Made by a program: the position numbers and the translations under genes. The notes beneath the pieces were generated by a model. That model was given only the letters and a program-made list of their open reading frames with translations. It had not been told where the DNA came from and did not search any database. From Acidobacteriota bacterium (GTDB lineage Bacteria; Acidobacteriota; Vicinamibacteria; Vicinamibacterales; UBA2999), in the NCBI GenBank assembly GCA_030697165.1, contig JAUYQQ010000015.1, forward strand, positions 124,001 through 188,000: a stretch of DNA of 64,000 bases, written 5' to 3'. Of the stretch, positions 1-64,000 are shown piece after piece (the first letter of the stretch is position 1; each line of letters starts with the position of its first letter).

Positions 1-562
1 GCCCGAGCGCCAGGCCCGCCAGCGAGGCCAGCGCCAGCCGTACGCGTAGGCCCGTCACCCGTTCCGCGCCGGCCATGAGTGCGAGCGCGCCCGCAATCGA
101 GGCGACCTGAAACGCGGTGGGATAGAACATCATCGATTGCTGAACAGCCAGCGGGTAGATCGCATACAGCCCAGCGGCCGCGAGGCCGGCGCTCGCAGTG
201 CCCGCCAGCAGCCACCCGCCGGCAAAGAGCGACATGAGCGTGATGCATTCGGCGACGGCGGTGAGCACCCAGAACTGCGACGGCACCAGCCAGCCGGACT
301 GCATCAGCCAGCCCATGGGATAGGTCATGCCAACGCGCGTCTGAAATAGCGGGAACAGGCCGTCGAGTGAACGGCCCTGGCTCACGCGTTGCGCGGCCTC
401 GAGGTAACCGAGGTCATCCAACCCGTCGAACTGCGGCGCCAGCGACACGCGAAGGGCGATCGCGGCCACGCCCACGGCCAGCGCCGCGACCACGGCCGGG
501 CGCCCGGCGTCAGCCCACCCGGCGAATGGTGGGCGTGTCGAGCCGGCTGCGGCGCGATTCAT
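1..562 (-). CDS. GT-C type membrane glycosyltransferase (GT39/ArnT-like), 3' end beyond window
   Basis: The frame opens with ATG at 562, has GGAGGAG seven bases upstream and runs off the window edge after 187 codons, so the C-terminus is missing. Visible are a short cytosolic N-terminus, a membrane segment near residues 22-41, an acidic DDLGY motif at residues 49-53 in the first external loop, and at least three further hydrophobic segments (about 97-118, 123-140, 150-165). This is the layout of GT-C glycosyltransferases, which move sugars from polyprenyl-phosphate carriers outside the inner membrane; the acidic pair would be the catalytic site. It overlaps the GT2 gene upstream by 53 bases, so it is the next cistron of the exopolysaccharide operon. 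The family call rests on topology and one motif. Confidence 0.72.
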   Translation of the reverse strand, partial: MNRAAAGSTRPPFAGWADAGRPAVVAALAVGVAAIALRVSLAPQFDGLDDLGYLEAAQRVSQGRSLDGLFPLFQTRVGMTYPMGWLMQSGWLVPSQFWVLTAVAECITLMSLFAGGWLLAGTASAGLAAAGLYAIYPLAVQQSMMFYPTAFQVASIAGALALMAGAERVTGLRVRLALASLAGLALG

Positions 563-1484
563 ACAACATCTCCTCCAACTGGAAGCGCAACCTGGCGATC
601 AGGTCTGCCAGCAGTGCGACCACCCCCAGGAGCAAGCCGAGCAGCACCCCGCCCACGCTGATGGTAATGAGCGAGGTGTACGGGAACGTCTCGCCGGTGC
701 GCAGCCAGTGCATGGTGACGAACAGGCCGGCCAGCACGGCCGGCACCAGCGCCGCCAACGACAGCATGCCGAAGAACTTCATCGGGCTGTAGTCACGGGC
801 GGCGCGGATCAGGACGGGTCCCGACCGCATGCCGTAACGCAGCACGCTGCGCATCATGCGCGACTCGCCCACCGGACGCTCGGCCAGCACCGGCAGCGCC
901 ACTTCCTCGATGGTCAGGCCGACGCGGCTCCAGTTGAGCAGCGACTCGTGAATGTATTCGTAGTCGCTGTGGATATCGACGCGCAACGCCGCCTCGCGCG
1001 ACATCGCGCGAAAGCCGCACGACACGTCCGTGAAGCGCTTGCCGGCAATCCAGCTGACCGCGCCGGTCAGCAACTGGTTGCCGGCCTTCTTGGGCCAGCT
1101 CATGTCGCCGACCAGGTTGCCGTCGGCAAACCGCGAGCACAGCGCGATGTCGGCGCGGCCCTCACGGATGGGCGCAATCAGCCGGACGATGTCTTCGCCT
1201 CGGAACTGGCCGTCGGCGTCCATGCTGACGATGATGTCGGCGCCGGCCCGCAAAGCGGCCGAGACGCCCGAGACGAAGGTCCGGCCGGTGCCCAGGTTAC
1301 GGCTGTGGCGCACCACGGCGGCGCCGTGGCGCTGCGCAATCTGCGACGTCCCATCCGTCGAGCCATCGTCCACGACGATGGTGCGGATGAAGTCGATGCC
1401 GGGCAGGCGCGAGGGAATGCCGTCGAGTACGGCACCGATGGTTGCCGCTTCGTTCAACGCCGGAAGATACACGACCACTTTCAT
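510..1484 (-). CDS. Family 2 glycosyltransferase with C-terminal membrane anchor (DPM1/ArnC-like)
   Basis: This 324-residue protein has a GT-A fold: an N-terminal nucleotide-binding strand, VVDDGSTDG at residues 37-45 and a metal-binding DAD (residues 89-91) in SMDADGQF. The last third holds two long hydrophobic segments (roughly 225-247 and 260-285), as in polyprenyl-phosphate glycosyltransferases such as ArnC and DPM1. It probably loads a sugar onto a lipid carrier on the cytoplasmic face, and the GT-C protein encoded next is the natural user of such a carrier. The start ATG at 1484 overlaps the upstream stop as ATGA, which points to translational coupling. The donor sugar cannot be read from the sequence. 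Confidence 0.88.
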   Translation of the reverse strand: MKVVVYLPALNEAATIGAVLDGIPSRLPGIDFIRTIVVDDGSTDGTSQIAQRHGAAVVRHSRNLGTGRTFVSGVSAALRAGADIIVSMDADGQFRGEDIVRLIAPIREGRADIALCSRFADGNLVGDMSWPKKAGNQLLTGAVSWIAGKRFTDVSCGFRAMSREAALRVDIHSDYEYIHESLLNWSRVGLTIEEVALPVLAERPVGESRMMRSVLRYGMRSGPVLIRAARDYSPMKFFGMLSLAALVPAVLAGLFVTMHWLRTGETFPYTSLITISVGGVLLGLLLGVVALLADLIARLRFQLEEMLYESRRSRLDTPTIRRVG

Positions 1485-4072
1485 GACGACACCATTCGGG
1501 TGAGGAGCAGGACAAGGAGGAGGAGCGCGGCGGCCGAGACCCCCGCGCCGGCAAGCATCAGCCGCTGGACGACGCGACGCCGCAGGGGAACAAACGGGGC
1601 CCGTGACACCATCGGCACCGGCAACGCCTGCGTGGTCGCGAGCGGCAGCGGCCGCATGGGACGCTGAAAGCCATACGCCAGCAGCAACACCAGCGGGCGC
1701 ACCAGGCGGCCGGTCGGCGACGCTTGGAGCGTCGCTATCGAGTACTCGAAGAACTGGTCGGCCCGCTCGAGAAAGCGCCGCCGGGCGACATCGTCCTCGG
1801 CATGACGGGCCGCGAACTCGAACACCGCGGCCTTGCGGATGTCCTGGGCCGCCCACGTTTCAGTGGGGTGCTCGAGACGCTCGGGCGTGTCGAGGTACGG
1901 CCGCTCGTAGGTGGACATCCACTCGGCGTAGTTGAGCAGCACCTCACGGGCATACGCGTACGGGGCATCGAGCAGGCCATGGTCGGCCCGGTGCTCGAGG
2001 TACTTGCCCAGCGTTTGCAGGAACACCGTGTACGACCACCGGTTCTCGGCATCGCGCAGGTTGAACGACTCGGGGTCATCGTCTGGATGCACGCACCGCG
2101 CGATCAACGCGTCGGCCTTGGCCAGGTAGCGCGGGTCGCTGGTCAGCCGGTGGGCGTCGAGCAGGGCGTTGATCGAGTTGCCGGCGCCGCGGCCGGGACC
2201 ATGAAAGTCGGGCGAACGCGTGCCACTGGCAAGGCCCGTGTCGCGATGGTCGATCCAGCGGAAGCGCGACTTGCGACCGTCATCCATGTCCATGACCCAG
2301 TCGGCGAGCTGCACCACGGCGGCGCGCGAGCGTTCTGACCCGGTCAGGCAGTAGTGCAGCAGCAGGCCGCTCGTGTAGTTGTGCTCGGCCGACGGTCCGC
2401 CGCCGGCCGCTCCCGACAGGCGCGAATAGGCGCGGTGCGTGGCCGTGCCGGCCGGCGCGTAATGCTGGGTGTGCCAGAAGTAGCCGCCGTTGTAGGCGGC
2501 CCGGTCACGAGTGGTGTGGTACAGGTCGATGTCGGTGACGTGGCCGGCCAGTTCGTCCATGGCCGCGAACCACCGCGCATCGCCCGTCTGCAGGAAGCGC
2601 GTGGCAAAACCGGCGATGGCGTCGTACTGGTTGTTGTAATGCGACACCATCGCCCCACCCGCCCCACCCGCCCCACCAGCCCCACCCGCCTCATGATCCG
2701 CATAGATCTCGCCGTAGTTGCGCCAGCCATACTCATCCACCTGCTCGCGGCGCTGGCGGAACGACTGCTCGCCCTGGATCGCGTGATTGACCAGCGCCTC
2801 GTAGCCCTCTCGCGACGCCGCGGTCCCGGCGCCGAGTGGCGACCAGCAGCCGGCGTGCCGGTAGGCTTCCGCATCGGCGGCGACTTGCAGTGGTGAACGC
2901 GCCCACGCGAGCGGCTCGGCCGACACGGTGTCGCGGCCGCAGCACACGACGAAGGTCAAGGTCGTGCGCTCGCCGCCCTGCAACTCGTGGAGACCGGCGC
3001 TTTCGCGTGGCAGGAGGCCAATGCGACAGTCCTCGCCGCCGGCCGTCAACATCTTCGGAAACAGTTCCCAGTAGCGCGGCATGGCCACGGTCATCCGCGA
3101 GGCGCCGCTGCCGATCGACACGACCGGTGTCGCCCGCCATCCCGCCTGTTCGCCGCCCTGCCGCAACGCGCGGAAGCCGCGGAAGGCCAGCGGCACGGCG
3201 CCCTGGCTGTTCACGTGCGTGGCGTGATCCCAGTGCTCGCCGCCACTCGAATCCTGGTAGACGGCACACAGCTCACCGGCCGGCGACATCGGCTCGGTGC
3301 GATCGAGCGAGGCCCACACGTCGGCGGGCAGACCCGGCTGGCGCACCATCCGGACCGACAGATCGCGGATCAGCGCCGAGCCGGGATCGCCGAGATCCCA
3401 AATCCCACCGGCGTGCTTTGCCGCTTGCGGATTGGTCACCGACACCTCGACGCGGACGGCGCCGAGCCCGGCGTGGAACTGCAGGCGCACGGTCGCATCG
3501 AGCCAGTCGGCGCCATCGCCGGCCGCGAGCACACCGTCCAGGCGCACCATGGCGGTCAGCGGACCGGCGCGCTCAACCGTGGCGCGGCGAATCGCCAACT
3601 CGTAGTGCCGGCCGTCACCGTCTTCGGCTTCGAGCGTGGTGGCTGCCAGTAGCGACATCCCGTCCACCTGCGCATCGGTGAACAACGACGGTCCGCTGCG
3701 CGCGATGTCGAAACGGGCGGCCCCCGTGACCACGCTGATGCACGCACCGGCGTGATCGATCGACAGCGGTGATGCGGGGGTGACCAGGCCGTCGGCGTGA
3801 GGCACCAGCATGTAGCTCGAGGCTTCTCCCGGAATCAGGTCGGCCTGGAACTCGACCAGCAGCCAACGCACCGAGCCATCGCCCCACCGGTCGAGCGTCG
3901 TGGTCTGCAGTGGGACCGGGCCACCGGTCGGTGCAAACAGCGACCACAACTGCCCGCGGTGCACCTGCCCGCGCGGACACGCGACGCCAATCGACACGGG
4001 CTCGCCGTGCCGCTCGAACGGCGGCGCCGCTGGGTCCAGGGCGACACGAATGGGGATCGGCCGGCTGCTCAT
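1481..4072 (-). CDS. RIFT-barrel (PcRGLX/YetA-like) protein with C-terminal membrane anchor
   Basis: This 863-residue protein starts without a signal peptide. Its N-terminal half is beta-rich (for example RWGDGSVRWLLVEF near residue 65) and resembles the RIFT-barrel domains of exo-rhamnogalacturonan lyase PcRGLX/YetA proteins. The C-terminal half is rich in aromatic residues and helices, like an alpha/alpha toroid. A single hydrophobic helix at about 838-860 ends the protein, so it is likely tail-anchored. A glycine-rich run around residue 470 is encoded by a 9-bp minisatellite. Its place in an exopolysaccharide operon suggests polysaccharide cleavage or modification, but no catalytic residues are identified and polarity across the membrane is uncertain. 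It is coupled to the next gene by ATGA. Confidence 0.7.
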   Translation of the reverse strand: MSSRPIPIRVALDPAAPPFERHGEPVSIGVACPRGQVHRGQLWSLFAPTGGPVPLQTTTLDRWGDGSVRWLLVEFQADLIPGEASSYMLVPHADGLVTPASPLSIDHAGACISVVTGAARFDIARSGPSLFTDAQVDGMSLLAATTLEAEDGDGRHYELAIRRATVERAGPLTAMVRLDGVLAAGDGADWLDATVRLQFHAGLGAVRVEVSVTNPQAAKHAGGIWDLGDPGSALIRDLSVRMVRQPGLPADVWASLDRTEPMSPAGELCAVYQDSSGGEHWDHATHVNSQGAVPLAFRGFRALRQGGEQAGWRATPVVSIGSGASRMTVAMPRYWELFPKMLTAGGEDCRIGLLPRESAGLHELQGGERTTLTFVVCCGRDTVSAEPLAWARSPLQVAADAEAYRHAGCWSPLGAGTAASREGYEALVNHAIQGEQSFRQRREQVDEYGWRNYGEIYADHEAGGAGGAGGAGGAMVSHYNNQYDAIAGFATRFLQTGDARWFAAMDELAGHVTDIDLYHTTRDRAAYNGGYFWHTQHYAPAGTATHRAYSRLSGAAGGGPSAEHNYTSGLLLHYCLTGSERSRAAVVQLADWVMDMDDGRKSRFRWIDHRDTGLASGTRSPDFHGPGRGAGNSINALLDAHRLTSDPRYLAKADALIARCVHPDDDPESFNLRDAENRWSYTVFLQTLGKYLEHRADHGLLDAPYAYAREVLLNYAEWMSTYERPYLDTPERLEHPTETWAAQDIRKAAVFEFAARHAEDDVARRRFLERADQFFEYSIATLQASPTGRLVRPLVLLLAYGFQRPMRPLPLATTQALPVPMVSRAPFVPLRRRVVQRLMLAGAGVSAAALLLLVLLLTRMVSS
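2652..2690. repeat. 9-bp minisatellite GCCCCACCC inside the RIFT-barrel gene
   Basis: A little over four copies of the 9-mer GCCCCACCC (one with final A) lie in tandem. Because the unit is three codons long the frame is kept; on the coding (minus) strand it reads as a Gly-Gly-Ala run. The same DNA unit recurs at 22360-22410 in the opposite coding orientation. Confidence 0.9.
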
Positions 4073-4075
4073 GGC

Positions 4076-5107
4076 CTAAGGAATCGCCCGGACGATCATC
4101 GGGCCGACGCGGAGGGTCAGCGCCAGCGGCAAGCGTTGCCAGAGCGCAATGGCCAGCTGGAACTTCGGGTTCGCCGGGCTCACGTTCGGCAGGGCCTGCG
4201 CCGACTTCAGCTGGTACTCCCAGTGGAGCGGCAACGGTTCGGCGCCCCACTGTTGCTTGAATTTGAAGGTGCCTTCGTTCGGGGTTGAGCGGCCCATGTC
4301 GAACACCGCGCAGCCGGCCTCGCCCGCGAACTGGATGGCGTCCCAGTAGAGCAACGTGTTCGGCGACAGCGCGTTGTAGTCGCGGATGGACGATGCCCAC
4401 GGCAACTGCGTCATGCGCGCGGTGCGATAGGTCAGGCCGGCCGCGACCGGACGCCCGTCGAGCCGCACCACGTGGATCGTCGCGCGGTCGGGAAACACGC
4501 CGCACACTTCCTCGAACAGGCGCCGTGAATACACCGGCGTACCCAAATCGCGCATGTTGCGCGCGAACACGGCGTAGAAGTCGTCAACCAGTTCGGCGCC
4601 ACCGCGGTCCACCGTCAACCCGGACTTCTCGGCCTTCCGTACCTGGTTGCGCACCTTGCGGTCGAGCCCCTCCCACATGCCCGGCGCCAGCGGCAGCCGC
4701 ATCGAGACCTTGTGCTGCTTGCAGGGCAGGTCGGGAAACTGCGCCGTCACGTGACGGAGTTCCACGTGACGGCAATGCCTGGCTTCGGCTTCGCGACGTG
4801 ACGCCGCCACCAGCGCCTGCCCGCTCGCCACATCGTCGGCCAGCACCCCACCGTAGTTCAGGAACGGCAGCGAGGTGAGGGTGTGACCAAAGAGCAAGCT
4901 CTTGATTTCGACGAGCGGCAGCACTCCGGTCACGACGCGGTCGCGACGCGCGATCAGGTAGATCGAGTCGTGGTCGAAGGCGCGCTTGAAAACGTCGCGC
5001 CATCCCCAGTCGTGGTATCCGGCTTCATCGTGGGCCGATGATACGTACTGCTGCCAGTCGTCGCGATCCGCGGGTGTTGCCGCGGTTACGGTCAGTTCAG
5101 CGCGCAT
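4076..5107 (-). CDS. FemAB-like protein of XrtA/PEP-CTERM exopolysaccharide loci
   Basis: This 343-residue protein has two GNAT-like halves, as in FemAB/FemX aminoacyl transferases, and carries the features of the exosortase-associated FemAB-related family: a DxGW segment near residue 34, a basic stretch WEGLDRKVRNQVRKAEKSG in the middle, and FDMGRSTPNEGTFKFKQQWG near the C-terminus. It probably acylates or otherwise modifies an EPS precursor or a cell-surface peptide in the cytosol; the substrate is unknown. The chosen ATG at 5107 overlaps the upstream stop by 11 bases; an in-frame ATG at 5125 is possible but would deepen the overlap. Neither start has a strong ribosome binding site. Confidence 0.85.
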   Translation of the reverse strand: MRAELTVTAATPADRDDWQQYVSSAHDEAGYHDWGWRDVFKRAFDHDSIYLIARRDRVVTGVLPLVEIKSLLFGHTLTSLPFLNYGGVLADDVASGQALVAASRREAEARHCRHVELRHVTAQFPDLPCKQHKVSMRLPLAPGMWEGLDRKVRNQVRKAEKSGLTVDRGGAELVDDFYAVFARNMRDLGTPVYSRRLFEEVCGVFPDRATIHVVRLDGRPVAAGLTYRTARMTQLPWASSIRDYNALSPNTLLYWDAIQFAGEAGCAVFDMGRSTPNEGTFKFKQQWGAEPLPLHWEYQLKSAQALPNVSPANPKFQLAIALWQRLPLALTLRVGPMIVRAIP

Positions 5108-5969
5108 AAGCCAATCCGGGGGCATGACTGCCGATGGTGGTGGCCCGCAGCGCCAGCACGGATGCGATCGAGTCGAAACGAAACTCGGTCAAGAGGCGAT
5201 CGAGCCGGTGGCGGGTGGCGCCGAGGCCGGTGTAGTGGCGCATCGCCGTCATGCGAGACACCTGGAACCTGGGCTGATCCGGGTCGATCTCCCACGGATG
5301 CAGATAAAAGGTGACCGGCTGACGCTCGGTCTTGTTGACATGACCGATGCCCCATCGCGTCCAGGCGTACGGCAACAGCCTGAAGTAGCCGCCGCCGGCG
5401 ATGGGCAGGTTGGTGCCGGCGACGCGGGCCGTGGATCCCGGCACTTCGACAATGCGCCCGGCGGGCCGCTCGATCACGTGGGCATGGCGCGGCGCGTCGG
5501 CGATGCCGTAGCGGTCGTGATGAATCGGGAAGATGCTGGCGTCGTAGTCGTGCCCTTCTTCGATCAGCACGTCGAGCGCCCACAGGCTGGCCTTGGTCAC
5601 CGTGAAGCTGGGCGCGCGGTAGCCCCGCACCGCGCGGCCGGATACGTCCTCGATCGTCTGCTTGGCGCGCCGCACATCCTCGCGAAACTGCGCCGGCGTC
5701 AACGCGTAGACCAACTCGTGGTGATAGCCGTGCGACGCCACCTCGTGACCGAGTTCGGCAATCTCTCTCACCAGGGAGGGAAATCGTTGCGCCACCCAAC
5801 CCAGCACGAAGAACGTCGAGCTGACGCCATGCTCCTGGAACACGGCGAGCAGGTTGCGGGTGTTGGCAACCACCCGGCTTTCGAAACCGCTCCACTGCGC
5901 CCGGGTCACCACCCGTTCGAACGCCGAGACCTGGAAGTAGTCCTCGACGTCCACACTCATCGCATTCAC
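5097..5969 (-). CDS. XrtA-associated polysaccharide deacetylase (DUF3473)
   Basis: This 290-residue protein is a NodB-type deacetylase with a DUF3473 C-terminal extension. Visible motifs are SVDVEDYFQVSAFE at the N-terminus (catalytic base and metal Asp), SHGYHH (metal His), RAPSF (substrate groove) and YLHPWEID near the C-terminus. The family removes N-acetyl groups from amino sugars of the exopolysaccharide and is a marker of exosortase/PEP-CTERM EPS clusters. The GTG at 5969 was chosen because family members begin with a short NAM(S/T)VDVEDYF leader; ATG at 5960 is the alternative. A 62-base gap separates it from the sugar transferase upstream, and it overlaps the FemAB-like gene downstream. 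Confidence 0.88.
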   Translation of the reverse strand: MNAMSVDVEDYFQVSAFERVVTRAQWSGFESRVVANTRNLLAVFQEHGVSSTFFVLGWVAQRFPSLVREIAELGHEVASHGYHHELVYALTPAQFREDVRRAKQTIEDVSGRAVRGYRAPSFTVTKASLWALDVLIEEGHDYDASIFPIHHDRYGIADAPRHAHVIERPAGRIVEVPGSTARVAGTNLPIAGGGYFRLLPYAWTRWGIGHVNKTERQPVTFYLHPWEIDPDQPRFQVSRMTAMRHYTGLGATRHRLDRLLTEFRFDSIASVLALRATTIGSHAPGLAYAR

Positions 5970-6031
5970 TTTGGGCTGCCGCCGGTCCAGGCCCGGCCAT
6001 CGGCCGGGGCCCCGCCGGTCACCGCCGGGGC

Positions 6032-7420
6032 TCACCGCGCACCCCGCCGCAGCAGGACGGTCTTGACCGTTTCCAGCGCAATCACGAGGTCGAACCGCAT
6101 CGACAGGTTCTTGACGTAGTAGAGGTCGTACTGCATCTTCTCGATCGCGTCTTCGACGCTGGCGCCGTAGCTGTAGCGCACCTGCGCCCAGCCGGTCAGT
6201 CCCGGCTTGACGACGTGGCGCTGGCCGTAGAACGGAATCTGCTCGGTGAGCTGCGCCACGAACGACGGCCGCTCGGGTCGCGGACCGATCAGGCTCATCT
6301 CGCCGCACAGCACATTCCACAACTGCGGGATCTCATCGAGCCGCGTCTTGCGCATGAACCGGCCGACCGACGTGACGCGGGGGTCGTTGGCACCGCTCCA
6401 GATCGGCCCGGTCCGGGCTTCGGCATCGGTCCGCATGGTGCGGAACTTGTGGATGGTGAACCCCTGGCCGTTGAGGCCGACCCGCTCCTGGTGGTACAGG
6501 ATCGGGTCGTTCTTCGATTCGAGCTTCACGACAATCGCCGCAATCAGCATCAACGGCGACGCCAGGATCAGGCCGGACACCGCGGCGACGATGTCGAAGG
6601 CGCGCTTGGCCGCCAGCAGCGTGCGCGTCTTGCGGAACCCGGCCGAGAAGATCAGCCAGCTCGGGCGCAGGTTCTCGAGGGCAATCTTGCCGGTGTACTC
6701 CTCGTAAACCGAGGCGAGGTGATCGAACGCCACGCCGCTGCGCAGGCGCACGTCGAGCAGCTGGCCCATGGGCAGCTTGCCGCGTTCGTCCGACAGGCTG
6801 ACGACCACCCGGTCCACCCGCAAGCTGGCGGTGAGAGCGGGAATGTCGTCGATCGTTCCCACCACGCCGGGATTGATCACCGGTGCGCCCACCCGGGCCG
6901 GATCGGGATCGACAAAGCCGACGATATCAACGCCGAATTCGTGGCGTCGCTCGAACAACTCGCGCGCCAGCGTGACCGCGGCCGGGCTGGTGCCCACAAG
7001 CAACAGCCGCTCGCGCGGGGCCAGGTGGCTGGTCACCCACTCGAAGGCCGATCGCCAGGCAATGACCAGCAGCAGGGCGAGCGCGGCGAACAGCAGAAAC
7101 ATGCCCTGTTCGACCACCAGCAGCGGGAACAGCCAGTAAGTGATGCCCAGGATTAGCGAGGTCGCGCCAATGGCCCGCACGATGCGCACCGCCAGATCGC
7201 GGACGCTCGTGATGGTGCGCAGGTCGTAGAGATCGACGTAGTGCAGCGACACCTGGCACACCAGCACCACCAGCATCACCCGTAACACCGCCGTGTTGTC
7301 GGTGAGCAACTGCCAGGCGTACGGGCCCGCCACCACGAAGCTGCTGATAATCACCGCAGCAATCAGCAGCAGGGCTTCGCCGCTGACCAGGACCACCGAT
7401 CGCCAGGCTCTACTGAACAT
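6032..7420 (-). CDS. Polyprenyl-phosphate sugar-1-phosphate transferase (XrtA-type, WbaP/WcaJ family)
   Basis: The 462-residue protein starts the EPS repeat unit by putting a sugar-1-phosphate on undecaprenyl phosphate. The N-terminal half has four or five membrane helices (within residues 5-130) and a Rossmann-like CoA-binding-3 region (about 135-250, GTSPAAVTLARELFERRHEFG). The C-terminal catalytic module carries KRAFDIVAA, RVGLNGQGFTIHKFRTM, TRLDEIPQLWNVLCGEMSLIGPRP in pieces, and KPGLTGWAQV. Full length and this domain order fit the PEP-CTERM sugar transferase family. The start ATG at 7420 overlaps the end of the kinase gene upstream; an ATG at 7444 would add eight residues and is less likely. 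Confidence 0.92.
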   Translation of the reverse strand: MFSRAWRSVVLVSGEALLLIAAVIISSFVVAGPYAWQLLTDNTAVLRVMLVVLVCQVSLHYVDLYDLRTITSVRDLAVRIVRAIGATSLILGITYWLFPLLVVEQGMFLLFAALALLLVIAWRSAFEWVTSHLAPRERLLLVGTSPAAVTLARELFERRHEFGVDIVGFVDPDPARVGAPVINPGVVGTIDDIPALTASLRVDRVVVSLSDERGKLPMGQLLDVRLRSGVAFDHLASVYEEYTGKIALENLRPSWLIFSAGFRKTRTLLAAKRAFDIVAAVSGLILASPLMLIAAIVVKLESKNDPILYHQERVGLNGQGFTIHKFRTMRTDAEARTGPIWSGANDPRVTSVGRFMRKTRLDEIPQLWNVLCGEMSLIGPRPERPSFVAQLTEQIPFYGQRHVVKPGLTGWAQVRYSYGASVEDAIEKMQYDLYYVKNLSMRFDLVIALETVKTVLLRRGAR

Positions 7421-8384
7421 GGGGCACGCCCCGACCCTTGCCAAACCACCGCGACCAGCGCGGCCGCTGTTCCTGTGCCACGGCCCCGCTGCGCGCGTAG
7501 TAGCCGTACCCCGAGGGCATGCCCGACTGCTCGGCGCGGTTCAGGACCACGCCCAGAATGCGCGACGGCCCAATCGCCTGCGCTGCGCGCTGCACCATGG
7601 GGTACGGCGTGGACTGCGCGCTGACCACGAGCAGCGCCGTATCGATCATCGACGCCAGCAGGTTGGCGTCGGGCAGGATCGCGATCGGCGGCGTATCGAC
7701 CACCACCCAGTCGAACGCATCGCGCGCCTCGTCCAGCAGTTGCTTCATCGCCCCCGACACCAGCGTGCTCATGGGGTCGGCGGTCGCGCGGCCCGCCGTC
7801 AGCACCCACAGGGTGGGCGTGATCTGATGCACCGGCAGCTGGCCACCGCCCGGGCTGTTCAGGCTGTCGGTCAGTCCCGGGCCATCGGGCAGGCCGAACA
7901 GATCCTTGATCCGCGGGCGCCGCAGGTCGGCGTCCACCAACAGCACCCGCCGCTGGTACGACTCGCTGAGGGTGAGGGCCAGGTTGGTGGCGGTCAGCGT
8001 CTTGCCTTCGGAGGGCAAGGCGCTCGTCACCATCACGCTGCGGTAACCCGACGCGCTTTGGGCGTGATGCAGCACCGCCGCCAGGTGGCGATACTGCTCC
8101 ACCAGCGCCGACTCGGCATCGCCAATGACCAGCCGGCTGCGCTCAGCGGGATCAAATCGCGAGGCCAGCGTGGCCGGCGAGGGTGCCGCCGCGATCGGCG
8201 TGTCAATAACCGGTGCCACGAGGGGGGCGATCACCGGAGCGATGAAAGGGATCGCCGCCGGCACGTCGGCCACCCGCTCGTCGAGCGGGAACTGCCACGC
8301 GGGCGCCGGTGCATCGTCTCGAAACATCACGCTGTCGGCCGACGTGTCGGCGGCGCGCTTGAGGGCTTCACTGAGTCGTGTCAT
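7410..8384 (-). CDS. Tyrosine autokinase of the EPS export machinery (CpsD/BY-kinase type)
   Basis: This 324-residue cytosolic BY-kinase has a low-complexity N-terminal third (Ala/Pro-rich) and a P-loop kinase domain: Walker A SALPSEGKT at about 121-129, Walker A' LLVDADLRRP, and Walker B VVVDTPP. It lacks membrane helices, so it must work with the separate GumC/Wzz-like membrane protein (9334-10887), the usual split arrangement. The tail is Tyr-containing (GYGYYARSG) but lacks the long Tyr cluster of enterobacterial Wzc. ATG at 8384 is 11 bases after the ATPase stop. The pair is expected to control chain length and polymer export by cyclic phosphorylation. Confidence 0.92.
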   Translation of the reverse strand: MTRLSEALKRAADTSADSVMFRDDAPAPAWQFPLDERVADVPAAIPFIAPVIAPLVAPVIDTPIAAAPSPATLASRFDPAERSRLVIGDAESALVEQYRHLAAVLHHAQSASGYRSVMVTSALPSEGKTLTATNLALTLSESYQRRVLLVDADLRRPRIKDLFGLPDGPGLTDSLNSPGGGQLPVHQITPTLWVLTAGRATADPMSTLVSGAMKQLLDEARDAFDWVVVDTPPIAILPDANLLASMIDTALLVVSAQSTPYPMVQRAAQAIGPSRILGVVLNRAEQSGMPSGYGYYARSGAVAQEQRPRWSRWFGKGRGVPHVQ

Positions 8385-8395
8385 GGTCGGCAGCC

Positions 8396-9331
8396 TTAGA
8401 AAAACGAGAAACGGCGGGGGCGCGTAACGCCCGCAAACATCGGGGCCCGCGCGGGCGCGGGCATGGGCATGGGCACGGGTTCGCGCATGAACTCGTCGGC
8501 CGGGACCGCCGGCGTGTCGGGTGCGCCGAACGACAGCGAGCGGCACACCTCGAAGATCGTCCCGGCGCCGACGGGCTTCTGGTCCGCGGCAAACCCGTTC
8601 ACAAGGGCGTTGTCGCAGATCACGCTGATGATCCGAGGGATGCCCTTCGACCGCTCGTGAATGGCCACCACGGCATCGCGCGAGAACAACCGGGGGGCCT
8701 CGCCCCCTGCGGTCTTGATGCGGCCGGCGACATAAGCCGCCGTGTCCTTGAGGCTGAGCGGCGTCAGCTCGCAGCGCAGCACGACGCGCTGTTTCAACTG
8801 CCGCAGCTGCGGCTCGTCGAGCCGGCCGGCCAGTTCGGGCTGCCCGACCAGCGCCACCGCCAGCGATCGACCCGAAGCGGCCTCGGCATTGGTCAGCAGC
8901 CGGATCTCTTCCAGCAGCTCGTAGGGCACACTCTGGGCTTCGTCCACGACCAGCGCCAGCACGTGCCGATCGGCGGCCTTGCTGGTCAGCGCCAGTTCGA
9001 GTTCGCGCAGAAACTGCACTTTCGAACGCCCGGCTTCGGCGCTGAAGCCGAAGCCGTCGGCGAGGTACTCGAAGAACTCATCCCGCGTCAGCGTGGGATT
9101 GGACAGGTGCACGATCGTGGCGGTGCCGGCCGCGGCTTGCAGCGCTGCCCGCACCAGCGTGGTCTTGCCGGTGCCGGCCTCGCCCACCAGCATGGTGATG
9201 CCGGGACGGCCGCTGAGGCCGTACTGCAAATGTACCAGCGCTTCCTTGTGCTGGGGCGTAAAGCACAAGAACCGGGGATTGGGCGACAGGTCGAAGGGCC
9301 GCTCGTGCAGCCCGTAATACCGTTCATACAT
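8396..9331 (-). CDS. ExeA/GspA-like AAA ATPase of XrtA EPS loci
   Basis: The 311-residue protein starts MYERYYGLHERPFDLSPNP, the signature opening of the ExeA-like ATPases found in exosortase clusters. Walker A GEAGTGKT lies at residues 50-57, and Walker B ALVVDEAQ ends at 133. It lacks the peptidoglycan-binding C-terminal domain of true GspA, so it is a soluble ATPase of about 310 residues. Its biochemical role in EPS assembly is not known. It follows the chain-length gene with only a two-base gap (stop at 9334-9336, ATG at 9331), which indicates a single transcript. Confidence 0.9.
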   Translation of the reverse strand: MYERYYGLHERPFDLSPNPRFLCFTPQHKEALVHLQYGLSGRPGITMLVGEAGTGKTTLVRAALQAAAGTATIVHLSNPTLTRDEFFEYLADGFGFSAEAGRSKVQFLRELELALTSKAADRHVLALVVDEAQSVPYELLEEIRLLTNAEAASGRSLAVALVGQPELAGRLDEPQLRQLKQRVVLRCELTPLSLKDTAAYVAGRIKTAGGEAPRLFSRDAVVAIHERSKGIPRIISVICDNALVNGFAADQKPVGAGTIFEVCRSLSFGAPDTPAVPADEFMREPVPMPMPAPARAPMFAGVTRPRRFSFF

Positions 9332-9333
9332 GA

Positions 9334-10887
9334 CTATCGCAACAGCCTCCACGCCACGGCGGCGCACACGGTGAGCACGGTGACGGCGCCCAGGCCCATG
9401 GCCAGCTGCCGGCGCAAGCGACGGCCACCGGCCACCGCATCGCGCATATACGGCACGGTCGCCAGCACCATCAGGTTCAGCGCCGCCTTGACGTCGGCTT
9501 CCGACCGCAGCGCGCGGTCGAAGTATTCGGCGGTGGCAGCGGCGGCGACGCCCATGCCGAGCGCCGCGAACAACACGATCAGGTACAGGCGCGGCCGGTC
9601 GGGGCTGGCCGGGCGCTCGGGCATGCGCGCCGGGTCGAGAATCTTGAACTGCTCGCCAATCTGCCGCCGCTCGAGGTTGGCGGAGATCTGCGACTCCTCC
9701 TTCTTCTGCAGCAGGGTGCGATACGACTGCTGCAACGTCTCGTAATCGCGGGTGATGCCGGCCAGCTCGGCCTCGCGCGCCGGCGCCGCTTCGATGCGGG
9801 CCTGGTAACTGGCGAGCGCGCCGCGCAGCCGGCTTTCTTCGGCGATCTTCGCGTCGAGCTGGCGATCGAGGTTGTCGAGCTCCGCCTTGGCATTGGTCAG
9901 CCGCTTGCGGCGCTCGAAGTCCATGGCTACCGCTGGCCGCGGCTTGCTCGTCAGCGTGCCTTCCAGGGCCTGTGCTTCGACGCGCTTGCGCAACTCGTCA
10001 ACGTTGCGCCGCAGCCGCTTGACGTCGGGATGCTCGGGCTTGAGCTTCAGCTCCACCGCCAGCAGGGCCTGCTCCGACGTGCGTAGTTCGTCGGCCAGCG
10101 TCTTGGCCATCTCGCTCGGCACCGCGGCACCGGCGGCCGGCGTGTCGGGCGCCTCGACGATATCGGCGACCGAGCGTTCGAGCAGCAGGCGCCGTTCGCG
10201 ATCGCGATTGAGCGATTCGCCAATCGTCTGCAGCGCCATCTCGGCGTTGTGCAGCCCCTGCAGGTTGGCCGCCATCTGCGACGGCAGCTCGCCGTTGTGC
10301 AGGGCCTGGTACTCCTCGAGCTTCTTCTCGTTCAGCACCAGTTGCCGGCGCGCCTCGTCCAGCTGGGTCGCCAGGAACTGGTTGGTGCCCTCGGCCAGCA
10401 CCTCGCGGTCGCGCAGGCTCTCGTCGATGAACAGCGACGCCAGCCGCTCGGTCACCCGCATCGCCGTGCGCGGGTCGTCGGCGTTGTAGCTCACGCGGAA
10501 GGCATCGCCCTTGACGATGTCGATGCCGATGTCCTTGGTGCGCATGCGCTCGACGATGTCCTCCATCAACTGCTTTTCCGCCCGTTCCTTCTGGTAGAGA
10601 TTGAAGTCCTGGACGATCTGCTCGAGCCGCGTCCGGCTCATGATCTGCTGGCTGATGGTCTGCAGCCGGTCCTCGATGCGCGCCGTCACGGTCGACCGCA
10701 CGTAGCTCTCGGGCACGCGCTGCGGCACCACGAGGATCAGCGTCTCGGAGCGATAGCTGTTGGGCCACTGGTGCACGATCGCCGCGCCGGCGCCGGCAAT
10801 CAGCAGGGCCGGCAGGACGATCAGCCACTTGCGCCGCCGCGCAATCTGCACGAGCGTGTCGAATGAGTACTGCTTACCGGGGATCAC
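9334..10887 (-). CDS. GumC/Wzz-type polysaccharide chain-length determinant
   Basis: This 517-residue inner-membrane protein has a Wzz domain: membrane helix 1 just after KYSFDTL-like N-terminal residues (about 18-38), a long periplasmic coiled-coil region (about 150-430) rich in Glu, Arg and Leu, the Pro-rich PERPASPDRPR motif, and a second helix near 460. A third hydrophobic segment ends the protein, which is unusual for Wzz. The GTG at 10887 (protein begins VIPGKQYSFDTLVQ) was chosen because GAGAGG lies just upstream; the open frame extends further but that part is Cys/Arg-rich and unlike the family. It overlaps the outer-membrane protein gene by 14 bases and should pair with the kinase at 7410-8384. 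Confidence 0.88.
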   Translation of the reverse strand: MIPGKQYSFDTLVQIARRRKWLIVLPALLIAGAGAAIVHQWPNSYRSETLILVVPQRVPESYVRSTVTARIEDRLQTISQQIMSRTRLEQIVQDFNLYQKERAEKQLMEDIVERMRTKDIGIDIVKGDAFRVSYNADDPRTAMRVTERLASLFIDESLRDREVLAEGTNQFLATQLDEARRQLVLNEKKLEEYQALHNGELPSQMAANLQGLHNAEMALQTIGESLNRDRERRLLLERSVADIVEAPDTPAAGAAVPSEMAKTLADELRTSEQALLAVELKLKPEHPDVKRLRRNVDELRKRVEAQALEGTLTSKPRPAVAMDFERRKRLTNAKAELDNLDRQLDAKIAEESRLRGALASYQARIEAAPAREAELAGITRDYETLQQSYRTLLQKKEESQISANLERRQIGEQFKILDPARMPERPASPDRPRLYLIVLFAALGMGVAAAATAEYFDRALRSEADVKAALNLMVLATVPYMRDAVAGGRRLRRQLAMGLGAVTVLTVCAAVAWRLLR

Positions 10888-12175
10888 GAGGCTGCCTCTC
10901 TCTGGTGAAAATCGGCACGAAGGCCGACAGGCCGACCGACACGCCCTGCCGCGACAGTTGCGGCAACAGCACGACACTGCTGCTGCCGGGCGGCAGGTTG
11001 TAGCGGTAGTAGTGGTATTGGGCGAAGATGCCGAGGTGGCGCGTCAGGCCCGCCGACAGCCGGCTGTTGCCGGTATAGGTGACGATATCGTCAACCGCCT
11101 CGTAACCGATTTGACCGCGGCTCGCCCCGACTGCGGCCGACCACTCGACCCGGTCGCCCAGCATGCCCGAAATGGTGCCGCTGACGCCGTCTGAGAACAT
11201 CGGCTGAAGCAACCCGGGCAGAAACTCGGTGTTGCGCGTGGCCGCCACCGACGCGGCCCAGGTGCGCTGGAAGGCGCGGGTCAGGTTGATGCCGCCGTTC
11301 AGGCGATAGCGGCGCTCGCCACCGGTTTCGCGAACCATCGAGGTCTGCGTCGTGAAGCTGAACGCGGTGCGCCGTGCCAGCGAGATCTCGCGCGCGAGGT
11401 CGATGCCGACGTCGAACACTTCGTGGATGAAGCGGCCGCCGGCCACCGATTGCTGGATCTCTTCACGGCCGTAGCCGATGCGGGCGGCGACGTCGCGCGT
11501 CATCTTGCGCGTCCAGGTGCCCTTCGCACCCCACAACTCGAAGTTGTTCAGCGGCTGGTTGAAGAAGCGGGTGGCGCGCCGCGAGACCGACGCGCTCAGC
11601 GTGGACCGCCTGGTATAGGGACTGCTGAACCCGGCAATACCCTCGACGGTGTCGTTGTCGAGGCGGCGCGCGCCATTGGCACTGGCATTGGAGGGCACCA
11701 GCACGTCGGGCAGCGGCAGTGCGCCCGAGGCCGCCGGCAGCAGGTGATAGAACGGCGAGCGCCGATACGTGCCCGAGCCCTCGAGCGACAGCCGGGTGGC
11801 TACCTTGGTGACGACCAGGCCGCCCAGATCGTAGGAGGTGGCGCCAAACGCGGGCGCGCGGAAATACTGCTGATAGGTGCCAGTCCCGTAGGCGTTGAGG
11901 CGCAGCCGGTCGCTGCGGCGATCGAAGTTCAGGCCGGCGTTGATGCCGCCGCTGGCGCCGTCTTGTGGCGCCAGAGCCGCGGGAATGCCGTCATCGACCA
12001 GCACGTCGTCGTATTGGCTGCCGACCGACGAGCGGAACTGAATGGCGGTGAACTCCGTGTTGGTGCGCTCGGGCGTGCGGCCGAACAGGCCCCCGAAGGG
12101 ACCAGCCAGACCTTGCGCGCCGGCCGACACCGGCGCGAGCACGACGACCACCAGGAGCAGGGCAAGCCGGCGCAT
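10874..12175 (-). CDS. Putative outer-membrane beta-barrel protein of the EPS locus
   Basis: The 433-residue protein begins with a classical signal peptide (MRRLALLLVVVVLAPVSAGA, cleavage near residue 20). The rest alternates polar and hydrophobic residues in many short strands with aromatic girdle positions (for example ISLARRTAFSFTTQTSM), typical of a transmembrane beta-barrel. By position between the Wza-like and GumC-like genes it corresponds to the PEP-CTERM-associated outer-membrane protein (TIGR03016-like), whose role in EPS secretion is unproven. The family call is from position and fold, not from a diagnostic motif. Its start abuts the stop of the Wza-like gene with a one-base overlap. 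Confidence 0.75.
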   Translation of the reverse strand: MRRLALLLVVVVLAPVSAGAQGLAGPFGGLFGRTPERTNTEFTAIQFRSSVGSQYDDVLVDDGIPAALAPQDGASGGINAGLNFDRRSDRLRLNAYGTGTYQQYFRAPAFGATSYDLGGLVVTKVATRLSLEGSGTYRRSPFYHLLPAASGALPLPDVLVPSNASANGARRLDNDTVEGIAGFSSPYTRRSTLSASVSRRATRFFNQPLNNFELWGAKGTWTRKMTRDVAARIGYGREEIQQSVAGGRFIHEVFDVGIDLAREISLARRTAFSFTTQTSMVRETGGERRYRLNGGINLTRAFQRTWAASVAATRNTEFLPGLLQPMFSDGVSGTISGMLGDRVEWSAAVGASRGQIGYEAVDDIVTYTGNSRLSAGLTRHLGIFAQYHYYRYNLPPGSSSVVLLPQLSRQGVSVGLSAFVPIFTRERQPRDPR

Positions 12176-12873
12176 CAGGGCACGACCACGGTGTCGCCGG
12201 GCTTGAGCTCGACGTTCTGTTCCAGTTTCTTGCCTGAGGTCACGTCGCGGTAGTTGAACGAGAGGCTGATCGCCCGGCCGTTCTCGGTCCGCATGATGAT
12301 GATCTTCTTGCTGTTGGCGTACTCGCGCAGGCCGCCCGCCATGGCAATCAGCTGCATCACCGTCGTCGGCGCCGTGAGCGGGTAGGGGCCGGGCTTGTTG
12401 ATCTCGCCGGTGATGAAGGCCTTGCGGCTGTTGATCTGCCGCACCACCACCGTGATGTTGGCGTCCTCCATGTACTTGCGGGACTCTTCGGTCAGCTTCT
12501 CGCGCAGCTGTTCGGGCGTCAGCCCGGCGGCGACCACCTCGTTGATGAGCGGCAGCGCGATCCGGCCGTCGGGCCGCACCTGCGCGTCGGCCGACATGTC
12601 CTTGTCCTTCCAGTACACGATCGACAGCACATCGTCGGTGCCGATCACGTAGCCAGGCGGAATCACCGGATCGGTCGGCCGCGGCGCGGCCGCCTCGGCA
12701 GCAGCAGGGGGCACGGCGACAGCAGGCGGAACGGCAGGCTGCGTCTGCGCCTGCGCGCTAACCGCGGCCCCGATCACCAGCACCAGGAAGCACCCCAGGC
12801 ACCTTAGGCACCCTAAGCACCTTAGGCACCCTAGTTTTCTATCGATATTCTTTAAACGGCAGTTGGCAGTCAT
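12175..12873 (-). CDS. Wza-type polysaccharide export protein with repeat-encoded leader
   Basis: This 232-residue protein holds a Poly_export domain (IPPGYVIGTDDVLSI near residue 72, then RPDGRIALPLI) and one SLBB domain (about 145-200, GEINKPGPYPL). It is expected to form the outer-membrane or periplasmic exit of the EPS. GAGG five bases before ATG 12873 fixes the start, so the leader is really translated: it includes LGC/LRC triplets encoded by a 9-bp minisatellite, followed by a hydrophobic core and a likely cleavage site after AVSAQA. None of the LGC triplets is a proper lipobox, so lipidation is doubtful. It overlaps the end of the sigma-54 activator gene by 35 bases. Confidence 0.88.
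   Translation of the reverse strand: MTANCRLKNIDRKLGCLRCLGCLRCLGCFLVLVIGAAVSAQAQTQPAVPPAVAVPPAAAEAAAPRPTDPVIPPGYVIGTDDVLSIVYWKDKDMSADAQVRPDGRIALPLINEVVAAGLTPEQLREKLTEESRKYMEDANITVVVRQINSRKAFITGEINKPGPYPLTAPTTVMQLIAMAGGLREYANSKKIIIMRTENGRAISLSFNYRDVTSGKKLEQNVELKPGDTVVVP
12790..12834. repeat. 9-bp GGTGCC-core minisatellite within the Wza-like leader
   Basis: Five 9-bp units of the form GCACC(C/T)(C/T)A(G/A) lie in tandem. On the coding strand they read CTAGGGTGC (Leu-Gly-Cys) or CTAAGGTGC (Leu-Arg-Cys). The same unit family lies at 20466-20552, 20880-20991 and 42138-42188. Confidence 0.92.
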
Positions 12874-13969
12874 GTTTCCTCAGGAAGTTCAGGAAGCGCT
12901 TGTATTCGCGCGCTTCCATGTTGAACAGGCGGGCGACGATCTTGTAGTTACCGCGGGCTTCTTCGAGGCCGCGGCGCACCACGTCGCGCACATGGGCGCG
13001 GGTAATTTCGCGGGCCATGTACATCGGGTAGACGGTCGCCCAGAACGACTCGCGCTGTTCGGTCAGCCGCGTGTAGAGATCGTCGGCCACGGTGCGGCGG
13101 CGCTCGCGGCGCGGGCGGAAGGCCACGTTGTCCTGCGCGCGCACCTCCGAGGGCAGGTCGGCCAGCTCGATGGTCTCGTGCTGGACCGCCACCACCATGC
13201 GTTCGATCAGGTTTTCGAGTTCGCGGACGTTGCCGGGCCACGAGTAGGCCATCAGCGCCTTCATGGCGTCGGGGGCCACCCCGGAAATCGGTGACTGGTT
13301 GGCGGTGACGAACTTGCCCAGGAAGTAATGGACCAGTTCGGGCACGTCTTCGCAGCGTTCGCGCAGCGGCGGCACGGCGATCTGGATCACGTTGAGCCGG
13401 TAGTAGAGGTCTTCGCGGAACGTGCCCTGGGCGATCATCTCGCGCAGGTTGCGGTGCGTGGCACCGATGATCCGGACGTTGACGTGACGGGCGCCGCCGT
13501 CGGCGCCGACGCGCTGGATCTCGCCGGTCTCGAGAAAGCGCAGCAGCAGTCCCTGCATGCGCAGGGTCATCTCGCCGATTTCATCGAGGAACACGGTGCC
13601 CATGTGGGCCGACTCGAGCTTGCCTGGCTTGTCGCGATAGGCGCCGGTGAAGCTGCCCTTGACGTGGCCGAACAGTTCGGACTCGAGCAGCGTCTCGGGC
13701 AGGCCGGCGCAATTGACCGGCGCGAACACCATGTTCGAGCGCGGGCCGCCGGCGTGAATGCTGCGCGACACGATCTCCTTGCCCACCCCGCTCTCTCCGG
13801 TGATCAAGACCTTGGCGTCGCTGCGGGCGACGCGATCGATCTCGGCCTGCAGGGCGGTGATCTGAGGGCTGCGGCCGATCAGGCGCACGTGCACCTTTGA
13901 CCGGATGGCGATGGGGCCGTTGAACTGGCTGACGTAGTCGCGACTGGTAGCTTCCAAAATATTCCTCAC
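12839..13969 (-). CDS. Sigma-54-dependent activator (AAA+ and Fis domains, no receiver)
   Basis: This 376-residue protein has only a 27-residue N-terminal leader before the AAA+ domain, so it has no receiver, GAF or PAS input. The AAA+ core shows Walker A GESGVGKE (58-65), the sigma-54 contact loop as GSFTGA (105-110, usually GAFTGA), Walker B FLDEIGE (127-133) and the arginine-finger region. The C-terminus is a Fis-type helix-turn-helix (ARGNYKIVARLFNMEAREYK). It should drive sigma-54 transcription, most simply of this EPS operon. GTG at 13969 overlaps the PilZ stop as GTGA. With no sensory domain, control must come from a partner protein or from PilZ-mediated input. PrsR-type activators of related loci carry a receiver. 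Confidence 0.88.
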   Translation of the reverse strand: MRNILEATSRDYVSQFNGPIAIRSKVHVRLIGRSPQITALQAEIDRVARSDAKVLITGESGVGKEIVSRSIHAGGPRSNMVFAPVNCAGLPETLLESELFGHVKGSFTGAYRDKPGKLESAHMGTVFLDEIGEMTLRMQGLLLRFLETGEIQRVGADGGARHVNVRIIGATHRNLREMIAQGTFREDLYYRLNVIQIAVPPLRERCEDVPELVHYFLGKFVTANQSPISGVAPDAMKALMAYSWPGNVRELENLIERMVVAVQHETIELADLPSEVRAQDNVAFRPRRERRRTVADDLYTRLTEQRESFWATVYPMYMAREITRAHVRDVVRRGLEEARGNYKIVARLFNMEAREYKRFLNFLRKHDCQLPFKEYR

Positions 13970-14295
13970 TGATCCGCAAACCGCTCGATGACGCGTTGGT
14001 CCTGCCGGCGAAGCGCGACGAAAGCCGCGCCTATCGAGAAACGCGAGGTGCCCGCCGGCGCCGCCAGCGGCGTCAATCGCTCCACCTGGACGTCGGCCGA
14101 GAACGGCACGCCGCCGAAGTTGAAGCGCAGGGTGCCCCGGGTGCCGAGGCCCACCGGGTGCGTGGACTCGAGCAACACGCCCGACAAGCTGATATCGATC
14201 AGGCGCACCGGAGCCGGGAACGCCAACACGCTCAATTCGGTGTCGGCGATGACAGCGCGTGTGGCGCGTCGGCGATCGGGGGTGGTCTCGCTCAT
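13966..14295 (-). CDS. PilZ-domain protein, probable c-di-GMP sensor
   Basis: The 109-residue protein is a single PilZ domain: RRRATRAV near residue 8 matches the arginine switch (RxxxR), and LIDISLSGVLLES matches the (D/N)xSxxG motif. It is expected to bind c-di-GMP and signal to a partner, perhaps the activator encoded next, with which it shares a GTGA overlap. The ATG at 14295 has GGAGAGGG five bases upstream; the open frame continues upstream to a TTG at 14415 but lacks a ribosome binding site there. Confidence 0.85.
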   Translation of the reverse strand: MSETTPDRRRATRAVIADTELSVLAFPAPVRLIDISLSGVLLESTHPVGLGTRGTLRFNFGGVPFSADVQVERLTPLAAPAGTSRFSIGAAFVALRRQDQRVIERFADQ

Positions 14296-14307
14296 GTCCC
14301 TCTCCAC

Positions 14308-14324
14308 TGCAAGGAAGTCGCCAA
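14308..14324 (-). promoter_or_regulatory. Sigma-54-like -24/-12 element upstream of first PilZ gene
   Basis: On the minus strand TTGGCGACTTCCTTGCA places GG and GC ten bases apart, as sigma-54 promoters require, with the TGGC and TTGCA boxes intact. The predicted start of transcription would fall about two bases before ATG 14295, which would cut off the Shine-Dalgarno sequence, so this match may be fortuitous. Confidence 0.35.
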
Positions 14325-14467
14325 CTTTTCGGAGCCACAAGTCTGCGGAATTGCTGACAACTGGCGCGGCCGACACCAATGGGAGGCCGAAGAGTGCATT
14401 GATTCTTGACAGCAAGCGCGATCGCGCCGGGAATGGGTTTGATTACGGTGCCAAGCTGGCCCGCTCG

Positions 14468-14815
14468 TTACGCAAGTTCGGTAGGCAGCGAGCGATACGC
14501 GATCAGGCGATCAACGGCTTCCTGGAAAGCTGATGAGACCGACAGGAATTCGACGCCTACTAGATAGTGAGTCGGCGGCGCGCCCTCGGGCCGCAGGTGG
14601 CGCACGCGCGCGTCGGCCATGGTGGGCTGCCCGTCGATGGTGAGGCAGATCGACTGAATCGACTCGACCGCGAGGGGTTCGGCCGCCTCGATCAACGCGC
14701 CACTACTGGTGAGGTTGCGCACCCGCGCGGCCTCGCGCACGTCGAAGGTGCCCCAGAAGAACCCGAAGACTTCGAAGCGGACACGGTCACGACGGTCACC
14801 GGCACCACGCTTCAC
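14468..14815 (-). CDS. Second PilZ-domain protein
   Basis: This 115-residue protein is a second stand-alone PilZ domain, with GDRRDRVRF (arginine motif, residues 6-14) and RNLTSSGALIEA (NxSxxG motif). GTG at 14815 is the start, 21 bases after the inferred start of a sigma-54-like promoter. A 172-base gap separates it from the next PilZ gene. Two different PilZ readers at the head of one EPS operon suggest that c-di-GMP acts at more than one step, for instance on transcription and on export. Confidence 0.85.
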   Translation of the reverse strand: MKRGAGDRRDRVRFEVFGFFWGTFDVREAARVRNLTSSGALIEAAEPLAVESIQSICLTIDGQPTMADARVRHLRPEGAPPTHYLVGVEFLSVSSAFQEAVDRLIAYRSLPTELA

Positions 14816-14846
14816 GTTAGCAAGCCATCCATCTCGTGCCTGCTCA

Positions 14847-14862
14847 GTGCAAGGCGTCCGCC
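14847..14862 (-). promoter_or_regulatory. Sigma-54-like -24/-12 promoter for the PilZ/EPS operon
   Basis: Minus-strand TGGCGGACGCCTTGCA has GG and GC separated by exactly ten bases and both core boxes. The predicted +1 near 14836 leaves about 21 bases to the GTG at 14815. A sigma-54 activator gene lies a few hundred bases downstream, so the site has an obvious user. Confidence 0.5.
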
Positions 14863-14993
14863 ACGGCGGAGTTTCGCGTTGTCATAGAGAGACACGCCTT
14901 CGTCACATTCGTCGTGGGGGCCGAAGGTCCACACTGGGCCGACATTCGTCTGAGGAACCCACGGTTTCCCGATTGGGCGCAGGCCGGCCGACC

Positions 14994-15013
14994 GCTGTTC
15001 AAAAGAGAACAGC
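14994..15013. promoter_or_regulatory. Perfect 7-bp inverted repeat, possible operator
   Basis: GCTGTTC and GAACAGC are separated by six bases between the divergent PilZ and histidine kinase genes. No run of T follows, so it looks like a regulator-binding dyad rather than a terminator; the binding protein is unknown. Confidence 0.35.
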
Positions 15014-15054
15014 GCGCGTGGAGGCGACAACCTACCGTGAAGCCTGTGGACACG

Positions 15055-15064
15055 CCCCCCCCCC
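15055..15064. repeat. Homopolymeric tract of ten C
   Basis: Ten consecutive C lie 35 bases before the histidine kinase start codon, in non-coding sequence. Such tracts slip readily in replication and in sequencing. Confidence 0.85.
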
Positions 15065-15098
15065 ACATTGGACGGGTGCCGCCCGTGGGAGCTTAGCC

Positions 15099-16184
15099 AT
15101 GCTGCATGACTTCATAATCGCCCAGCGCCAGACCATCATCGAACGGGCACGGGCGCGGGTGCAGAAGCGCACCTGGCCGTCGGTGTCGAGCCAGGAGCTC
15201 GAGTTCGGTGTGCCGTTGTTCCTGACCCAGCTGACCGAGACCCTTCGCCTCGAATCGACCGGGGAACCGTTCTTGCCCGGGGACATTTGCAACACCGCCA
15301 CGCATCACGGCGCCGAAATGACCGGCCATGGCTACAGCATTTCGCAGGTGGTCCAGGATTACGGCGACATCTGCCAGGTGGTGACCGAACTGGCGATGGA
15401 ATCACGCATGCCGATCACCAACGAGGAATTCCAGACGCTGAACCATTGCCTCGACATCGCGATTGCCGGGGCCGTGGCCGAACACGCCCGCATCACCGGC
15501 GAGGCGCGGCAGGCTGAGGAAGTCGAGCGGCTCGGCCACACCGCCCACGAGGCGCGCGACATGTTGAGCACGGCGTTCCTGGCCTTTCATGCCCTCAAGC
15601 GCGGCGACGTCGCCATCAACGGCAGCACCGGCGCCATGCTGGGACGCAGTCTCATGGCCATGCGCGACCTGATCGACCGCACCCTGTCTGAAGTGCGGTT
15701 GGTGGCCAACGTCCGCCGCACGGTGCGCATGCCGGTCGCGACCTTTATCGACGAGATCGCCGCTACCGGACTGTTACACGCCGAGTACCGGCAGGTCGGG
15801 TTCACGGTTGCGCCAATCGAAGTTGCGTTGATGGTCGACGCCGACCCGCAGTTGCTGAGCTCGGCGGTCATGAACATCCTGCACAACGCGTTCAAGAACA
15901 CCCCGAGCGGTGGTCGCGTCACGCTCAGGGCATTTGCCGAAGAAGAGCAATTCTGCGTCGAAATCGAAGACCAGTGCGGCGGCATCCCGGCGGAGAAGGG
16001 CGACCTGTTCAAGACCTTTGGCGACCGCCGCGGCCGCGACCGTACCGGCCTCGGGATGGGACTGTCGATCGCGCGCAAGGCCGTGCGCGCGCACGGCGGC
16101 GAGATCGAGATTCGCAACCTGCCCGGCCAGGGCTGTATCTTCGCCATCTGCGTGCCGCTGGAGGCGTCGCACGAGTCAGTCTGA
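15099..16184 (+). CDS. Soluble sensor histidine kinase with RsbR-like N-terminal domain
   Basis: The 361-residue kinase has no membrane helix. Its N-terminal half (about 5-140) is all-helical and resembles the RsbR/RsbRD-type sensory domain. An H-box-like TAHEARDML has its His at residue 150, and a HATPase domain follows with the N box MNILHNAFKNTP, G1 EDQCGGI and G2 GLGMGLSIARKAV. No response regulator is adjacent. ATG at 15099 has GGGAG eight bases upstream. It is divergent from the PilZ/EPS operon across 283 bases holding a dyad and a C10 tract, so it may share regulation with that operon; this is inference. Confidence 0.82.
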   Translation: MLHDFIIAQRQTIIERARARVQKRTWPSVSSQELEFGVPLFLTQLTETLRLESTGEPFLPGDICNTATHHGAEMTGHGYSISQVVQDYGDICQVVTELAMESRMPITNEEFQTLNHCLDIAIAGAVAEHARITGEARQAEEVERLGHTAHEARDMLSTAFLAFHALKRGDVAINGSTGAMLGRSLMAMRDLIDRTLSEVRLVANVRRTVRMPVATFIDEIAATGLLHAEYRQVGFTVAPIEVALMVDADPQLLSSAVMNILHNAFKNTPSGGRVTLRAFAEEEQFCVEIEDQCGGIPAEKGDLFKTFGDRRGRDRTGLGMGLSIARKAVRAHGGEIEIRNLPGQGCIFAICVPLEASHESV

Positions 16185-16200
16185 TATGATGCTGAGCTAC

Positions 16201-16277
16201 GCGCCCATAGCTCAATTGGATAGAGCGTCGGTCTCCGAAGCCGAAGGTTGTAAGTTCAAGTCTTACTGGGCGCACCA
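16201..16277 (+). tRNA. tRNA-Arg(CCG)
   Basis: Acceptor arms GCGCCCA and TGGGCGC pair fully. The D arm is GCTC/GAGC. The anticodon loop CTCCGAA gives anticodon CCG, the T arm is GTAAG-TTCAAGT-CTTAC, and CCA is encoded. It lies just after the histidine kinase stop. Confidence 0.95.
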
Positions 16278-16342
16278 TTCGACTCGCCGGGCGATTCGCT
16301 GCGCGAATCAACCGGCTCGCTCATGGCAAGCCCCCCTTCAAA

Positions 16343-17011
16343 CTAGTCGTGCAGGACGATGCTGAGCAGCGAGCTGTCGATTTTCAGCTTGCCGTTGTAT
16401 TCGATGAAGCCCATCTTGCGGAACTTGTTCATGAAGAAGTTCACGCGCGACCGCGTCGTCCCCACCATTTCCGCGAGGGTTTCCTGCGACAGCCTGGGCA
16501 GCGTGCGCAGCGGCAGGTCGTCCTTGCCGTAGCGGGCCAGCAGCAAGAGCGCGCGCGCCAGCCGCTTCTCGCTCGAGTTGAACAGCTGATCGACCAGGTC
16601 CTCTTCGATGCGGATGTTACGCCCGAGCATGTGCGCGATGAACAGGTCCGAGAACGAGGACTGGTCGTGCAGCATGCGCATCATCTCGGTCTTCGGAATA
16701 CGCAGCACGGAACTGGCGACCATGGCGGTGGCTGAGCCCATGCGCACCGACTGGCCGGCGAGACAGCCCTCGCCGAAGAAGTCGCCGGGCCCGAGCATGG
16801 CCACCACGGCTTCCTTGCCGGTCGTGGACAGCACCGACAATTTCACGCCGCCGTCCTGGATGTAAAAGACGTTGTTGGCAACGCCGCCCTGCGCAAACAC
16901 CGACGCGCCGCGCGCGTAGCGCACCACGCGCTGTGGCACCTTGGCCGATATCAGGAACGCCTGAACGTCGAACTCCGTCAGGACGGAAGCGACCGGACGT
17001 TTCTTGGCCAT
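16343..17011 (-). CDS. Crp/Fnr-family transcriptional regulator
   Basis: This 222-residue regulator has a cyclic-nucleotide-binding-like beta-roll (about 15-130, with GPGDFFGEGCLAG in the position of the phosphate-binding cassette), a dimer helix, and a winged helix-turn-helix at about 170-210 (LSQETLAEMVGTTRSRVNFFMNKF in part). The cassette lacks the canonical RxS arginine/serine pair (here GQSVRMGSA), so the ligand may not be cAMP. There are no Fnr-type iron-sulfur cysteines. It is a single-gene unit convergent with the tRNA-Arg/kinase side; targets are unknown. Confidence 0.88.
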   Translation of the reverse strand: MAKKRPVASVLTEFDVQAFLISAKVPQRVVRYARGASVFAQGGVANNVFYIQDGGVKLSVLSTTGKEAVVAMLGPGDFFGEGCLAGQSVRMGSATAMVASSVLRIPKTEMMRMLHDQSSFSDLFIAHMLGRNIRIEEDLVDQLFNSSEKRLARALLLLARYGKDDLPLRTLPRLSQETLAEMVGTTRSRVNFFMNKFRKMGFIEYNGKLKIDSSLLSIVLHD

Positions 17012-17078
17012 TCGTAACTATGTTCCCATAAATGTCCGCTACCGTACCAAACAAAGTGCACCGCATTTTGCCGACAGC

Positions 17079-18140
17079 TCAGCCGGCCGGCTTCGGCACA
17101 ACGGCGGGAATTACGGCCTGTTCGACCAGATCGTAGATGGCGCCGAGGTGGTCGCGGCGCTCGCGGCTCACATCCGACCGCGAGGTCGTGACCACCACCA
17201 GCTGCAGATCGGGGACGATAAAGACGAACTGACCGCCGTAGCCCCAGGCGTAGTAACTGTCGTAGCCGGCCAGGTCGCGAATCCAGAAGCCGTAGCCGTA
17301 TTCGCGATCGCTCCCCCACCGCGACTTGCCGCGCGGCACGCGAGTCTTGTCAATCCAGCTCTTCGGCAAGACCTGGGTGGCGCCGGCGCGGCCGTCGTTC
17401 AGGTATAGCTCGCCAAACCGCACCATCTGCCGCGGCGTCATCGACATCTCGTTGCCGCCGAAGTAAATGCCCTGTGGATCCTGGGTCCAGCGCGACAGCG
17501 TGAAACCCAGTGGCTTGGCGAGCGATTCCTGCGCGAACTGCCACGTGCTGGTTTTTGTGGCCTTGGTGAGGATGGCCGACAACAAGTGCGAGGTTCCGGT
17601 GCTGTACTCGACGCGCGTACCGGGCTTGTCGATCAACGGTCGATTGAGTGCGTAGCGCACCCAGTTCGGGCTCTGCACCCACGCGCCGTAGCCGCGGCCG
17701 CTGGTCGATTCCAGCCCCGACCGCATAGTCAGCAGATCCTCGATCGTGATCTGGCGCTTTCGATTCTCGGGATCCTTCGCGAGCTCTGGAAAGAAGTCGG
17801 CAATCGGCTGGTCGAGGCCCTTGATCTGCCCTCGCGCCACGGCAATGCCGACGAGCGCCGCGATCACGCTCTTGGACGCCGACTTGATGTTGGCGGTCTG
17901 CGTGGCACGCGCCCCGCCGTAGTAACGCTCGAGCACCAGCTCGCCGCGGTGGCTGACCAGCAGGCTGCGCAGCCGGGGCAGCCCGGCGCCGGCCTTGGCC
18001 GCCGATTCCAAACCAATGTAGTGTCCGGCTTTAGCCGGACCAACACCCTGGGACCATCCGGCTGAAGCTGGACCGCACATGAGAATCGCCGCGAAGAGCA
18101 TCACTCGTGTCATGGGCAAGGCCGAGTATCGCATTTCCAT
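17079..18140 (-). CDS. Secreted serine hydrolase, beta-lactamase/class C fold
   Basis: The protein (353 residues from ATG 18140) has a signal peptide ending near GPASAGWS and a class C beta-lactamase-like domain. The SxxK nucleophile motif is SASK at residues 87-90, EYSTGTSH provides the YxN-like Tyr, and GYGYGFWI and WGYGGQFV form the C-terminal active-site wall. It may be an esterase or D-amino peptidase; true lactamase activity is not implied. Just after the signal peptide the sequence GVGPAKAGHYIGLES is encoded by a dispersed palindrome. ATG at 18113 is an alternative start; GGGA precedes 18140. Confidence 0.82.
   Translation of the reverse strand: MEMRYSALPMTRVMLFAAILMCGPASAGWSQGVGPAKAGHYIGLESAAKAGAGLPRLRSLLVSHRGELVLERYYGGARATQTANIKSASKSVIAALVGIAVARGQIKGLDQPIADFFPELAKDPENRKRQITIEDLLTMRSGLESTSGRGYGAWVQSPNWVRYALNRPLIDKPGTRVEYSTGTSHLLSAILTKATKTSTWQFAQESLAKPLGFTLSRWTQDPQGIYFGGNEMSMTPRQMVRFGELYLNDGRAGATQVLPKSWIDKTRVPRGKSRWGSDREYGYGFWIRDLAGYDSYYAWGYGGQFVFIVPDLQLVVVTTSRSDVSRERRDHLGAIYDLVEQAVIPAVVPKPAG
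18023..18040. repeat. REP-like palindrome GTCCGGCTTTAGCCGGAC inside a gene
   Basis: An 18-bp near-perfect palindrome lies in the coding sequence of the serine hydrolase, just after the signal peptide, and a degenerate second copy follows at 18052-18074. The same palindrome occurs at 20555-20572 and 20862-20879, and a related one at 43822-43839. Confidence 0.85.
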
Positions 18141-18167
18141 TAAGATGTCCCGCAACAGGACGTCACG

Positions 18168-20465
18168 ATGATTTCACCACGATTCTCAGCACTCCTCGCC
18201 AGCGTGCTGGCGTTCTTGCCCTCGCTGGCCGGTGCCCAGATAACGCCCGCCGATTACGAACGCGCGCAAGGACTGCGAGAACGGCACGAAGCCCTCGCCA
18301 TCACGGTCCCCGACACCCCCACCTGGATCGGCACCACGCATCGTTTCTACTATCGCCGCTCGCGCGCGGAGGGGTTCGAGTTCATCACCGTTGACGCCGA
18401 CACGCGCCAGAAGCAGCCCTCGTTCGATCATGCACGGCTGGCCGAGTCGCTGTCGAAGGCCGCAGGCCGCAGCTACACCGCCTGGCGCCTGCCGTTCCAG
18501 GCGTTCACTTTCAATGAAGCGCTGAGCGCGATCGAGATGACGATCGACGGCGCGCGTTGGACGTGTGTGCTCGCCGACTACTCGTGCCGCACGCCCGAGT
18601 TGCCGCCGCCCGGCGAGATCCGCCGCGGCATTACCGGGCCGGTGCGCGGCGACCTTTCTCGTGCCACCGCGCGGCCGCGCCTGTCGCCCGACGGCAAGTG
18701 GATGGCCTTCATCGACAACTACAACGTCGCCATCCGCCCCTTCGGCGGAGAAAAGCGCACCGCCCTCAGCACCGACGGCTCCGAGGGCAACTACTACGAC
18801 GCGGCCTCAATCGTGTGGGCGCCCGATTCCAGCAAGCTCGCCGCGGTTCGCGTGCGGCCCGGCTATCGCCGCCTGGTCCACTACGTCGCCTCGTCGCCCG
18901 AGGATCAGTTGCAGCCTGAGCACTTTGCGATCCAGTACGCCAAGCCTGGCGATCAGCTGGACCTCGAGCAGCCGGTGTTGTTCGACGTCCGCAGCCAAAA
19001 GCAGATCACCGTGGACGCGCACCTGTTCCCCAATCCCTTCGATCTGTCGGATCTCGTCTGGCGGAAAGACAGCCGCGGCTTCACCTTCGAGTACAACCAG
19101 CGCGGCCACCAGGTTTACCGGGTGATCGAAGTGGATGCCCAGACCGGCGTGGCCCGCGCGGTGATCAGCGAGGAGCCGAAGACCTTCTTCTACTACAACC
19201 GCTCGGCCGCCACCCTGCAGGCCGGCAAGCGCTATCGCTACGACCTGGCCGACGGCAAGGAAGTGGTGTGGATGTCGGAGCGCGACGGCTGGAACCACCT
19301 GTACCTCATCGACGCCGCCACCGGCGCCGTGAAGACGCAGATCACCAAGGGCGCGTGGCCGGTGCGGCACGTGCTGAAGGTGGACGAAGAGAAGCGCCAG
19401 CTCTGGTTCAGCGCCGGCGGCATGACCGCCGGTAAGGATCCCTACTTCCAGCACTACTACCGCATCAACCTCGATGGCAGCGGACTGACGCCGCTCACGT
19501 CGGTTGACGCCAACCATACAGTGGAGTTCTCGTCCGACATGACGATGTTCGTGGACCACTATTCACGAGTGGACATGGCGAGCGTGGCGGAACTGAAGCG
19601 CGCGGACGGGACGCTGATCGCGGAAATAGAACGTGGTGACATCAGCGCGCTGACCAGGGCGGACTGGCGCGCGCCCGAAGTGTTTGTCGCCAAGGGCCGC
19701 GACGCGGCCACCGACATCTGGGGCCTCGTGTGGAAGCCGACGGCGTTCGATCCGGCGCGGAAATATCCGGTGATCGAGTACATCTACGCCGGCCCGCACG
19801 GCACGCACACGCCCAAGTCGTTCTCGGTCACGAGCGGCATGCAGGCCCAAGCCGAGCTCGGTTTCATCGTGGTGCAGATGGACGGCATGGGCACGTCGAA
19901 CCGCTCGAAGGCGTTTCACGACGTGGCGTGGCAGAACCTCAAGGACGCGGGGTTCCCCGATCGCATCCTGTGGCACCAGGCGTTGGCGGCGAAGCATCCC
20001 TGGTACGACATCTCGCGCGTCGGCATCTACGGCGGCTCGGCCGGCGGCCAGAACTCGATGGGCGCGCTGCTGTTCCATCCAGACTTCTACAAGGCGGCGG
20101 TGTCGTATGCCGGCTGCCACGACAACCGCATGGACAAGATTTGGTGGAACGAGCAGTGGATGGGCTGGCCCATCGGCCCCCAGTACGCCGCCTCGTCCAA
20201 CGTCGAGCACGCGGCGAAGCTGCAGGGGAAGCTTCTGCTGATCGTCGGCGAGCTTGACACCAACGTCGACCCCTCATCGACGCTGCAGGTGGTTAACGCG
20301 TTGCTGAAGGCGAACAGGAACTTCGACTACCTGATGATCCCCGGCGCCGAACATAACGCGGGGCGCGGCGGTGAGTATGCGGATTACGGCGAGCGCAAGC
20401 GCTTCGACTTCTTCGTCCGCCACCTGATGGGCGAGAACCCGCCGGAGTGGGGCACGCTCAGATAG
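18168..20465 (+). CDS. Secreted S9-family (DPP IV-like) peptidase
   Basis: The 765-residue precursor has a signal peptide (cleavage after LPSLAGA), a DPPIV-type beta-propeller (about 110-480, repeated SPDGKWMAF-like and WRKDSRGF-like blades) and a C-terminal alpha/beta hydrolase. The nucleophile is Ser about 624 in [10 protein letters not shown], followed by Asp near 695 (GELDTNVD) and His near 728 (GAEHNAG). The nucleophile elbow GGSAGG departs from the GWSYGG of classical DPP IV. It is expected to cleave short peptides in the periplasm or outside. It is a monocistronic unit, divergent from the serine hydrolase. Confidence 0.9.
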
Positions 20466-20572
20466 GGTGCCTAGGGTGCCTAAGGTGCCCAGGGTGCCAG
20501 GGTGCCAGGGTGCCAATGTGCCAGGGTGCCAATGTGCCAGGGTGCCAATGTGGCGTCCGGCTTTAGCCGGAC
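20466..20572. repeat. GGTGCC minisatellite plus REP-like palindrome (left copy)
   Basis: About eleven units of 7-9 bp with GGTGCC or GTGCCA cores start right after the peptidase stop and end in the palindrome GTCCGGCTTTAGCCGGAC (20555-20572). A reverse-complement copy with the same order lies at 20862-20991, on the other side of the small zinc-ribbon gene. Confidence 0.9.
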
Positions 20573-20754
20573 CTGCGGGTGCGGAGGGTCCGCGCGCGGG
20601 TCCAGGCCTCGTCGGGGATCGAGAGGCTCGTTCCGCATTCCTTGCACACACAAATTTTCAGCTTGGCGTGGGCGTGGGCGACGGTGAGTTCGCTGCCGCA
20701 GACCGGGCAATCGGGAACGAGTTCACACAGCTCGGGCGTTTCCTCGGCAGACAT
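20563..20754 (-). CDS. Small zinc-ribbon protein
   Basis: The 63-residue protein has CPVC at residues 16-19 and CKEC near residue 39, two CxxC knuckles that would bind one zinc. Flanking residues are acidic at the N-terminus (SAEETPELCELV) and basic at the C-terminus. The start is ATG 20754, with GGATAAGG upstream. The last dozen codons run into the palindromic repeat, so the C-terminus may be repeat-derived. Function is unknown; it stands alone between two inverted repeat arrays. Confidence 0.6.
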   Translation of the reverse strand: MSAEETPELCELVPDCPVCGSELTVAHAHAKLKICVCKECGTSLSIPDEAWTRARTLRTRRSG

Positions 20755-20861
20755 TGCCTTATCCTCGCCGAGAATTGAATATGTTTGCAACCGTACAAAG
20801 TTCCTAACCCATTGATTTCTAATTAGTTAGCTCATCCGTTCAGCGAGACGCGCCGCGCATA

Positions 20862-20991
20862 GTCCGGCTAAAGCCGGACGCCACATTGGCACATTGGCAT
20901 CCTGGCACCCTGGCACCCTAGGCACCCCTAGGCACCTTAGGCACCTTAGGCACCTTAGGCACCTTAGGCACCCTAGGCACCTTAGGCACCA
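20862..20991. repeat. GGCACC minisatellite plus REP-like palindrome (right, inverted copy)
   Basis: This begins with the palindrome GTCCGGCTAAAGCCGGAC (20862-20879), continues GCCACATTGGCAC, and ends in about a dozen 9-bp units of the type GGCACCTTA. It is the mirror image of the array at 20466-20572. Confidence 0.9.
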
Positions 20992-21003
20992 TAATGTCGT
21001 CCC

Positions 21004-21402
21004 GTGCGTTGTTTCGTCTTCGTCCTGGCCTTCGCCCTTTCCTCCTGCTCCCCCACTCCGTCCCGGCCCCGCGACGTGGTGGCCGAAACGCGCGAGGTCG
21101 GGAACTGGCAAGGCCGCGGCTCTGCCAGCATTGGCGACATCCCCAGCGAAACCGGGCGCTTCCGCATCCACTGGGAAACGAGCAACGAGTCGCCCGCCGG
21201 TGCCGGCACCTTCAAGCTGACCATGCGTAGCGCCATCAGCGGCCGGCCCCTGCAACTGGTCGCCGATCACAAAGGGGTGGGCGCTGGGACCGTTGACTTT
21301 GACGAAGGCCACCGGACCTACGATTTCCTCGTGGAATCGGCCAATCTGGACTGGAAGTTCCGGGTCGATGAGACGACCGGCAGCTATGCCAGGCAACCCT
21401 GA
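21004..21402 (+). CDS. Small lipoprotein of unknown function
   Basis: The 132-residue protein begins with GTG and has a short signal peptide with lipobox LSSC (Cys 15). The mature part is beta-rich with no recognised domain (WQGRGSASIGDIPSETG, then FRVDETTGSYARQP). It may sit in the outer membrane facing the periplasm. The final residues and stop are encoded by a palindrome that recurs at 60044-60063. The start lies 12 bases after the GGCACC array, and no clear ribosome binding site is visible. Confidence 0.65.
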   Translation: MRCFVFVLAFALSSCSPTPSRPRDVVAETREVGNWQGRGSASIGDIPSETGRFRIHWETSNESPAGAGTFKLTMRSAISGRPLQLVADHKGVGAGTVDFDEGHRTYDFLVESANLDWKFRVDETTGSYARQP

Positions 21403-21410
21403 AGGGTTGC
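21392..21410. repeat. Palindrome GGCAACCCTGAAGGGTTGC at a gene end
   Basis: A near-perfect dyad overlaps the lipoprotein stop codon. The same dyad occurs after the small exported protein at 60044-60063. There is no T run, so it resembles a REP element more than a terminator. Confidence 0.7.
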
Positions 21411-21454
21411 TCCACCAGTGCCCGCCGAGCGGTAATTTTGAGTATCCTTTACGG

Positions 21455-22111
21455 GTGCCACACAGTCCTTTTTCCCGTCTTGTCTTGATCCTGTTTGCCC
21501 TGGCGGCGGTGGCGGCGTGCCGCACCGGCTCGGGCGGCGCCCAACCCACGACACAAATCCTGCAACCCGGCGCGCCTGGGCAGGAGACCAAGGCGATTGG
21601 CGTGGCCGCGGCCACCGACCTGTCGAAGGTCCAGTTCACGGCCGCTGACGTGAAGTTCATGCAGGGCATGATCGGCCACCATGCGCAGGCCGTCGAGATG
21701 GTCGCGCTGATCCCGTCGCGCACCGAGAACCAGTACATGAAGATGCTCGGCCAGCGCATCGACGTCTCGCAGGAAGACGAGATCAACATGATGCGCGGCT
21801 GGCTGAAGGCGCGCGGCCAGGAGATTCCCGGCCCCCATGCGCATCACGAGCCCGGCGGCATGATGCCCGGCATGCTGACCAGCGAAGAAATGACCGCGCT
21901 CGCCGCCGCCAAGGGCGTGGAGTTCGACCGCCTGTTCCTGCTCGGCATGATCAAGCACCACATGGGCGCGATCACGATGGTGGATGAGCTGTTCAAGACG
22001 CCGGGCGCCGGCCAGGACGGCGAGATTTTCGCGTTCGCGTCGGATGTCGATTCCGATCAGCGCATGGAGATTGACCGCATGGGTGCAATGCTCAAGGAGC
22101 TTCAGAAATGA
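21455..22111 (+). CDS. DUF305 lipoprotein
   Basis: The 218-residue protein begins at GTG 21455 and has a lipobox VAAC (Cys 22). It contains two ferritin-like DUF305 repeats, each with a paired His motif: FMQGMIGHHAQAVEM (His 75-76) and GMIKHHMGAITM further on, plus a His/Met-rich linker (HAHHEPGGMMPGM). DUF305 proteins are often found with copper or other metal handling genes, and the His/Met pattern fits metal binding in the periplasm. It is coupled to the next gene by an ATGA overlap, so the two products are probably made together. Confidence 0.88.
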   Translation: MPHSPFSRLVLILFALAAVAACRTGSGGAQPTTQILQPGAPGQETKAIGVAAATDLSKVQFTAADVKFMQGMIGHHAQAVEMVALIPSRTENQYMKMLGQRIDVSQEDEINMMRGWLKARGQEIPGPHAHHEPGGMMPGMLTSEEMTALAAAKGVEFDRLFLLGMIKHHMGAITMVDELFKTPGAGQDGEIFAFASDVDSDQRMEIDRMGAMLKELQK

Positions 22112-24057
22112 GATCGGTTGCCACGAAAGTCCTCGCGCTCTCCGTCTTCGTCCTCTCGATCGTGGCCGCCGGACAGGCCCAGCAGAAGCCCATGGATCCG
22201 AAGGATCCGCGCACGGGCCTGAAAGCCGGCGTGCGCGACGCCGGCGTGGCCGCCATGGGCATGGAGCTCGTCTCGACGCGGCCCCGCGCCGAAGGCTTCT
22301 ACGATCCGAAGAACCCGGCCGGTGAAGCCATGCCGGCCGAACGCCCAGCCGGCGCACCCGCCCCACCAGCCCCACCCGCCCCACCGGCCCCACCCGCCCC
22401 ACCAGCCCCAGGCGCAGCCGCAAGGCCGCCGGCCGGTCCGGGCGCGCTCGACTTCGCCAACTCCGACATCGCCTTCAGCGGCCAGCGCATGGTGATCGGC
22501 AACTTCCACGGCTTCAACGCCTACTCCATCGAAAACGCGAGAAGCCCGCGGCTGCTGGCCTCGGTCGTCTGCCCCGGCGGCCAGGGCGACGTCTCGATCT
22601 ACGGCAACCTGCTGTTCATGTCGGTCGAGCAGACGCGCGGCCGCATCGACTGCGGCGTGCAGGGCGTGGAAGAGCCGATCAGCAAGGAACGCTTCCGCGG
22701 CGTCCGCATCTTCGACATCACCGACATCACTAGTCCGAAGCAGATTGCGGCGGTGCAGACCTGCCGCGGCTCGCACACCCACACCCTGGTGCCGAAAGAC
22801 AAGGAGACGCTCTACGTCTACGGCTCGGGCACCGGCGGCGTGCGCTCGGGTGAAGAACTGGTCGACTGCTCGGGCGGCGACCCCGTGGCCAACCCCAACA
22901 CCGCGCTCTTCAGCATTGACGTGATCGAAGTGCCGCTCGGCGCCCCCGAGAAGGCCCGCGTCGTCAACCGCCCGCGCATTTTCGCCGACGACAAGAGTGG
23001 CGAGATTGCCGGCCTGTTCCCGGGCGGCGACCACGGCCCCGGCACGCAGCGCACCAGCACCACCAACCAGTGCCACGACATCACGGTGTTCCCCGAAGTG
23101 GGCCTGGCGGCCGGCGCCTGCTCGGGTAACGGCATCCTGCTCGACATCTCGGACCCGGCCAACCCGAAGCGCCTCGACCACGTCAGCGACAAGAACTTCG
23201 CCTACTGGCACTCGGCCACATTCAACAACGACGGCACCAAGGTGATCTTCACCGACGAGTGGGGCGGCGGCACGCGGCCCCGCTGCCGCGCCACCGACCT
23301 GCCCAACTGGGGCGCCAACGCCATCTTCGACATCGTCGACAAGCCGGGCCCCGCCGGCGCGGACTCGGCGCCGGTGGGTGGCAAGAAGATGACGTTCGGC
23401 GGCTACTACAAGATGCCGGCGGCGCAGACCGACACCGAGAACTGCGTCGCGCACAACGGCTCGCTCATCCCGGTGCCCGGCCGCGACATCATGGTGCAGG
23501 GCTGGTACCAGGGCGGCGTCTCGGTGTTCGACTTCACCGATTCGGCGAACCCGGTCGAGATTGCCTACTTCGACCGCGGCCCGCTCGATGCCGTCAACCT
23601 GATCGTCGGCGGCTACTGGTCAACCTACTGGTACAACGGCAACATCTACGGTTCGGAGATCTCGCGCGGCATGGACATTTTCAAGCTGGTGCCGACCGCG
23701 CACCTGTCGCAGAACGAGATCGATGCCGCCATCCAGTGGCGCACCAACGAGTTCAACGCGCAGAACCAGCCGCTGGTGAAGTTCGACCCGACGTCGGTCG
23801 TGGCGCGGGCGTACCTCGATCAGCTGAACCGGACCAAGGGCATTTCGGCCGAGCGCGCCCGGGCGGTGGCCGACGGCCTCGCGAAGGTTGATGAACTGCG
23901 CACCGGTAAGGAGCGCAACGCCGCCACCGCGCTCGCCGGGCTCGACGCCGTGGCCGCGCAGGTCGCTGCGGATGCCAAGAGCGCCACGGGCCGCGACGCC
24001 ATGCGTTTGCAAGCGTTGTCCGACACGTTGAAGGGCCGCACGGCGCGGTTGCGATAA
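22108..24057 (+). CDS. Secreted LVIVD-type beta-propeller protein, copy 1
   Basis: The 649-residue protein has a signal peptide (cleavage after AAGQA), a Pro-Ala-rich linker encoded by a 9-bp minisatellite, then a large domain of propeller-like repeats (VRIFDITDITSPKQIA, GILLDISDPANPKRLD, VSVFDFTDSANPVEIA) of the LVIVD type. Cys residues are conserved with the next gene (VCPGGQGDVS, QTCRGSHTHTL, CSGNGI). The C-terminal 100 residues form a helical tail. It follows the DUF305 gene with an ATGA overlap. The start of mature sequence repeats MDPKDPRTGLKAG-like residues also seen in copy 2. Function is unknown; a scaffold or metal-dependent extracellular role is inference. Confidence 0.82.
   Translation: MRSVATKVLALSVFVLSIVAAGQAQQKPMDPKDPRTGLKAGVRDAGVAAMGMELVSTRPRAEGFYDPKNPAGEAMPAERPAGAPAPPAPPAPPAPPAPPAPGAAARPPAGPGALDFANSDIAFSGQRMVIGNFHGFNAYSIENARSPRLLASVVCPGGQGDVSIYGNLLFMSVEQTRGRIDCGVQGVEEPISKERFRGVRIFDITDITSPKQIAAVQTCRGSHTHTLVPKDKETLYVYGSGTGGVRSGEELVDCSGGDPVANPNTALFSIDVIEVPLGAPEKARVVNRPRIFADDKSGEIAGLFPGGDHGPGTQRTSTTNQCHDITVFPEVGLAAGACSGNGILLDISDPANPKRLDHVSDKNFAYWHSATFNNDGTKVIFTDEWGGGTRPRCRATDLPNWGANAIFDIVDKPGPAGADSAPVGGKKMTFGGYYKMPAAQTDTENCVAHNGSLIPVPGRDIMVQGWYQGGVSVFDFTDSANPVEIAYFDRGPLDAVNLIVGGYWSTYWYNGNIYGSEISRGMDIFKLVPTAHLSQNEIDAAIQWRTNEFNAQNQPLVKFDPTSVVARAYLDQLNRTKGISAERARAVADGLAKVDELRTGKERNAATALAGLDAVAAQVAADAKSATGRDAMRLQALSDTLKGRTARLR
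22360..22410. repeat. 9-bp minisatellite GCCCCACCN in LVIVD copy 1
   Basis: There are five and two-thirds units of GCCCCACC(A/C/G). In frame they encode Pro-Ala-Pro repeats in the linker. The same unit lies at 2652-2690. Confidence 0.9.
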
Positions 24058-24064
24058 ATGCTTC

Positions 24065-24139
24065 GCACGGAAGCACTGAAACACGGAAACCCCATACCTA
24101 TGGTCTGACCGTGTTTCCGTGCTTCGGTGTTTCGGTGTG
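24065..24139. repeat. Inverted arrays of 8-9 bp units between the LVIVD genes
   Basis: The left arm (24065-24090) is built from CACGGAAG/CACTGAAA/CACGGAAAC units and the right arm (24113-24139) from their complements (GTTTCCGTG, CTTCGGTG, TTTCGGTGTG). The arms can fold into a long hairpin with a loop of about 22 bases. It may lower read-through into copy 2, but there is no terminator T run. Confidence 0.8.
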
Positions 24140-24165
24140 ATGTTTTTGTGTTCGAGGAGTTACTC

Positions 24166-26109
24166 ATGAGAATTGCGAAGACCCTGGCCGCAGTCGCCGT
24201 TGTCGCCCTGTCGCTGCACGTAACCGGACAGGCACAACAGCCGGCCACGCCGGCGCAGCCGCCCGCAACACCTGCCGCGGCCACGCCGCCCCAGCAGGAG
24301 CCGGATCCCGTACCGCCCGACAACCTGCCGCGGCCGTCGACCACCGACCCGCGCGCCAACCTCAAGCCAGGCGGCCCGGGACAGAAGGCGGCCGAGGCCG
24401 CCTGGAACATCGAGTTGGTGTCGAACCTGCCGAAGCCGGATGGCTTCTTCGACCCGGCCATGCCGCTCGGCACGCGTCCGCCTGAGCCGCCACCGGTGGC
24501 CGAAGGGACGCCGCCCACGCCGCCCAACCCGAACCAGCTCGCGTACACCAACTCGGACCTGGCGTTCAGCGGCAATCACGTGATCGTGGGCAACTACCAC
24601 GGCTTCAACACCTACAACATCGAGCGCGCCAACCGGCCGCAGTTGATCGCGTCGGTGGTCTGCCCCGGCGGCCAGGGCGACGTCTCGACGTGGGGCCACT
24701 TGCTGTTCATGTCGGTGGAACAGACGCGCGGCCGTCTCGACTGCGGCCTGCAGGGCGTGGTGCCGCCGGTCAGCAACGAACGGTTCCGCGGCGTGCGGAT
24801 CTTCGATATTTCCGACTTGAAGAATCCGAAGCAGGTGGCGGCCGTGCAGACGTGCCGTGGCTCGCATACCCATACGCTGGTGCCCGATCCGAAGGACAAG
24901 TCGCGCATCTTCCTGTATGCGTCGGGCACCGGCGGCGTGCGCTCCGGCGAAGAGCTCGCCGGCTGCTCGGGCAAGGACGCCAAAGAGGATCCCAACACCT
25001 CGCTGTTCAGCATCGACGTGATCGAGGTGCCGCTCGCCACGCCTGAGAAGTCGCGCGTCGTCAACCAGCCGCGCATCTTCATGAGCGACACCGGCAACAT
25101 CGCCGGCCTGTGGCAGGGCGGCGACCACGGCCCGAACACGCAGCGGTCGCGGCTGACCAACCAGTGCCACGACATCACGGTCTACTCCGAAATGGGGCTG
25201 GCCGCGGGCGCCTGCTCGGGCAACGGCATCCTGATGGACATTCGCGATCCGCAGAACCCGAAGCGCCTCGATTTCGTGACCGACCCCGGGTTCGCCTACT
25301 GGCACTCGGCCACCTTCAACAACGACGGCACCAAGGTGCTGTTCACCGACGAGTGGGGCGGCGGCGGCCGTCCGCGCTGCCGCGCGGTCGATCCGCTGAC
25401 CTGGGGCGCCAACGCCATTTATGACATCGTCGACAACAAGATGGTGCACAAGGGCTACTTCAAGATGCCGGCGGCCCAGACCGAGCAGGAGAACTGCGTC
25501 GCCCACAACGGCTCGCTCGTGCCGGTCCCCGGCCGCGACATCATGGTACAGGCGTGGTACCAGGGCGGCCTGTCGGTGTTCGACTTCACCGATTCCGCGA
25601 ATGCGAAAGAGATCGCGTACTTCGATCGCGGTCCGATCAACGGCGAGGCGATGCTGTCGGGCGGTTACTGGTCGACCTACTGGTACAACGGCAGCATCTA
25701 CGGCGCGGAAATGGCGCGCGGCATCGACGTGTTCCGCCTGAAACCAAGCGAGCACCTGTCGCAGAACGAGATCGATGCGGCCATGCAGTTCCGCCTGCAG
25801 GAGTTCAACTCGCAGAACCAGCCCAAGGTGGTGTGGCCGGCGTCTTCGTCTGTCGCCAAGGCTTACCTGGATCAGCTGAACCGCACCAAGGGCATCTCGG
25901 CCGCGCGCGCCAGCGCCGTGCTGAGCAACCTGTCGAAGGTCGATTCGCTGCGCACCGGCAAGGAACGCAACGCCGCCGAAGCGCTGAGCGCGCTCGACGC
26001 GGTGGCGGCACAGGTCGAGGGCGACGCCAAGTCGGCCACCGGCCAGGACGCCAGGCGCCTGGCGGCATTGGCCGAAACGCTCAAGGGCCGCGCCGCGGCG
26101 CTCCGCTAG
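24166..26109 (+). CDS. Secreted LVIVD-type beta-propeller protein, copy 2
   Basis: The 647-residue protein is a paralogue of the preceding gene over its whole length: signal peptide (cleavage after HVTGQA), a Pro/Ala-rich linker not made of the minisatellite, the same propeller motifs (VRIFDISDLKNPKQVA, GILMDIRDPQNPKRLD, LSVFDFTDSANAKEIA), the same Cys positions and the same helical tail (SAARASAVLSNLSKVD). ATG at 24166 has GAGGAG ten bases upstream. The tandem pair must derive from a local duplication; copy 2 has its own ribosome binding site and a strong terminator follows. Confidence 0.82.
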   Translation: MRIAKTLAAVAVVALSLHVTGQAQQPATPAQPPATPAAATPPQQEPDPVPPDNLPRPSTTDPRANLKPGGPGQKAAEAAWNIELVSNLPKPDGFFDPAMPLGTRPPEPPPVAEGTPPTPPNPNQLAYTNSDLAFSGNHVIVGNYHGFNTYNIERANRPQLIASVVCPGGQGDVSTWGHLLFMSVEQTRGRLDCGLQGVVPPVSNERFRGVRIFDISDLKNPKQVAAVQTCRGSHTHTLVPDPKDKSRIFLYASGTGGVRSGEELAGCSGKDAKEDPNTSLFSIDVIEVPLATPEKSRVVNQPRIFMSDTGNIAGLWQGGDHGPNTQRSRLTNQCHDITVYSEMGLAAGACSGNGILMDIRDPQNPKRLDFVTDPGFAYWHSATFNNDGTKVLFTDEWGGGGRPRCRAVDPLTWGANAIYDIVDNKMVHKGYFKMPAAQTEQENCVAHNGSLVPVPGRDIMVQAWYQGGLSVFDFTDSANAKEIAYFDRGPINGEAMLSGGYWSTYWYNGSIYGAEMARGIDVFRLKPSEHLSQNEIDAAMQFRLQEFNSQNQPKVVWPASSSVAKAYLDQLNRTKGISAARASAVLSNLSKVDSLRTGKERNAAEALSALDAVAAQVEGDAKSATGQDARRLAALAETLKGRAAALR

Positions 26110-26128
26110 ATACCGCACAAGTGGAGGC

Positions 26129-26162
26129 AAGGGGCCGCCTCAAAAGGGCGGCCCCTTTTCTT
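26129..26162 (+). terminator. Rho-independent terminator after the LVIVD genes
   Basis: An 11-bp perfect stem (AAGGGGCCGCC / GGCGGCCCCTT) with a seven-base loop is followed by TTCTT. It ends the DUF305-LVIVD unit. Confidence 0.88.
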
Positions 26163-26188
26163 GTACGGCGTTCGCTCCCTTGACTATC

Positions 26189-26257
26189 GGTAGCCTCAGA
26201 TGGTGATTAATGGTAGTCTAAACACGTGACCGATGGTAGCCTAAAGGCCGCATACCG
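26189..26257. promoter_or_regulatory. Three direct repeats at exact 23-bp spacing over the ATPase start
   Basis: The 8-mer GGTAG(C/T)CT occurs at 26189-26196, 26212-26219 and 26235-26242, each 23 bp from the next, followed each time by A-rich bases. The third copy lies inside the coding sequence. About two helical turns separate the copies, so one face of the DNA would carry all three, which suggests a cooperatively bound operator; this is inference. Confidence 0.5.
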
Positions 26258-27515
26258 CAGCCGCGTAGTTGACCACGAGGTGGATGCCTTACTCACCGAC
26301 CTGCCGGCACTGTCCCTCGAGGGAGCCAAGGCGGTCGGGAAGACGCAGACCGCGATTCGCCGCTCGGCGACAATCTATCGACTCGACGATGGCGCACAAC
26401 GATCCGTCGCCAGCGCCGACCCGGGCAGGTTGACCCACGGCCGTCGGCCCATTCTCATTGACGAGTGGCAGCGATTACCCGAGTCCTGGGATGTCATTCG
26501 CCGTGCGGTGGACCAGGACCAAACGGCTGGCCAATACCTCCTCACGGGCTCAGCCACGCCCTCACAGCCCACCCATTCCGGCGCCGGCCGAATCGTGAGC
26601 GTACGAATGCGTCCCATGACGCTCATGGAGCGCGGGGTCGCCACGCCGAGTGTCAGCCTGGCCGCACTGTTGTCGGGCCAACGAGGCCCGGTCGATGGCG
26701 AATCCGATGTGTCCCTTGAAACTTACGCGAGCGAACTGGTCGCCTCAGGGTTTCCAGGTCTCAGGGGCTTGACCGGCCGGGCGCAACGCGCACAGCTCGA
26801 CGGCTACATCACGCGCATCGTCGAGCGGGATTTCGAGGAGCTCGGTCATCGCATCAGAAATCCGGCCGCCCTTCGGCGGTGGATGACGGCCTACGCCGCC
26901 GCGAGCTCGACGACGGCAACCTACGAGACAATTCGCGACGCCGCGACAGGCGGCGAAGCGGACAAGCCCGCCAAGACCACCACCCAACCCTATCGCGACA
27001 CGCTGGAGCGCCTCTGGATCATCGACGCCGTGCCCGCCTGGCTGCCTGTCCGAAACCCGATCGCACGGTTGACCGCGGCACCCAAGCACCAACTGGCGGA
27101 TCCTGCGTTGGCCGCCCGCCTGCTCGGTGCGGATGTCGATGCCCTCCTCGACGCCCGCCCCGTCGGCCCGCCCATGCCCAGGGACGGCGCCCTTCTCGGC
27201 CACCTGTTCGAGTCGCTCGTGACTCTCGATGTGCGCGTGTTCGCACAGGCGGCTGAAGCGTCCGTCAAACACCTGCGAACCCGCATTGCGCAACACGAAG
27301 TGGACCTGATTGTCGAGCGCGGCGACCACCGCATCGTGGCCATCGAGGTGAAGCTGGGGCAACGCGTCGATGACGGCGACGTCAGGCACCTGCGATGGCT
27401 CGCGGAGCAGATCGGTGATGACCTGCTCGATGCCGTGGTCATCACGACGGGGCGAACCGCTTATCGGAGGCCCGATGGCATTGCCGTCGTTCCGGCGGCA
27501 CTGCTGGGGCCCTAG
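26226..27515 (+). CDS. AAA ATPase with DUF4143 C-terminal domain
   Basis: This 429-residue ATPase has Walker A GAKAVGKT at residues 33-40 and Walker B PILIDEWQ (Asp 79, Glu 80), then a sensor-like LLTGSATP. The C-terminal DUF4143 region (about 190-430) ends in EVDLIVERGDHRIVAIEVKL, which looks like the D-(x)n-ExK core of a PD-(D/E)xK nuclease fold. Such genes are common as single, horizontally moving units, sometimes suspected in defence or toxin roles, but their function is not established. GTG at 26226 has no ribosome binding site; the mRNA may be leaderless. The gene sits between two strong hairpins with no operon partner. Confidence 0.85.
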   Translation: MTDGSLKAAYRSRVVDHEVDALLTDLPALSLEGAKAVGKTQTAIRRSATIYRLDDGAQRSVASADPGRLTHGRRPILIDEWQRLPESWDVIRRAVDQDQTAGQYLLTGSATPSQPTHSGAGRIVSVRMRPMTLMERGVATPSVSLAALLSGQRGPVDGESDVSLETYASELVASGFPGLRGLTGRAQRAQLDGYITRIVERDFEELGHRIRNPAALRRWMTAYAAASSTTATYETIRDAATGGEADKPAKTTTQPYRDTLERLWIIDAVPAWLPVRNPIARLTAAPKHQLADPALAARLLGADVDALLDARPVGPPMPRDGALLGHLFESLVTLDVRVFAQAAEASVKHLRTRIAQHEVDLIVERGDHRIVAIEVKLGQRVDDGDVRHLRWLAEQIGDDLLDAVVITTGRTAYRRPDGIAVVPAALLGP

Positions 27516-27528
27516 CGGAAACGGGGGA

Positions 27529-27624
27529 AACGGGGCCTGGCACGGTTACATCGGTTTCTGTTGCAGATCCTGCCATGTGTGCAGGAATTGCAACAGAAAC
27601 GGTTGTAACGTGCCAGGCCCCGTT
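27529..27624. repeat. Long imperfect inverted repeat (about 45-bp arms)
   Basis: Left arm 27529-27573 and right arm 27581-27624 pair nearly throughout around a seven-base loop; both arms contain CGGTTTCTGTTGCA-like and GGGGCCTGGCACG-like blocks. It separates two convergent genes and overlaps the nuclease stop codon by two bases. It would terminate transcription both ways or form a cruciform. Its GGGGCCTGGCACG ends recall RAYT-associated REP elements. Confidence 0.88.
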
Positions 27625-28522
27625 ACTTTATGAAGACGCGATTCAGCACGGCCGCCAGGCGCACGCCGGCCAGCGCCAGCCGTTCATCGATCACGCCGAT
27701 GTGCTTCTGGTAGTACGCCTCATCGATGTTGGTGTCGGTCGGCACCAGCGCCGTCTTGCCAAGCGCCCACGACTGCTCCGCCCAATCCTTCGGCGTGCCC
27801 ACCGGTTGCTGGAACCAGCCCTTCTGCTTGATCAGCGATTCGAGCGCGGCCGCATACGCTCGACCACTCAGGTCGCGGCGCGCGATCAGCCGGCTGTCCC
27901 ACACCGAGTGCAGGTTGCACGGCAGCGGCGGTCGTTTCGGATCGTTGCCGGCCCTCGACCAGCTCGGGCCGGTCCCGAGCGGAGTCGAGGGACCGCAATT
28001 CGAGTTGCCGAACACGCGGACGATCACGTCGTTGCCACCGCGGCCCACGCCGAGCGCATGAAACGGCTGGTGCAGGTCGCCAATGGAGTGGACCAGATAC
28101 TTGAGCGCCGTCGCGCGATCGGCGCGATCGAGCTTCGTGTCCGCCGTGCGCTGTTCGAAGTAGGTGATGCGATCGACGATGCAGTCGCGCCAGGTGTCAC
28201 CGCGGGAGCCGGCGGCGACGCCGGGCTGGCGTTGACAGTCGCGGTCACGATCGTAGCCGGCGGCCGTCGGCGGGATGTTGAGGTAATGCCAGGTCGCCGT
28301 CTGCTGTAGATCGGTGATCTGCGCATCGGCCCAGTTCGAGACGTCGGCAAGGCTCTGGCCGTCGAGCAGCCAGTTCACGTTTTGCGCAGCCGTCCGCGAC
28401 AGGTGCTTGGCCGCGACCAGGCCGACCAGGCGGTGGCCCTGCCCGCCCCAGGCCTGCAGCGACGGCCACGAGCACACGACCGCCACGACCACACCAATCG
28501 CTGCAATTCTGGTTCGCATCAT
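27623..28522 (-). CDS. Secreted S1/P1-type nuclease
   Basis: The 299-residue precursor has a signal peptide ending in SLQA, leaving mature Trp as residue 1 (WGGQGHRLVG), which in S1/P1 nucleases binds zinc through its amino group. Further zinc ligands are visible: the His of GQGH, the Asp of SNWAD, WHYLNIP, HSIGDLHQPFHA, and GGND. It cleaves single-stranded DNA/RNA outside the cytoplasm and releases 5'-nucleotides. An extra loop (GPSTPLGTGPSWSRAGND) is encoded by an inserted palindromic repeat at 27954-27989. The length is otherwise normal for the family. Confidence 0.9.
   Translation of the reverse strand: MMRTRIAAIGVVVAVVCSWPSLQAWGGQGHRLVGLVAAKHLSRTAAQNVNWLLDGQSLADVSNWADAQITDLQQTATWHYLNIPPTAAGYDRDRDCQRQPGVAAGSRGDTWRDCIVDRITYFEQRTADTKLDRADRATALKYLVHSIGDLHQPFHALGVGRGGNDVIVRVFGNSNCGPSTPLGTGPSWSRAGNDPKRPPLPCNLHSVWDSRLIARRDLSGRAYAAALESLIKQKGWFQQPVGTPKDWAEQSWALGKTALVPTDTNIDEAYYQKHIGVIDERLALAGVRLAAVLNRVFIK
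27954..27989. repeat. 36-bp palindromic repeat inserted in the nuclease gene
   Basis: CTCGACCAGCTCGGGCC and its near-complement GGTCCCGAGCGGAGTCGAG abut to form an imperfect 36-bp palindrome in frame within the nuclease gene. Its reading frames give the peptide style SARDRPELVEG, which is typical of a dispersed repeat in related genomes (from general knowledge, not checked). Confidence 0.75.
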
Positions 28523-28621
28523 CGCTCCTGAGTATACGGTCGCCTGAGCCGGCGGTCCCGTCTGTCTGGTTCCAATCTTGCAAAGCCTTCCGCTATGAAC
28601 GTTCTAATTCAAGGGGGCTTT

Positions 28622-29251
28622 GTGAAATTCATGGTGCGTGCAGCGCTAGTGCTGCTGATTCTGGGTAGTGCGGCCAAGCCGGCGTCGGCCGATTGGTTGT
28701 TCACGCCGTATGTCGGCGTCGTGTTTGGCGGTTCCGCCAACAACTTCAACGTCAACGATTTGTCGGATGAGTTCGAGCAGCGGTTCAGCTTTGGTGGCGG
28801 CCTCACCTGGATGGGCAACGGCATGGTTGGGCTGGAAGTGGACTACCACCTTGCTCCGAACTTCTACCAGATCACGGGAGGCACTGAGAACATCGCGCTG
28901 TTCGACCTGGACTCGAGCGTCCAGACGTTGATGGCCAACTTCGTCCTTGGCGCTCCCATCGGCGGCACGTCGGGTCCCGGCGTGCGGCCCTATGCGGTGG
29001 CCGGCATTGGCCTGATGCGCGCCACCCTGAGCGGCGCTGACGACCTGTTCGACAACTTGAGCCAGAACGAACTGGGCGTCAACGTCGGCGGCGGCGTGCA
29101 CGTGTTCTTCAGCGACAACATTGGCCTGCGCGGCGACGCGCGCTACTTCCGCGCGCTGGAGAAGGGCGACGACGGCGGGCGGGACCTGGACTTCGAAGAT
29201 TTCGACTTCTGGCGTGCCACGCTCGGCGTGACGTTCCGCTTCGGCAGCTAA
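28622..29251 (+). CDS. Small outer-membrane beta-barrel protein
   Basis: The 209-residue precursor starts at GTG 28622 (AAGGGGG five bases upstream) with a signal peptide ending near KPASA. The mature part has eight amphipathic strands, a Gly-rich turn pattern (VGVVFGGSANNF, GLEVDYHL, VGGGVHVFFSDN) and a terminal Phe-containing strand (GVTFRFGS), as in OmpA/OmpW-like eight-strand barrels. Function is unknown. An ATG at 28595 lies in frame upstream but lacks a ribosome binding site. Confidence 0.8.
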   Translation: MKFMVRAALVLLILGSAAKPASADWLFTPYVGVVFGGSANNFNVNDLSDEFEQRFSFGGGLTWMGNGMVGLEVDYHLAPNFYQITGGTENIALFDLDSSVQTLMANFVLGAPIGGTSGPGVRPYAVAGIGLMRATLSGADDLFDNLSQNELGVNVGGGVHVFFSDNIGLRGDARYFRALEKGDDGGRDLDFEDFDFWRATLGVTFRFGS

Positions 29252-29253
29252 CC

Positions 29254-29312
29254 GTAGGGGCGCACTTTAGTGCGCCCGTTCTTGTAGGGGCGCACTTTAG
29301 TGCGCCCCTACG
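29254..29312. repeat. Two tandem copies of a GGGCGCACTTTAGTGCGCCC palindrome
   Basis: Two copies of a 20-25 bp perfect dyad (29256-29278 and 29284-29312) lie between convergent genes. They are GC-rich hairpins without clear T runs and probably act as bidirectional terminators or REP elements. Confidence 0.85.
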
Positions 29313-29315
29313 CGC

Positions 29316-30491
29316 TCACGGTGCCTGCACCAGGCCCATGCCGCGATCGGCCGGCAAGGTGTTGGGGGCGAAGCCGACGCGCGTGGCCGAGGCCAACAAG
29401 TTACCGGTCACGGCTGCGGCCGTGGCCACGCCTTCGGCGACCAGCTTCTGGCGCCACAACGCGGCGATGCCGGCGACGTGCGGGGTCGCCATGCTGGTGC
29501 CATTCATCGACTGCAGTCCCCCGCCGGGTTTGGCGGATGGAATGCTCACGCCCGGCGCGCACAAGCGCGGAAAGCGATTCGAGAACCGCGCGATCGCGAA
29601 GCCCGCGGCCGACGGCTCAATGGCCCCCACCGACACCACGCCATCGGCTGCGGCCGGCACCGACACGCCAATGGGAATGGGCGGCGTCAGGTCGTGCCGG
29701 CTCTCGTTGCCCGAGGCGGCCACCACCACGGCATCGCGCCCGAACGGTTCGCCGTGCCTGATGATGCCCATGAGCGCGTCGAACATCCGCAGGTTGGCGC
29801 GGTACGCTTCGAGCGCTTGCGAGGTCGCCATGTTGACCGGCATCCGCTTCGCCAGTTCCTGCACGAGCCCGGGAAAATCAAAACCCAGCGACATCGAGAT
29901 CACGTTGGCCTGATTCTGGCTCGCCCACAGCATGGCGTCGAACAGCCCCTGGGACGAGCCCGTGCCGTTGTTGCCCAGCACCTTGCCGATCAAGGCGCTA
30001 GTGACGCCGCGGGCGACGCCAATTCGAGAGCCCGCCACATCACGGCCGAAGATCGTGCCGGCACAGTGGGTGCCGTGGCCGTTGATGTCGCCATTGCCAT
30101 CGCCCGAGAAGTCCCGCTGCTCGAGGGTGACCCCCGCGAACGCCGCGTGGCTGGCATCGATGCCGGTATCGAGCACGGCGACCGTCACGCCGCTGCCGTC
30201 AAAGGTCGACTCGTCGGCCCGCACGGCCGACAGTCCCCATGCCGGGGTCGCCGCCGGGAGGGCCTCGGCCAGGCCCACCGGATCGATCAGCCGGGTCGGC
30301 ATGACCAGGGCCATGGCCTGCACTTCTGGATCGCGACGCAGTTCGGAGGCCTCGTCCGTGTTCAGGTCGGCGACGGCCAGCCTGATGGCCGGCGGCTCGG
30401 GCGCGGCACCAAGAGTTTCAGCATGGGAGTGAGGACCGGCCGACTTGCTCCGGGCCGGCGGGGGGACACGCAGCAGGACATAGCGGTTCAT
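29316..30491 (-). CDS. S8-family serine peptidase (subtilase)
   Basis: This 391-residue subtilase has the full triad: Asp 108 (AVLDTGID), His 139 (NGHGTHCAG) and Ser 333 (NGTSMATPHVAG), with the oxyanion Asn 262 (AASGNES). Residues 35-80 may be a short inhibitor-like prodomain. No signal peptide is visible after MNRYVLLRVPPPARSK, so it is either cytosolic or exported by another route. ATG at 30491 was chosen because the upstream in-frame sequence is Arg/Gly-rich and unlike the family. It is monocistronic and convergent with the barrel protein. Confidence 0.88.
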   Translation of the reverse strand: MNRYVLLRVPPPARSKSAGPHSHAETLGAAPEPPAIRLAVADLNTDEASELRRDPEVQAMALVMPTRLIDPVGLAEALPAATPAWGLSAVRADESTFDGSGVTVAVLDTGIDASHAAFAGVTLEQRDFSGDGNGDINGHGTHCAGTIFGRDVAGSRIGVARGVTSALIGKVLGNNGTGSSQGLFDAMLWASQNQANVISMSLGFDFPGLVQELAKRMPVNMATSQALEAYRANLRMFDALMGIIRHGEPFGRDAVVVAASGNESRHDLTPPIPIGVSVPAAADGVVSVGAIEPSAAGFAIARFSNRFPRLCAPGVSIPSAKPGGGLQSMNGTSMATPHVAGIAALWRQKLVAEGVATAAAVTGNLLASATRVGFAPNTLPADRGMGLVQAP

Positions 30492-30686
30492 CCAACTGAT
30501 AGACGGCCCGGTTCCCCCGTTTCCCCGCGGCCGGCACTTTCCTTTGACAATTCTGTCATCTCGGGAGGGGTGGGCGAGGTTGCCGAAATGTCTGATTCGC
30601 GGCACTATGAAGCCGAAGTCGCACGTCCGTGGTAACTTGCGAGGAACTACTCCTACTTAACCATTTGTTATTTTGCGGCGGTATCG

Positions 30687-30947
30687 ATGATTTGGTTATA
30701 TGAACGCGGTCCGGAAGTCCTCCGCATCGAGACACGATTCGACCAGGCTTCTAGCGAGTTTGAACTGATTTGGCACCGACCCGATGGCAGCAGCGAGGCC
30801 GAGCGGTTTACCACCGAGGCCACCTTCCGGGCACGGCTCGAAAGCGTTGAGGCGGCCCTCAAGTCCGATCACTGGAACATCAACGGCTCACCGCAAATTT
30901 TGACGGCCGGCTGGAAAGACGCGACCGACCGGTCCAAGATGAACTAG
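30687..30947 (+). CDS. Small conserved-looking hypothetical protein
   Basis: This 86-residue protein contains no recognised domain. It is rich in Glu/Arg, reads as alternating strands and a helix (RIETRFDQASSEFELIWHRP, then FRARLESVEAALKS), and has no signal or membrane segment. It looks like a cytosolic single-domain protein. ATG at 30687 lacks an obvious ribosome binding site. It precedes the tRNA-Lys gene on the same strand. Confidence 0.6.
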   Translation: MIWLYERGPEVLRIETRFDQASSEFELIWHRPDGSSEAERFTTEATFRARLESVEAALKSDHWNINGSPQILTAGWKDATDRSKMN

Positions 30948-31046
30948 CGCGCGTCGCCCTGGACGTTGCCCAATGAACGGGCCGGATGGTATAGTCATGG
31001 TTTCCCGCACCGTCATCGGACGTGACTGTGCGACCCACCCTCAAGT

Positions 31047-31122
31047 GGGCCCGTAGCTCAATTGGCAGAGCAGCAGACTCTTAATCTGTTGGTTCTCGGT
31101 TCGACTCCGAGCGGGCTCACCA
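31047..31122 (+). tRNA. tRNA-Lys(CTT)
   Basis: Acceptor GGGCCCG pairs with CGGGCTC (one G-T). The D arm is GCTC/GAGC, the anticodon loop CTCTTAA gives CTT, the T arm is CTCGG-TTCGACT-CCGAG, and CCA is encoded. Confidence 0.95.
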
Positions 31123-31245
31123 GCTCTTCCTCCAATCGTTTCAGTCACTTGCGAGCGCGGATCGCCTGATCGCACGCCAGAATCGAACCGGCGCGAGCAC
31201 CGAAGTCACTCCTCGCCCCTTCTCGGAATCGGTTATTCTGTCGCC

Positions 31246-31515
31246 ATGGGTCCGCACGTCAGTATCGACATCGACCAGCACACCGCCGACGTGCTCGAGG
31301 TGCGGGCCGCGGAACTCGGCATGACGGTTCCCCAGCTGATCGCTGAACTGGCGGCACTCGACAGCACGCCGCGTGACGCCGAGGCCGACGAGATCGCCGA
31401 ACTCGATCGCCGCGCTGCCACGGCTACGCCAGACTCGCGGGTTCCCCAGGAGCGCGTCGTGCAGTGGCTCCGGACGTGGGGCACGCCCGGGTTCCGACCG
31501 TGGCCGGACCAGTAG
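31246..31515 (+). CDS. Putative antitoxin of a RelE/ParE-type pair
   Basis: The 89-residue acidic protein begins PHVSIDIDQHTADVLEVRAAELGM, similar to the strand-helix-helix opening of ribbon-helix-helix DNA-binding antitoxins, and continues with a Glu/Ala-rich helix and a disordered tail that would wrap the toxin. Its gene overlaps the toxin gene by 16 bases, the usual order and coupling. It would bind its own promoter. It has no strong family match by eye, so the call leans on the neighbour. Confidence 0.7.
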   Translation: MGPHVSIDIDQHTADVLEVRAAELGMTVPQLIAELAALDSTPRDAEADEIAELDRRAATATPDSRVPQERVVQWLRTWGTPGFRPWPDQ

Positions 31516-31793
31516 AGATCGAGTGGTCGCTCGACGCGCTCGCCGATCTCGATCGATTCGCCGTGTTCCTGCACGAGAAGTTCCCGGAACTCGCAGCGCG
31601 CGTCGCCGGTGAGCTGATCACCCGCACCGACGTGCTCCGTCGGCATCCACAGTTGGGACGCCCAATCGGGGATCGCCACGAGTACCGGGAAATTGTGCTG
31701 ACGGTGCTCGGTGGAATGTACGCCCTTCAGTACCGTTACGACGGGAGTTCCGTCCTGATGCTGCGCGTCTTCCACGGCCGCGAGCTGCGGTAA
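31500..31793 (+). CDS. RelE/ParE-family toxin
   Basis: This 97-residue protein has the ParE/RelE fold pattern: IEWSLDALADLDRFAVFL helix pair, then RRHPQLGRPIGD, EYREIVL, YALQYRYDG and the C-terminal VLMLRVFHGRELR (the ParE signature V-x-R-V-x-H-x-R-R/E). Starting at GTG 31500 gives the normal size for the family. Targets could be DNA gyrase (ParE) or mRNA on the ribosome (RelE); the sequence favours ParE-like. It is co-encoded with the antitoxin upstream. Confidence 0.85.
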   Translation: MAGPVEIEWSLDALADLDRFAVFLHEKFPELAARVAGELITRTDVLRRHPQLGRPIGDRHEYREIVLTVLGGMYALQYRYDGSSVLMLRVFHGRELR

Positions 31794-31943
31794 CCGCCGC
31801 ACGCCACGTCAGGCGGTCCGACGAAGCCCATCCAGGCGACGGAGCCACTTGGCAACTTGGTTCCAAGTGGTGAAATTCTGGCTCACCATTCGACTCCAAG
31901 ACAACCTTGCCTGCGGCTAGCCGGAGGTTCGCTCATGGCCAAC

Positions 31944-31999
31944 CCCGACAAGTGTTTCCTCCCGACAAGAAGTGCCCTCCCGACAAGAAGTGCCCTCCC
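31944..31999. repeat. Tandem 17-18 bp repeat with CCCGACAAG cores
   Basis: There are three units of CCCGACAAG followed by TGTTTCCT or AAGTGCCCT and a final CCCG. The same unit family forms the inverted arrays at 31331-like position 61331-61461. It lies just downstream of a small gene on the opposite strand. Confidence 0.85.
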
Positions 32000-32001
32000 G
32001 T

Positions 32002-32184
32002 CTATGTCATGTAAGTAATCTCCTCCCGAAACTCCCCGTCATCGTCCTGCCACAATCGGCGGATGGCGCCACACTCGCAGGTACTGACCGAGACCGGCGG
32101 ATAGTCGGGTTCCACATCGTCGTGCCGCCACTCGTGCACATGAGCCGGCGCCTTCGGCGCGAGCGGATCCTTAAGCTCATCCAT
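32002..32184 (-). CDS. Small protein with CxC motif, unknown function
   Basis: The 60-residue protein starts at ATG 32184 with GGAG upstream. It has HVHEWRHDD near residue 17 and STCECGAIRRLW near residue 35; together the His and the CxC could bind one zinc ion. It resembles stand-alone zinc-finger-like proteins that report nothing more by eye. It is divergent from the BON lipoprotein with a 100-base gap. Confidence 0.6.
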   Translation of the reverse strand: MDELKDPLAPKAPAHVHEWRHDDVEPDYPPVSVSTCECGAIRRLWQDDDGEFREEITYMT

Positions 32185-32284
32185 CAGGTTCAACTCCAGA
32201 AACCGGAACAGGCCTTGCAGTGTAGACGGCAGCGCCGTCGTGGGGACGGCGCGTGGAACATATTTGGCAGAACAGGACATTGAA

Positions 32285-32626
32285 ATGACAACCGGAAACA
32301 CTTTGCAGGCCGTATTGGCCGCCGTTCTCGTCTCGACGCTCACCGCGGGTTGCGGGGCCACCTGGCGCGGCGCGAAGGCCGATACTGAAAAGGCCGTCGA
32401 AAACACCGGTGGCGCGCTTCAAACCATGGACGTCAAGTCGTCCCTGATCGCCGACGGCCGCGTTGACACCGCCGACATCAACGTCGACACCAGCGCCAGC
32501 ACCAAGACCGTGGTTCTCAAGGGTTCAGTCCCGACCGCCGAGATGCGCACCATCGCCGAGGCCATTGCCCGCGAACAGGCCAAGGGCTACACGATCAACA
32601 ACCAGCTGACGGTCGTGCCCAAGTAG
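32285..32626 (+). CDS. BON-domain lipoprotein
   Basis: The 113-residue precursor starts at ATG 32285 and carries a lipobox LTAGC (Cys 23). The mature part has a short helix and one BON domain (about 55-113, ending VLKGSVPTAEMRTIAEAIA ... LTVVPK). BON proteins bind membranes or polysaccharide in the periplasm and are often stress-related. The single domain matches half of an OsmY-type protein. A terminator follows. Confidence 0.85.
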   Translation: MTTGNTLQAVLAAVLVSTLTAGCGATWRGAKADTEKAVENTGGALQTMDVKSSLIADGRVDTADINVDTSASTKTVVLKGSVPTAEMRTIAEAIAREQAKGYTINNQLTVVPK

Positions 32627-32644
32627 CACGCTTACGGTTCTCAT

Positions 32645-32666
32645 AAAAGGGGAGCAGGTCCCTTTT
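32645..32666. terminator. Bidirectional terminator between convergent genes
   Basis: AAAAGGG and CCCTTTT arms (seven paired bases) flank an eight-base loop, with A and T runs on either side so that it can act in both directions. The sequence also resembles a REP unit common in other phyla. Confidence 0.7.
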
Positions 32667-33125
32667 TCACTCCGTTGACAACCCGAAGTGCTGCACCAGA
32701 TATTCCGGATAACTTTGATGCAGCGCGAGGAACAGTTCGTTGATCAGGTTGAGCGCGCCGCGGACGGCGTAGTCATGGTTGGTGCCGCGAATGGTCACGG
32801 TAAGGGACCAATCGCCCTTGCGGACCGCGCTCGCGAGACGGGCGCGGCGGGCATCCATGCGCTTATGCGCCGGCTGATCGCGCGTCGATCGGCCGGCGAC
32901 CAGCCCTTTCAGTTCGGCCGACATCCCCGGCGTCTCGACGCCGGGGAATAACGCCGGAAAGGCCAGCACGCCGCGGCGCGCATCGTAGTGCGCGCGCATG
33001 GGCCGTCGTAGCAACCACAGGAACTGGTACTCGACGCGACCGCGCGCACCAGACGTGGCGCGAAAGCCGCGGAACACGCCGCGGTCCGCATACCGCTGCA
33101 ACGCCTTCGACACCGGATCGGTCAC
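32667..33125 (-). CDS. Conserved-looking hypothetical protein
   Basis: This 152-residue protein starts at GTG 33125, 11 bases after the stop of the thiamine-diphosphate enzyme gene, so the two are probably one transcript. It has no signal or membrane segment. Its sequence is basic in the middle (KRMDARRARLASAVRKGDW) and ends in a helix (NLINELFLALHQSYPEYLVQHFG). I do not recognise a family. Confidence 0.65.
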   Translation of the reverse strand: MTDPVSKALQRYADRGVFRGFRATSGARGRVEYQFLWLLRRPMRAHYDARRGVLAFPALFPGVETPGMSAELKGLVAGRSTRDQPAHKRMDARRARLASAVRKGDWSLTVTIRGTNHDYAVRGALNLINELFLALHQSYPEYLVQHFGLSTE

Positions 33126-33135
33126 GCCGCGGCGC

Positions 33136-35094
<1,959 letters not shown>

Positions 35095-35229
35095 GGGGCT
35101 CCTGTTGGGCTCGCGGCTGCAGAGAGTGCGCAGAGAATATGGTGGCGCGCCGGGCCGGTCAAGCCTTGCGACTGTCCAATACAGCACAGACACGGCCCGC
35201 CAGCCCTGCCATGTTTGCTCAGGTACCCA

Positions 35230-37176
35230 ATGCTCGGATTCACAGTCGGCGCGGCGACGACACCTGCTCCGAACCCGGCCGTCGGGAGCGACATCCGGGA
35301 CCGCTACACGACCCTGCTCGACTCGATCGGCGATGGCTTCTGCGTGCTCGAGAAGGTCGCGGTACCCAACGGTGAGCCCCCGGACTATCGCTACACTGAG
35401 GTCAACTCGGCGTTCGTTACCCACACGGGCGTTGCCAACGTGCTCGGCCGCACCATGCGCGAAGTAATGGGCGCTGAATGCGACAGCTGGTTCCCGATCT
35501 GGGACGCCGTGCTGAACACCGGCAAGCCGATGCGGTTCGAGCAGGAGTTCGTCGGCATGGGCCTCTGGCTCGAGCTCTACGCCTTCCGCGTGAACGATCA
35601 GCCGCGGCGCGGCGTGGGCGTCCTGTTCAAGGACGTCACCGCCCGCAAGCACGCCGACGGGTTGTTGCGCGACAGCGAAGAACGCTACCGGCGGCTGTTC
35701 GAGTCGGCCAAGGACGGCATCCTGATCCTCGACTTCGCGACCGGCGTGATCATCGACGCCAATCCGTACATGACCGAGTTAATCGGCTACTCCGCCGGCG
35801 AGCTCGCCGGCAAGGAGCTGTGGCAGATTGGCCTGTTCGCCGACAAGGCCGGCAGCGAAGCGGCGGTGCAGCAGCTGCGGGAGCAGGGCTACATCCGCTT
35901 CGAGAACCTGCCGCTCCAGTCCAACCGCGGCCGCACGGTCGAGGTCGATGTCGTCGGCAACGCCTACCGCGAGCACCGGCACAAGGTGATCCAGTGCAAC
36001 ATCCGGGATATCTCCGAACGCTGCGCGCTCGAACGCACCATGCACGCCCATGCCGAGGCGCTGGCCGCGATCGATCGGCGCAAGGACGAGTTTCTCGCCA
36101 TGCTCAGCCACGAGCTGCGCGCGCCGCTGGCGCCAATCGTCAGCGCGGCGCAGCTCCTGCGCCTGCGGGAGAACGAAGGGCTGGTCGAACGGCAGGCCTG
36201 CATGATCATCGAGCGCCAGGTCGGGCAGCTCAAGTACCTGGTTGACGACCTGCTGGAAGTGTCGCGCATCACCCACGGCAAGGTGCACCTGCGATCCGAA
36301 CCGGCGGTGCTGAACACGATCATCGGACTGGCCGTGGAGGCAGTGACCCCGCTCATCGAATGGCGCCATCACCAGCTCACGGTGGCCCTGCCGGCGGAGC
36401 CGATTGGCCTCACCGGTGACGCCGCGCGGCTCGAGCAGGTCGTGGTCAACCTGCTGACCAATGCCGCCAAGTACACCGACGAAGGTGGCCGCATCTGGCT
36501 GAGCGTGGACCTCGAGAACGACACGGCGGTGCTGCGGGTGCGCGACAACGGCATTGGCATCAGCGCCGACCTGATGCCGCACGTCTTCGATCTGTTCACG
36601 CAGGAGTCACGCTCGCTCGATCGGGCGCAGGGCGGCCTGGGCATTGGCCTGTCGCTCGTCCGCCGCCTGGTCGAGGCGCACGGCGGCACGGTGGCCGCGA
36701 CCAGCGAGTTGGGACAGGGCAGCGAGTTCGTGGTGCGCCTGCCCCTCACGGCGCCCCCGCCCGTGCGGTCACTGCAGTCGCTGCCCAAGGCGACCGCGGC
36801 GTGCTGCCAGGTGCTGGTGGTCGACGACAGCGTCGACACGGCGGACAGCCTGGCGTTGTTGCTCTCGGTTTCCGGACACCGGGTCCGGACGGCCCACGAC
36901 GGCCCCTCGGCGCTGGCCGCGATCGCGCAGGCGCCGCCAGATGCCGTGGTGATGGACATCGGCCTGCCCGGCATCGATGGTTATGAAGTGGCCCGCCGCG
37001 TGCGCCGGCGCCCTGGCACCGACAGCATGGTGCTGGTCGCGATGACGGGATACGGACAGGAGCGGGATCGCCAGATGGCCCGCGACGCCGGATTCAACCA
37101 CCACCTGGTCAAGCCCGCCGACCTCGACGAGCTGCTGCGCATCCTTGCCGGGGTCACCGCAAGCGCGGCCTCGTGA
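35230..37176 (+). CDS. Hybrid sensor histidine kinase (PAS-PAS-HisKA-HATPase-REC)
   Basis: The 648-residue kinase is soluble. Two PAS domains (about 24-140 and 145-270) precede a HisKA domain with phospho-acceptor His 294 ([13 protein letters not shown]), then HATPase_c ([31 protein letters not shown]) and a C-terminal receiver with Asp 576 ([14 protein letters not shown]) and Lys in VKPAD. It has no output domain, so phosphate must pass to another protein. It is divergent from the thiamine-diphosphate gene across 135 bases and ends one base before the decayed gene on the other strand. Confidence 0.93.
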
Positions 37177-37576
37177 TCAGGCGCGAAGCGCAGTCCGGCC
37201 GGCTGGCCGGGTGGTGACGCGCGCGATCTCGGCAAACAGGAGTTCGCGCGGGATCGGCTTGGAGGCATAGCCGTCCATCAACGCCGCCTCGCATCGCTCG
37301 CGGTCAACGCGACAATCGGGGTATGACCGCCGCGCCCGGCCGCGATCCGCCGGATCTCGGCACTCGCCTGGACCCCGTCCATTTCCGGCATCGGCAAATC
37401 CATGAGGACCAGGTCGAAGGGTTCGCGCAGGTACGCCGCCACGGCGGTCTGGCCGTTGTCGGCGACCACCACGGTGTGGCCGGCGCGCTCCAGGAACCGC
37501 CGCGCGAGGCGGTGAGCATCATCAGCGCGGTCAGCTTGCGCCTGATCGAGAGCCGCCTGAAGCCAATCGCCGGCAC
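37177..37576 (-). pseudogene. Remains of a hybrid histidine kinase (N-terminus fused to broken receiver)
   Basis: From GTG 37576 the first 22 codons (IGFRRLSIRRKLTALMMLTA) match the start of a membrane-bound hybrid kinase. The sequence then jumps, in another frame, to a receiver domain (HTVVVADNGQ, VLMDLPMPEMDG, IVALTA), and a second frameshift near 37290 puts the receiver end (ALMDGYASKPIPRELLFAEI) in the third frame, ending at TGA 37177-37179. The input, kinase and ATPase domains, more than a kilobase, are missing. It follows the YfiR gene at the spacing expected for a YfiR/kinase operon. Confidence 0.85.
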
Positions 37577-37580
37577 ACCC

Positions 37581-38123
37581 TCATTGCGACGCCAGGCTGA
37601 GCAGCTGGGAACTGATCTTCAATCCCGCCGCATCGGTTTGTCGACGGTTGACCTGGAAGCGCATCCGGTTGTCTTCGAGATAGACGCGAACCATGCCACC
37701 GTCGCGCAGGAAGCGGGCGGTCTCGCCGACGGTGAGTACCGGACCGCGGGTCCGGCGCAACACCGCCGCCGCTCCGTCTGGCGGCAGGTCGGCCAGATAG
37801 AGAAGGTCGCACCCGTCGGCCGTGCCGGCCAAGGCGAAGTCGCGCACTTCGACCGTCCGGCCGGCGACCAGTTTGCCGCGCACCGCCGCCGTGGCCGCGG
37901 CGGCGAGCGGGGCGTTGCCGGCCACGCAAATGGCCATGGGCCGGGACACCACGGGCCAGGTGACGAACTTGGTGAAGTTGAACAGGAACGCCGCCTTGAC
38001 CTGCAGTTCGCTGACCGGCTGGCTGGCTGCGCTCGACGCCCCGCCGGCCAGGGCGACCGCTGTCACACCGGCCCAGAGAGCGGGACGAAGAGCGCGCGAC
38101 AGGCGGGCGCCGATGGAAGCCAT
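37581..38123 (-). CDS. YfiR-family periplasmic protein
   Basis: This 180-residue precursor has a signal peptide (cleavage after GASSAAS) and a DUF4154/YfiR domain: LQVKAAFLFNFTKFVTWP at residues 41-58 is the family signature, and GPVLTVGETARFL is near the C-terminal third. YfiR proteins bind and restrain a partner membrane enzyme from the periplasm. Here the partner gene downstream is decayed, so the protein may be an orphan or may act on another kinase. It follows the TonB receptor gene with a 20-base gap. Confidence 0.9.
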   Translation of the reverse strand: MASIGARLSRALRPALWAGVTAVALAGGASSAASQPVSELQVKAAFLFNFTKFVTWPVVSRPMAICVAGNAPLAAAATAAVRGKLVAGRTVEVRDFALAGTADGCDLLYLADLPPDGAAAVLRRTRGPVLTVGETARFLRDGGMVRVYLEDNRMRFQVNRRQTDAAGLKISSQLLSLASQ

Positions 38124-38143
38124 CGTCTCTGTCAGTTGAAGAA

Positions 38144-40132
38144 CTAGAAGCGCACGTGCAGTCGCAACTGCATGGTGCGACCGTCCTGCCTGATGGACGC
38201 CTGGAGGTGCTCTTCGGCACCGGGGTCGTTGTAAGAGCGGTTGAGCGCATTGTACACACTCAGGCTGAACCCGATGCGTTGGCTGGCGGGTGTGGTGACG
38301 GTGAGATTGGGGGCAAAGAAACCGCTGACCGGGACACCGCTCAGGTCAAGGCGCTCGCCGACCCGCTGCCCCTCGACCGCCACGACCACGCGCGACAGCG
38401 GCACCTGGAGGCTGACCGTCGACATGTGTTGCGGTGAGTTCGAGGTCGCCTCGTCCCGCTCGTGATCCCGGACCCGGGCAAACGTGTGGCTGGCCCGCGC
38501 GACGATGCCGTTGTCGAAGCGCGCCTCAATCTCGGCCTCAATGCCGCGGCCGCGAATGCGGCCGGCGTTCTCGAAGAAGATGTCCTCGACGTCGGTGGCC
38601 CGCTGCTCGATGATGCGCTGCATGTCGTAGTCGAACGCCGTCATCGTCAAGCGGACCTTGGCCGAGAGCGACTCCTCCCACACCAGCTCCGTCGACCGGA
38701 TCTGTTCCGGCCGCAGCAGCAATCCCCGAGCGGCTTGGGCCGTGTAGTAGTAGCGCTCGTACGGATTGGGCGCGCGAAAGGCGCGGCCGTACAACACCTT
38801 CACCGCCGTCTGGGGACGCGGCAACAACACCAGGCCCGCGCGCGGTGTCACGTGGGTGCCAAAGTCCGAGAACCGATCGACGCGCAGCCCGGCGTTCAGC
38901 AGCAGCCACGAGGCCGGACGCATCTCGTCCTGGACGTAGAGACCAAGCTTGGTGGCCGGGACATCAACATCGAGATACTGGCTCGACCCATCGTGGGCTG
39001 TCTGCCGGTTCTGCAAATCGCGGCGGACCTCGACGCCCGCCGACACCATGTGCATGCGCCCAGCCTGCCGCCGCGCCGTCAGCTCGCCGGTCACCGCATG
39101 CGCGGTCGAGTCGTCCGTGAACATCACGGTGTCGTCGCCCTCGGCGTAGGGGTAGGCACCCTGGTAACCGTAATAGTCGTAGCCCAGCCGCGCGGTCGCC
39201 AGCCAGCCCTTGCCGACGGGGCCGTCGTACACGCCGGTCACAAACCCGCGATCGTCGTCGGTGCGCTCGCGGTCGTCGCCAAACACCGTGCCGTACGACG
39301 CGGTCGGCACCTGCTTGGCGCGGTGAACGGCGCCGGCGCGCACGGAGAAGCGGCCGGCCGAGAGCGACCCGAACACGCTCGTCGCCTCGTCGCGGTCAAG
39401 GTCGCGCGCGATCGCCGGCACGCCGTCCGTGTCGAACTCCGGGTAGTACAGGTTGCGCTGACCGTCGGAGAAGTACCCCGACCCGCCGATCAGCACTTCG
39501 CGGCCATCACCGAACACCCGGCCGTAACTGCCGGCGGCACGGCGGGTGCCGAGCGAGCCACCCATCAGGTCGGCCTGCACGCCCGAGCGGCTGGCGCCGC
39601 TCTTGGTAATCACGTTGATCACGGCGAACAGCGCGTTGCTGCCATATAGCGACGAGCCGGGCCCGCGAATGATCTCGATCCGCTCGATCAACGACATGTC
39701 GAACAGGAAGTCGGTGCCGAGCGGAGCCATGTCGTAGACGCCGTCGTTGATGCGATGGCCATCGACCAGCAGCAGCAACCGCGTGTTGTAGTCACCGGGC
39801 CGGGAAAATCCGCGCATGCCGACGTAGGTGTAGTTGCGGTCGTAGCTGCTGTAGAAACCGCGGACGGCCCGCAGCGCGTCGGCGATGGTGCGATAGCCAA
39901 ACCGTCGAATCTCTTCCGCGGAGATCACCGTGATCGAGGCTGGCGCTTCCTTCACGGACTGGGGGAATTTCGAGGCAGTCGAGATCACCTCGACCGCCAG
40001 CAAGTCCTCGATCGACATACCGGCGACATCGGGCTTGGGCACGGCCTGGGCCATGCAAACGACAGGAAAGAGGCAGACGAGCAGCCAGGCCGACGCGCTG
40101 CGGGCCGCTGTGGGAAGAGGGGGGCGTTCCAT
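38144..40132 (-). CDS. TonB-dependent outer-membrane receptor
   Basis: This 662-residue receptor has a signal peptide (to about VCMAQA), a TonB-box/DLLAVEV segment, a plug domain (about 50-165: ITVISAEEIRRFGYRTIADAL and IIRGPGSSLYGSNA) and a 22-strand barrel ending LRLHVRF, with the terminal Phe. It lacks the N-terminal carboxypeptidase-like domain of SusC and Cna-type receptors and is closest in layout to BtuB/CirA receptors that sit beside YfiR and hybrid kinases. The ligand is unknown. ATG at 40132 has GGAG nine bases upstream. Confidence 0.9.
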   Translation of the reverse strand: MERPPLPTAARSASAWLLVCLFPVVCMAQAVPKPDVAGMSIEDLLAVEVISTASKFPQSVKEAPASITVISAEEIRRFGYRTIADALRAVRGFYSSYDRNYTYVGMRGFSRPGDYNTRLLLLVDGHRINDGVYDMAPLGTDFLFDMSLIERIEIIRGPGSSLYGSNALFAVINVITKSGASRSGVQADLMGGSLGTRRAAGSYGRVFGDGREVLIGGSGYFSDGQRNLYYPEFDTDGVPAIARDLDRDEATSVFGSLSAGRFSVRAGAVHRAKQVPTASYGTVFGDDRERTDDDRGFVTGVYDGPVGKGWLATARLGYDYYGYQGAYPYAEGDDTVMFTDDSTAHAVTGELTARRQAGRMHMVSAGVEVRRDLQNRQTAHDGSSQYLDVDVPATKLGLYVQDEMRPASWLLLNAGLRVDRFSDFGTHVTPRAGLVLLPRPQTAVKVLYGRAFRAPNPYERYYYTAQAARGLLLRPEQIRSTELVWEESLSAKVRLTMTAFDYDMQRIIEQRATDVEDIFFENAGRIRGRGIEAEIEARFDNGIVARASHTFARVRDHERDEATSNSPQHMSTVSLQVPLSRVVVAVEGQRVGERLDLSGVPVSGFFAPNLTVTTPASQRIGFSLSVYNALNRSYNDPGAEEHLQASIRQDGRTMQLRLHVRF

Positions 40133-40334
40133 TCTGTAGACTCCGGCACCAGAGCTGCAGCAATGGTGCCAAGCAGATTGCTTGACGAGCGGGGGGAATT
40201 TCGAGGACTTTAGCGACTGCGAACCCAGGCTGCGGAACGCCGGAGTGTGCGCGCACACCCTTCGCACATGTGCGCAGGACGTTCGCGCTACGCGGTCTAT
40301 TTCCGTTGGACCTGGTAGGAAAGAGATCAAGGGG

Positions 40335-40396
40335 AACAAGAGTTCAGGAGAGGAGGTCAGGAGAAGAGTTTCTTCTGACCTCCTGATCTCCTGTTA
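40335..40396. repeat. Inverted ACAGGAG/TCAGGAG repeat, copy A
   Basis: The left arm (40336-40372) has AAGAGTTCAGGAG-AGGAGGTCAGGAG and the right arm (40373-40396) TTCTGACCTCCTGATCTCCTGTT. The right end overlaps the creatininase stop codon. Related copies lie at 48237-48333 and 58139-58200. Confidence 0.8.
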
Positions 40397-42115
40397 TTGG
40401 CCGCCGCGGCCGGCGCCGCGCGGCGGGGGCGGGTTCTTCAGCAGGCGGTACTGCGCAATGGCGGCATTGACCTTGAACTCGATGCCCATGCGGCCAATCT
40501 CGGCGGTCGCCCGCATCGGATCGCCCGACACCCCGGCATCCTTGGGGCCGCCCCACGGCATCAGCATGTTCTTGCGGATGCCCGCCGGGTAGACGTGCAG
40601 CATCTGCGCGGTGTCGCTGATGCCGGCGTGGCTGCCGATGATGCTGTCGTCGTAGCCGTAGGCGGCGTGCATCCAGGCGCGGTAGTGCTCGCGGCCTTCT
40701 TCGTAGTACGCGGTCAAGGCGTAGACCCTGGTGCCGGCGGTCTTCCACTCTTCGTTCAGCTTGGCAGCCGTGCTGGTCAAGCCGCCCTGGTTGCCGCCAC
40801 TGTCGCCGAGGAGCAGGATGTCGGTGGCGCCGTGCGCCTTGAGGCTGCGGGCCACCGCATCGAGCAACCCGTCAAAGGCCGGCGACGGCAGCGAGATGCC
40901 GCCGGAGTTCTGGCGATCGGGATTGCCTTCGGGCACGTACTGGATGACCGGCGTCACCAGCGCGTTGCCGAGCTTGCGCGCCATCACGTTCGCGGCGTGG
41001 CTGACCGTGAAGTTGTGCTTGCCGAGCACCATGTGGTACCCGTTCTTCTCGGTGCCGCCGGTCGGCACGATGAACACGGTCTTGCCGGCCTTCATCAAGT
41101 CGCGGTTCTCTTCCCACGTCAGTTCGTCCACGAACACGGTGTCGGGCGCACGGGTCGGCGTCTTGCTGGCCGGCGCGGTGTCCATGGTCGGCCCGGTCGG
41201 CCGCGCCTCGGCGTTCGGCGGGCGGTTGCCTCCCCCGCCGCCGCGCGGGGCGTCGGCCGCGGCCACCGGCGGCTCAGCGCCGCTGGTCATGCGCTTGACC
41301 TGCGCCACGGCGTTGTCGATCTTGATCTGCAGGAACCGGCGTCCCAACTCGGGCGAGGCGATCGACGGGTCGCCGCTCACGCCGTTATTGGGGTAGTCGT
41401 TGCCGCTCAGGCGATCGCGCCGCACGTGCTGCGGCGCCACGAACAACAGCTCCGACGTGTCCTGCACGTTGGCGTGGCCGCCAATGCGGTCGGCGGGGAT
41501 CTTGAGATTGGCGGTAATCCAGGTGCGCTGATCGGCGTGGGCCTTGGTGTAGTAGTCGTCCACCCAGTACGCGGTGGCTTCGCCCTTGAACAACTCGTTC
41601 AACTGCACCGCCGCGGCGCGCATGCCGTTGCGGTTGCCGCCCGAATCGCCCATGAACAGGATGGTCTTGAAGCCGCTCGACTTGAGGCTGCGGCCCGCCA
41701 GCACCAGCAGTTCGATGAAGCGATCCTCGGGCAGCGTGATGGTGCCGGGCTTGCTCATGTGGCCGGTGGGGGGATCCCAGCTGCCCTCGGGCACGTACGC
41801 CAGGACCGGGGCCACCAGCGTCTTGCCGAGGCTGCGCGCGATCTGGTCGGCGGCGTAGTGCATCACGAACTTGTGCTCGCCGTCGGCCATGTGCGGGCCT
41901 TTCTGCTCGGTCCCGGCGGTGGCGATGATCACCGAGGTCGTCCCGCCGGCCACGAGGTCACGCACCTCGGCCCAGGTCAGCTCTTCGATGAACACCGTGT
42001 CGGGTGGCGGCGCCGCCGGCATGGTGTCCGGGGCGTCGGCCGGGCGTTGGGCCGAAACCGACAGGACGAAGACAAATAGAGACGCAACGACCGTCAAAAG
42101 AGCGCGTTTCGACAT
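40394..42115 (-). CDS. Secreted protein of two fused creatininase-like domains
   Basis: The 573-residue precursor has a signal peptide (cleavage after SVSA) and two homologous creatininase-fold domains (about 40-290 and 325-565) joined by a Gly/Pro-rich linker. Matching blocks are DTVFIEELTWAEVRD and DTVFVDELTWEENRD, GTEQKGPHM and GTEKNGYHM, MGDSGGNRNGM and LGDSGGNQGGL, VSGDPSIAS and VSGDPMRAT. In true creatininases the first block carries EQHGPH and the second NGHGGN, so metal-ligand His positions are altered in both domains. It is exported, unlike amidases of this family. Substrate unknown. Confidence 0.85.
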   Translation of the reverse strand: MSKRALLTVVASLFVFVLSVSAQRPADAPDTMPAAPPPDTVFIEELTWAEVRDLVAGGTTSVIIATAGTEQKGPHMADGEHKFVMHYAADQIARSLGKTLVAPVLAYVPEGSWDPPTGHMSKPGTITLPEDRFIELLVLAGRSLKSSGFKTILFMGDSGGNRNGMRAAAVQLNELFKGEATAYWVDDYYTKAHADQRTWITANLKIPADRIGGHANVQDTSELLFVAPQHVRRDRLSGNDYPNNGVSGDPSIASPELGRRFLQIKIDNAVAQVKRMTSGAEPPVAAADAPRGGGGGNRPPNAEARPTGPTMDTAPASKTPTRAPDTVFVDELTWEENRDLMKAGKTVFIVPTGGTEKNGYHMVLGKHNFTVSHAANVMARKLGNALVTPVIQYVPEGNPDRQNSGGISLPSPAFDGLLDAVARSLKAHGATDILLLGDSGGNQGGLTSTAAKLNEEWKTAGTRVYALTAYYEEGREHYRAWMHAAYGYDDSIIGSHAGISDTAQMLHVYPAGIRKNMLMPWGGPKDAGVSGDPMRATAEIGRMGIEFKVNAAIAQYRLLKNPPPPRGAGRGGQ

Positions 42116-42137
42116 GGCGGTAGACTACCAAAAACAA

Positions 42138-42188
42138 GGTGCCATGGGTGCCAAGGGTGCCAGAGGTGCCAGAGGTGCCAGAGGTTGC
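42138..42188. repeat. 9-bp GGTGCC minisatellite upstream of the phosphatase gene
   Basis: There are five units of GGTGCC followed by ATG, AAG or AGA, plus a partial sixth, which ends six bases before the phosphatase start codon and so occupies the ribosome-binding region. Confidence 0.9.
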
Positions 42189-42193
42189 CTGCT

Positions 42194-43729
42194 ATGCGTT
42201 TGATTTCCTCCGTGGTCGTTGTCCTCCTGTTGGCCGGTTGCGCGGGCGGCAACCCGCCTCCGGCCCGCACGCAGCCCGTGCCGGCGCCGCAGGCCGCGGC
42301 CGCGTCGCCCCTGCGCCAACAGTGGCTCGACATGTTCGCGCGCGCCTACTTCCCCGGCCGCAGCGGCCAGCTCTTCATCGTGCCGAGGGAGGGCGACTTC
42401 ATTACTGAACGGGATCCGCTGTACGTCTTCATGCACGGCTCGCCGTGGGACTACGACACCCGCATCCCGATCCTGTTTCACGGCGCGCCGTTCGTGACGG
42501 CCGGCGACTGGCCGGAGGCCGCGGCCCAGCAGGACATCGCGCCAACGATCGGGGCGTTGATTGGCGCGCCGGCGCCGGCCACCTACACCGGCCGGGTGCT
42601 GGCGAGCGCGATCACCACCACCGTGGGACGGCCGCGCGTGGTGTCGGTGATCGTGCTCGATGGGATGCGGGCAGAGTTTTTCGATCGCTACGCCGCCGAC
42701 CTGCCGACGCTGACGCGCCTGCGCCGCGAGGGGGCGTGGTTCTCGGAGGCGCGCGTCAACGTGCTCCCCACGGTCACCGGCGTCGGCCACGCCACGATCG
42801 GCACCGGCTCCGATCCGCGATTCCACGGCATCACCGTCAACAACCTGTTCAATCGCGCCACCGGCAAGGCGCAGCCGGCCTACGCGAACCTCGATCCGCA
42901 GGAGTTGATGGCGCTCACCCTGGGGGACAGCTGGAACCTGGCGACCAACGGCGCGGCGGTGATCATCGGCCAGGGTGGCGCGATTCGCGCGACCGCGGGG
43001 CTGGTGGGCCGCGGGTCGTGCCTGGTGGGCGCCAAGAAGGTGGTGGCCGCCAGCTACGGTGGCAGCGACGGCGGCTGGGAGACCAATCCGGACTGCTACA
43101 CGATGCCAGAGGCGCTAAACGCGTTCGTCGGGCGCAAGGTGTGGGAAGCGGCCGGCGGCACCCACATGGGCCACGACATCTCGAGTGCCTCGAAGTTCCG
43201 CGCGTCGAGCCTGTACCAGAAGTTCGAAGCCGAAGCGCTGATGGCCGTCGTCGAGGCCTCGGCGGCCGGCGCTGACGACATCACCGACCTGGTCTACGTC
43301 AACATGAAGGGCCCCGACTATGCCGGACACATGCACGGTCCTGACTCGCCCGAGATCAAGGCCACGCTCGCCGAGCTCGATCGGCAAATGGCGGCGTACC
43401 TGGCGTTGCTGGACAAGAAGGCCGGTCCCGGCCGCAGCGTGACCGTGATCACCGCCGACCACGGCACCCCGGGCGGTCCCGGGCCGTGGCGCCGGCACTA
43501 CACCGACGAGATCATCGCGCGGGTGAACAAGCAGTTCGATCCCGAAGGCAGGATCATTCAGTACTACAACGATGCCGCGAACAACCAGATGTTCATCGAC
43601 ACCGCCCGGCTGCAGTCCCTGGGGTTTACGCTGAAGGACGTCGCGGCGATGCTCCAGGGCATTGACTACCTCGCCGCGGCGTTCACCGAGGACGAGGTGC
43701 GGCAGGCGCAGGCGGCGCTACGCAGGTGA
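42194..43729 (+). CDS. Alkaline phosphatase/nucleotide pyrophosphatase-family lipoprotein
   Basis: The 511-residue precursor begins at ATG 42194 with a lipobox LLAGC (Cys 18). A phosphodiesterase-like domain follows: VIVLDGMRAEFF binds metal, LPTVTGVGHATIGTGSDPR holds the Thr nucleophile region, and GPDYAGHMHGPDS and ITADHGTPGG give further metal His/Asp ligands. The order matches type I phosphodiesterase/nucleotide pyrophosphatases (PF01663). The N-terminal segment (PREGDFITERDPLYVFMHG) duplicates part of the C-terminal fold. It may hydrolyse phosphate esters or lipids at the cell surface. The GGTGCC array lies directly upstream. Confidence 0.88.
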   Translation: MRLISSVVVVLLLAGCAGGNPPPARTQPVPAPQAAAASPLRQQWLDMFARAYFPGRSGQLFIVPREGDFITERDPLYVFMHGSPWDYDTRIPILFHGAPFVTAGDWPEAAAQQDIAPTIGALIGAPAPATYTGRVLASAITTTVGRPRVVSVIVLDGMRAEFFDRYAADLPTLTRLRREGAWFSEARVNVLPTVTGVGHATIGTGSDPRFHGITVNNLFNRATGKAQPAYANLDPQELMALTLGDSWNLATNGAAVIIGQGGAIRATAGLVGRGSCLVGAKKVVAASYGGSDGGWETNPDCYTMPEALNAFVGRKVWEAAGGTHMGHDISSASKFRASSLYQKFEAEALMAVVEASAAGADDITDLVYVNMKGPDYAGHMHGPDSPEIKATLAELDRQMAAYLALLDKKAGPGRSVTVITADHGTPGGPGPWRRHYTDEIIARVNKQFDPEGRIIQYYNDAANNQMFIDTARLQSLGFTLKDVAAMLQGIDYLAAAFTEDEVRQAQAALRR

Positions 43730-43805
43730 AGTTCGCCGCTTCGTCGATGCTGCCGGTGCCTTGGTAGCGCGCCACCCTCGGGTAGGCACAGAGCGGCCGC
43801 GGCAT

Positions 43806-43844
43806 GTGGCGTCCGCCCTTGGTCCGCCTAAAGGCGGACGCCAC
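43806..43844. repeat. Palindrome GTCCGCCTAAAGGCGGAC with outer GTGGCGTCC arms
   Basis: The core dyad 43822-43839 is a variant of the GTCCGGC palindrome at 20555-20572, and the outer GTGGCGTCCGCC / GGCGGACGCCAC arms match its flank as well. It lies between convergent genes. Confidence 0.8.
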
Positions 43845-43854
43845 CTCGGGCGGA

Positions 43855-46116
43855 CTATCTCGCGCCCGGCGGCAGGTTCTGCAGGAAGTAGCGCGCGATC
43901 AGCTTGTAGACATGCATCGAGGTGCCGGTCCCTTCGTTGATGCTGTGACTGCGGTTGGGATAGATCATCGAATCAAACGGCTTGCCCAGTTCGATTAGCC
44001 GGTTGATCAACCGTTCGGTCCCCTGGACGTGCACGTTGTCGTCACCCGACCCGTGGATCAACAGCAGCTTCCCCTGCAGGCCTTCAGCGAAGTTGATCGC
44101 CGAGCCCAGCTTGTAGCCCTCGGGATTCTCCTGCGGCACGCCCATGTAGCGTTCCTGGTAAATGGTGTCGTAGAGCTGCTGGTCGGGTACCGGCGCGACC
44201 GAGACGCCCACCTGGTAGACGTCGGGAAAGCGGAACAAGGCGTTCAAGGTGTTGGTGCCGCCGCCGCTCCACCCCCACACGCCGATGCGCGTGCGATCGA
44301 GGAAGGGATACTTCGCCGTCAGCGCGCGAATCGCCGCCGCCTGGTCCTTCGACGACAGGTCGCCGACCGTGCCGTACACCACCTTGCGCCAGTCCGCGCC
44401 GCGGGGCGCGGGCGTGCCGCGATTGTCAACGCTCAGCACGATGTAGCCGGCCTCGGCGAGCGCGCGATGAAACAACATGCCCGAGCCGCCCCACGAATCG
44501 TTGACCGTCTGCCCCGCCGGCTCGCCGTAGACGTGCGAGATCACGGGGTAGGTCTTGCTGGCGTCGAAATGCGACGGCTTCAGCATGTAGCCGTCAAGCA
44601 TCACGCCTTCGCCGATGTCGATGCGGAAGAACTCCACCGGCGGCTGCAGCACCGGCTGCAACTTGGCGATCACCGCCGACGGATCGGTCAGGGCGCGCAG
44701 CGGCTTGTGTGACGGCAGCTCGATCACCTGCGTCACCGGCGGGCGGTCGAAGCGCGAATAGGTGTGGAACGCCAGCCGGCCGCCCGGCGCCACGTCGTAG
44801 CGGTGGGTGCCGGGCTCGCTGGCCGGGGTCACGCGTTCGGGAGTGCCGCTGCCATCCAGCTTCGAACGATAGAGATAGCGCTGGCCGGCGTTGTCAGGCG
44901 AGGCGCGGAAGTACATCCAGCCACCCTTCTCGTCGAAGCCGGCGATGTCGGTCACGTCGGCCTCGAACTTCGTGATCAGCTGGCCGTCGCCGCCCTCGCG
45001 CGGCACGCGGTAGACGTGCTGCCAGCCACTGCGCTCGCTCATCCACAGGAACGTGCGACCGCCGTCGATCCACGGCACTTCCTCGACGATGTCCACCCAG
45101 CTCTTGGATTCGTCGCGGAAGATCCGCTTGACCGCGCCGGTCTTGATGTCGGCGGTGAGGAAGTCGTTGCGATTCTGCTGCCGGTTCAGCTGCTGAATCG
45201 ACACCGTGCTCGAGTCGATCCAGCCGATGCGCGCGAGATAGGTGTTGCGCGGATCGCCCTCGGTCTTGATCCACTGGGTCGGTCCGCCCTCGGCGCCGAC
45301 CACGCCCACCCGTGCCGCGGAGTTGGTGGTGCCGGCCTTCGGGTAGGGGATCCTCGTGATGGTCGGGTACAGCGAGTCGGTGTTGTTGATCAGCGAGAAG
45401 ATGCCGACCTCGGAACTGTCGAACTGCCAGTAGACGACCGAGCGGCCGTCGGGGCTGAAGCGGAAGCCGTCGCGAACGCCGAACTCTTCCTCGTAAACCC
45501 AGTCCGAGGTGCCATTGATGATGGTCTCGGAGCCGTCCGTGGTCAGTTGCGTGATGCGGCCGTCGTCGAGGCGCTCGACGTAGATGTTATTGGCGCGCAC
45601 GTAGCCGACGCGGGTGGCGTCGGGCGAGAACTTGGCAAACATCAGCGTCGACGCCGGCGCGCCGCCGCCCAGCTGCTTGAGCGCGCCACTGGCCAGGTGC
45701 AGCACCCAGTAGTCGCCACGGGTGTTCTGCCGCCAGACCTTCTGCGTGTTGGTGAAGATCAGCAGCCGCGACCCGTCGTCCGACCACACGTAGTCGCTAA
45801 TCTCGACCGGCTTGCTGGCACCGGCCGGCGCGAGCCGCGAGCCGGGGACAAGGACCGATCGCGCCCCGGTGGCGGCGTCGTAGCGAACGATGTCGGATGG
45901 GCCATCGGCAGTGCGCTCGACTGTGGTGTAGGCCGTGCCGTCATCCAGCCAGCGCGCCGGGCCGAACCGGGGAAGCGCGAACTCGTTGGTCTTGTAGATG
46001 CGCTCGATCTGCTGGTCGAGGGCGCGGGCGCGCTCCTCTTGCTGCGCTGAGAGCGGGGCCGTCAACAGCGCGGCCGCCAGGGCGGCCGCCACGAGGCGAG
46101 TCGGGTTCATGGTCAT
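43855..46116 (-). CDS. Secreted S9-family (DPP IV-like) peptidase, second locus
   Basis: The 753-residue precursor (ATG 46116 with GGAA upstream; ATG 46110 possible) has a signal peptide ending APLSA, an eight-blade DPPIV_N propeller (about 60-470; for example DWVYEEEFGVRDGFRFSPDG carries the paired Glu that anchors the peptide N-terminus) and a hydrolase domain: Ser about 620 (WGWSGGGTN), Asp about 691 (GSGDDNVH) and His about 723 (RSHSI). The double Glu motif favours true dipeptidyl-peptidase action. It is a single-gene unit, convergent with the phosphatase. Confidence 0.92.
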   Translation of the reverse strand: MTMNPTRLVAAALAAALLTAPLSAQQEERARALDQQIERIYKTNEFALPRFGPARWLDDGTAYTTVERTADGPSDIVRYDAATGARSVLVPGSRLAPAGASKPVEISDYVWSDDGSRLLIFTNTQKVWRQNTRGDYWVLHLASGALKQLGGGAPASTLMFAKFSPDATRVGYVRANNIYVERLDDGRITQLTTDGSETIINGTSDWVYEEEFGVRDGFRFSPDGRSVVYWQFDSSEVGIFSLINNTDSLYPTITRIPYPKAGTTNSAARVGVVGAEGGPTQWIKTEGDPRNTYLARIGWIDSSTVSIQQLNRQQNRNDFLTADIKTGAVKRIFRDESKSWVDIVEEVPWIDGGRTFLWMSERSGWQHVYRVPREGGDGQLITKFEADVTDIAGFDEKGGWMYFRASPDNAGQRYLYRSKLDGSGTPERVTPASEPGTHRYDVAPGGRLAFHTYSRFDRPPVTQVIELPSHKPLRALTDPSAVIAKLQPVLQPPVEFFRIDIGEGVMLDGYMLKPSHFDASKTYPVISHVYGEPAGQTVNDSWGGSGMLFHRALAEAGYIVLSVDNRGTPAPRGADWRKVVYGTVGDLSSKDQAAAIRALTAKYPFLDRTRIGVWGWSGGGTNTLNALFRFPDVYQVGVSVAPVPDQQLYDTIYQERYMGVPQENPEGYKLGSAINFAEGLQGKLLLIHGSGDDNVHVQGTERLINRLIELGKPFDSMIYPNRSHSINEGTGTSMHVYKLIARYFLQNLPPGAR

Positions 46117-46292
46117 CGTTCCGGCATTATCGACCGTAACCGGGTCCGCAAGCGAGCATGGGCCATGGCAGGACTTGCCCGCCTCGCCGACCGGGGACAT
46201 AGCAGATTCTGCGCGGTGGTCGCGGCGACCGGGCCAGTCTCATGGGGAACCCACCACTTCGGTGGTGGCATGCCGTTCGCACGATTGGTGGC

Positions 46293-46868
46293 ATGCCCAC
46301 GACCCGACTCCGCCCTGTCGCTGCCGAATCGCCCAGGATTCTGTCCTTGCGATCGTTGACGGTCGTCGTGGATGAAGATCTGGCACGGCTGTACGGCGTC
46401 ACGACCCGCCAACTCAATCAAGCGCTGAAGCGCAATCGCCGCCGGTTCCCCAAGGACTTCGCGTTCCAGCTCACCGTCGGCGAGTGCCGGATCTTGAAAT
46501 CACAATCTGTGATTTCAAGTGGTGGTCACGGTGGCCGTCGCACGCGGCCCTGGGCGTTCACCGAACACGGCGCCATCATGGCGGCATCGCTGCTGAATAC
46601 CGGCCGCGCGATTGACATGAGCGTCTTCGTGGTGCGCGCGTTCGTGCGGTTGCGCGAGTGGGCGGCCCCGCACCGCGCGCTGGCCGCGAAGCTCGACGCA
46701 CTGGAAGAGCGCGTGGCCGGCCATGACGAGGACCTCGACAGCATCCTCGCGACCCTGCGTCGGCTGGTCGCCCCGCCAGCCGGTCCGCGCCGCGCGATTG
46801 GTTTCTCGTCGCCGCCGGCGCTGCCGGCCGCCCGCACCGGTGCGGTGCGACGACCGGCCAAGCCGTGA
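46293..46868 (+). CDS. ORF6N-domain protein
   Basis: This 191-residue protein has an ORF6N/KilA-N-type domain (about 15-125): SLTVVVDEDLARLYGVTTRQLNQALKRN in pieces, RFPKDFAFQLT, RPWAFTEHGAIMAASLL, then a coiled-coil helix (ALEERVAGHDEDLDSI) and a disordered basic tail. ORF6N proteins derive from phage antirepressors and are found as lone genes in many genomes, perhaps as regulators. No other phage gene is near. The start ATG 46293 was chosen because upstream frame positions lack homology; a CCACCACTTCGGTGGTGG hairpin lies just before it. Confidence 0.85.
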   Translation: MPTTRLRPVAAESPRILSLRSLTVVVDEDLARLYGVTTRQLNQALKRNRRRFPKDFAFQLTVGECRILKSQSVISSGGHGGRRTRPWAFTEHGAIMAASLLNTGRAIDMSVFVVRAFVRLREWAAPHRALAAKLDALEERVAGHDEDLDSILATLRRLVAPPAGPRRAIGFSSPPALPAARTGAVRRPAKP

Positions 46869-46933
46869 CCCGGGGCCAATTCAGGCGCTCGCTACGAGTA
46901 GAGGCAGGTGCCGACCCGCGTGCACCGTCTGTC

Positions 46934-48145
46934 TTACATCCGCGACTTGAGTTCTGAATCGATCGCCGAGAGGAACTCTTCGGTCGTGAGATAGGGGTGG
47001 TCTGGCCGGATCAGGATGGCGAGGTCCTTGGTCATGCGGCCCGACTCGACCACGTCCACACAGACTTTCTCGAGGGTCTCGGCAAACGCCACCACGTCGG
47101 CGGTGCCGTCAAAGCGGCCGCGATACTGCAGGCCGCGCGTCCACGCATAGATCGAGGCGATCGGGTTGGTCGAGGTCGGCTTGCCCTGCTGGTGCATGCG
47201 GTAGTGGCGCGTCACCGTGCCGTGCGCGGCCTCGGCCTCGACTGCCTTGCCATCGGGCGACATCAGCACCGACGTCATCAGGCCAAGTGAGCCGTAGCCC
47301 TGCGCCACCGTATCCGACTGCACGTCGCCGTCGTAGTTCTTGCAGGCCCACAGGTAGCCACCGTTCCACTTCAGGTTCGACGCCACCATGTCGTCGATCA
47401 GCCGGTGCTCATAGGTCAGGCCCTTGGCCTCGAACTGGGTCTTGAACTCGGCGTTGTAGACACGCTCGAAGGTGTTCTTGAAGGTGCCGTCGTAGACCTT
47501 GAGGATGGTGTTCTTCGTCGACAGGTAGACTGGGTAGTTGCGGCCCAGCGCGTAGGTGAAGCACGCGCGCGCGAAACCTTCGATCGAGGCGTCGAGGTTG
47601 AACATGCCCAGGGCGATGCCGCTGCCCTTGGCCTTGATGATCTCGCGCGAAATCGGCTCGCCGCCGCCCTCGGGCGTCCAGCTGAGCGTGAGCGTGCCGG
47701 CGCCGGGGAACGTGAAGTCCTGCGCGCGATACTGATCGCCGAACCCGTGACGGGCCACCACCACCGGCTTGTCCCAGTGTGGCACCAGGCGCGGCACGTT
47801 CTTGCAGATGATCGGCTCGCGGAAGATGGTGCCGTCGAGGATGTTGCGGATGGTGCCGTTGGGCGACTTCCACATCTGCTTGAGGCCGAACTCCTTCACG
47901 CGCGCTTCGTCGGGCGTGATCGTCGCGCACTTCACGGCCACGCCGTACTGGCGGGTCGCGTTGGCCGAATCGATCGTGATCTGATCGCCGGTCTGGTCGC
48001 GCGCCTCGACCCCGAGGTCGAAGTACTTCAGGTCGATGTCGAGATACGGCAGGATGAGGGTTTCACGAATCTTCTGCCAGATGATGCGCGTCATCTCGTC
48101 GCCGTCCATCTCGACGACGGGGTTCTTGACCTTGATCTTCGCCAC
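46934..48145 (-). CDS. icd: Isocitrate dehydrogenase, NADP-type (type II)
   Basis: The 403-residue enzyme converts isocitrate to 2-oxoglutarate and carbon dioxide in the TCA cycle. It is the mitochondrial/eukaryote-like type II form: [16 protein letters not shown] at the start, [20 protein letters not shown] binding isocitrate, [18 protein letters not shown] with metal Asp residues, and [17 protein letters not shown] at the NADP site. It is full length. GTG at 48145 has TAGGAG eight bases upstream. It is a single gene divergent from the TolB-like propeller gene, with an inverted repeat between them. Confidence 0.97.
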
Positions 48146-48236
48146 GAAACGCTCCTATCAGGTGTTGATGAGGGGGCGGCCCCGGAGACTCCCGGCACGC
48201 AACCCGAACATCACATGATATCCCACCAAAAAACCC

Positions 48237-48333
48237 ACAGGAGATCAGGAGTTCAAGAGAAGGATATTCAGAGCGTCTTCAGCTCAGGGGAACGGTTTTG
48301 AAGAACAGTCTCTTGAACTCTTGATCTCCTGTT
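48237..48333. repeat. Inverted ACAGGAG/TCAGGAG repeat, copy B
   Basis: The left arm (48237-48260) ACAGGAGATCAGGAGTTC pairs with the right arm (48309-48333) around a loop of about 48 bases. It lies between divergent genes, so it is not acting as a terminator there. Confidence 0.85.
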
Positions 48334-48361
48334 AGGTTTCAATTCTGGGCTACTCTCGATC

Positions 48362-49309
48362 ATGGCTCGCGTGATTGTTGTGATTCTCCTGTTGAGCTGT
48401 GGCCGGCTCGCGGCCCAGGCGCCGGCAACGCCTCAGGTAGCAACCCCGTTTCCCAAGGGCCTTACCGGTACGCTGGTCTTCCAGTCCGACCTGCGCGCCG
48501 CGGACAATCCCGACGGCCGCAATCACCTTTTTTCAATCGACCTCGCGACCGGCATGGTGGCGCAACTCACCTCGGGACGAAATCACCACGATCAGCATCC
48601 CAAGTGGTCGCCTGACGGCCGGCGCATCTCGTTCGTGTCTTCGCGAGGCGGCAACTTCGATCTGTACGTCATGAATGCCGACGGCACCAACGTTACCCGC
48701 GTGACCGATCACCCCGCCAACGACTTCGATCCGATCTGGATGCCAGACGGCCAGAGCCTGATCTTCAGCTCCGAGCGCGACAGCCGCAGCGACCTGTATC
48801 GGGTGTGGCTGAACGACCGCCGGGTCGATCGGCTGACCCACCACTTCGTCGGCCGCGCGATCATGCCCAGTGTCTCGCCTGACGGAAAGCTCGTGGCCTT
48901 CGCCGCGCAGACGCTCCAGCGCCTGCAGTTCTGGGAGTTCCAAGTCCACATTCTCGATCTCGCCACCGGCCGCACCCGCGCGCTCGACAACAGCGGCGGC
49001 GCCTGCTGGCCCTCCTGGTCACCCGACGGACGCACGCTGGCCAACGTCCTGCTCGCCACCGAACCGTCCACGATCCAGGTCCGCGGTGCCGACGGCGCCA
49101 CGCCGCGAACCCTGCCGGTCGCACCGGGCATGTGGCACTACTACCCCGATTGGTCGCGCGATGGCCGGTGGCTGGCCATGTCGGTCAGTCCCGCCCACCA
49201 CAAGGGCGAAGACTGGGACCTCGCGATCGCACCCGCCGACGGCTCGCGCCCGCCGCAGCGCCTCACCACCGGTCCCGGCAACGATCGCTTGCCAGACTGG
49301 AAGCCATAG
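48362..49309 (+). CDS. TolB-like secreted beta-propeller protein
   Basis: The 315-residue precursor has a signal peptide ending GRLAA and a six-blade propeller of PD40/TolB repeats (HPKWSPDGRRISFVS, DPIWMPDGQSLIFSS, MPSVSPDGKLVAFAA, PSWSPDGRTLANVLL, YPDWSRDGRWLAMSV). It has no TolB N-terminal D1 domain and is shorter than TolB, so it is a stand-alone propeller of unknown partner. The next gene follows after 16 bases, suggesting co-transcription. Confidence 0.85.
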   Translation: MARVIVVILLLSCGRLAAQAPATPQVATPFPKGLTGTLVFQSDLRAADNPDGRNHLFSIDLATGMVAQLTSGRNHHDQHPKWSPDGRRISFVSSRGGNFDLYVMNADGTNVTRVTDHPANDFDPIWMPDGQSLIFSSERDSRSDLYRVWLNDRRVDRLTHHFVGRAIMPSVSPDGKLVAFAAQTLQRLQFWEFQVHILDLATGRTRALDNSGGACWPSWSPDGRTLANVLLATEPSTIQVRGADGATPRTLPVAPGMWHYYPDWSRDGRWLAMSVSPAHHKGEDWDLAIAPADGSRPPQRLTTGPGNDRLPDWKP

Positions 49310-49325
49310 CGTCAGAATCGCAAGC

Positions 49326-50831
49326 GTGCGACGTTGCCTCCTCCTCGCCGTCCTTGTGCTCGGCGGCTGCTCTCAACCAACCCAGCTCTCCGCCACCGAT
49401 CGGCTGAAGCCGTGCACCGGCAACGACACGCCGGTAGACGCGTATTGCGGCACGCTCACGGTCTACGAGAACCGCGCGACCAAACAGGGGCGCCAGATTG
49501 ACCTGAACATCGTGCTGCTGCCGGCGCTGCGCGCCGACGCGGCTGCCGACCCGCTGTTCTTCCTGGCCGGCGGGCCCGGCCAGGGCGCGGCCAAGATGGC
49601 CAAGAGCCTGCGCGAGATGTTCCGCCAGGTGCTGACCGATCGCGACCTCGTGCTGGTGGACCAGCGCGGCACCGGCAAGTCGCATCCCCTGGAGTGCGCG
49701 GATGAGGATGATTCGCTGAAGGCCATGGGGCGGACCGAGGCCGACGCGATCGCCATGCTGAAGCAGTGCCTGGCCGGCTACGACGCCGACGTGCGCCTTT
49801 ACACCACCTCGATCGCGATGGACGACCTGGACGACGTCCGGGCGTTTCTCGGTTACGAGAAGATCAACATCTACGGCGGCTCCTACGGCACGCGCGCGGG
49901 CCTGGTCTACCTGCGCCAGCACGGGGACCGCGTGCGGACCGCTATCCTCGACGGAGTCGCGCCCACCAACATGCGGTTGCCGCTGTTCTTTCCGCGCGAC
50001 GTCCAGCGCGCGCTCGACCTGCTGCTGGCCGACTGCGCCGCCAACGCCGCGTGCAACACCAGCCATCCCAACCTGCAGGCGCGCCTCGGCGCCCTGATGG
50101 CGCGGCTCGAACAGGCGCCGCCCACCGTCGCGGTCGTGCATCCGCGCACCGGCGAGCGCGGCGACCTCACCATGACCGCCCGCTTGCTGGCCAACGTCCT
50201 CGCCGGGACCCTCTACATCCCCATGGCCTCGTCGCTGATTCCGGCGCTCATCGAGCGAGCCGAGCAGAACGACTTCCAGGGCCTGCTGGCCCTGGCCTCG
50301 ATCGGCGACAGCGGCGGTCCCGCCAACATGAGCGTCGGCATGCAGCTGTCGGTGATCTGCGCGGAGGATGCGCCGCGCATCACGCCGGCTGACGTCGCGA
50401 AGGAATCGGCGGGCTCGTTGTTCGGCCCGTACGTGATGCGCTTGCAGCAGGACGCGTGCGACTTCTGGCCGAGGGGCGAGGTCGCCGACGCGTTCTACGA
50501 GCCGGTGACCTCGGCGGTGCCGACGCTGGTAATGTCCGGGGCACTCGATCCCGTGACGCCGCCGGTGTGGGGCGACGAGATTGCGAAGCACCTGTCCAAC
50601 TCGAAGCACATCGTGATGCCCGGCACCGGTCACACCGCCGGTGGCACCGGCTGCGGCCTGCGCATCATCCGCGCCTTCCTCACCAAGGGCGATACCGTGG
50701 GGCTCGACACGAGCTGCATGGCCAACGTGAAGCGGCCGCCGTTCTTCGTGACCCCGGCCGGTCCCAACCCCGGTACCGGCGCAAGCTTGTCCCGCCGAAG
50801 CCCGGCAGAAATGCAGGGCGAAGGCGGATGA
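49326..50831 (+). CDS. Secreted alpha/beta-hydrolase lipoprotein (prolyl/tripeptidyl aminopeptidase-like)
   Basis: This 501-residue precursor begins at GTG 49326 with lipobox LGGC (Cys 15). The hydrolase fold has the oxyanion strip FFLAGGPGQGA, DQRGTGKS, nucleophile Ser 186 (YGGSYGTR), Asp 408 (GALDPVTPP) and His 436 (GTGHTAGG). The GGSYGTR elbow and lid insertion match the TAP/Slpd-type peptidases of family S33. It probably clips N-terminal residues from peptides at the cell surface. Its stop overlaps the ABC gene start as ATGA, so it is translationally coupled to the exporter genes. Confidence 0.9.
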   Translation: MRRCLLLAVLVLGGCSQPTQLSATDRLKPCTGNDTPVDAYCGTLTVYENRATKQGRQIDLNIVLLPALRADAAADPLFFLAGGPGQGAAKMAKSLREMFRQVLTDRDLVLVDQRGTGKSHPLECADEDDSLKAMGRTEADAIAMLKQCLAGYDADVRLYTTSIAMDDLDDVRAFLGYEKINIYGGSYGTRAGLVYLRQHGDRVRTAILDGVAPTNMRLPLFFPRDVQRALDLLLADCAANAACNTSHPNLQARLGALMARLEQAPPTVAVVHPRTGERGDLTMTARLLANVLAGTLYIPMASSLIPALIERAEQNDFQGLLALASIGDSGGPANMSVGMQLSVICAEDAPRITPADVAKESAGSLFGPYVMRLQQDACDFWPRGEVADAFYEPVTSAVPTLVMSGALDPVTPPVWGDEIAKHLSNSKHIVMPGTGHTAGGTGCGLRIIRAFLTKGDTVGLDTSCMANVKRPPFFVTPAGPNPGTGASLSRRSPAEMQGEGG

Positions 50832-51601
50832 TTCAAGTCGAGAACCTCCACAAGCATTTCGGCGACGTCCGCGCCGTTGATGGAGTCTCCTTCACGGCCG
50901 CCGACGGCGCCGTCACGGGCCTCCTGGGACCGAATGGCGCCGGCAAGACGACGACGTTGCGCATGCTGTACACGTTGATGCGGCCGGACGAGGGCCGAAT
51001 CCTGGTGGACGGTATCGATCCGGTCACCGATCCGCAGGGCGCCCGTCTGCGCCTGGGGGTGCTGCCGGACCAGTCGGGCCTCTATCCGCGCCTGACCGCC
51101 CGCGAGCACATCCGCTACTTCGGCGAGCTGCAGGGCATTACCGGGGCCGACCTCGCTAGTCGCACCGAGCACCTGCTGGCGCTGCTCGACATGAAGGCGG
51201 TGGCCGACCGCCGGGTCGCCGGCTTCTCGCACGGCGAGCGGACCAAGACCGCGCTGGCACGCGCGATCGTCCACAACCCGAAGAACGTGCTGCTCGACGA
51301 GCCGACCAACGGCCTCGACGTGATGAGCACGCGTGCCGTCCGCGAAATCATCCGGCGGCTGAAGGGCGAAGGGCATACCGTGTTGTTCTCGAGCCACGTG
51401 ATGCAGGAGGTCTCGGCGCTCTGCGACACCATCGTGGTAATCGCGCGCGGCAAGATCGTGGCGGCCGGGTCACCGGACGACCTGCGACAGCAGACCGGGC
51501 ACCAGAATCTCGAGGACGCCTTTGTCGCACTGAGCGGCCTTGACGCCGACGCAGCGCCCGACGAGCGCAGCGCGACGGGCGCAACGGGGGCGCGGTCATG
51601 A
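50828..51601 (+). CDS. ABC transporter ATP-binding protein (NatA-like)
   Basis: The 257-residue ATPase has Walker A GPNGAGKTT, Q-loop LPDQSGLYP, an unusual signature FSHGERTK in place of LSGGQ, Walker B VLLDEPTNGLD and His-loop LFSSHVMQE. It belongs to the ABC-2 exporter class with the NatA type arrangement. Coupled by ATGA to the permease downstream, it should form a homodimer with two permease copies and export an unknown substrate. The signature departs at two positions (H for G, E kept), which is common in NatA-like subunits. Confidence 0.93.
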   Translation: MIQVENLHKHFGDVRAVDGVSFTAADGAVTGLLGPNGAGKTTTLRMLYTLMRPDEGRILVDGIDPVTDPQGARLRLGVLPDQSGLYPRLTAREHIRYFGELQGITGADLASRTEHLLALLDMKAVADRRVAGFSHGERTKTALARAIVHNPKNVLLDEPTNGLDVMSTRAVREIIRRLKGEGHTVLFSSHVMQEVSALCDTIVVIARGKIVAAGSPDDLRQQTGHQNLEDAFVALSGLDADAAPDERSATGATGARS

Positions 51602-52782
51602 AGTCCAGCTCGCTGACACAGGCGATGGTGGTGTGCCGCAAAGAGCTGGTCGACTGGTCGCGCGACCGCCGGTCGATCATCACGCTGCTCGTGAGCTCGC
51701 TGCTCGCGCCGGTGATGATTGGTTTTATGTTCAACAGCCTGGCCAGCCGGCAGCGGCAGGTCGAGGACGTCACCGTGCCGGTGGTCGGCGCGGCGCACGC
51801 GCCGGCGCTGGTCGAGTGGCTGCGCCAGCAGCCCGGCATCACGATCGTCGACGGCCCCGCCGACGCCGAAGAAGCCGTCCGCACCCGGCGCGAAGATGTG
51901 ATCGTGGTGATCCCCGAGAATTTCGCGAAGCAGTTTGCGGCCTCCAAGCCGGCGCAGGTACGGCTGGTGGCCGACAGCTCGAGCCAGAATGCCCGGCCGA
52001 AGGTGCAGCGGGTGCGCGCGCTGTTCCAGCGTTACAGCAGCGAGATTGGCAGCCTGCGCCTGATCGCGCGCGGCGTCAGCCCGGTGGTGGCCGCGCCGGT
52101 GCAGGTGGAAGACGTCGAGGTGTCGAGCGCGCAACAGCGCGCCGCGATGATTCTCGGGTTCATCCCGCTGTTCGTGATGATCACCGCCTTCACCGGCGCC
52201 ATGCAGATCGCCACCGACTCGACGGCCGGCGAGCGCGAGCGCGGCTCGATCGAGGCGCTGCTGGTCAACCCGGCGCCACGCGGCGCGATTGCGGCCGGCA
52301 AGTGGATCGCCGGCACCGCCACCGCCCTGCTGGCCGTGCTCTTCACCGGCGGGCTGCTGTTCGCGCTGTTTCAGTACATTCCGCTGCAGGACCTGGGGCT
52401 GCGCTTCCAGCTGGGCGTCCCCCAACTCGCCGGCACGCTGGCGGCGGTGCTGCCGCTCGTGCCGCTGATCGTCGCGCTCCAGATGTACGTGGCGACCTTC
52501 GCCAAGTCGTTCAAGGAGGCGCAGAGCTACCTGAGCTTCCTGATGATGGCGCAGATGGTCCCGGGCATGATGGCGACCATGAACACCATGACCACCAAGG
52601 CGTGGATGTACTACATCCCCTGGCTCGGGCAGCAGTCGCTGATGACCGACGTGCTTGGCAACAAGCCGATTCACCCGGCCGTGTTCGTGGTGGTGGCGAT
52701 CACCAACATCGCGCTGGCGATCGTCATGGTCCGCCTGACCTCGGGGTTGCTGATGAGGGAGAAGATTATTTTTGGACGGTAA
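51598..52782 (+). CDS. ABC-2 type permease (NatB-like)
   Basis: This 394-residue membrane protein has one N-terminal helix (about 24-43, IITLLVSSLLAPVMIGFMF), a periplasmic domain (about 50-185) and five or six C-terminal helices, as in ABC2_membrane_3/NatB permeases. ATG 51598 overlaps the ATP-binding gene stop as ATGA. The pair has no adjacent membrane-fusion protein, so it may export sodium, lipids or a small compound; the substrate cannot be inferred. A 7-bp tandem repeat follows the stop. Confidence 0.9.
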   Translation: MKSSSLTQAMVVCRKELVDWSRDRRSIITLLVSSLLAPVMIGFMFNSLASRQRQVEDVTVPVVGAAHAPALVEWLRQQPGITIVDGPADAEEAVRTRREDVIVVIPENFAKQFAASKPAQVRLVADSSSQNARPKVQRVRALFQRYSSEIGSLRLIARGVSPVVAAPVQVEDVEVSSAQQRAAMILGFIPLFVMITAFTGAMQIATDSTAGERERGSIEALLVNPAPRGAIAAGKWIAGTATALLAVLFTGGLLFALFQYIPLQDLGLRFQLGVPQLAGTLAAVLPLVPLIVALQMYVATFAKSFKEAQSYLSFLMMAQMVPGMMATMNTMTTKAWMYYIPWLGQQSLMTDVLGNKPIHPAVFVVVAITNIALAIVMVRLTSGLLMREKIIFGR

Positions 52783-52787
52783 GATTC

Positions 52788-52875
52788 GGTAGCCAGATGC
52801 CAGTAACCAGATGCCAGAAGAGTGCTTGTCTTTCTGGCTTCTGGCTACTGGCTACTGGCTACTGGCTACTGGCTA
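52788..52875. repeat. Inverted arrays of a 7-bp CTGGCTA repeat
   Basis: The right arm holds six tandem CTGGCTA-type units (52834-52875) and the left arm (52788-52820) inverted CCAGATGCCAGTAACCAG units. The last repeat supplies the TAG stop of the gene at 52873-53886 on the minus strand. Confidence 0.88.
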
Positions 52876-53886
52876 CTTCACATTGACGACGACGTGAGCG
52901 GTGGTCCAGCAGCATTGGTCGCCGCCGCCGCCATCGCCGGAACTGTCGTTGACCTGCGCGCGCAGCCAGTAGGTGCCCGGCGTGCTGAACGTGGCCGTGG
53001 TCTTCGCCTCGACCCACTTCTTCGCATCGCCGCCGTTCTCGAGGGCCAGCACCTCGTCGGCGATCGTCACCTCACCAGGGCCACGGTACTTCTTCCACAA
53101 CACGCGGAAGTCGCCGCGGCGTTGCACCGCCGTGGCGGCAGCCGCCGCGGGAGCCGCCGCGCCGCCGCCGATGATCCGGCCGCCGACGATCGCGGGCATG
53201 GGTTCGGTGGCGGTGGGCGGACGCACCGGCTTTCGGGTCGCGGCGGCCGCCGGCGGCGCCGACTCGAACACGATGGTCGGCGGTTGATCGGCGGCCCACG
53301 CCGTGAGCGTCACCGGCTGGCCGACCGTGCCCGACAGGGTCTGGACGAAGCGCTCGCGCGGCGGACCGGTGTATTCGGGTCCCGCCTCCGCGAACTTGAT
53401 CCGCGGTGGTTCGTTGCCGTTGGCGGTGTTCTTGTAGAAATCGATCCAGTACGGCGGGTTGGCCCAGAACGACACCGTCGTGGTGTGACCGTTGGCGACC
53501 AGCGTCCACGTGAGGCGCTTGGTGCCGAAGTCTTTCGGGATCGTAATGGCAAACACGCCGTGCTGACGCCCGGGGTGAAAGTGCGTGGGCTGGCCGAAGT
53601 CCGGGCCGCCGGGCTCAATCCGGTTGTTCGGACCAACCGGAATGTCGAGCGACTGCGCGCGGTTGCGATTGAAGTAGCCGAGCAGCAGGACCTGCGAGCC
53701 GTCCTTGAGGGGACCAAAGCCTTCGAAGGCCGGGTAGATCGCTTCGTCTGAGGCGCCGAGCGGCTCCACCAGCACCCCCTGCGACTGCGTCCGGGGTGGC
53801 GCGACCTGCGCCGAGGTGCCGGCGCCGGTCCCGCTGATGACGAGAGCGGCCGCGGCGGCCGCGGTCGCGAACGTGTGTGCGCGCAT
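52873..53886 (-). CDS. Secreted hypothetical protein, partner of the cytochrome/monooxygenase gene
   Basis: This 337-residue precursor has a signal peptide (cleavage near GTSA) and two beta-sandwich-like regions (about 40-170 and 260-337) with an Ala-rich linker. The C-terminal strand pair carries a Gly-rich turn and two adjacent Cys (GDQCCWTTAHVVV). HFHPGRQHGVFAI near residue 95 could bind metal. It starts six bases after the stop of the cytochrome/monooxygenase gene, so the two are almost surely one operon. I do not recognise a family; a redox or substrate-binding partner is inference. Confidence 0.72.
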   Translation of the reverse strand: MRAHTFATAAAAAALVISGTGAGTSAQVAPPRTQSQGVLVEPLGASDEAIYPAFEGFGPLKDGSQVLLLGYFNRNRAQSLDIPVGPNNRIEPGGPDFGQPTHFHPGRQHGVFAITIPKDFGTKRLTWTLVANGHTTTVSFWANPPYWIDFYKNTANGNEPPRIKFAEAGPEYTGPPRERFVQTLSGTVGQPVTLTAWAADQPPTIVFESAPPAAAATRKPVRPPTATEPMPAIVGGRIIGGGAAAPAAAAATAVQRRGDFRVLWKKYRGPGEVTIADEVLALENGGDAKKWVEAKTTATFSTPGTYWLRAQVNDSSGDGGGGDQCCWTTAHVVVNVK

Positions 53887-53892
53887 CGGCAC

Positions 53893-55272
53893 CTACTGCT
53901 GCTGCCGCGCGGCTGTGGTCAGGCCGAGCTGCTGGCTGCGAGTGGCGATTTCGGCGCGGTAGTCGGTGTCCGACAGATAGGTGACGTTGACCCAGGCATG
54001 CGCCATCTCGTCCACGGTGCGGTCGCCGTAGCCCACCCAGACATTCGGATCGGGGTTGGCCTTGTTGGCCGCGGTGTTGTCGTGCCAGCCGGTCACCTTG
54101 ATCAGCGTGCCCTTGGGCAGCAGCGGCGCGGCGGTCTCGGCATAGACATAGGTGTTGTGCCAGTTGAAGTTGAAGTCGGCGACGTGACTGAGCACCTGGA
54201 TCTGTCCGTTGGGCAGGATCGCTTCCATCGACATGGCCTTGCCGCGCAAGTGCATGTGCGGCTGGAAGCTCTCGACGCGGCCGTTCTCGCGCATCAGGAA
54301 GTAGCCGACGGTGGCCTTGACGCTGTTGGGCGGAATGTCGACGGCCGAGCCCAGCCCGGCGCTGCCGCCGGCGTTGGTGCCGCCCATCAGGTGCAGCACC
54401 TGGCGATACTTCGGCTCCTGGCCCTTCGGGTAGAAGTAGATGCCCAGTTCGACGTGATCGGTGATGTCCTCACCGCCGTTCGAGTAGTGCACGTCCCAGA
54501 CGATCCGCGAGCCGGGCAGCATCAGCTTGCCGGCGCCGGGGCGCATCATCTCGCCCTGCTTGCCGACGGCCCACTCCATGAAGGTGCCGGGCAGCGGGTT
54601 GCCGTTGGCGTCGAGGGGGTTGGCGGCGAGCTCGTCGGTCTCCACCTGCTGCAGGCGCGCGATCGCATGGTGCGTAATCTTGCGGCCCTTGACCGAGCCC
54701 GGGCGCAGTTCGATGGCGCGCACCCAGCGCGGCTCGGTCAGGCCGGTTTCGACCACCGGCTTCCACCAGGCATCATTGGCGCCGGCCTTCTGGGTCCACG
54801 GCAGCGACTTGATAATCAGGTCGGGCTCGGCCTGGCCGAAGTGGCTGGCGTAGTTCCAGCCCTGTTCGCTCGGCCACTTGACCGGCGGCGGCAGGTCCTT
54901 CGGGTCGCCCTTTGGCGCGCCGGCGTCCACCCACTTCGCGATGGTCTCAATCTCCTTGTCGGAGAGCGAGCGGTCGTTCTGGAATTCCTGGATGCCGGTG
55001 GTCTTGTCGATGTGCCACGGCGGCATCTGCCGCACCTGCACGCGGTTCTTGATCGAGCGTGCCCACGGCCGCGATTCCTCGTAGGTGACGAGCGACATCG
55101 GCGCGATCGAATCGGGCCGATGACACGCTTCACACTTGTTCTGGAAGATCGGGGCGATGTCTTTGGTGAAGGTTGGCCCGGCGGCCGCCTGGGCAGCGGC
55201 AGGGACCGGCGTGGCCAGACCGAGGGCGGCCACCGCCGCGAGGACTCCGAAGGGCTTCAACAGACCGCTCAT
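53893..55272 (-). CDS. Secreted cytochrome c / type II copper monooxygenase-like fusion protein
   Basis: The 459-residue precursor has a signal peptide (cleavage after PAAAQA) and a cytochrome c domain with heme motif CEACH (Cys 47, Cys 50, His 51) and a likely axial Met near 83 (RQMPPWH). A PHM/DBH-like module follows. Its copper ligands line up as His 201-His 202 (ITHHAIA), His 262 (DVHYSNG), His 339 and His 341 (PHMHLRG), and Met 423 (TVDEMA). Such enzymes hydroxylate C-H bonds with two coppers and ascorbate or another reductant; a heme c in the same chain could supply electrons. AAGGAG precedes the start. The reaction is not known. Confidence 0.8.
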   Translation of the reverse strand: MSGLLKPFGVLAAVAALGLATPVPAAAQAAAGPTFTKDIAPIFQNKCEACHRPDSIAPMSLVTYEESRPWARSIKNRVQVRQMPPWHIDKTTGIQEFQNDRSLSDKEIETIAKWVDAGAPKGDPKDLPPPVKWPSEQGWNYASHFGQAEPDLIIKSLPWTQKAGANDAWWKPVVETGLTEPRWVRAIELRPGSVKGRKITHHAIARLQQVETDELAANPLDANGNPLPGTFMEWAVGKQGEMMRPGAGKLMLPGSRIVWDVHYSNGGEDITDHVELGIYFYPKGQEPKYRQVLHLMGGTNAGGSAGLGSAVDIPPNSVKATVGYFLMRENGRVESFQPHMHLRGKAMSMEAILPNGQIQVLSHVADFNFNWHNTYVYAETAAPLLPKGTLIKVTGWHDNTAANKANPDPNVWVGYGDRTVDEMAHAWVNVTYLSDTDYRAEIATRSQQLGLTTAARQQQ

Positions 55273-55368
55273 TCAGGCGCTCCTTGTGGTTCCACCGATG
55301 GGCCGGCTGGCCCGCTGGCCCTCCGGGGGCCGAACGCCGGCAATATAGCAGAAACCGCTGCTGGGGAA

Positions 55369-55689
55369 CTAGAGTCGGATTAGGCGTACGCGCAGGTACG
55401 CCACGCCCATCATCAACACCATCAGCATGCCGCCACCGGTCAGGCCGTTCTCGCAGCGGAAGCGAACGGTCTCGCCGTCGGCGGCGTCGAACTCCACCGT
55501 GTGCCCGAACAGCGTGTTGTGCGCTTTCACGCAATGGCGGCCCGGCGCCAGTTCGCGGGTGAAGGTCTTGCCGTAGCGCAGCACGCCGTCCCATTTCTCG
55601 CCGTCGACCCACAGGTAGACGGGGCGATCCTGGATGTCTTCGGGATGATTGCGGGTAATCTCCAGTTGCACGGGCGCGGCGGTCGGCAT
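55369..55689 (-). CDS. Small PEGA-like membrane protein
   Basis: The 106-residue protein starts at ATG 55689 and has a beta-rich domain (YLWVDGEKWDGVLRYG, ELAPGRHCVKAHNTL) that resembles PEGA-type domains, followed by a C-terminal hydrophobic helix (GGGMLMVLMMGVAYLRVRLI). It has no signal peptide, so the domain is probably cytosolic with a C-terminal anchor. It lies between the cytochrome/monooxygenase gene and the ApbE gene, on the strand of the former with a 96-base gap, so it may be co-transcribed with it. Function unknown. Confidence 0.65.
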   Translation of the reverse strand: MPTAAPVQLEITRNHPEDIQDRPVYLWVDGEKWDGVLRYGKTFTRELAPGRHCVKAHNTLFGHTVEFDAADGETVRFRCENGLTGGGMLMVLMMGVAYLRVRLIRL

Positions 55690-55713
55690 GGTACTGTTTC
55701 CAGCATACCGCCG

Positions 55714-56733
55714 ATGCCGCTGCTGCTCTTGGTTCTCGCCCTCGCGTGCGCGGCGTGCGCGGAGCCGCTGCCCGGGCGCCATCCCGTTGAACGGTCGCGG
55801 CTGGCCATGGGCTCGCAGTTGCGCGTGCAGGTGTGGAGCACGAGCGACGCGACTGCCGCCGCGGCCATCGACCAGGTGTTTCGCGAGTTCGACCGGCTCG
55901 AATCGCTCCTGAGCGGGTGGAATCCCGGCAGCGACGTCGTCCGCATCAACGACGCGGCCGGCGGCGAGCCGGTGGCGGTCAGCCGCGACACCATCGCGGT
56001 GCTGGAGGCGGCGGCCCAGGCCAGCGACTGGACGGGCGGCAAGTTCGACATCACCTTCGGCGCGCTCGCCGACATCTGGAAGTTCGATCACGACCAGGAC
56101 AACCGCGTGCCGGACCCACAGGCCATCGCGGCGCGGCTCCCTTTCGTTGACTATCGGCTCGTGCAGGTGGACCGGGCGGCCGGCACGGCCCGGATCACGA
56201 AGACGGGTACCCGCATTCACCTGGGCGGCATCGGCAAGGGCTATGCCGTGGACCGGGCCGCGGCCATCCTGCGCGAGCGCGGCTTCGCCGACTTTCTGAT
56301 CCAGAGTGGCGGCGACCTTTACGTGGCCGGCCGCAACGGCCCTACCGCGTGGACGTTGGGGATCGCCGATCCGCGGGGACCGGCCGGCCGGACGTTTGCC
56401 ACGGTTGACCTCGGCGACGGCACCCTCAGCACCTCGGGGGATTACGAACGGTTCTTCATCAAGGACGGCGTCCGCTATCACCACCTGATCGATCCCGATC
56501 GCGGCACCCCGGCCACCGGCGCGCGCAGCGTGACCATTGTCACCGCCAGCGCCATGCTCGCCGACGTCCTCTCGACGGGCGTGTTCATTCTCGGCCCGGC
56601 CGAGGGCATGGCACTGGTCGAACGGCTGCCCCACGTCGAAGCCGTCATCGTGACCGCCGGCAACCAGGTGCTGGTATCGAGCGGCCTCGAGGGCCGCGTG
56701 ACCCTGACCGCGCCACCCACCAGCGCGCCGTAG
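55714..56733 (+). CDS. apbE: FAD:protein FMN transferase (ApbE family), lipoprotein
   Basis: This 339-residue precursor begins at ATG 55714 with lipobox AACA (lipid at Cys 15 or so) and an ApbE domain: MGSQLRVQVW, GGKFDITFGALAD, HLGGIGKGYAVDRAA (FAD binding) and MLADVLSTGVFILG (Mg/active-site Asp). ApbE transfers FMN from FAD to Ser/Thr of target proteins outside the cytoplasm. An FMN-binding-domain protein and a NapH-like membrane protein lie 1.5-3 kb downstream, the natural targets. The start is 24 bases from a divergent gene. Confidence 0.92.
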   Translation: MPLLLLVLALACAACAEPLPGRHPVERSRLAMGSQLRVQVWSTSDATAAAAIDQVFREFDRLESLLSGWNPGSDVVRINDAAGGEPVAVSRDTIAVLEAAAQASDWTGGKFDITFGALADIWKFDHDQDNRVPDPQAIAARLPFVDYRLVQVDRAAGTARITKTGTRIHLGGIGKGYAVDRAAAILRERGFADFLIQSGGDLYVAGRNGPTAWTLGIADPRGPAGRTFATVDLGDGTLSTSGDYERFFIKDGVRYHHLIDPDRGTPATGARSVTIVTASAMLADVLSTGVFILGPAEGMALVERLPHVEAVIVTAGNQVLVSSGLEGRVTLTAPPTSAP

Positions 56734-56808
56734 GCGTGGGAGCCGATGCGCCCTCGGTTGCGATCGGCTTGCCCGACCAGCCACTGGTTGCGGTACACTC
56801 TTGGCCCA

Positions 56809-58125
56809 ATGAGCGAATCGCTAAGTTCCTCCGGCCCCGGCATGAAGCTCCACACGAAGATTCTTCTCGGCCTCGCCTTCGGCGCGACCGCCGGAATCAT
56901 CGTCAACATGACCGTGGGCGCCGCCCATCCCGTCGTCGTCGCCGTGAACGACTACGTGGCCGTGCCAATCGGGCAGATCTTCCTCCGCATGCTGTTCATG
57001 GTGGTGATGCCGCTGGTGTTCGCCTCCATCGCCCTCGGCGTCTGCGGCCAGGGCGACATCCGCAAGGTCGGCCGCATCGGCGGCAAGGCGGTGGGGTACT
57101 TCCTGGTCACGACGGTGCTGGCGGCTACGTTGGGGCTGGTAATCGTCAACCTGGCGCGGCCATGGGAGCGGGTGACGCCGGAAACGCGCGCCGAGCTGAT
57201 GGAACGGTTCTCGGAGGACGCGTCGGGCCGGGTCGAGGTGGCCGCCACCAGCACCTTCGGCATGCAGACGCTGATCAACATCGTGCCTCGCAATCCGCTG
57301 CAGGCCGCGGTCAACACCGACATGCTCGCCGTGATCTTCTTCGGGCTGGTGTTCGGCGCCGCGCTGACGCTGATCCCGGAGGCCAAGGCGCGGCCGATGA
57401 TCTCCTGGCTCGAGGCCTTGAACGCCGTGGTGACGCAGATCATCCACTTCGCCATGATCATCGCGCCGTTCGGGGTGGCGGGCCTGATCTTCACGGTCTT
57501 GTCCCGGTTCGGCTTCGACCTGCTGGCCGCGATTGCCGCCTATGTGGCGACGGTGCTGGTGGCCCTGCTCGCCCACTCCGGCATCACCCTGTCGCTCGTC
57601 ATCTTCTTCCTGATCGGCCTGTCGCCCTGGGTCTTCTTCACCCGCGTCAAGGCGGCGCTCGTGACCGCGTTTTCGACCAGTTCGAGCAGCGCGACGCTGC
57701 CGACCGCCCTCGAAGTGGTCAACACCCAGCTCGGCGTCCCGCGCACCATTGCCGGGTTCGTGCTGCCGATCGGCAGCACCATGTGCATGAATGGCACCGC
57801 CATCTTCGAGGGCATCACGGTCATTTTCCTGGCCGAGATCTTCAACGTCGACCTGACGCTGACGCAGATGGTGATCGTGATGGTCATGTCGGTGATTACC
57901 GCGATCGGCGCCGCCGGCGTGCCCGGCGGGTCCATTCCGCTGCTGGTCGGCATCCTGGTGATGTTCGGCGTCCCCGGCGAAGCCATTGCCATCGTCCTCG
58001 GAGTGGACCGCATCCTCGACATGTCGCGGACGACGGTGAACGTCTACAGCGACATGACGGCGGCGACCTGGGTGGCGCGCAACGAGGGGCTGTGGAAGCC
58101 CTCGGACGTGCCCAAGACGGCGTAA
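56809..58125 (+). CDS. Dicarboxylate/amino acid:cation symporter (DAACS family)
   Basis: This 438-residue transporter has eight or more membrane helices and the family's conserved re-entrant motifs: SSSSATLPTALEVV (serine-rich), PIGSTMCMNGTAIFEG (NMDGT-type sodium site), and AAGVPGGSI near the C-terminus. It imports C4-dicarboxylates or acidic amino acids with sodium or protons. ATG at 56809 is 75 bases after the ApbE stop, so co-transcription with ApbE is possible but not certain. A 30-residue hydrophilic loop (TPETRAELMERFSED) is typical of the GltP subgroup. Confidence 0.92.
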   Translation: MSESLSSSGPGMKLHTKILLGLAFGATAGIIVNMTVGAAHPVVVAVNDYVAVPIGQIFLRMLFMVVMPLVFASIALGVCGQGDIRKVGRIGGKAVGYFLVTTVLAATLGLVIVNLARPWERVTPETRAELMERFSEDASGRVEVAATSTFGMQTLINIVPRNPLQAAVNTDMLAVIFFGLVFGAALTLIPEAKARPMISWLEALNAVVTQIIHFAMIIAPFGVAGLIFTVLSRFGFDLLAAIAAYVATVLVALLAHSGITLSLVIFFLIGLSPWVFFTRVKAALVTAFSTSSSSATLPTALEVVNTQLGVPRTIAGFVLPIGSTMCMNGTAIFEGITVIFLAEIFNVDLTLTQMVIVMVMSVITAIGAAGVPGGSIPLLVGILVMFGVPGEAIAIVLGVDRILDMSRTTVNVYSDMTAATWVARNEGLWKPSDVPKTA

Positions 58126-58138
58126 CCGTAAGAAGAGT

Positions 58139-58200
58139 TACAGGAGGTCAGGAGCTCAGAAGTAAGTACTTTAGGTTCTCCTCCCCTCCTGAACTCCTGT
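58139..58200. repeat. Inverted ACAGGAG/TCAGGAG repeat, copy C
   Basis: ACAGGAGGTCAGGAG (58140-58154) and CTCCTGAACTCCTGT (58186-58200) form 15-bp arms with one mismatch around a 31-base loop, between convergent genes, where it may help terminate transcription. Confidence 0.85.
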
Positions 58201-58204
58201 GAAA

Positions 58205-59089
58205 CTATCGAACCGGCTGCAACGGGAGCATCCGGATCTTCCTCGACTGATAATCGATGATGCGCCAGTGCGGACACTTCACGGTGTCCGCATACAGGCG
58301 CTCGCAGTCGTCACAGCGCACGCACTCGGCGACGAGGATCTTCGGTCCTTCGATCGCCCCCCACTGGCAGGTCTTCTGGCACATCTTGCAGGTGTTGCAC
58401 TCGGCCCAGCGCTTGATGCGAAACACCGTCAGGTATGACATCAACCCCAGGGTGGCACCGACCGGGCACAGGAAACGGCAGTAGAGGTTGCGCACGAACA
58501 GCGTGGCCACCAGCAACAACCCCAGGCCCGTCCACATGGCGGTGGTCCCAAACAACCCGAACATCCAGAACGGCTCGACGTACTGGTAGATCAACAGGTT
58601 GTGCGTGGCCACGTAGTAGGCCAGCACGGTAACCAGCACACCGTACTTGATCAGGTTGGCGCGCTTCTCGATCGGCCGCGGCACGTCGAACCGCCACGCG
58701 TTCGGCAGGATCACGTCGAGGGTTTGCGTGAGCGCGCCGTAGGCGCAGACCCGGCCGCAATAGAGCCGGCCCCACAGGATGGTTGACACCACCGTGAACC
58801 CGAAAAACAGGTACCACGCCACGTTGTACTTCGGCACCGGCCAGTTCCAGTCCACGATGCTGAAGATGTTGGTGATGGAAATCAGGTAGCTCTTGGCGAA
58901 GCCCAGGTAGCCGATGGCGAACGCGAACGTCACCAGCTTGAGCGGCACGCTCTTGCGCGTGAAGCTGACCACGGCCAGCACCAGGAAGGCCGCCAGCAGG
59001 GCGATGTCGAGGTACTGCGGCGCGAGAATGTCGGCCCAGGTCTCGACGGCCTCATCCTCGAAGCCCCAGGGGTCGTCGGGCTGGACCAT
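58205..59089 (-). CDS. NapH/NosR-like membrane 4Fe-4S protein
   Basis: The 294-residue protein has five or six membrane helices and two CxxxC(P) membrane motifs (CGRVCAYGAL, CRFLCPVGA) typical of NapH/CcoG/NosR proteins, then two ferredoxin-like clusters at the C-terminus (CNTCKMCQKTC and CVRCDDCERLY...KCP, the last with wider spacing). It should pass electrons across the inner membrane. Its ATG at 59089 shares TAATG with the stop of the FMN-binding gene, so the pair is co-translated and likely forms one complex. Confidence 0.88.
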   Translation of the reverse strand: MVQPDDPWGFEDEAVETWADILAPQYLDIALLAAFLVLAVVSFTRKSVPLKLVTFAFAIGYLGFAKSYLISITNIFSIVDWNWPVPKYNVAWYLFFGFTVVSTILWGRLYCGRVCAYGALTQTLDVILPNAWRFDVPRPIEKRANLIKYGVLVTVLAYYVATHNLLIYQYVEPFWMFGLFGTTAMWTGLGLLLVATLFVRNLYCRFLCPVGATLGLMSYLTVFRIKRWAECNTCKMCQKTCQWGAIEGPKILVAECVRCDDCERLYADTVKCPHWRIIDYQSRKIRMLPLQPVR

Positions 59090-59634
59090 TACGGCTTGAC
59101 TTGATCAGGCGTCAGGAAGGTCTTCGCCATGATCCGCGACGATTCACGAATGGCGCGCGCGGCGCCGTTCACGGTGATGGACGCGCGCGAGATGGCCGCG
59201 ATGTCGCCGCCGACGCGAAACGGATCGCGAATGCTCTTGTTCTTGAATTGCGGGACGAAGTTCGGCAGGTCGATCGAGAAGTAGCCGTACGGCTCGGAGT
59301 TGTAGTCGAGCACCACGTTCTGGATCACGCCCTTGGTGTCCATGCCGACCAAAAAGTGAATGGGGCCGTGATACGCGCGCTCGTTGGGCACGAGGTCGGT
59401 GGTCCAGAAGATGAAGCCAATCGGCGGCGCCCCGGGGTTGGTCTTCGGATCGGCGCCGAACACCTTGTAGTGCAGCGGCGTGCCGCCCAGGGTCGAAAAG
59501 CCGCCGGCGTTCGGGAAGAGCGTCTTGAAATGCGGTTCCGGCCGGGGATTCGTGAAAATCCGTTTGGTTTGCGCCGCGAGGGTGACCAGTCCAGCCGTGC
59601 TGAGCATCAGAATGAGGACGCCGAATCGCTTCAA
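59089..59634 (-). CDS. Exported FMN-binding-domain protein
   Basis: This 181-residue precursor starts at TTG 59634 with GGAGGGG six bases upstream and a signal peptide (MKRFGVLILMLSTAGLVTLAA). The mature domain resembles the FMN-bind domain of NosR/NqrC (GMDTKGVIQNVVLDYNSEPYGY) and ends with a modified flavinylation segment, ISRASITVNGAAR, where the usual SGAT is S149-R-A-S152. ApbE at 55714 could attach FMN there, through Ser instead of Thr; this is inference. Together with the NapH-like protein it rebuilds a NosR-like module as two chains. Confidence 0.82.
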   Translation of the reverse strand: MKRFGVLILMLSTAGLVTLAAQTKRIFTNPRPEPHFKTLFPNAGGFSTLGGTPLHYKVFGADPKTNPGAPPIGFIFWTTDLVPNERAYHGPIHFLVGMDTKGVIQNVVLDYNSEPYGYFSIDLPNFVPQFKNKSIRDPFRVGGDIAAISRASITVNGAARAIRESSRIMAKTFLTPDQVKP

Positions 59635-59692
59635 AAACACCCCTCCGTGACCTTGGCCAAGCATACAAGGAAACTGGTATCGTGGAAGCGCT

Positions 59693-60034
59693 ATGAAGAC
59701 AACGCTGACCCGACGTGAAGTGATGATGACCTTGGGCGCGCTGGCCGTAGCCATGCCGGCCCGAACCAGTGCAATGCGCTCCGCCGATGAAACCCTCAAG
59801 GGCGACATGGTGTGCGCCAGGTGCTTCCTCAAGAAGCCCGACGCCAAGGAATGCCAGGACATTCTGCTGGTCCCGAACGCGACCGGCGAGCCGACCGAGT
59901 ACTACGTGACCAAGAACGACGTCGCCAAGGAATCGGGCGAGGCCTGTACCACGAAGATCCCGGCGACCATCACCGGCACGGTGTCCGAGCAAGACGGCCG
60001 CAAGTGGATCACCGCCACCAAGATCGTTAAGTAG
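59693..60034 (+). CDS. Small exported Cys-containing protein (DUF6370-like)
   Basis: The 113-residue precursor has a leader with an Arg pair and hydrophobic core (TRREVMMTLGALAVAMPA). The mature domain has GDMVCARCFLKKPDAKEC, an OB-like strand pattern and a late Cys (GEACTTKIP). The CxxC motif suggests zinc, heme-free redox or metal binding. It resembles a small family of periplasmic proteins (DUF6370-like) with unknown role. It is divergent from the FMN-binding gene across 58 bases and probably shares its regulatory region. Confidence 0.72.
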   Translation: MKTTLTRREVMMTLGALAVAMPARTSAMRSADETLKGDMVCARCFLKKPDAKECQDILLVPNATGEPTEYYVTKNDVAKESGEACTTKIPATITGTVSEQDGRKWITATKIVK

Positions 60035-60043
60035 AAGGGTGGC

Positions 60044-60063
60044 GGCAACCCTTCAGGGTTGCC
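60044..60063. repeat. Palindrome GGCAACCCTTCAGGGTTGCC
   Basis: A perfect 8-bp stem with a four-base loop lies ten bases after the stop of the small exported protein gene. The same dyad occurs at 21392-21410. Confidence 0.8.
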
Positions 60064-60197
60064 TGGCTACTCGCGCTCGGGCCTGACCTTGCGCACCTTT
60101 TGTGTGGCTGAGCTGCGGATCGTGAAACGAAAGCCGCGGGTCCGCCGTAGACACTAATGCGTCCACCTGCCTGAGCGGGCGCAGAAGTGATGCACCT

Positions 60198-61328
60198 ATG
60201 AACGTCCGTCTTGCCGCCGCCCAGGCACTGGGCGCGGCCTGGTTGTTGTCGACCCTCCTCCCCACGGCGTTTCCCGAAGCACAGGTGGCGGTCAGGCCGC
60301 GGGCCGCGCTGACTGCGGCGCCGCCGCTCTTCCTGCCCGGCAACGTCGACTCGAACAGTCCCCTCGTCTGGGATCTCGAAGACGGCCGGCGGCGGCTGTT
60401 CGTCATGACCTCGCACTCGGGCATTCCGAGCATTGCGTCGGGCACGGCCCTCGAGCGGCTGGGCGCGCCCACCGGAATTTCGTTGCTGCCCCATCCCGGC
60501 CACGGTGTGTGGATGGAGGCGGTGGTCACGGACGAGGTCGAGACGTGGTACGGCTTCTATCACAACGAGTGGCCCGCCAGCCGCTGCGGACGCGACGACC
60601 GGTTCGTGCCGCGCATCGGCGCGGCCAAGTCCACCGACCGCGGCCGGTCGTGGCAGAACCTGGGCTTCGTGATTCAGGCGACGCAGAGCTCCACGGCCTG
60701 CGGCTCGACCAACGGCTACCTGATTGGCGGCGTCGGCGACCTCAGCGTGATGCTCGACGCCGACAAGCAGTTCCTCTACATCTTCTACAGCCAATACCAG
60801 CAGCAGCGCGAGTCACAGGGTGTGGCGGTGGCGCGCATCCTGTGGGCCGACCGCGATCGGCCGGCGGGCAGGGTCGAGTTGTGGCGCAGCAGCCTTTGGG
60901 AGCCCAATACCGGCAGCCGCGAGTTGCTCCCCGGGCTGCCCGGCGCCATGCGGCGGCGTCTGGAATGGACCTATCCCGCGGCGACACCGCTCGTCGCCGC
61001 CACCGAGGGGTGGCATGACGGCGACGGCAGGGCCAATGCCTTCTGGGGGCCCTCGGTCCACTGGAACACGGCGCTCGAGCAGTACGTGATGCTGCTCAAC
61101 CGGGCGAAAGACGAAAACTACGGGATGGAGGGCATCTATGTCTCGTTCTCGCCGACACTCGACAACCCCGCGATGTGGTCGGCGCCGCAAAGGCTGCTGA
61201 ACGGCGGCAAGTGGTACCCGCAGGTGGTCGGTTCAACCCCTGGCACCGGGACAGACAAGCTGGCCGGCGCCTCGGCGCGCTTTTTCATGAGCGGGCGCTC
61301 GGATTGGGTGATTAACTTCTCCAGGTGA
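60198..61328 (+). CDS. Secreted hypothetical protein with sialidase-like beta-propeller features
   Basis: The 376-residue precursor has a signal peptide (cleavage near PTAFPEA). The mature part has AAKSTDRGRSWQNLGF, an Asp-box-like motif (S-x-D-x-G-x-x-W) typical of sialidase or glycosyl-hydrolase propellers, and further aromatic blades (YGFYHNEWP, FLYIFYSQYQQQ, FWGPSVHWNT, GIYVSFSP). A Tyr and acidic residues that could form a catalytic site are not obvious. Function unknown. Its stop overlaps the next GTG start (GTGA), so the two are coupled. Confidence 0.75.
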   Translation: MNVRLAAAQALGAAWLLSTLLPTAFPEAQVAVRPRAALTAAPPLFLPGNVDSNSPLVWDLEDGRRRLFVMTSHSGIPSIASGTALERLGAPTGISLLPHPGHGVWMEAVVTDEVETWYGFYHNEWPASRCGRDDRFVPRIGAAKSTDRGRSWQNLGFVIQATQSSTACGSTNGYLIGGVGDLSVMLDADKQFLYIFYSQYQQQRESQGVAVARILWADRDRPAGRVELWRSSLWEPNTGSRELLPGLPGAMRRRLEWTYPAATPLVAATEGWHDGDGRANAFWGPSVHWNTALEQYVMLLNRAKDENYGMEGIYVSFSPTLDNPAMWSAPQRLLNGGKWYPQVVGSTPGTGTDKLAGASARFFMSGRSDWVINFSR

Positions 61329-62500
61329 CACTTGCCGGGAGGGTAATTCATGTCGGGAGGGCACTCCTTGCCGGGATGTTGATCCTTGTCGGGACGGTCC
61401 CGACCCACAGTGCCGTCCCGACAAGCAATGCCCTCCCGACCAGCAATGTCCTCCCGGCGGGCGCCGAGCGGCGGTCACCCACGCGAACTGAGATCGCCGC
61501 CGGCATCCATCTGTTTCGCACGGCGCCGTACGGCGACATCGGGCTCGACGGCAACGCGGTCGCCATCATTGGCAGTAACGGCGTGCTGGTGTTCGACACC
61601 AACGGCACGCCGGCGGCGGCGGCCGCGGTGCTGGCAGACATTCGCAAGCTCACCTCTCAGCCGGTCCGCTATGTCGTCAACTCCCATTGGCATTGGGACC
61701 ACTGGTACGGCACCGAGGTCTACACCCAGGCCTTCCCGGATGTGACCGTCGTCGCGCACGAGAAGACGCGGGCGATGATGGCGGGGCCGGCCATCGAGTT
61801 CAACCGTCCGGGCCTCGAGTCGCAGCTCCCCGCATACCTGGCGAGCCTCGAGCAGCGCATCACGAAGGCCGAAGCGGTCACACCGGCGCCGCCGGAACTG
61901 CCCCGCCTCAAGAAGGCGCTCGAGGACGGCCGCTTCTTTCTCGAGCAGAAGACGGCGGTCCGGCACACGCTGCCGACGCTGACGTTTTCGCGGCAGCTGA
62001 CGCTCCACCTCGGCGACCGCGAGGTCCAGGTGCGTCATCACGACCGCGCGGTCACGCCGGGTGATGCCTTCTTGTATTTGCCGAAAGAGCGAATCGTGAT
62101 CACCGGCGACTTGCTGGTGAACCCGATCTCGTTCGCGCTCAGCTCCTATCCCACCGGCTGGCTGCGCACGCTCCAGCACATCGACGGCCTCGACGCGACG
62201 CTGATTGTGCCCGGGCACGGCGAGCCCCTGACGGACAAGGCGCTGCTGCGCGCGACCATGGGCGTGTTCCGGGAGTTGATCGCGCAGGGCGCCGCCGCCC
62301 GCGCGCGTGGCCTCGACCCCGATGCGGCCCGTGCCGAGATCCTGCCCAGCCTGCGGCCACTGATGCTGCAGATTACGGGCGATGTCCCCGCCGCGAACCG
62401 CGCGTTCGAGATCCAGCTGGTGGACTGGTTCCTGCACCGCGTCTACGACGAACTGGCCGGGCCACTGACCGACGCCATCGCGCCTATCCCACCGAAATAA
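61325..62500 (+). CDS. MBL-fold metallo-hydrolase with repeat-encoded leader
   Basis: The 391-residue protein has a class B/GLX2-type metallo-hydrolase domain: SHWHWDHWYG at about 120-129 gives the HxHxDH site (His 121, 123, Asp 125, His 126), and ITGDLLVN and PGHGEPL add the remaining ligands. GTG at 61325 overlaps the upstream stop. The first about 45 residues (HVGRALLAGMLILVGT, then TSNALPTSNVLPAG) are encoded by inverted repeat arrays; this stretch doubles as signal peptide and linker. An ATG at 61376 is an alternative start inside the repeats. Substrate is unknown. Confidence 0.82.
   Translation: MTLAGRVIHVGRALLAGMLILVGTVPTHSAVPTSNALPTSNVLPAGAERRSPTRTEIAAGIHLFRTAPYGDIGLDGNAVAIIGSNGVLVFDTNGTPAAAAAVLADIRKLTSQPVRYVVNSHWHWDHWYGTEVYTQAFPDVTVVAHEKTRAMMAGPAIEFNRPGLESQLPAYLASLEQRITKAEAVTPAPPELPRLKKALEDGRFFLEQKTAVRHTLPTLTFSRQLTLHLGDREVQVRHHDRAVTPGDAFLYLPKERIVITGDLLVNPISFALSSYPTGWLRTLQHIDGLDATLIVPGHGEPLTDKALLRATMGVFRELIAQGAAARARGLDPDAARAEILPSLRPLMLQITGDVPAANRAFEIQLVDWFLHRVYDELAGPLTDAIAPIPPK
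61331..61461. repeat. Inverted CCCGACAAG-unit arrays inside the MBL leader
   Basis: The left arm (61331-61397) has units CTTGCCGGGAGGG and TGTCGGGAGGGCAC; the right arm (61398-61461) has their complements CCGTCCCGACAAGCAATGC. The whole region is translated. The same unit lies at 31944-31999. Confidence 0.85.
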
Positions 62501-62502
62501 CA

Positions 62503-62721
62503 GCCACAGATTAGGCCCAGATTAGTCACCGATTGAAGGCCAGCCGCCGGCCGCGTTCGCGGCCGGCTCGAGGCCAGCCCGAACGTCCCACTCACGAGCC
62601 CGCTGAATCTGGAAGGCTCGCGAGTGGAACGTTCGGGCCGGCCTTGCGCGGCTTCGCCGCGCCGGCTGGTCTCTCCGTCGCGCTAACCTGAATCTGCGTC
62701 TAATCGGTGTTCAATCTGTGG
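62503..62721. repeat. Nested inverted repeats (outer 34-bp arms, inner 30-bp hairpin)
   Basis: Outer arms 62503-62536 and 62688-62721 are built from CCACAGATT and CACCGATT units in opposite orientation. Inside, 62571-62600 and 62615-62644 form a strong hairpin around a 14-base loop (GCCCGAACGTCCCACTC/GAGTGGAACGTTCGGGC), and GGCCGCG and CGCGGC dyads flank it. It fills the whole 265-base gap between two genes on the plus strand. Confidence 0.85.
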
Positions 62722-62765
62722 CGGTCTTTTCTGCGCCATCGGTGGCACTGGACTAATATCTGCGT

Positions 62766-64000
62766 ATGCGCCACGTCGCGATTGCTCTCATCTTCCTGTT
62801 CTCGGCGGCCTCTGATCTGGGTTCGCAGACCGCTCCGCTCGATCTGGTCATCCGTAACGGCCGCGTGATTGACGGCACCGGCGCGCCGGCGCGCGCAGCC
62901 GACATCGGTATCCGCGGCGGCCGCATCGTCTCGGTCGGCCGCATCACCGAGGCGGCGACGGCGACCATCGAGGCGAAGGGCCTGGTCGTGGCGCCCGGCT
63001 TCATCGATGTCCACACCCACGTGGACGAGATCGCGACGCAGCCGGCCATTCCCCACTTCGTCCGCATGGGCGTGACCACGGTCGTGGCCGGCAACTGCGG
63101 CTCGTCCGCGGCGGACGTGGCCACGGCGTTCACGACGATTGAGGCCGCGAAGCCGGCCATCAACTACGCGACGCTGATTGGCCACAACACCGTGCGGCGC
63201 GAGGCCATGGGCACGGTCAACCGGCAGGCGACCCCCGGCGAACTGAAGCGCATGGAGGCGCTCGTGGCCAAGGCCATGAAGGACGGCGCCGTGGGCTTTT
63301 CCACCGGCCTGCAGTACGTGCCGGGCACGTATGCCAACACCGAAGAGATCGTCGCGCTGGCCAAGGTCGCGGCCGCAGGCCGTGGCTTGTATGCCACCCA
63401 CATGCGCAACGAGGGTACTGAACTCGAGCAGGCGGTGGCCGAATCGATCCACATCGCCGAGTCGGCGAAGTTGCCGCTGGAGATTTCGCACCTGAAGGTG
63501 GATGCGCCGAGCCGCTGGGGCGCGAGCGCGAAGGCGCTGGAGCTGATGGACGCGGCGCGGGCGCGCGGCGTGCGCGTAAACGCCGACCAGTACGTCTACG
63601 ACGCCGCCAGTTCGAACCTGGGCATTCGCTTTCCCTCGTGGGTGCTCGAGGGCGGGCAGGAGAAGATCAACGAACGGCTGACGGACGAGCCGACGTGGCA
63701 GAAGATCCGCGCCGAGATGCGCGAGCTGATTCGCGAGCGCGGGCTCGAGGACTACAGCTTTGCCCGCATCGCCGAGTACCGCACCGACCGATCCCTCAAC
63801 GGCCTGACTGTTCCGCAGGCCACGCAGAAGGTGCTCGGCCAGGCGGACCTGGCGACGCAGCAGGAAATGATGCGGCGGATGTTGATGGCCGGCGGCGCCT
63901 CCATGGTCTATCACTTCATGGGCGACGAGGACCTGGCGCGCATCCTGCGGCATCCCATGGTGTCGATTGCCTCCGACAGCGGCCTCAACACCTTCGGCGA
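62766..64000 (+). CDS. N-acyl-D-amino-acid deacylase (amidohydrolase), 3' end beyond window
   Basis: The frame starts at ATG 62766 and is open for 411 codons to the window edge. A signal peptide-like start (MRHVAIALIFLFSAASDLGS) precedes an amidohydrolase domain: LVIRNGRVIDGTGAPA, PGFIDVHTHVDE (metal His 83 and 85), TTVVAGNCG (near 105-113), STGLQYVPGTYA, THMRNEGTELE and SHLKVDAPSRWG. The order matches D-aminoacylases, which free D-amino acids from N-acyl forms. About 80-100 C-terminal residues are expected beyond the edge. Confidence 0.9.
   Translation, partial: MRHVAIALIFLFSAASDLGSQTAPLDLVIRNGRVIDGTGAPARAADIGIRGGRIVSVGRITEAATATIEAKGLVVAPGFIDVHTHVDEIATQPAIPHFVRMGVTTVVAGNCGSSAADVATAFTTIEAAKPAINYATLIGHNTVRREAMGTVNRQATPGELKRMEALVAKAMKDGAVGFSTGLQYVPGTYANTEEIVALAKVAAAGRGLYATHMRNEGTELEQAVAESIHIAESAKLPLEISHLKVDAPSRWGASAKALELMDAARARGVRVNADQYVYDAASSNLGIRFPSWVLEGGQEKINERLTDEPTWQKIRAEMRELIRERGLEDYSFARIAEYRTDRSLNGLTVPQATQKVLGQADLATQQEMMRRMLMAGGASMVYHFMGDEDLARILRHPMVSIASDSGLNTFG

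Follow-up and report, generated by a model that had tools for sequence, protein, structure and literature searches.

We asked whether one secreted protein encoded in the window, a 64,000-nucleotide stretch of an Acidobacteriota genome, carries both a heme c and the two-copper site of the monooxygenases PHM and DBH, and how such a protein would work. In PHM and DBH, one copper (CuH) takes up electrons and the other (CuM) binds O2 and the substrate; each turnover consumes two electrons, and ascorbate is the usual donor. A preliminary description of the locus had read one gene as a cytochrome c fused to a copper type II monooxygenase, had suggested that the built-in heme replaces ascorbate, and had pointed to an adjoining gene for a secreted partner of no known family.

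Layout of the Locus and Its Proteins

Both genes lie where they had been placed, the enzyme gene starting at 55272 and ending at 53893 (minus strand) and the partner ATG following 6 bases past the enzyme stop, and the residues proposed as metal ligands (CEACH, HH at 201/202, H262, HMH at 339–341, and M423) were all found in the window protein. The CuH ligand set, HH plus H, and the CuM set, HxH plus M, are therefore both present. The features of the two genes are as follows.

53893..55272, minus: cytochrome c–copper type II monooxygenase fusion, 459 aa, predicted secreted (open reading frame; model; DBH/PHM fold match)
55280..55285, minus: AAGGAG, ribosome-binding-site-like, upstream of the enzyme ATG (read from the sequence)
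55189..55272, minus: Sec-type signal peptide, about residues 1–28 (judged by eye; model of low confidence at 1–29)
54922..55173, minus: cytochrome c domain, about residues 34–117 (PF13442, below cut-off in the window protein)
55120..55134, minus: heme c attachment site CEACH, residues 47–51 (conservation of C47, C50, and H51)
55024..55026, minus: M83 of MPPW, candidate axial heme ligand (conservation; role inferred)
53959..54849, minus: copper domain, double jelly-roll, residues 142–438 (VIA-align to DBH 4zel and PHM 5wja)
54667..54672, minus: H201–H202, CuH ligands (conservation; HH of the relative L157 in register with HH of rat PHM)
54487..54489, minus: H262, third CuH ligand (conservation; VHY in register with DBH and PHM via relatives)
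54250..54258, minus: H339–M340–H341, the two His being CuM ligands (conservation; HTH of DBH and PHM in register via relatives)
54004..54006, minus: M423 in DEM, CuM ligand (conservation; EEM of DBH in register via the relative L130)
52873..53886, minus: partner, predicted secreted two-domain beta-sandwich protein, from the ATG start; a GTG start would be at 53892 (adjacency; model)
53443..53757, minus: partner N-terminal beta domain, about residues 46–150 counted from the GTG (model; profile matches)
52876..53427, minus: partner C-terminal Ig/PKD-like domain, about residues 156–339 (model; PKD; structural match)
52909..52914, minus: partner C327–C328 (77/77 in alignment A2; absent from most distant partners read)

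Heme c models of Pfam, PF13442 among them, match the window protein, all below their cut-offs, and across the 56 rows of the enzyme alignment A1 PF13442 reached E ≤ 0.1 in every one. Cytochromes c of the cbb3 subunit III type (PF13442) have in common with the window domain a CxxCH followed by the Met of an MPPW, whereas here the domain is fused to a predicted oxygenase. The copper domain was not recognized in Pfam and NCBIfam scans of the window protein. In DBH a DOMON domain precedes the copper domain; Pfam detected none in that position in the window protein, nor does one figure among the families listed for the relatives, and the N-terminal domain of this bacterial protein is instead a cytochrome c. 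Scans for promoters and terminators gave nothing above chance.

The Copper Domain Is Modeled with the PHM/DBH Fold

Structural modeling had been named as a check on the copper site, and it predicts the fold of DBH and PHM. An AlphaFold model of the enzyme built from 56 sequences (mean pLDDT 80.6, pTM 0.80) had PHM and DBH as its best Foldseek matches, with an E value of 1.9e-11 for the PHM structure 1sdw. With VIA-align, the top 26 entries were all DBH or PHM, at Z scores from 20.3 down to 16.4; the highest was DBH 4zel_A (Z 20.3 over 272 residues, rmsd 3.5, 13% identity), and PHM 5wja scored 19.5. The next fold after these was PNGase at Z 8.9, and PMC8812541 mentions a double jelly-roll fold common to PNGase F and PHM. 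By the model, the copper domain of the window protein has the PHM-type double jelly-roll fold.

Distant Relatives Connect the Family to PHM and DBH by Sequence

Pfam lists bacterial members of the copper monooxygenase families. The profiles of these families gave no match to the window protein and reached E ≤ 0.1 in 2 of the 56 relatives in A1. When the A1 profile was compared with the PDB by sequence, no PHM or DBH was found and the matches were those of chance, apart from the cytochrome part; the relative L111 had none. Three relatives, L111, L130, and L157, nevertheless exceed the Pfam cut-off for copper monooxygenases. In the phylum of the window, Cu2_monoox_C (PF03712) matched 58 of 396 genomes, 52 of them above cut-off, and it matched none of 14 control genomes.

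The best PF03712 match, L130, scored 197 bits with the A1 profile and 37.7 bits with PF03712 (cut-off 23). Compared with human DBH it gave an E value of 2.2e-7, its own VHY, HMH, and DEM falling in register with the VHY, HTH, and EEM of DBH. L157, above cut-off for both PF01082 and PF03712, matched rat PHM at E = 3e-7 with HH against HH, VHY against VHY, and HMH against HTH. The likeness to DBH and PHM thus covers the double jelly-roll domain and its ligand motifs; in comparison with PHM, the enzyme here has a fused heme c and no lyase domain. Judged by sequence, the homology of the window's subfamily to PHM/DBH appears established through distant relatives and not through the window protein directly. 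The PF03712 proteins of the same phylum and the window protein belong to one family at different distances, the former above the Pfam cut-off and the window's subfamily not.

We read 29 PF03712-positive loci (L130–L158), taking the top match from each of 29 genomes out of the 58 positive ones; in L132, L154, and L156 the match spans a stop codon. All 29 match A1 and encode a CxxCH just upstream of the copper domain. In 28 the two share one open frame; in L152, which could otherwise have been taken for a heme-free relative and is ruled out as one, the CxxCH lies in another frame. With CxxCH in 29 of 29, the fusion of heme and copper domains is the rule in every locus read and not an oddity of the window.

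Residues R240, N316, and Y318 of PHM bind the peptide. The equivalent positions, counted from the aligned ligands, hold Q337 (90/97 homologues), H425 (85/97), and W427 (89/97). That Q, H, and W stand where PHM holds its peptide argues against peptide amidation, and, on this sequence comparison, peptidylglycine is not a likely substrate.

Metal Residues Are Conserved Together

Homologues were collected from two sources. One scan of genome contigs returned 398 stretches with the pattern, of which 392 encode a relative and the best 80 were used; the window's own genome gave 17 matches, corresponding to 12 loci. The resulting alignment comprises 97 homologous open reading frames from 91 sources, and the best four contig relatives are 82–86% identical to the window enzyme.

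Whether orthologues keep the ligands had been raised as a further check, and they do: the complete set of ten metal residues is intact in 95 of the 97 homologues. C47, C50, H51, and M83 were each found in 97/97, so that the CxxCH of a c-type cytochrome and the candidate axial ligand, a role inferred for M83, are present throughout; the five copper histidines (H201, H202, H262, H339, and H341) were each found in 96/97, and M423 in 95/97. The remaining His columns of the alignment are lower, scattered up to 85/97. Since the ligand columns stand at 95–97 of 97 and other His columns at most at 85, the metal motifs exceed what chance would give. The first of the two exceptions, a second reading frame in L053, is truncated where the contig stops. 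L119, the second exception, is a paralogue from the window's own genome (27% identity over 408 aligned columns) in which all six copper ligands are gone and CxxCH and M83 are kept; this joint loss is as expected if the six form one functional unit.

The Partner Gene Accompanies the Enzyme in the Window's Subfamily

Co-occurrence was counted in the 80 contig loci, taking as adjacent any partner frame within 400 bases on the same strand, with distances measured between stop-to-stop frames. A partner frame adjoins the enzyme in 76 of the 80, downstream in 63, upstream in 11, and on both sides in 2. The four loci without one are L060, L097, L071, and L082. The flank available was 123 bases downstream in L060, 235 bases downstream in L097, and 51 bases upstream and 6 kb downstream in L082; in L071, with flanks of 3.6 and 4.6 kb, no partner was seen. 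As these 80 are the nearest of the 392, the count speaks for the window's subfamily, and there the partner is a genuine companion. Pairwise distances of enzyme and partner were correlated (r = 0.80 over 81 pairs, with 0 of 2,000 permutations as high), although common species history could also yield this correlation, and the nearest neighbor was the same for enzyme and partner in 42 of the 81 pairs.

Beyond the subfamily the association is looser. The partner profile matched 12 of 149 genomes in a phylum sample, and the enzyme family is found in 11 of these as well; in the twelfth, G041, the match covers 35 residues. Conversely, of the 27 genomes in which the enzyme family occurs, 16 gave no partner match, with at most 16 candidates scored per genome. 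We examined ten regions around partners (L120–L129), most of them with no enzyme listed nearby. An enzyme reading frame adjoins the partner in L120, L122, L124, L125 (where it is cut), and L127, which has three pairs in a row, and in L128 a short partner lies upstream of the enzyme; L121, L123, and L126 reach contig ends without an enzyme, and L129, the region from G041, has none. In the window's own genome there are six partner homologues; five come after an enzyme paralogue in the same orientation, the sixth is divergent, and no partner was detected at the other six enzyme loci. Among the PF03712 loci, which have short flanks (loci of about 2.3–3.4 kb), a partner relative was seen in 1 of 29, L151. 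The enzyme family does not require the partner.

The partner model (mean pLDDT 82.8) has a beta domain at its N terminus and an Ig-like domain at its C terminus, and the short partners found in one family of genomes match approximately the N-terminal domain only. By sequence, the partner matched no solved structure. Foldseek of the model gave weak matches with long rmsd (best E value 4.6e-5), and the best VIA-align match was 2yhg, at Z 10.7 over 108 residues, mostly in the C-terminal domain. Only an Ig-like domain is common to the partner and this nucleoside-hydrolase-related protein from Saccharophagus, so that inferring function from the match is unsafe. The PKD model matched 28 of 77 partner relatives, weakly.

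A possible metal site had been suggested for the partner, and this did not survive comparison: across the 77 relatives of A2, H104 is found in 65, H106 in 6, and H111 in 2. These counts leave the partner without a conserved His site, and we rejected the idea that it is a metalloenzyme. The CC pair that had also been singled out fared better among close relatives than among distant ones. C327 and C328 are the sole cysteines of the chain, which precludes a bond to another cysteine of the same chain, and both are present in 77/77 relatives in A2 and in 85 of 99 partner frames overall. In 18 partner frames from own-genome paralogues and further genomes, however, the CC motif occurs only in L110, L113, and L126; of the remaining 15, 14 have no CC and one, an L127 frame, has it elsewhere. 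The pair is thus real but not a general feature, and a role essential to the partner family at large is ruled out by its absence from most distant partners read. A vicinal disulfide, a pair of thiols, or a Cu(I) site are all possible.

A Large Paralogous Family

At E ≤ 1e-20, the A1 profile matched 27 of the 149 genomes in the phylum sample. Up to 14 matches per genome were seen among those listed, a figure that is not a copy number, as pieces of reading frames may count twice and no more than 11 candidates were scored in each genome. Eleven of the 12 enzyme-family loci in the window's own genome have all metal residues. Plasmids yielded no homologue at E = 1e-3. The fusion is a large paralogous family, wider than the single fusion first proposed. 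We found no report of a cytochrome c–copper monooxygenase fusion in the open-licence literature searched; as far as that literature shows, the family is undescribed, and it is a functionally coherent new version of a known kind of enzyme.

Proposed Mechanism and Alternatives

The central proposal, a cytochrome c and a PHM/DBH-type copper domain in one predicted secreted chain, is supported by the conserved ligands and the agreement of the modeled fold. Taking sequence and model together, we think that the protein is probably a copper monooxygenase of the periplasm or cell surface in which a heme of its own is the electron port, and the partner a dedicated subunit or adaptor. A periplasmic reductant, a cytochrome or similar, would deliver single electrons to the heme c, from which they would pass to CuH (H201, H202, and H262); CuH would supply CuM (H339, H341, and M423), where O2 would be activated and a C–H bond of the substrate hydroxylated. 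With electrons fed through the heme, ascorbate would not be needed, and the conserved fusion backs the suggestion that the built-in heme takes its place. The substrate may differ among paralogues, and the partner would serve the subfamily as a subunit or as a substrate or receptor adaptor, not as a second metalloenzyme.

The fusion by itself leaves the direction of electron flow unfixed, and cytochrome c domains are common electron exits of periplasmic dehydrogenases. The copper domain might accordingly oxidize its substrate without inserting oxygen, the heme c exporting the electrons to the respiratory chain, and the protein would then be a periplasmic copper dehydrogenase. We hold this to be unlikely, as the ligand set is that of the O2-activating PHM and DBH, including the Met of CuM, and we know of no dehydrogenase with a copper site of this type. 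Little probability attaches, too, to a copper domain that is active but reduced by a small molecule, or that works as a peroxygenase, with the heme as a redox or oxygen sensor setting its activity: modular regulation is possible given the TPR repeats that follow the copper domain in L110 (own genome) and L153, but every one of the 97 homologues keeps the heme c motif and M83, and the motif recurs in all 29 PF03712-positive loci read. A copper storage or tolerance pair without catalysis would fit predicted secretion, His/Met sites, and, in the close subfamily, a CC pair in the partner as a possible binder of Cu(I), but is very improbable given the complete catalytic ligand set in 95/97 homologues, a heme c motif in 97/97 that storage does not need, and the lack of CC in most distant partners read.

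If the monooxygenase with a heme port is the right reading, the built-in donor would offer a single-protein system for interdomain electron transfer to two coppers. More tentatively, and at slightly less than even chances in our estimate, bacterial hydroxylases independent of ascorbate may form a large class not yet described, expanded to a dozen paralogues in this one genome, in which the fused cytochrome c feeds the two-copper site and the beta-sandwich partner helps to pick the substrate. Where an outer-membrane receptor or a PAL-like propeller comes after the pair, a two-step hydroxylase–lyase system like PHM plus PAL, with another substrate, is conceivable. The family would imply many hydroxylation reactions in the periplasm. 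A table in a 2020 review has PHM and DBM in eukaryotes only (PMC7435645); a bacterial family would mean that the PHM/DBH enzyme class is not confined to them.

Genes Near the Pair

Apart from the partner, no other general neighbor of the enzyme was found in the loci examined, and no electron-donor gene is conserved beside it. Among the 80 contig loci, 4 have a relative of the window's ApbE gene, 3 one of its 4Fe-4S gene, and 3 one of its FMN-binding gene, all within the set of closest orthologues, and this nearby flavin system was ruled out as a conserved electron donor because it recurs in close orthologues only.

An outer-membrane barrel protein with CarboxypepD_reg (two were scanned, one also with a TonB plug) lies within 600 bases after the pair on the same strand in 11 of the 75 loci with room for it, and upstream in 1 of 65; the cases include L110, the closest own-genome paralogue. 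Because the barrel model was made from genes of these same loci and genomes of this kind abound in TonB-type receptors, we treat the observation as a lead only.

PAL-like NHL proteins, relatives of one encoded in L117, were seen in 5 of the 80 contig loci and, within the own genome, in 2 of the 10 regions, numbers that rule out a general PHM–PAL pairing. In L035, L039, and L041 the NHL protein comes after the pair in the same orientation. Six of the seven NHL proteins keep all three histidines that align with the zinc ligands of PAL; the seventh, L100, a fragment, does not.

Genes near the enzyme and its partner

PAL-like NHL proteins, propellers resembling the lyase of the PHM–PAL pair, lie near the enzyme in 5 of the 80 contig loci (the nearest 80 of 392 relatives) and in two regions of the window's own genome, which has nine NHL matches in all. 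Three histidines aligning with the zinc ligands of rat PAL are retained in six of the seven proteins.

PAL-like NHL proteins, by locus (L) carrying enzyme or partner relatives
L035:3718-5007, same strand, after enzyme and partner
L039, frame 7145-9430, same strand, after enzyme and partner
L041:8354-9592, same strand, after enzyme and partner
L089:11489-12889, near enzyme
L100:1-537, near enzyme
L114:5016-6314, own genome, near enzyme
L117:9956-11263, own genome, near enzyme

At 11 of the 75 loci with room, the pair is directly followed on the same strand by a CarboxypepD_reg-containing outer-membrane barrel protein (L110:7991-10999 and ten others). Within the window, three clustered genes look like an extracytoplasmic flavin electron-transfer set, and these are retained next to the enzyme in its closest orthologues only.

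Flavin and Fe-S genes in the window
55501-56733, ApbE flavin transferase
58205-59089, 4Fe-4S membrane protein
59089-59862, FMN-binding protein

Relatives lacking copper motifs and other observations

The cytochrome c motif is kept in L119:7043-8209 (own genome, C10), where all six copper ligands are absent, and in L136:1915-3276, which adjoins a complete enzyme copy and has neither HxH nor the DEM motif holding the Met ligand. The two may represent a recurring non-copper subfamily.

A long open frame runs antisense to the enzyme (window 53752-55380, plus strand); comparable frames were found in 47 sources and probably reflect the codon bias of high GC. An 11 kb contig of genome G116 (L127:1-10788) carries three consecutive enzyme–partner pairs. 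A short tandem repeat of GGCTACT type (window 52833-52873) extends to the partner's stop codon, and similar text, read from the translation, seems to occur near L117:9866.
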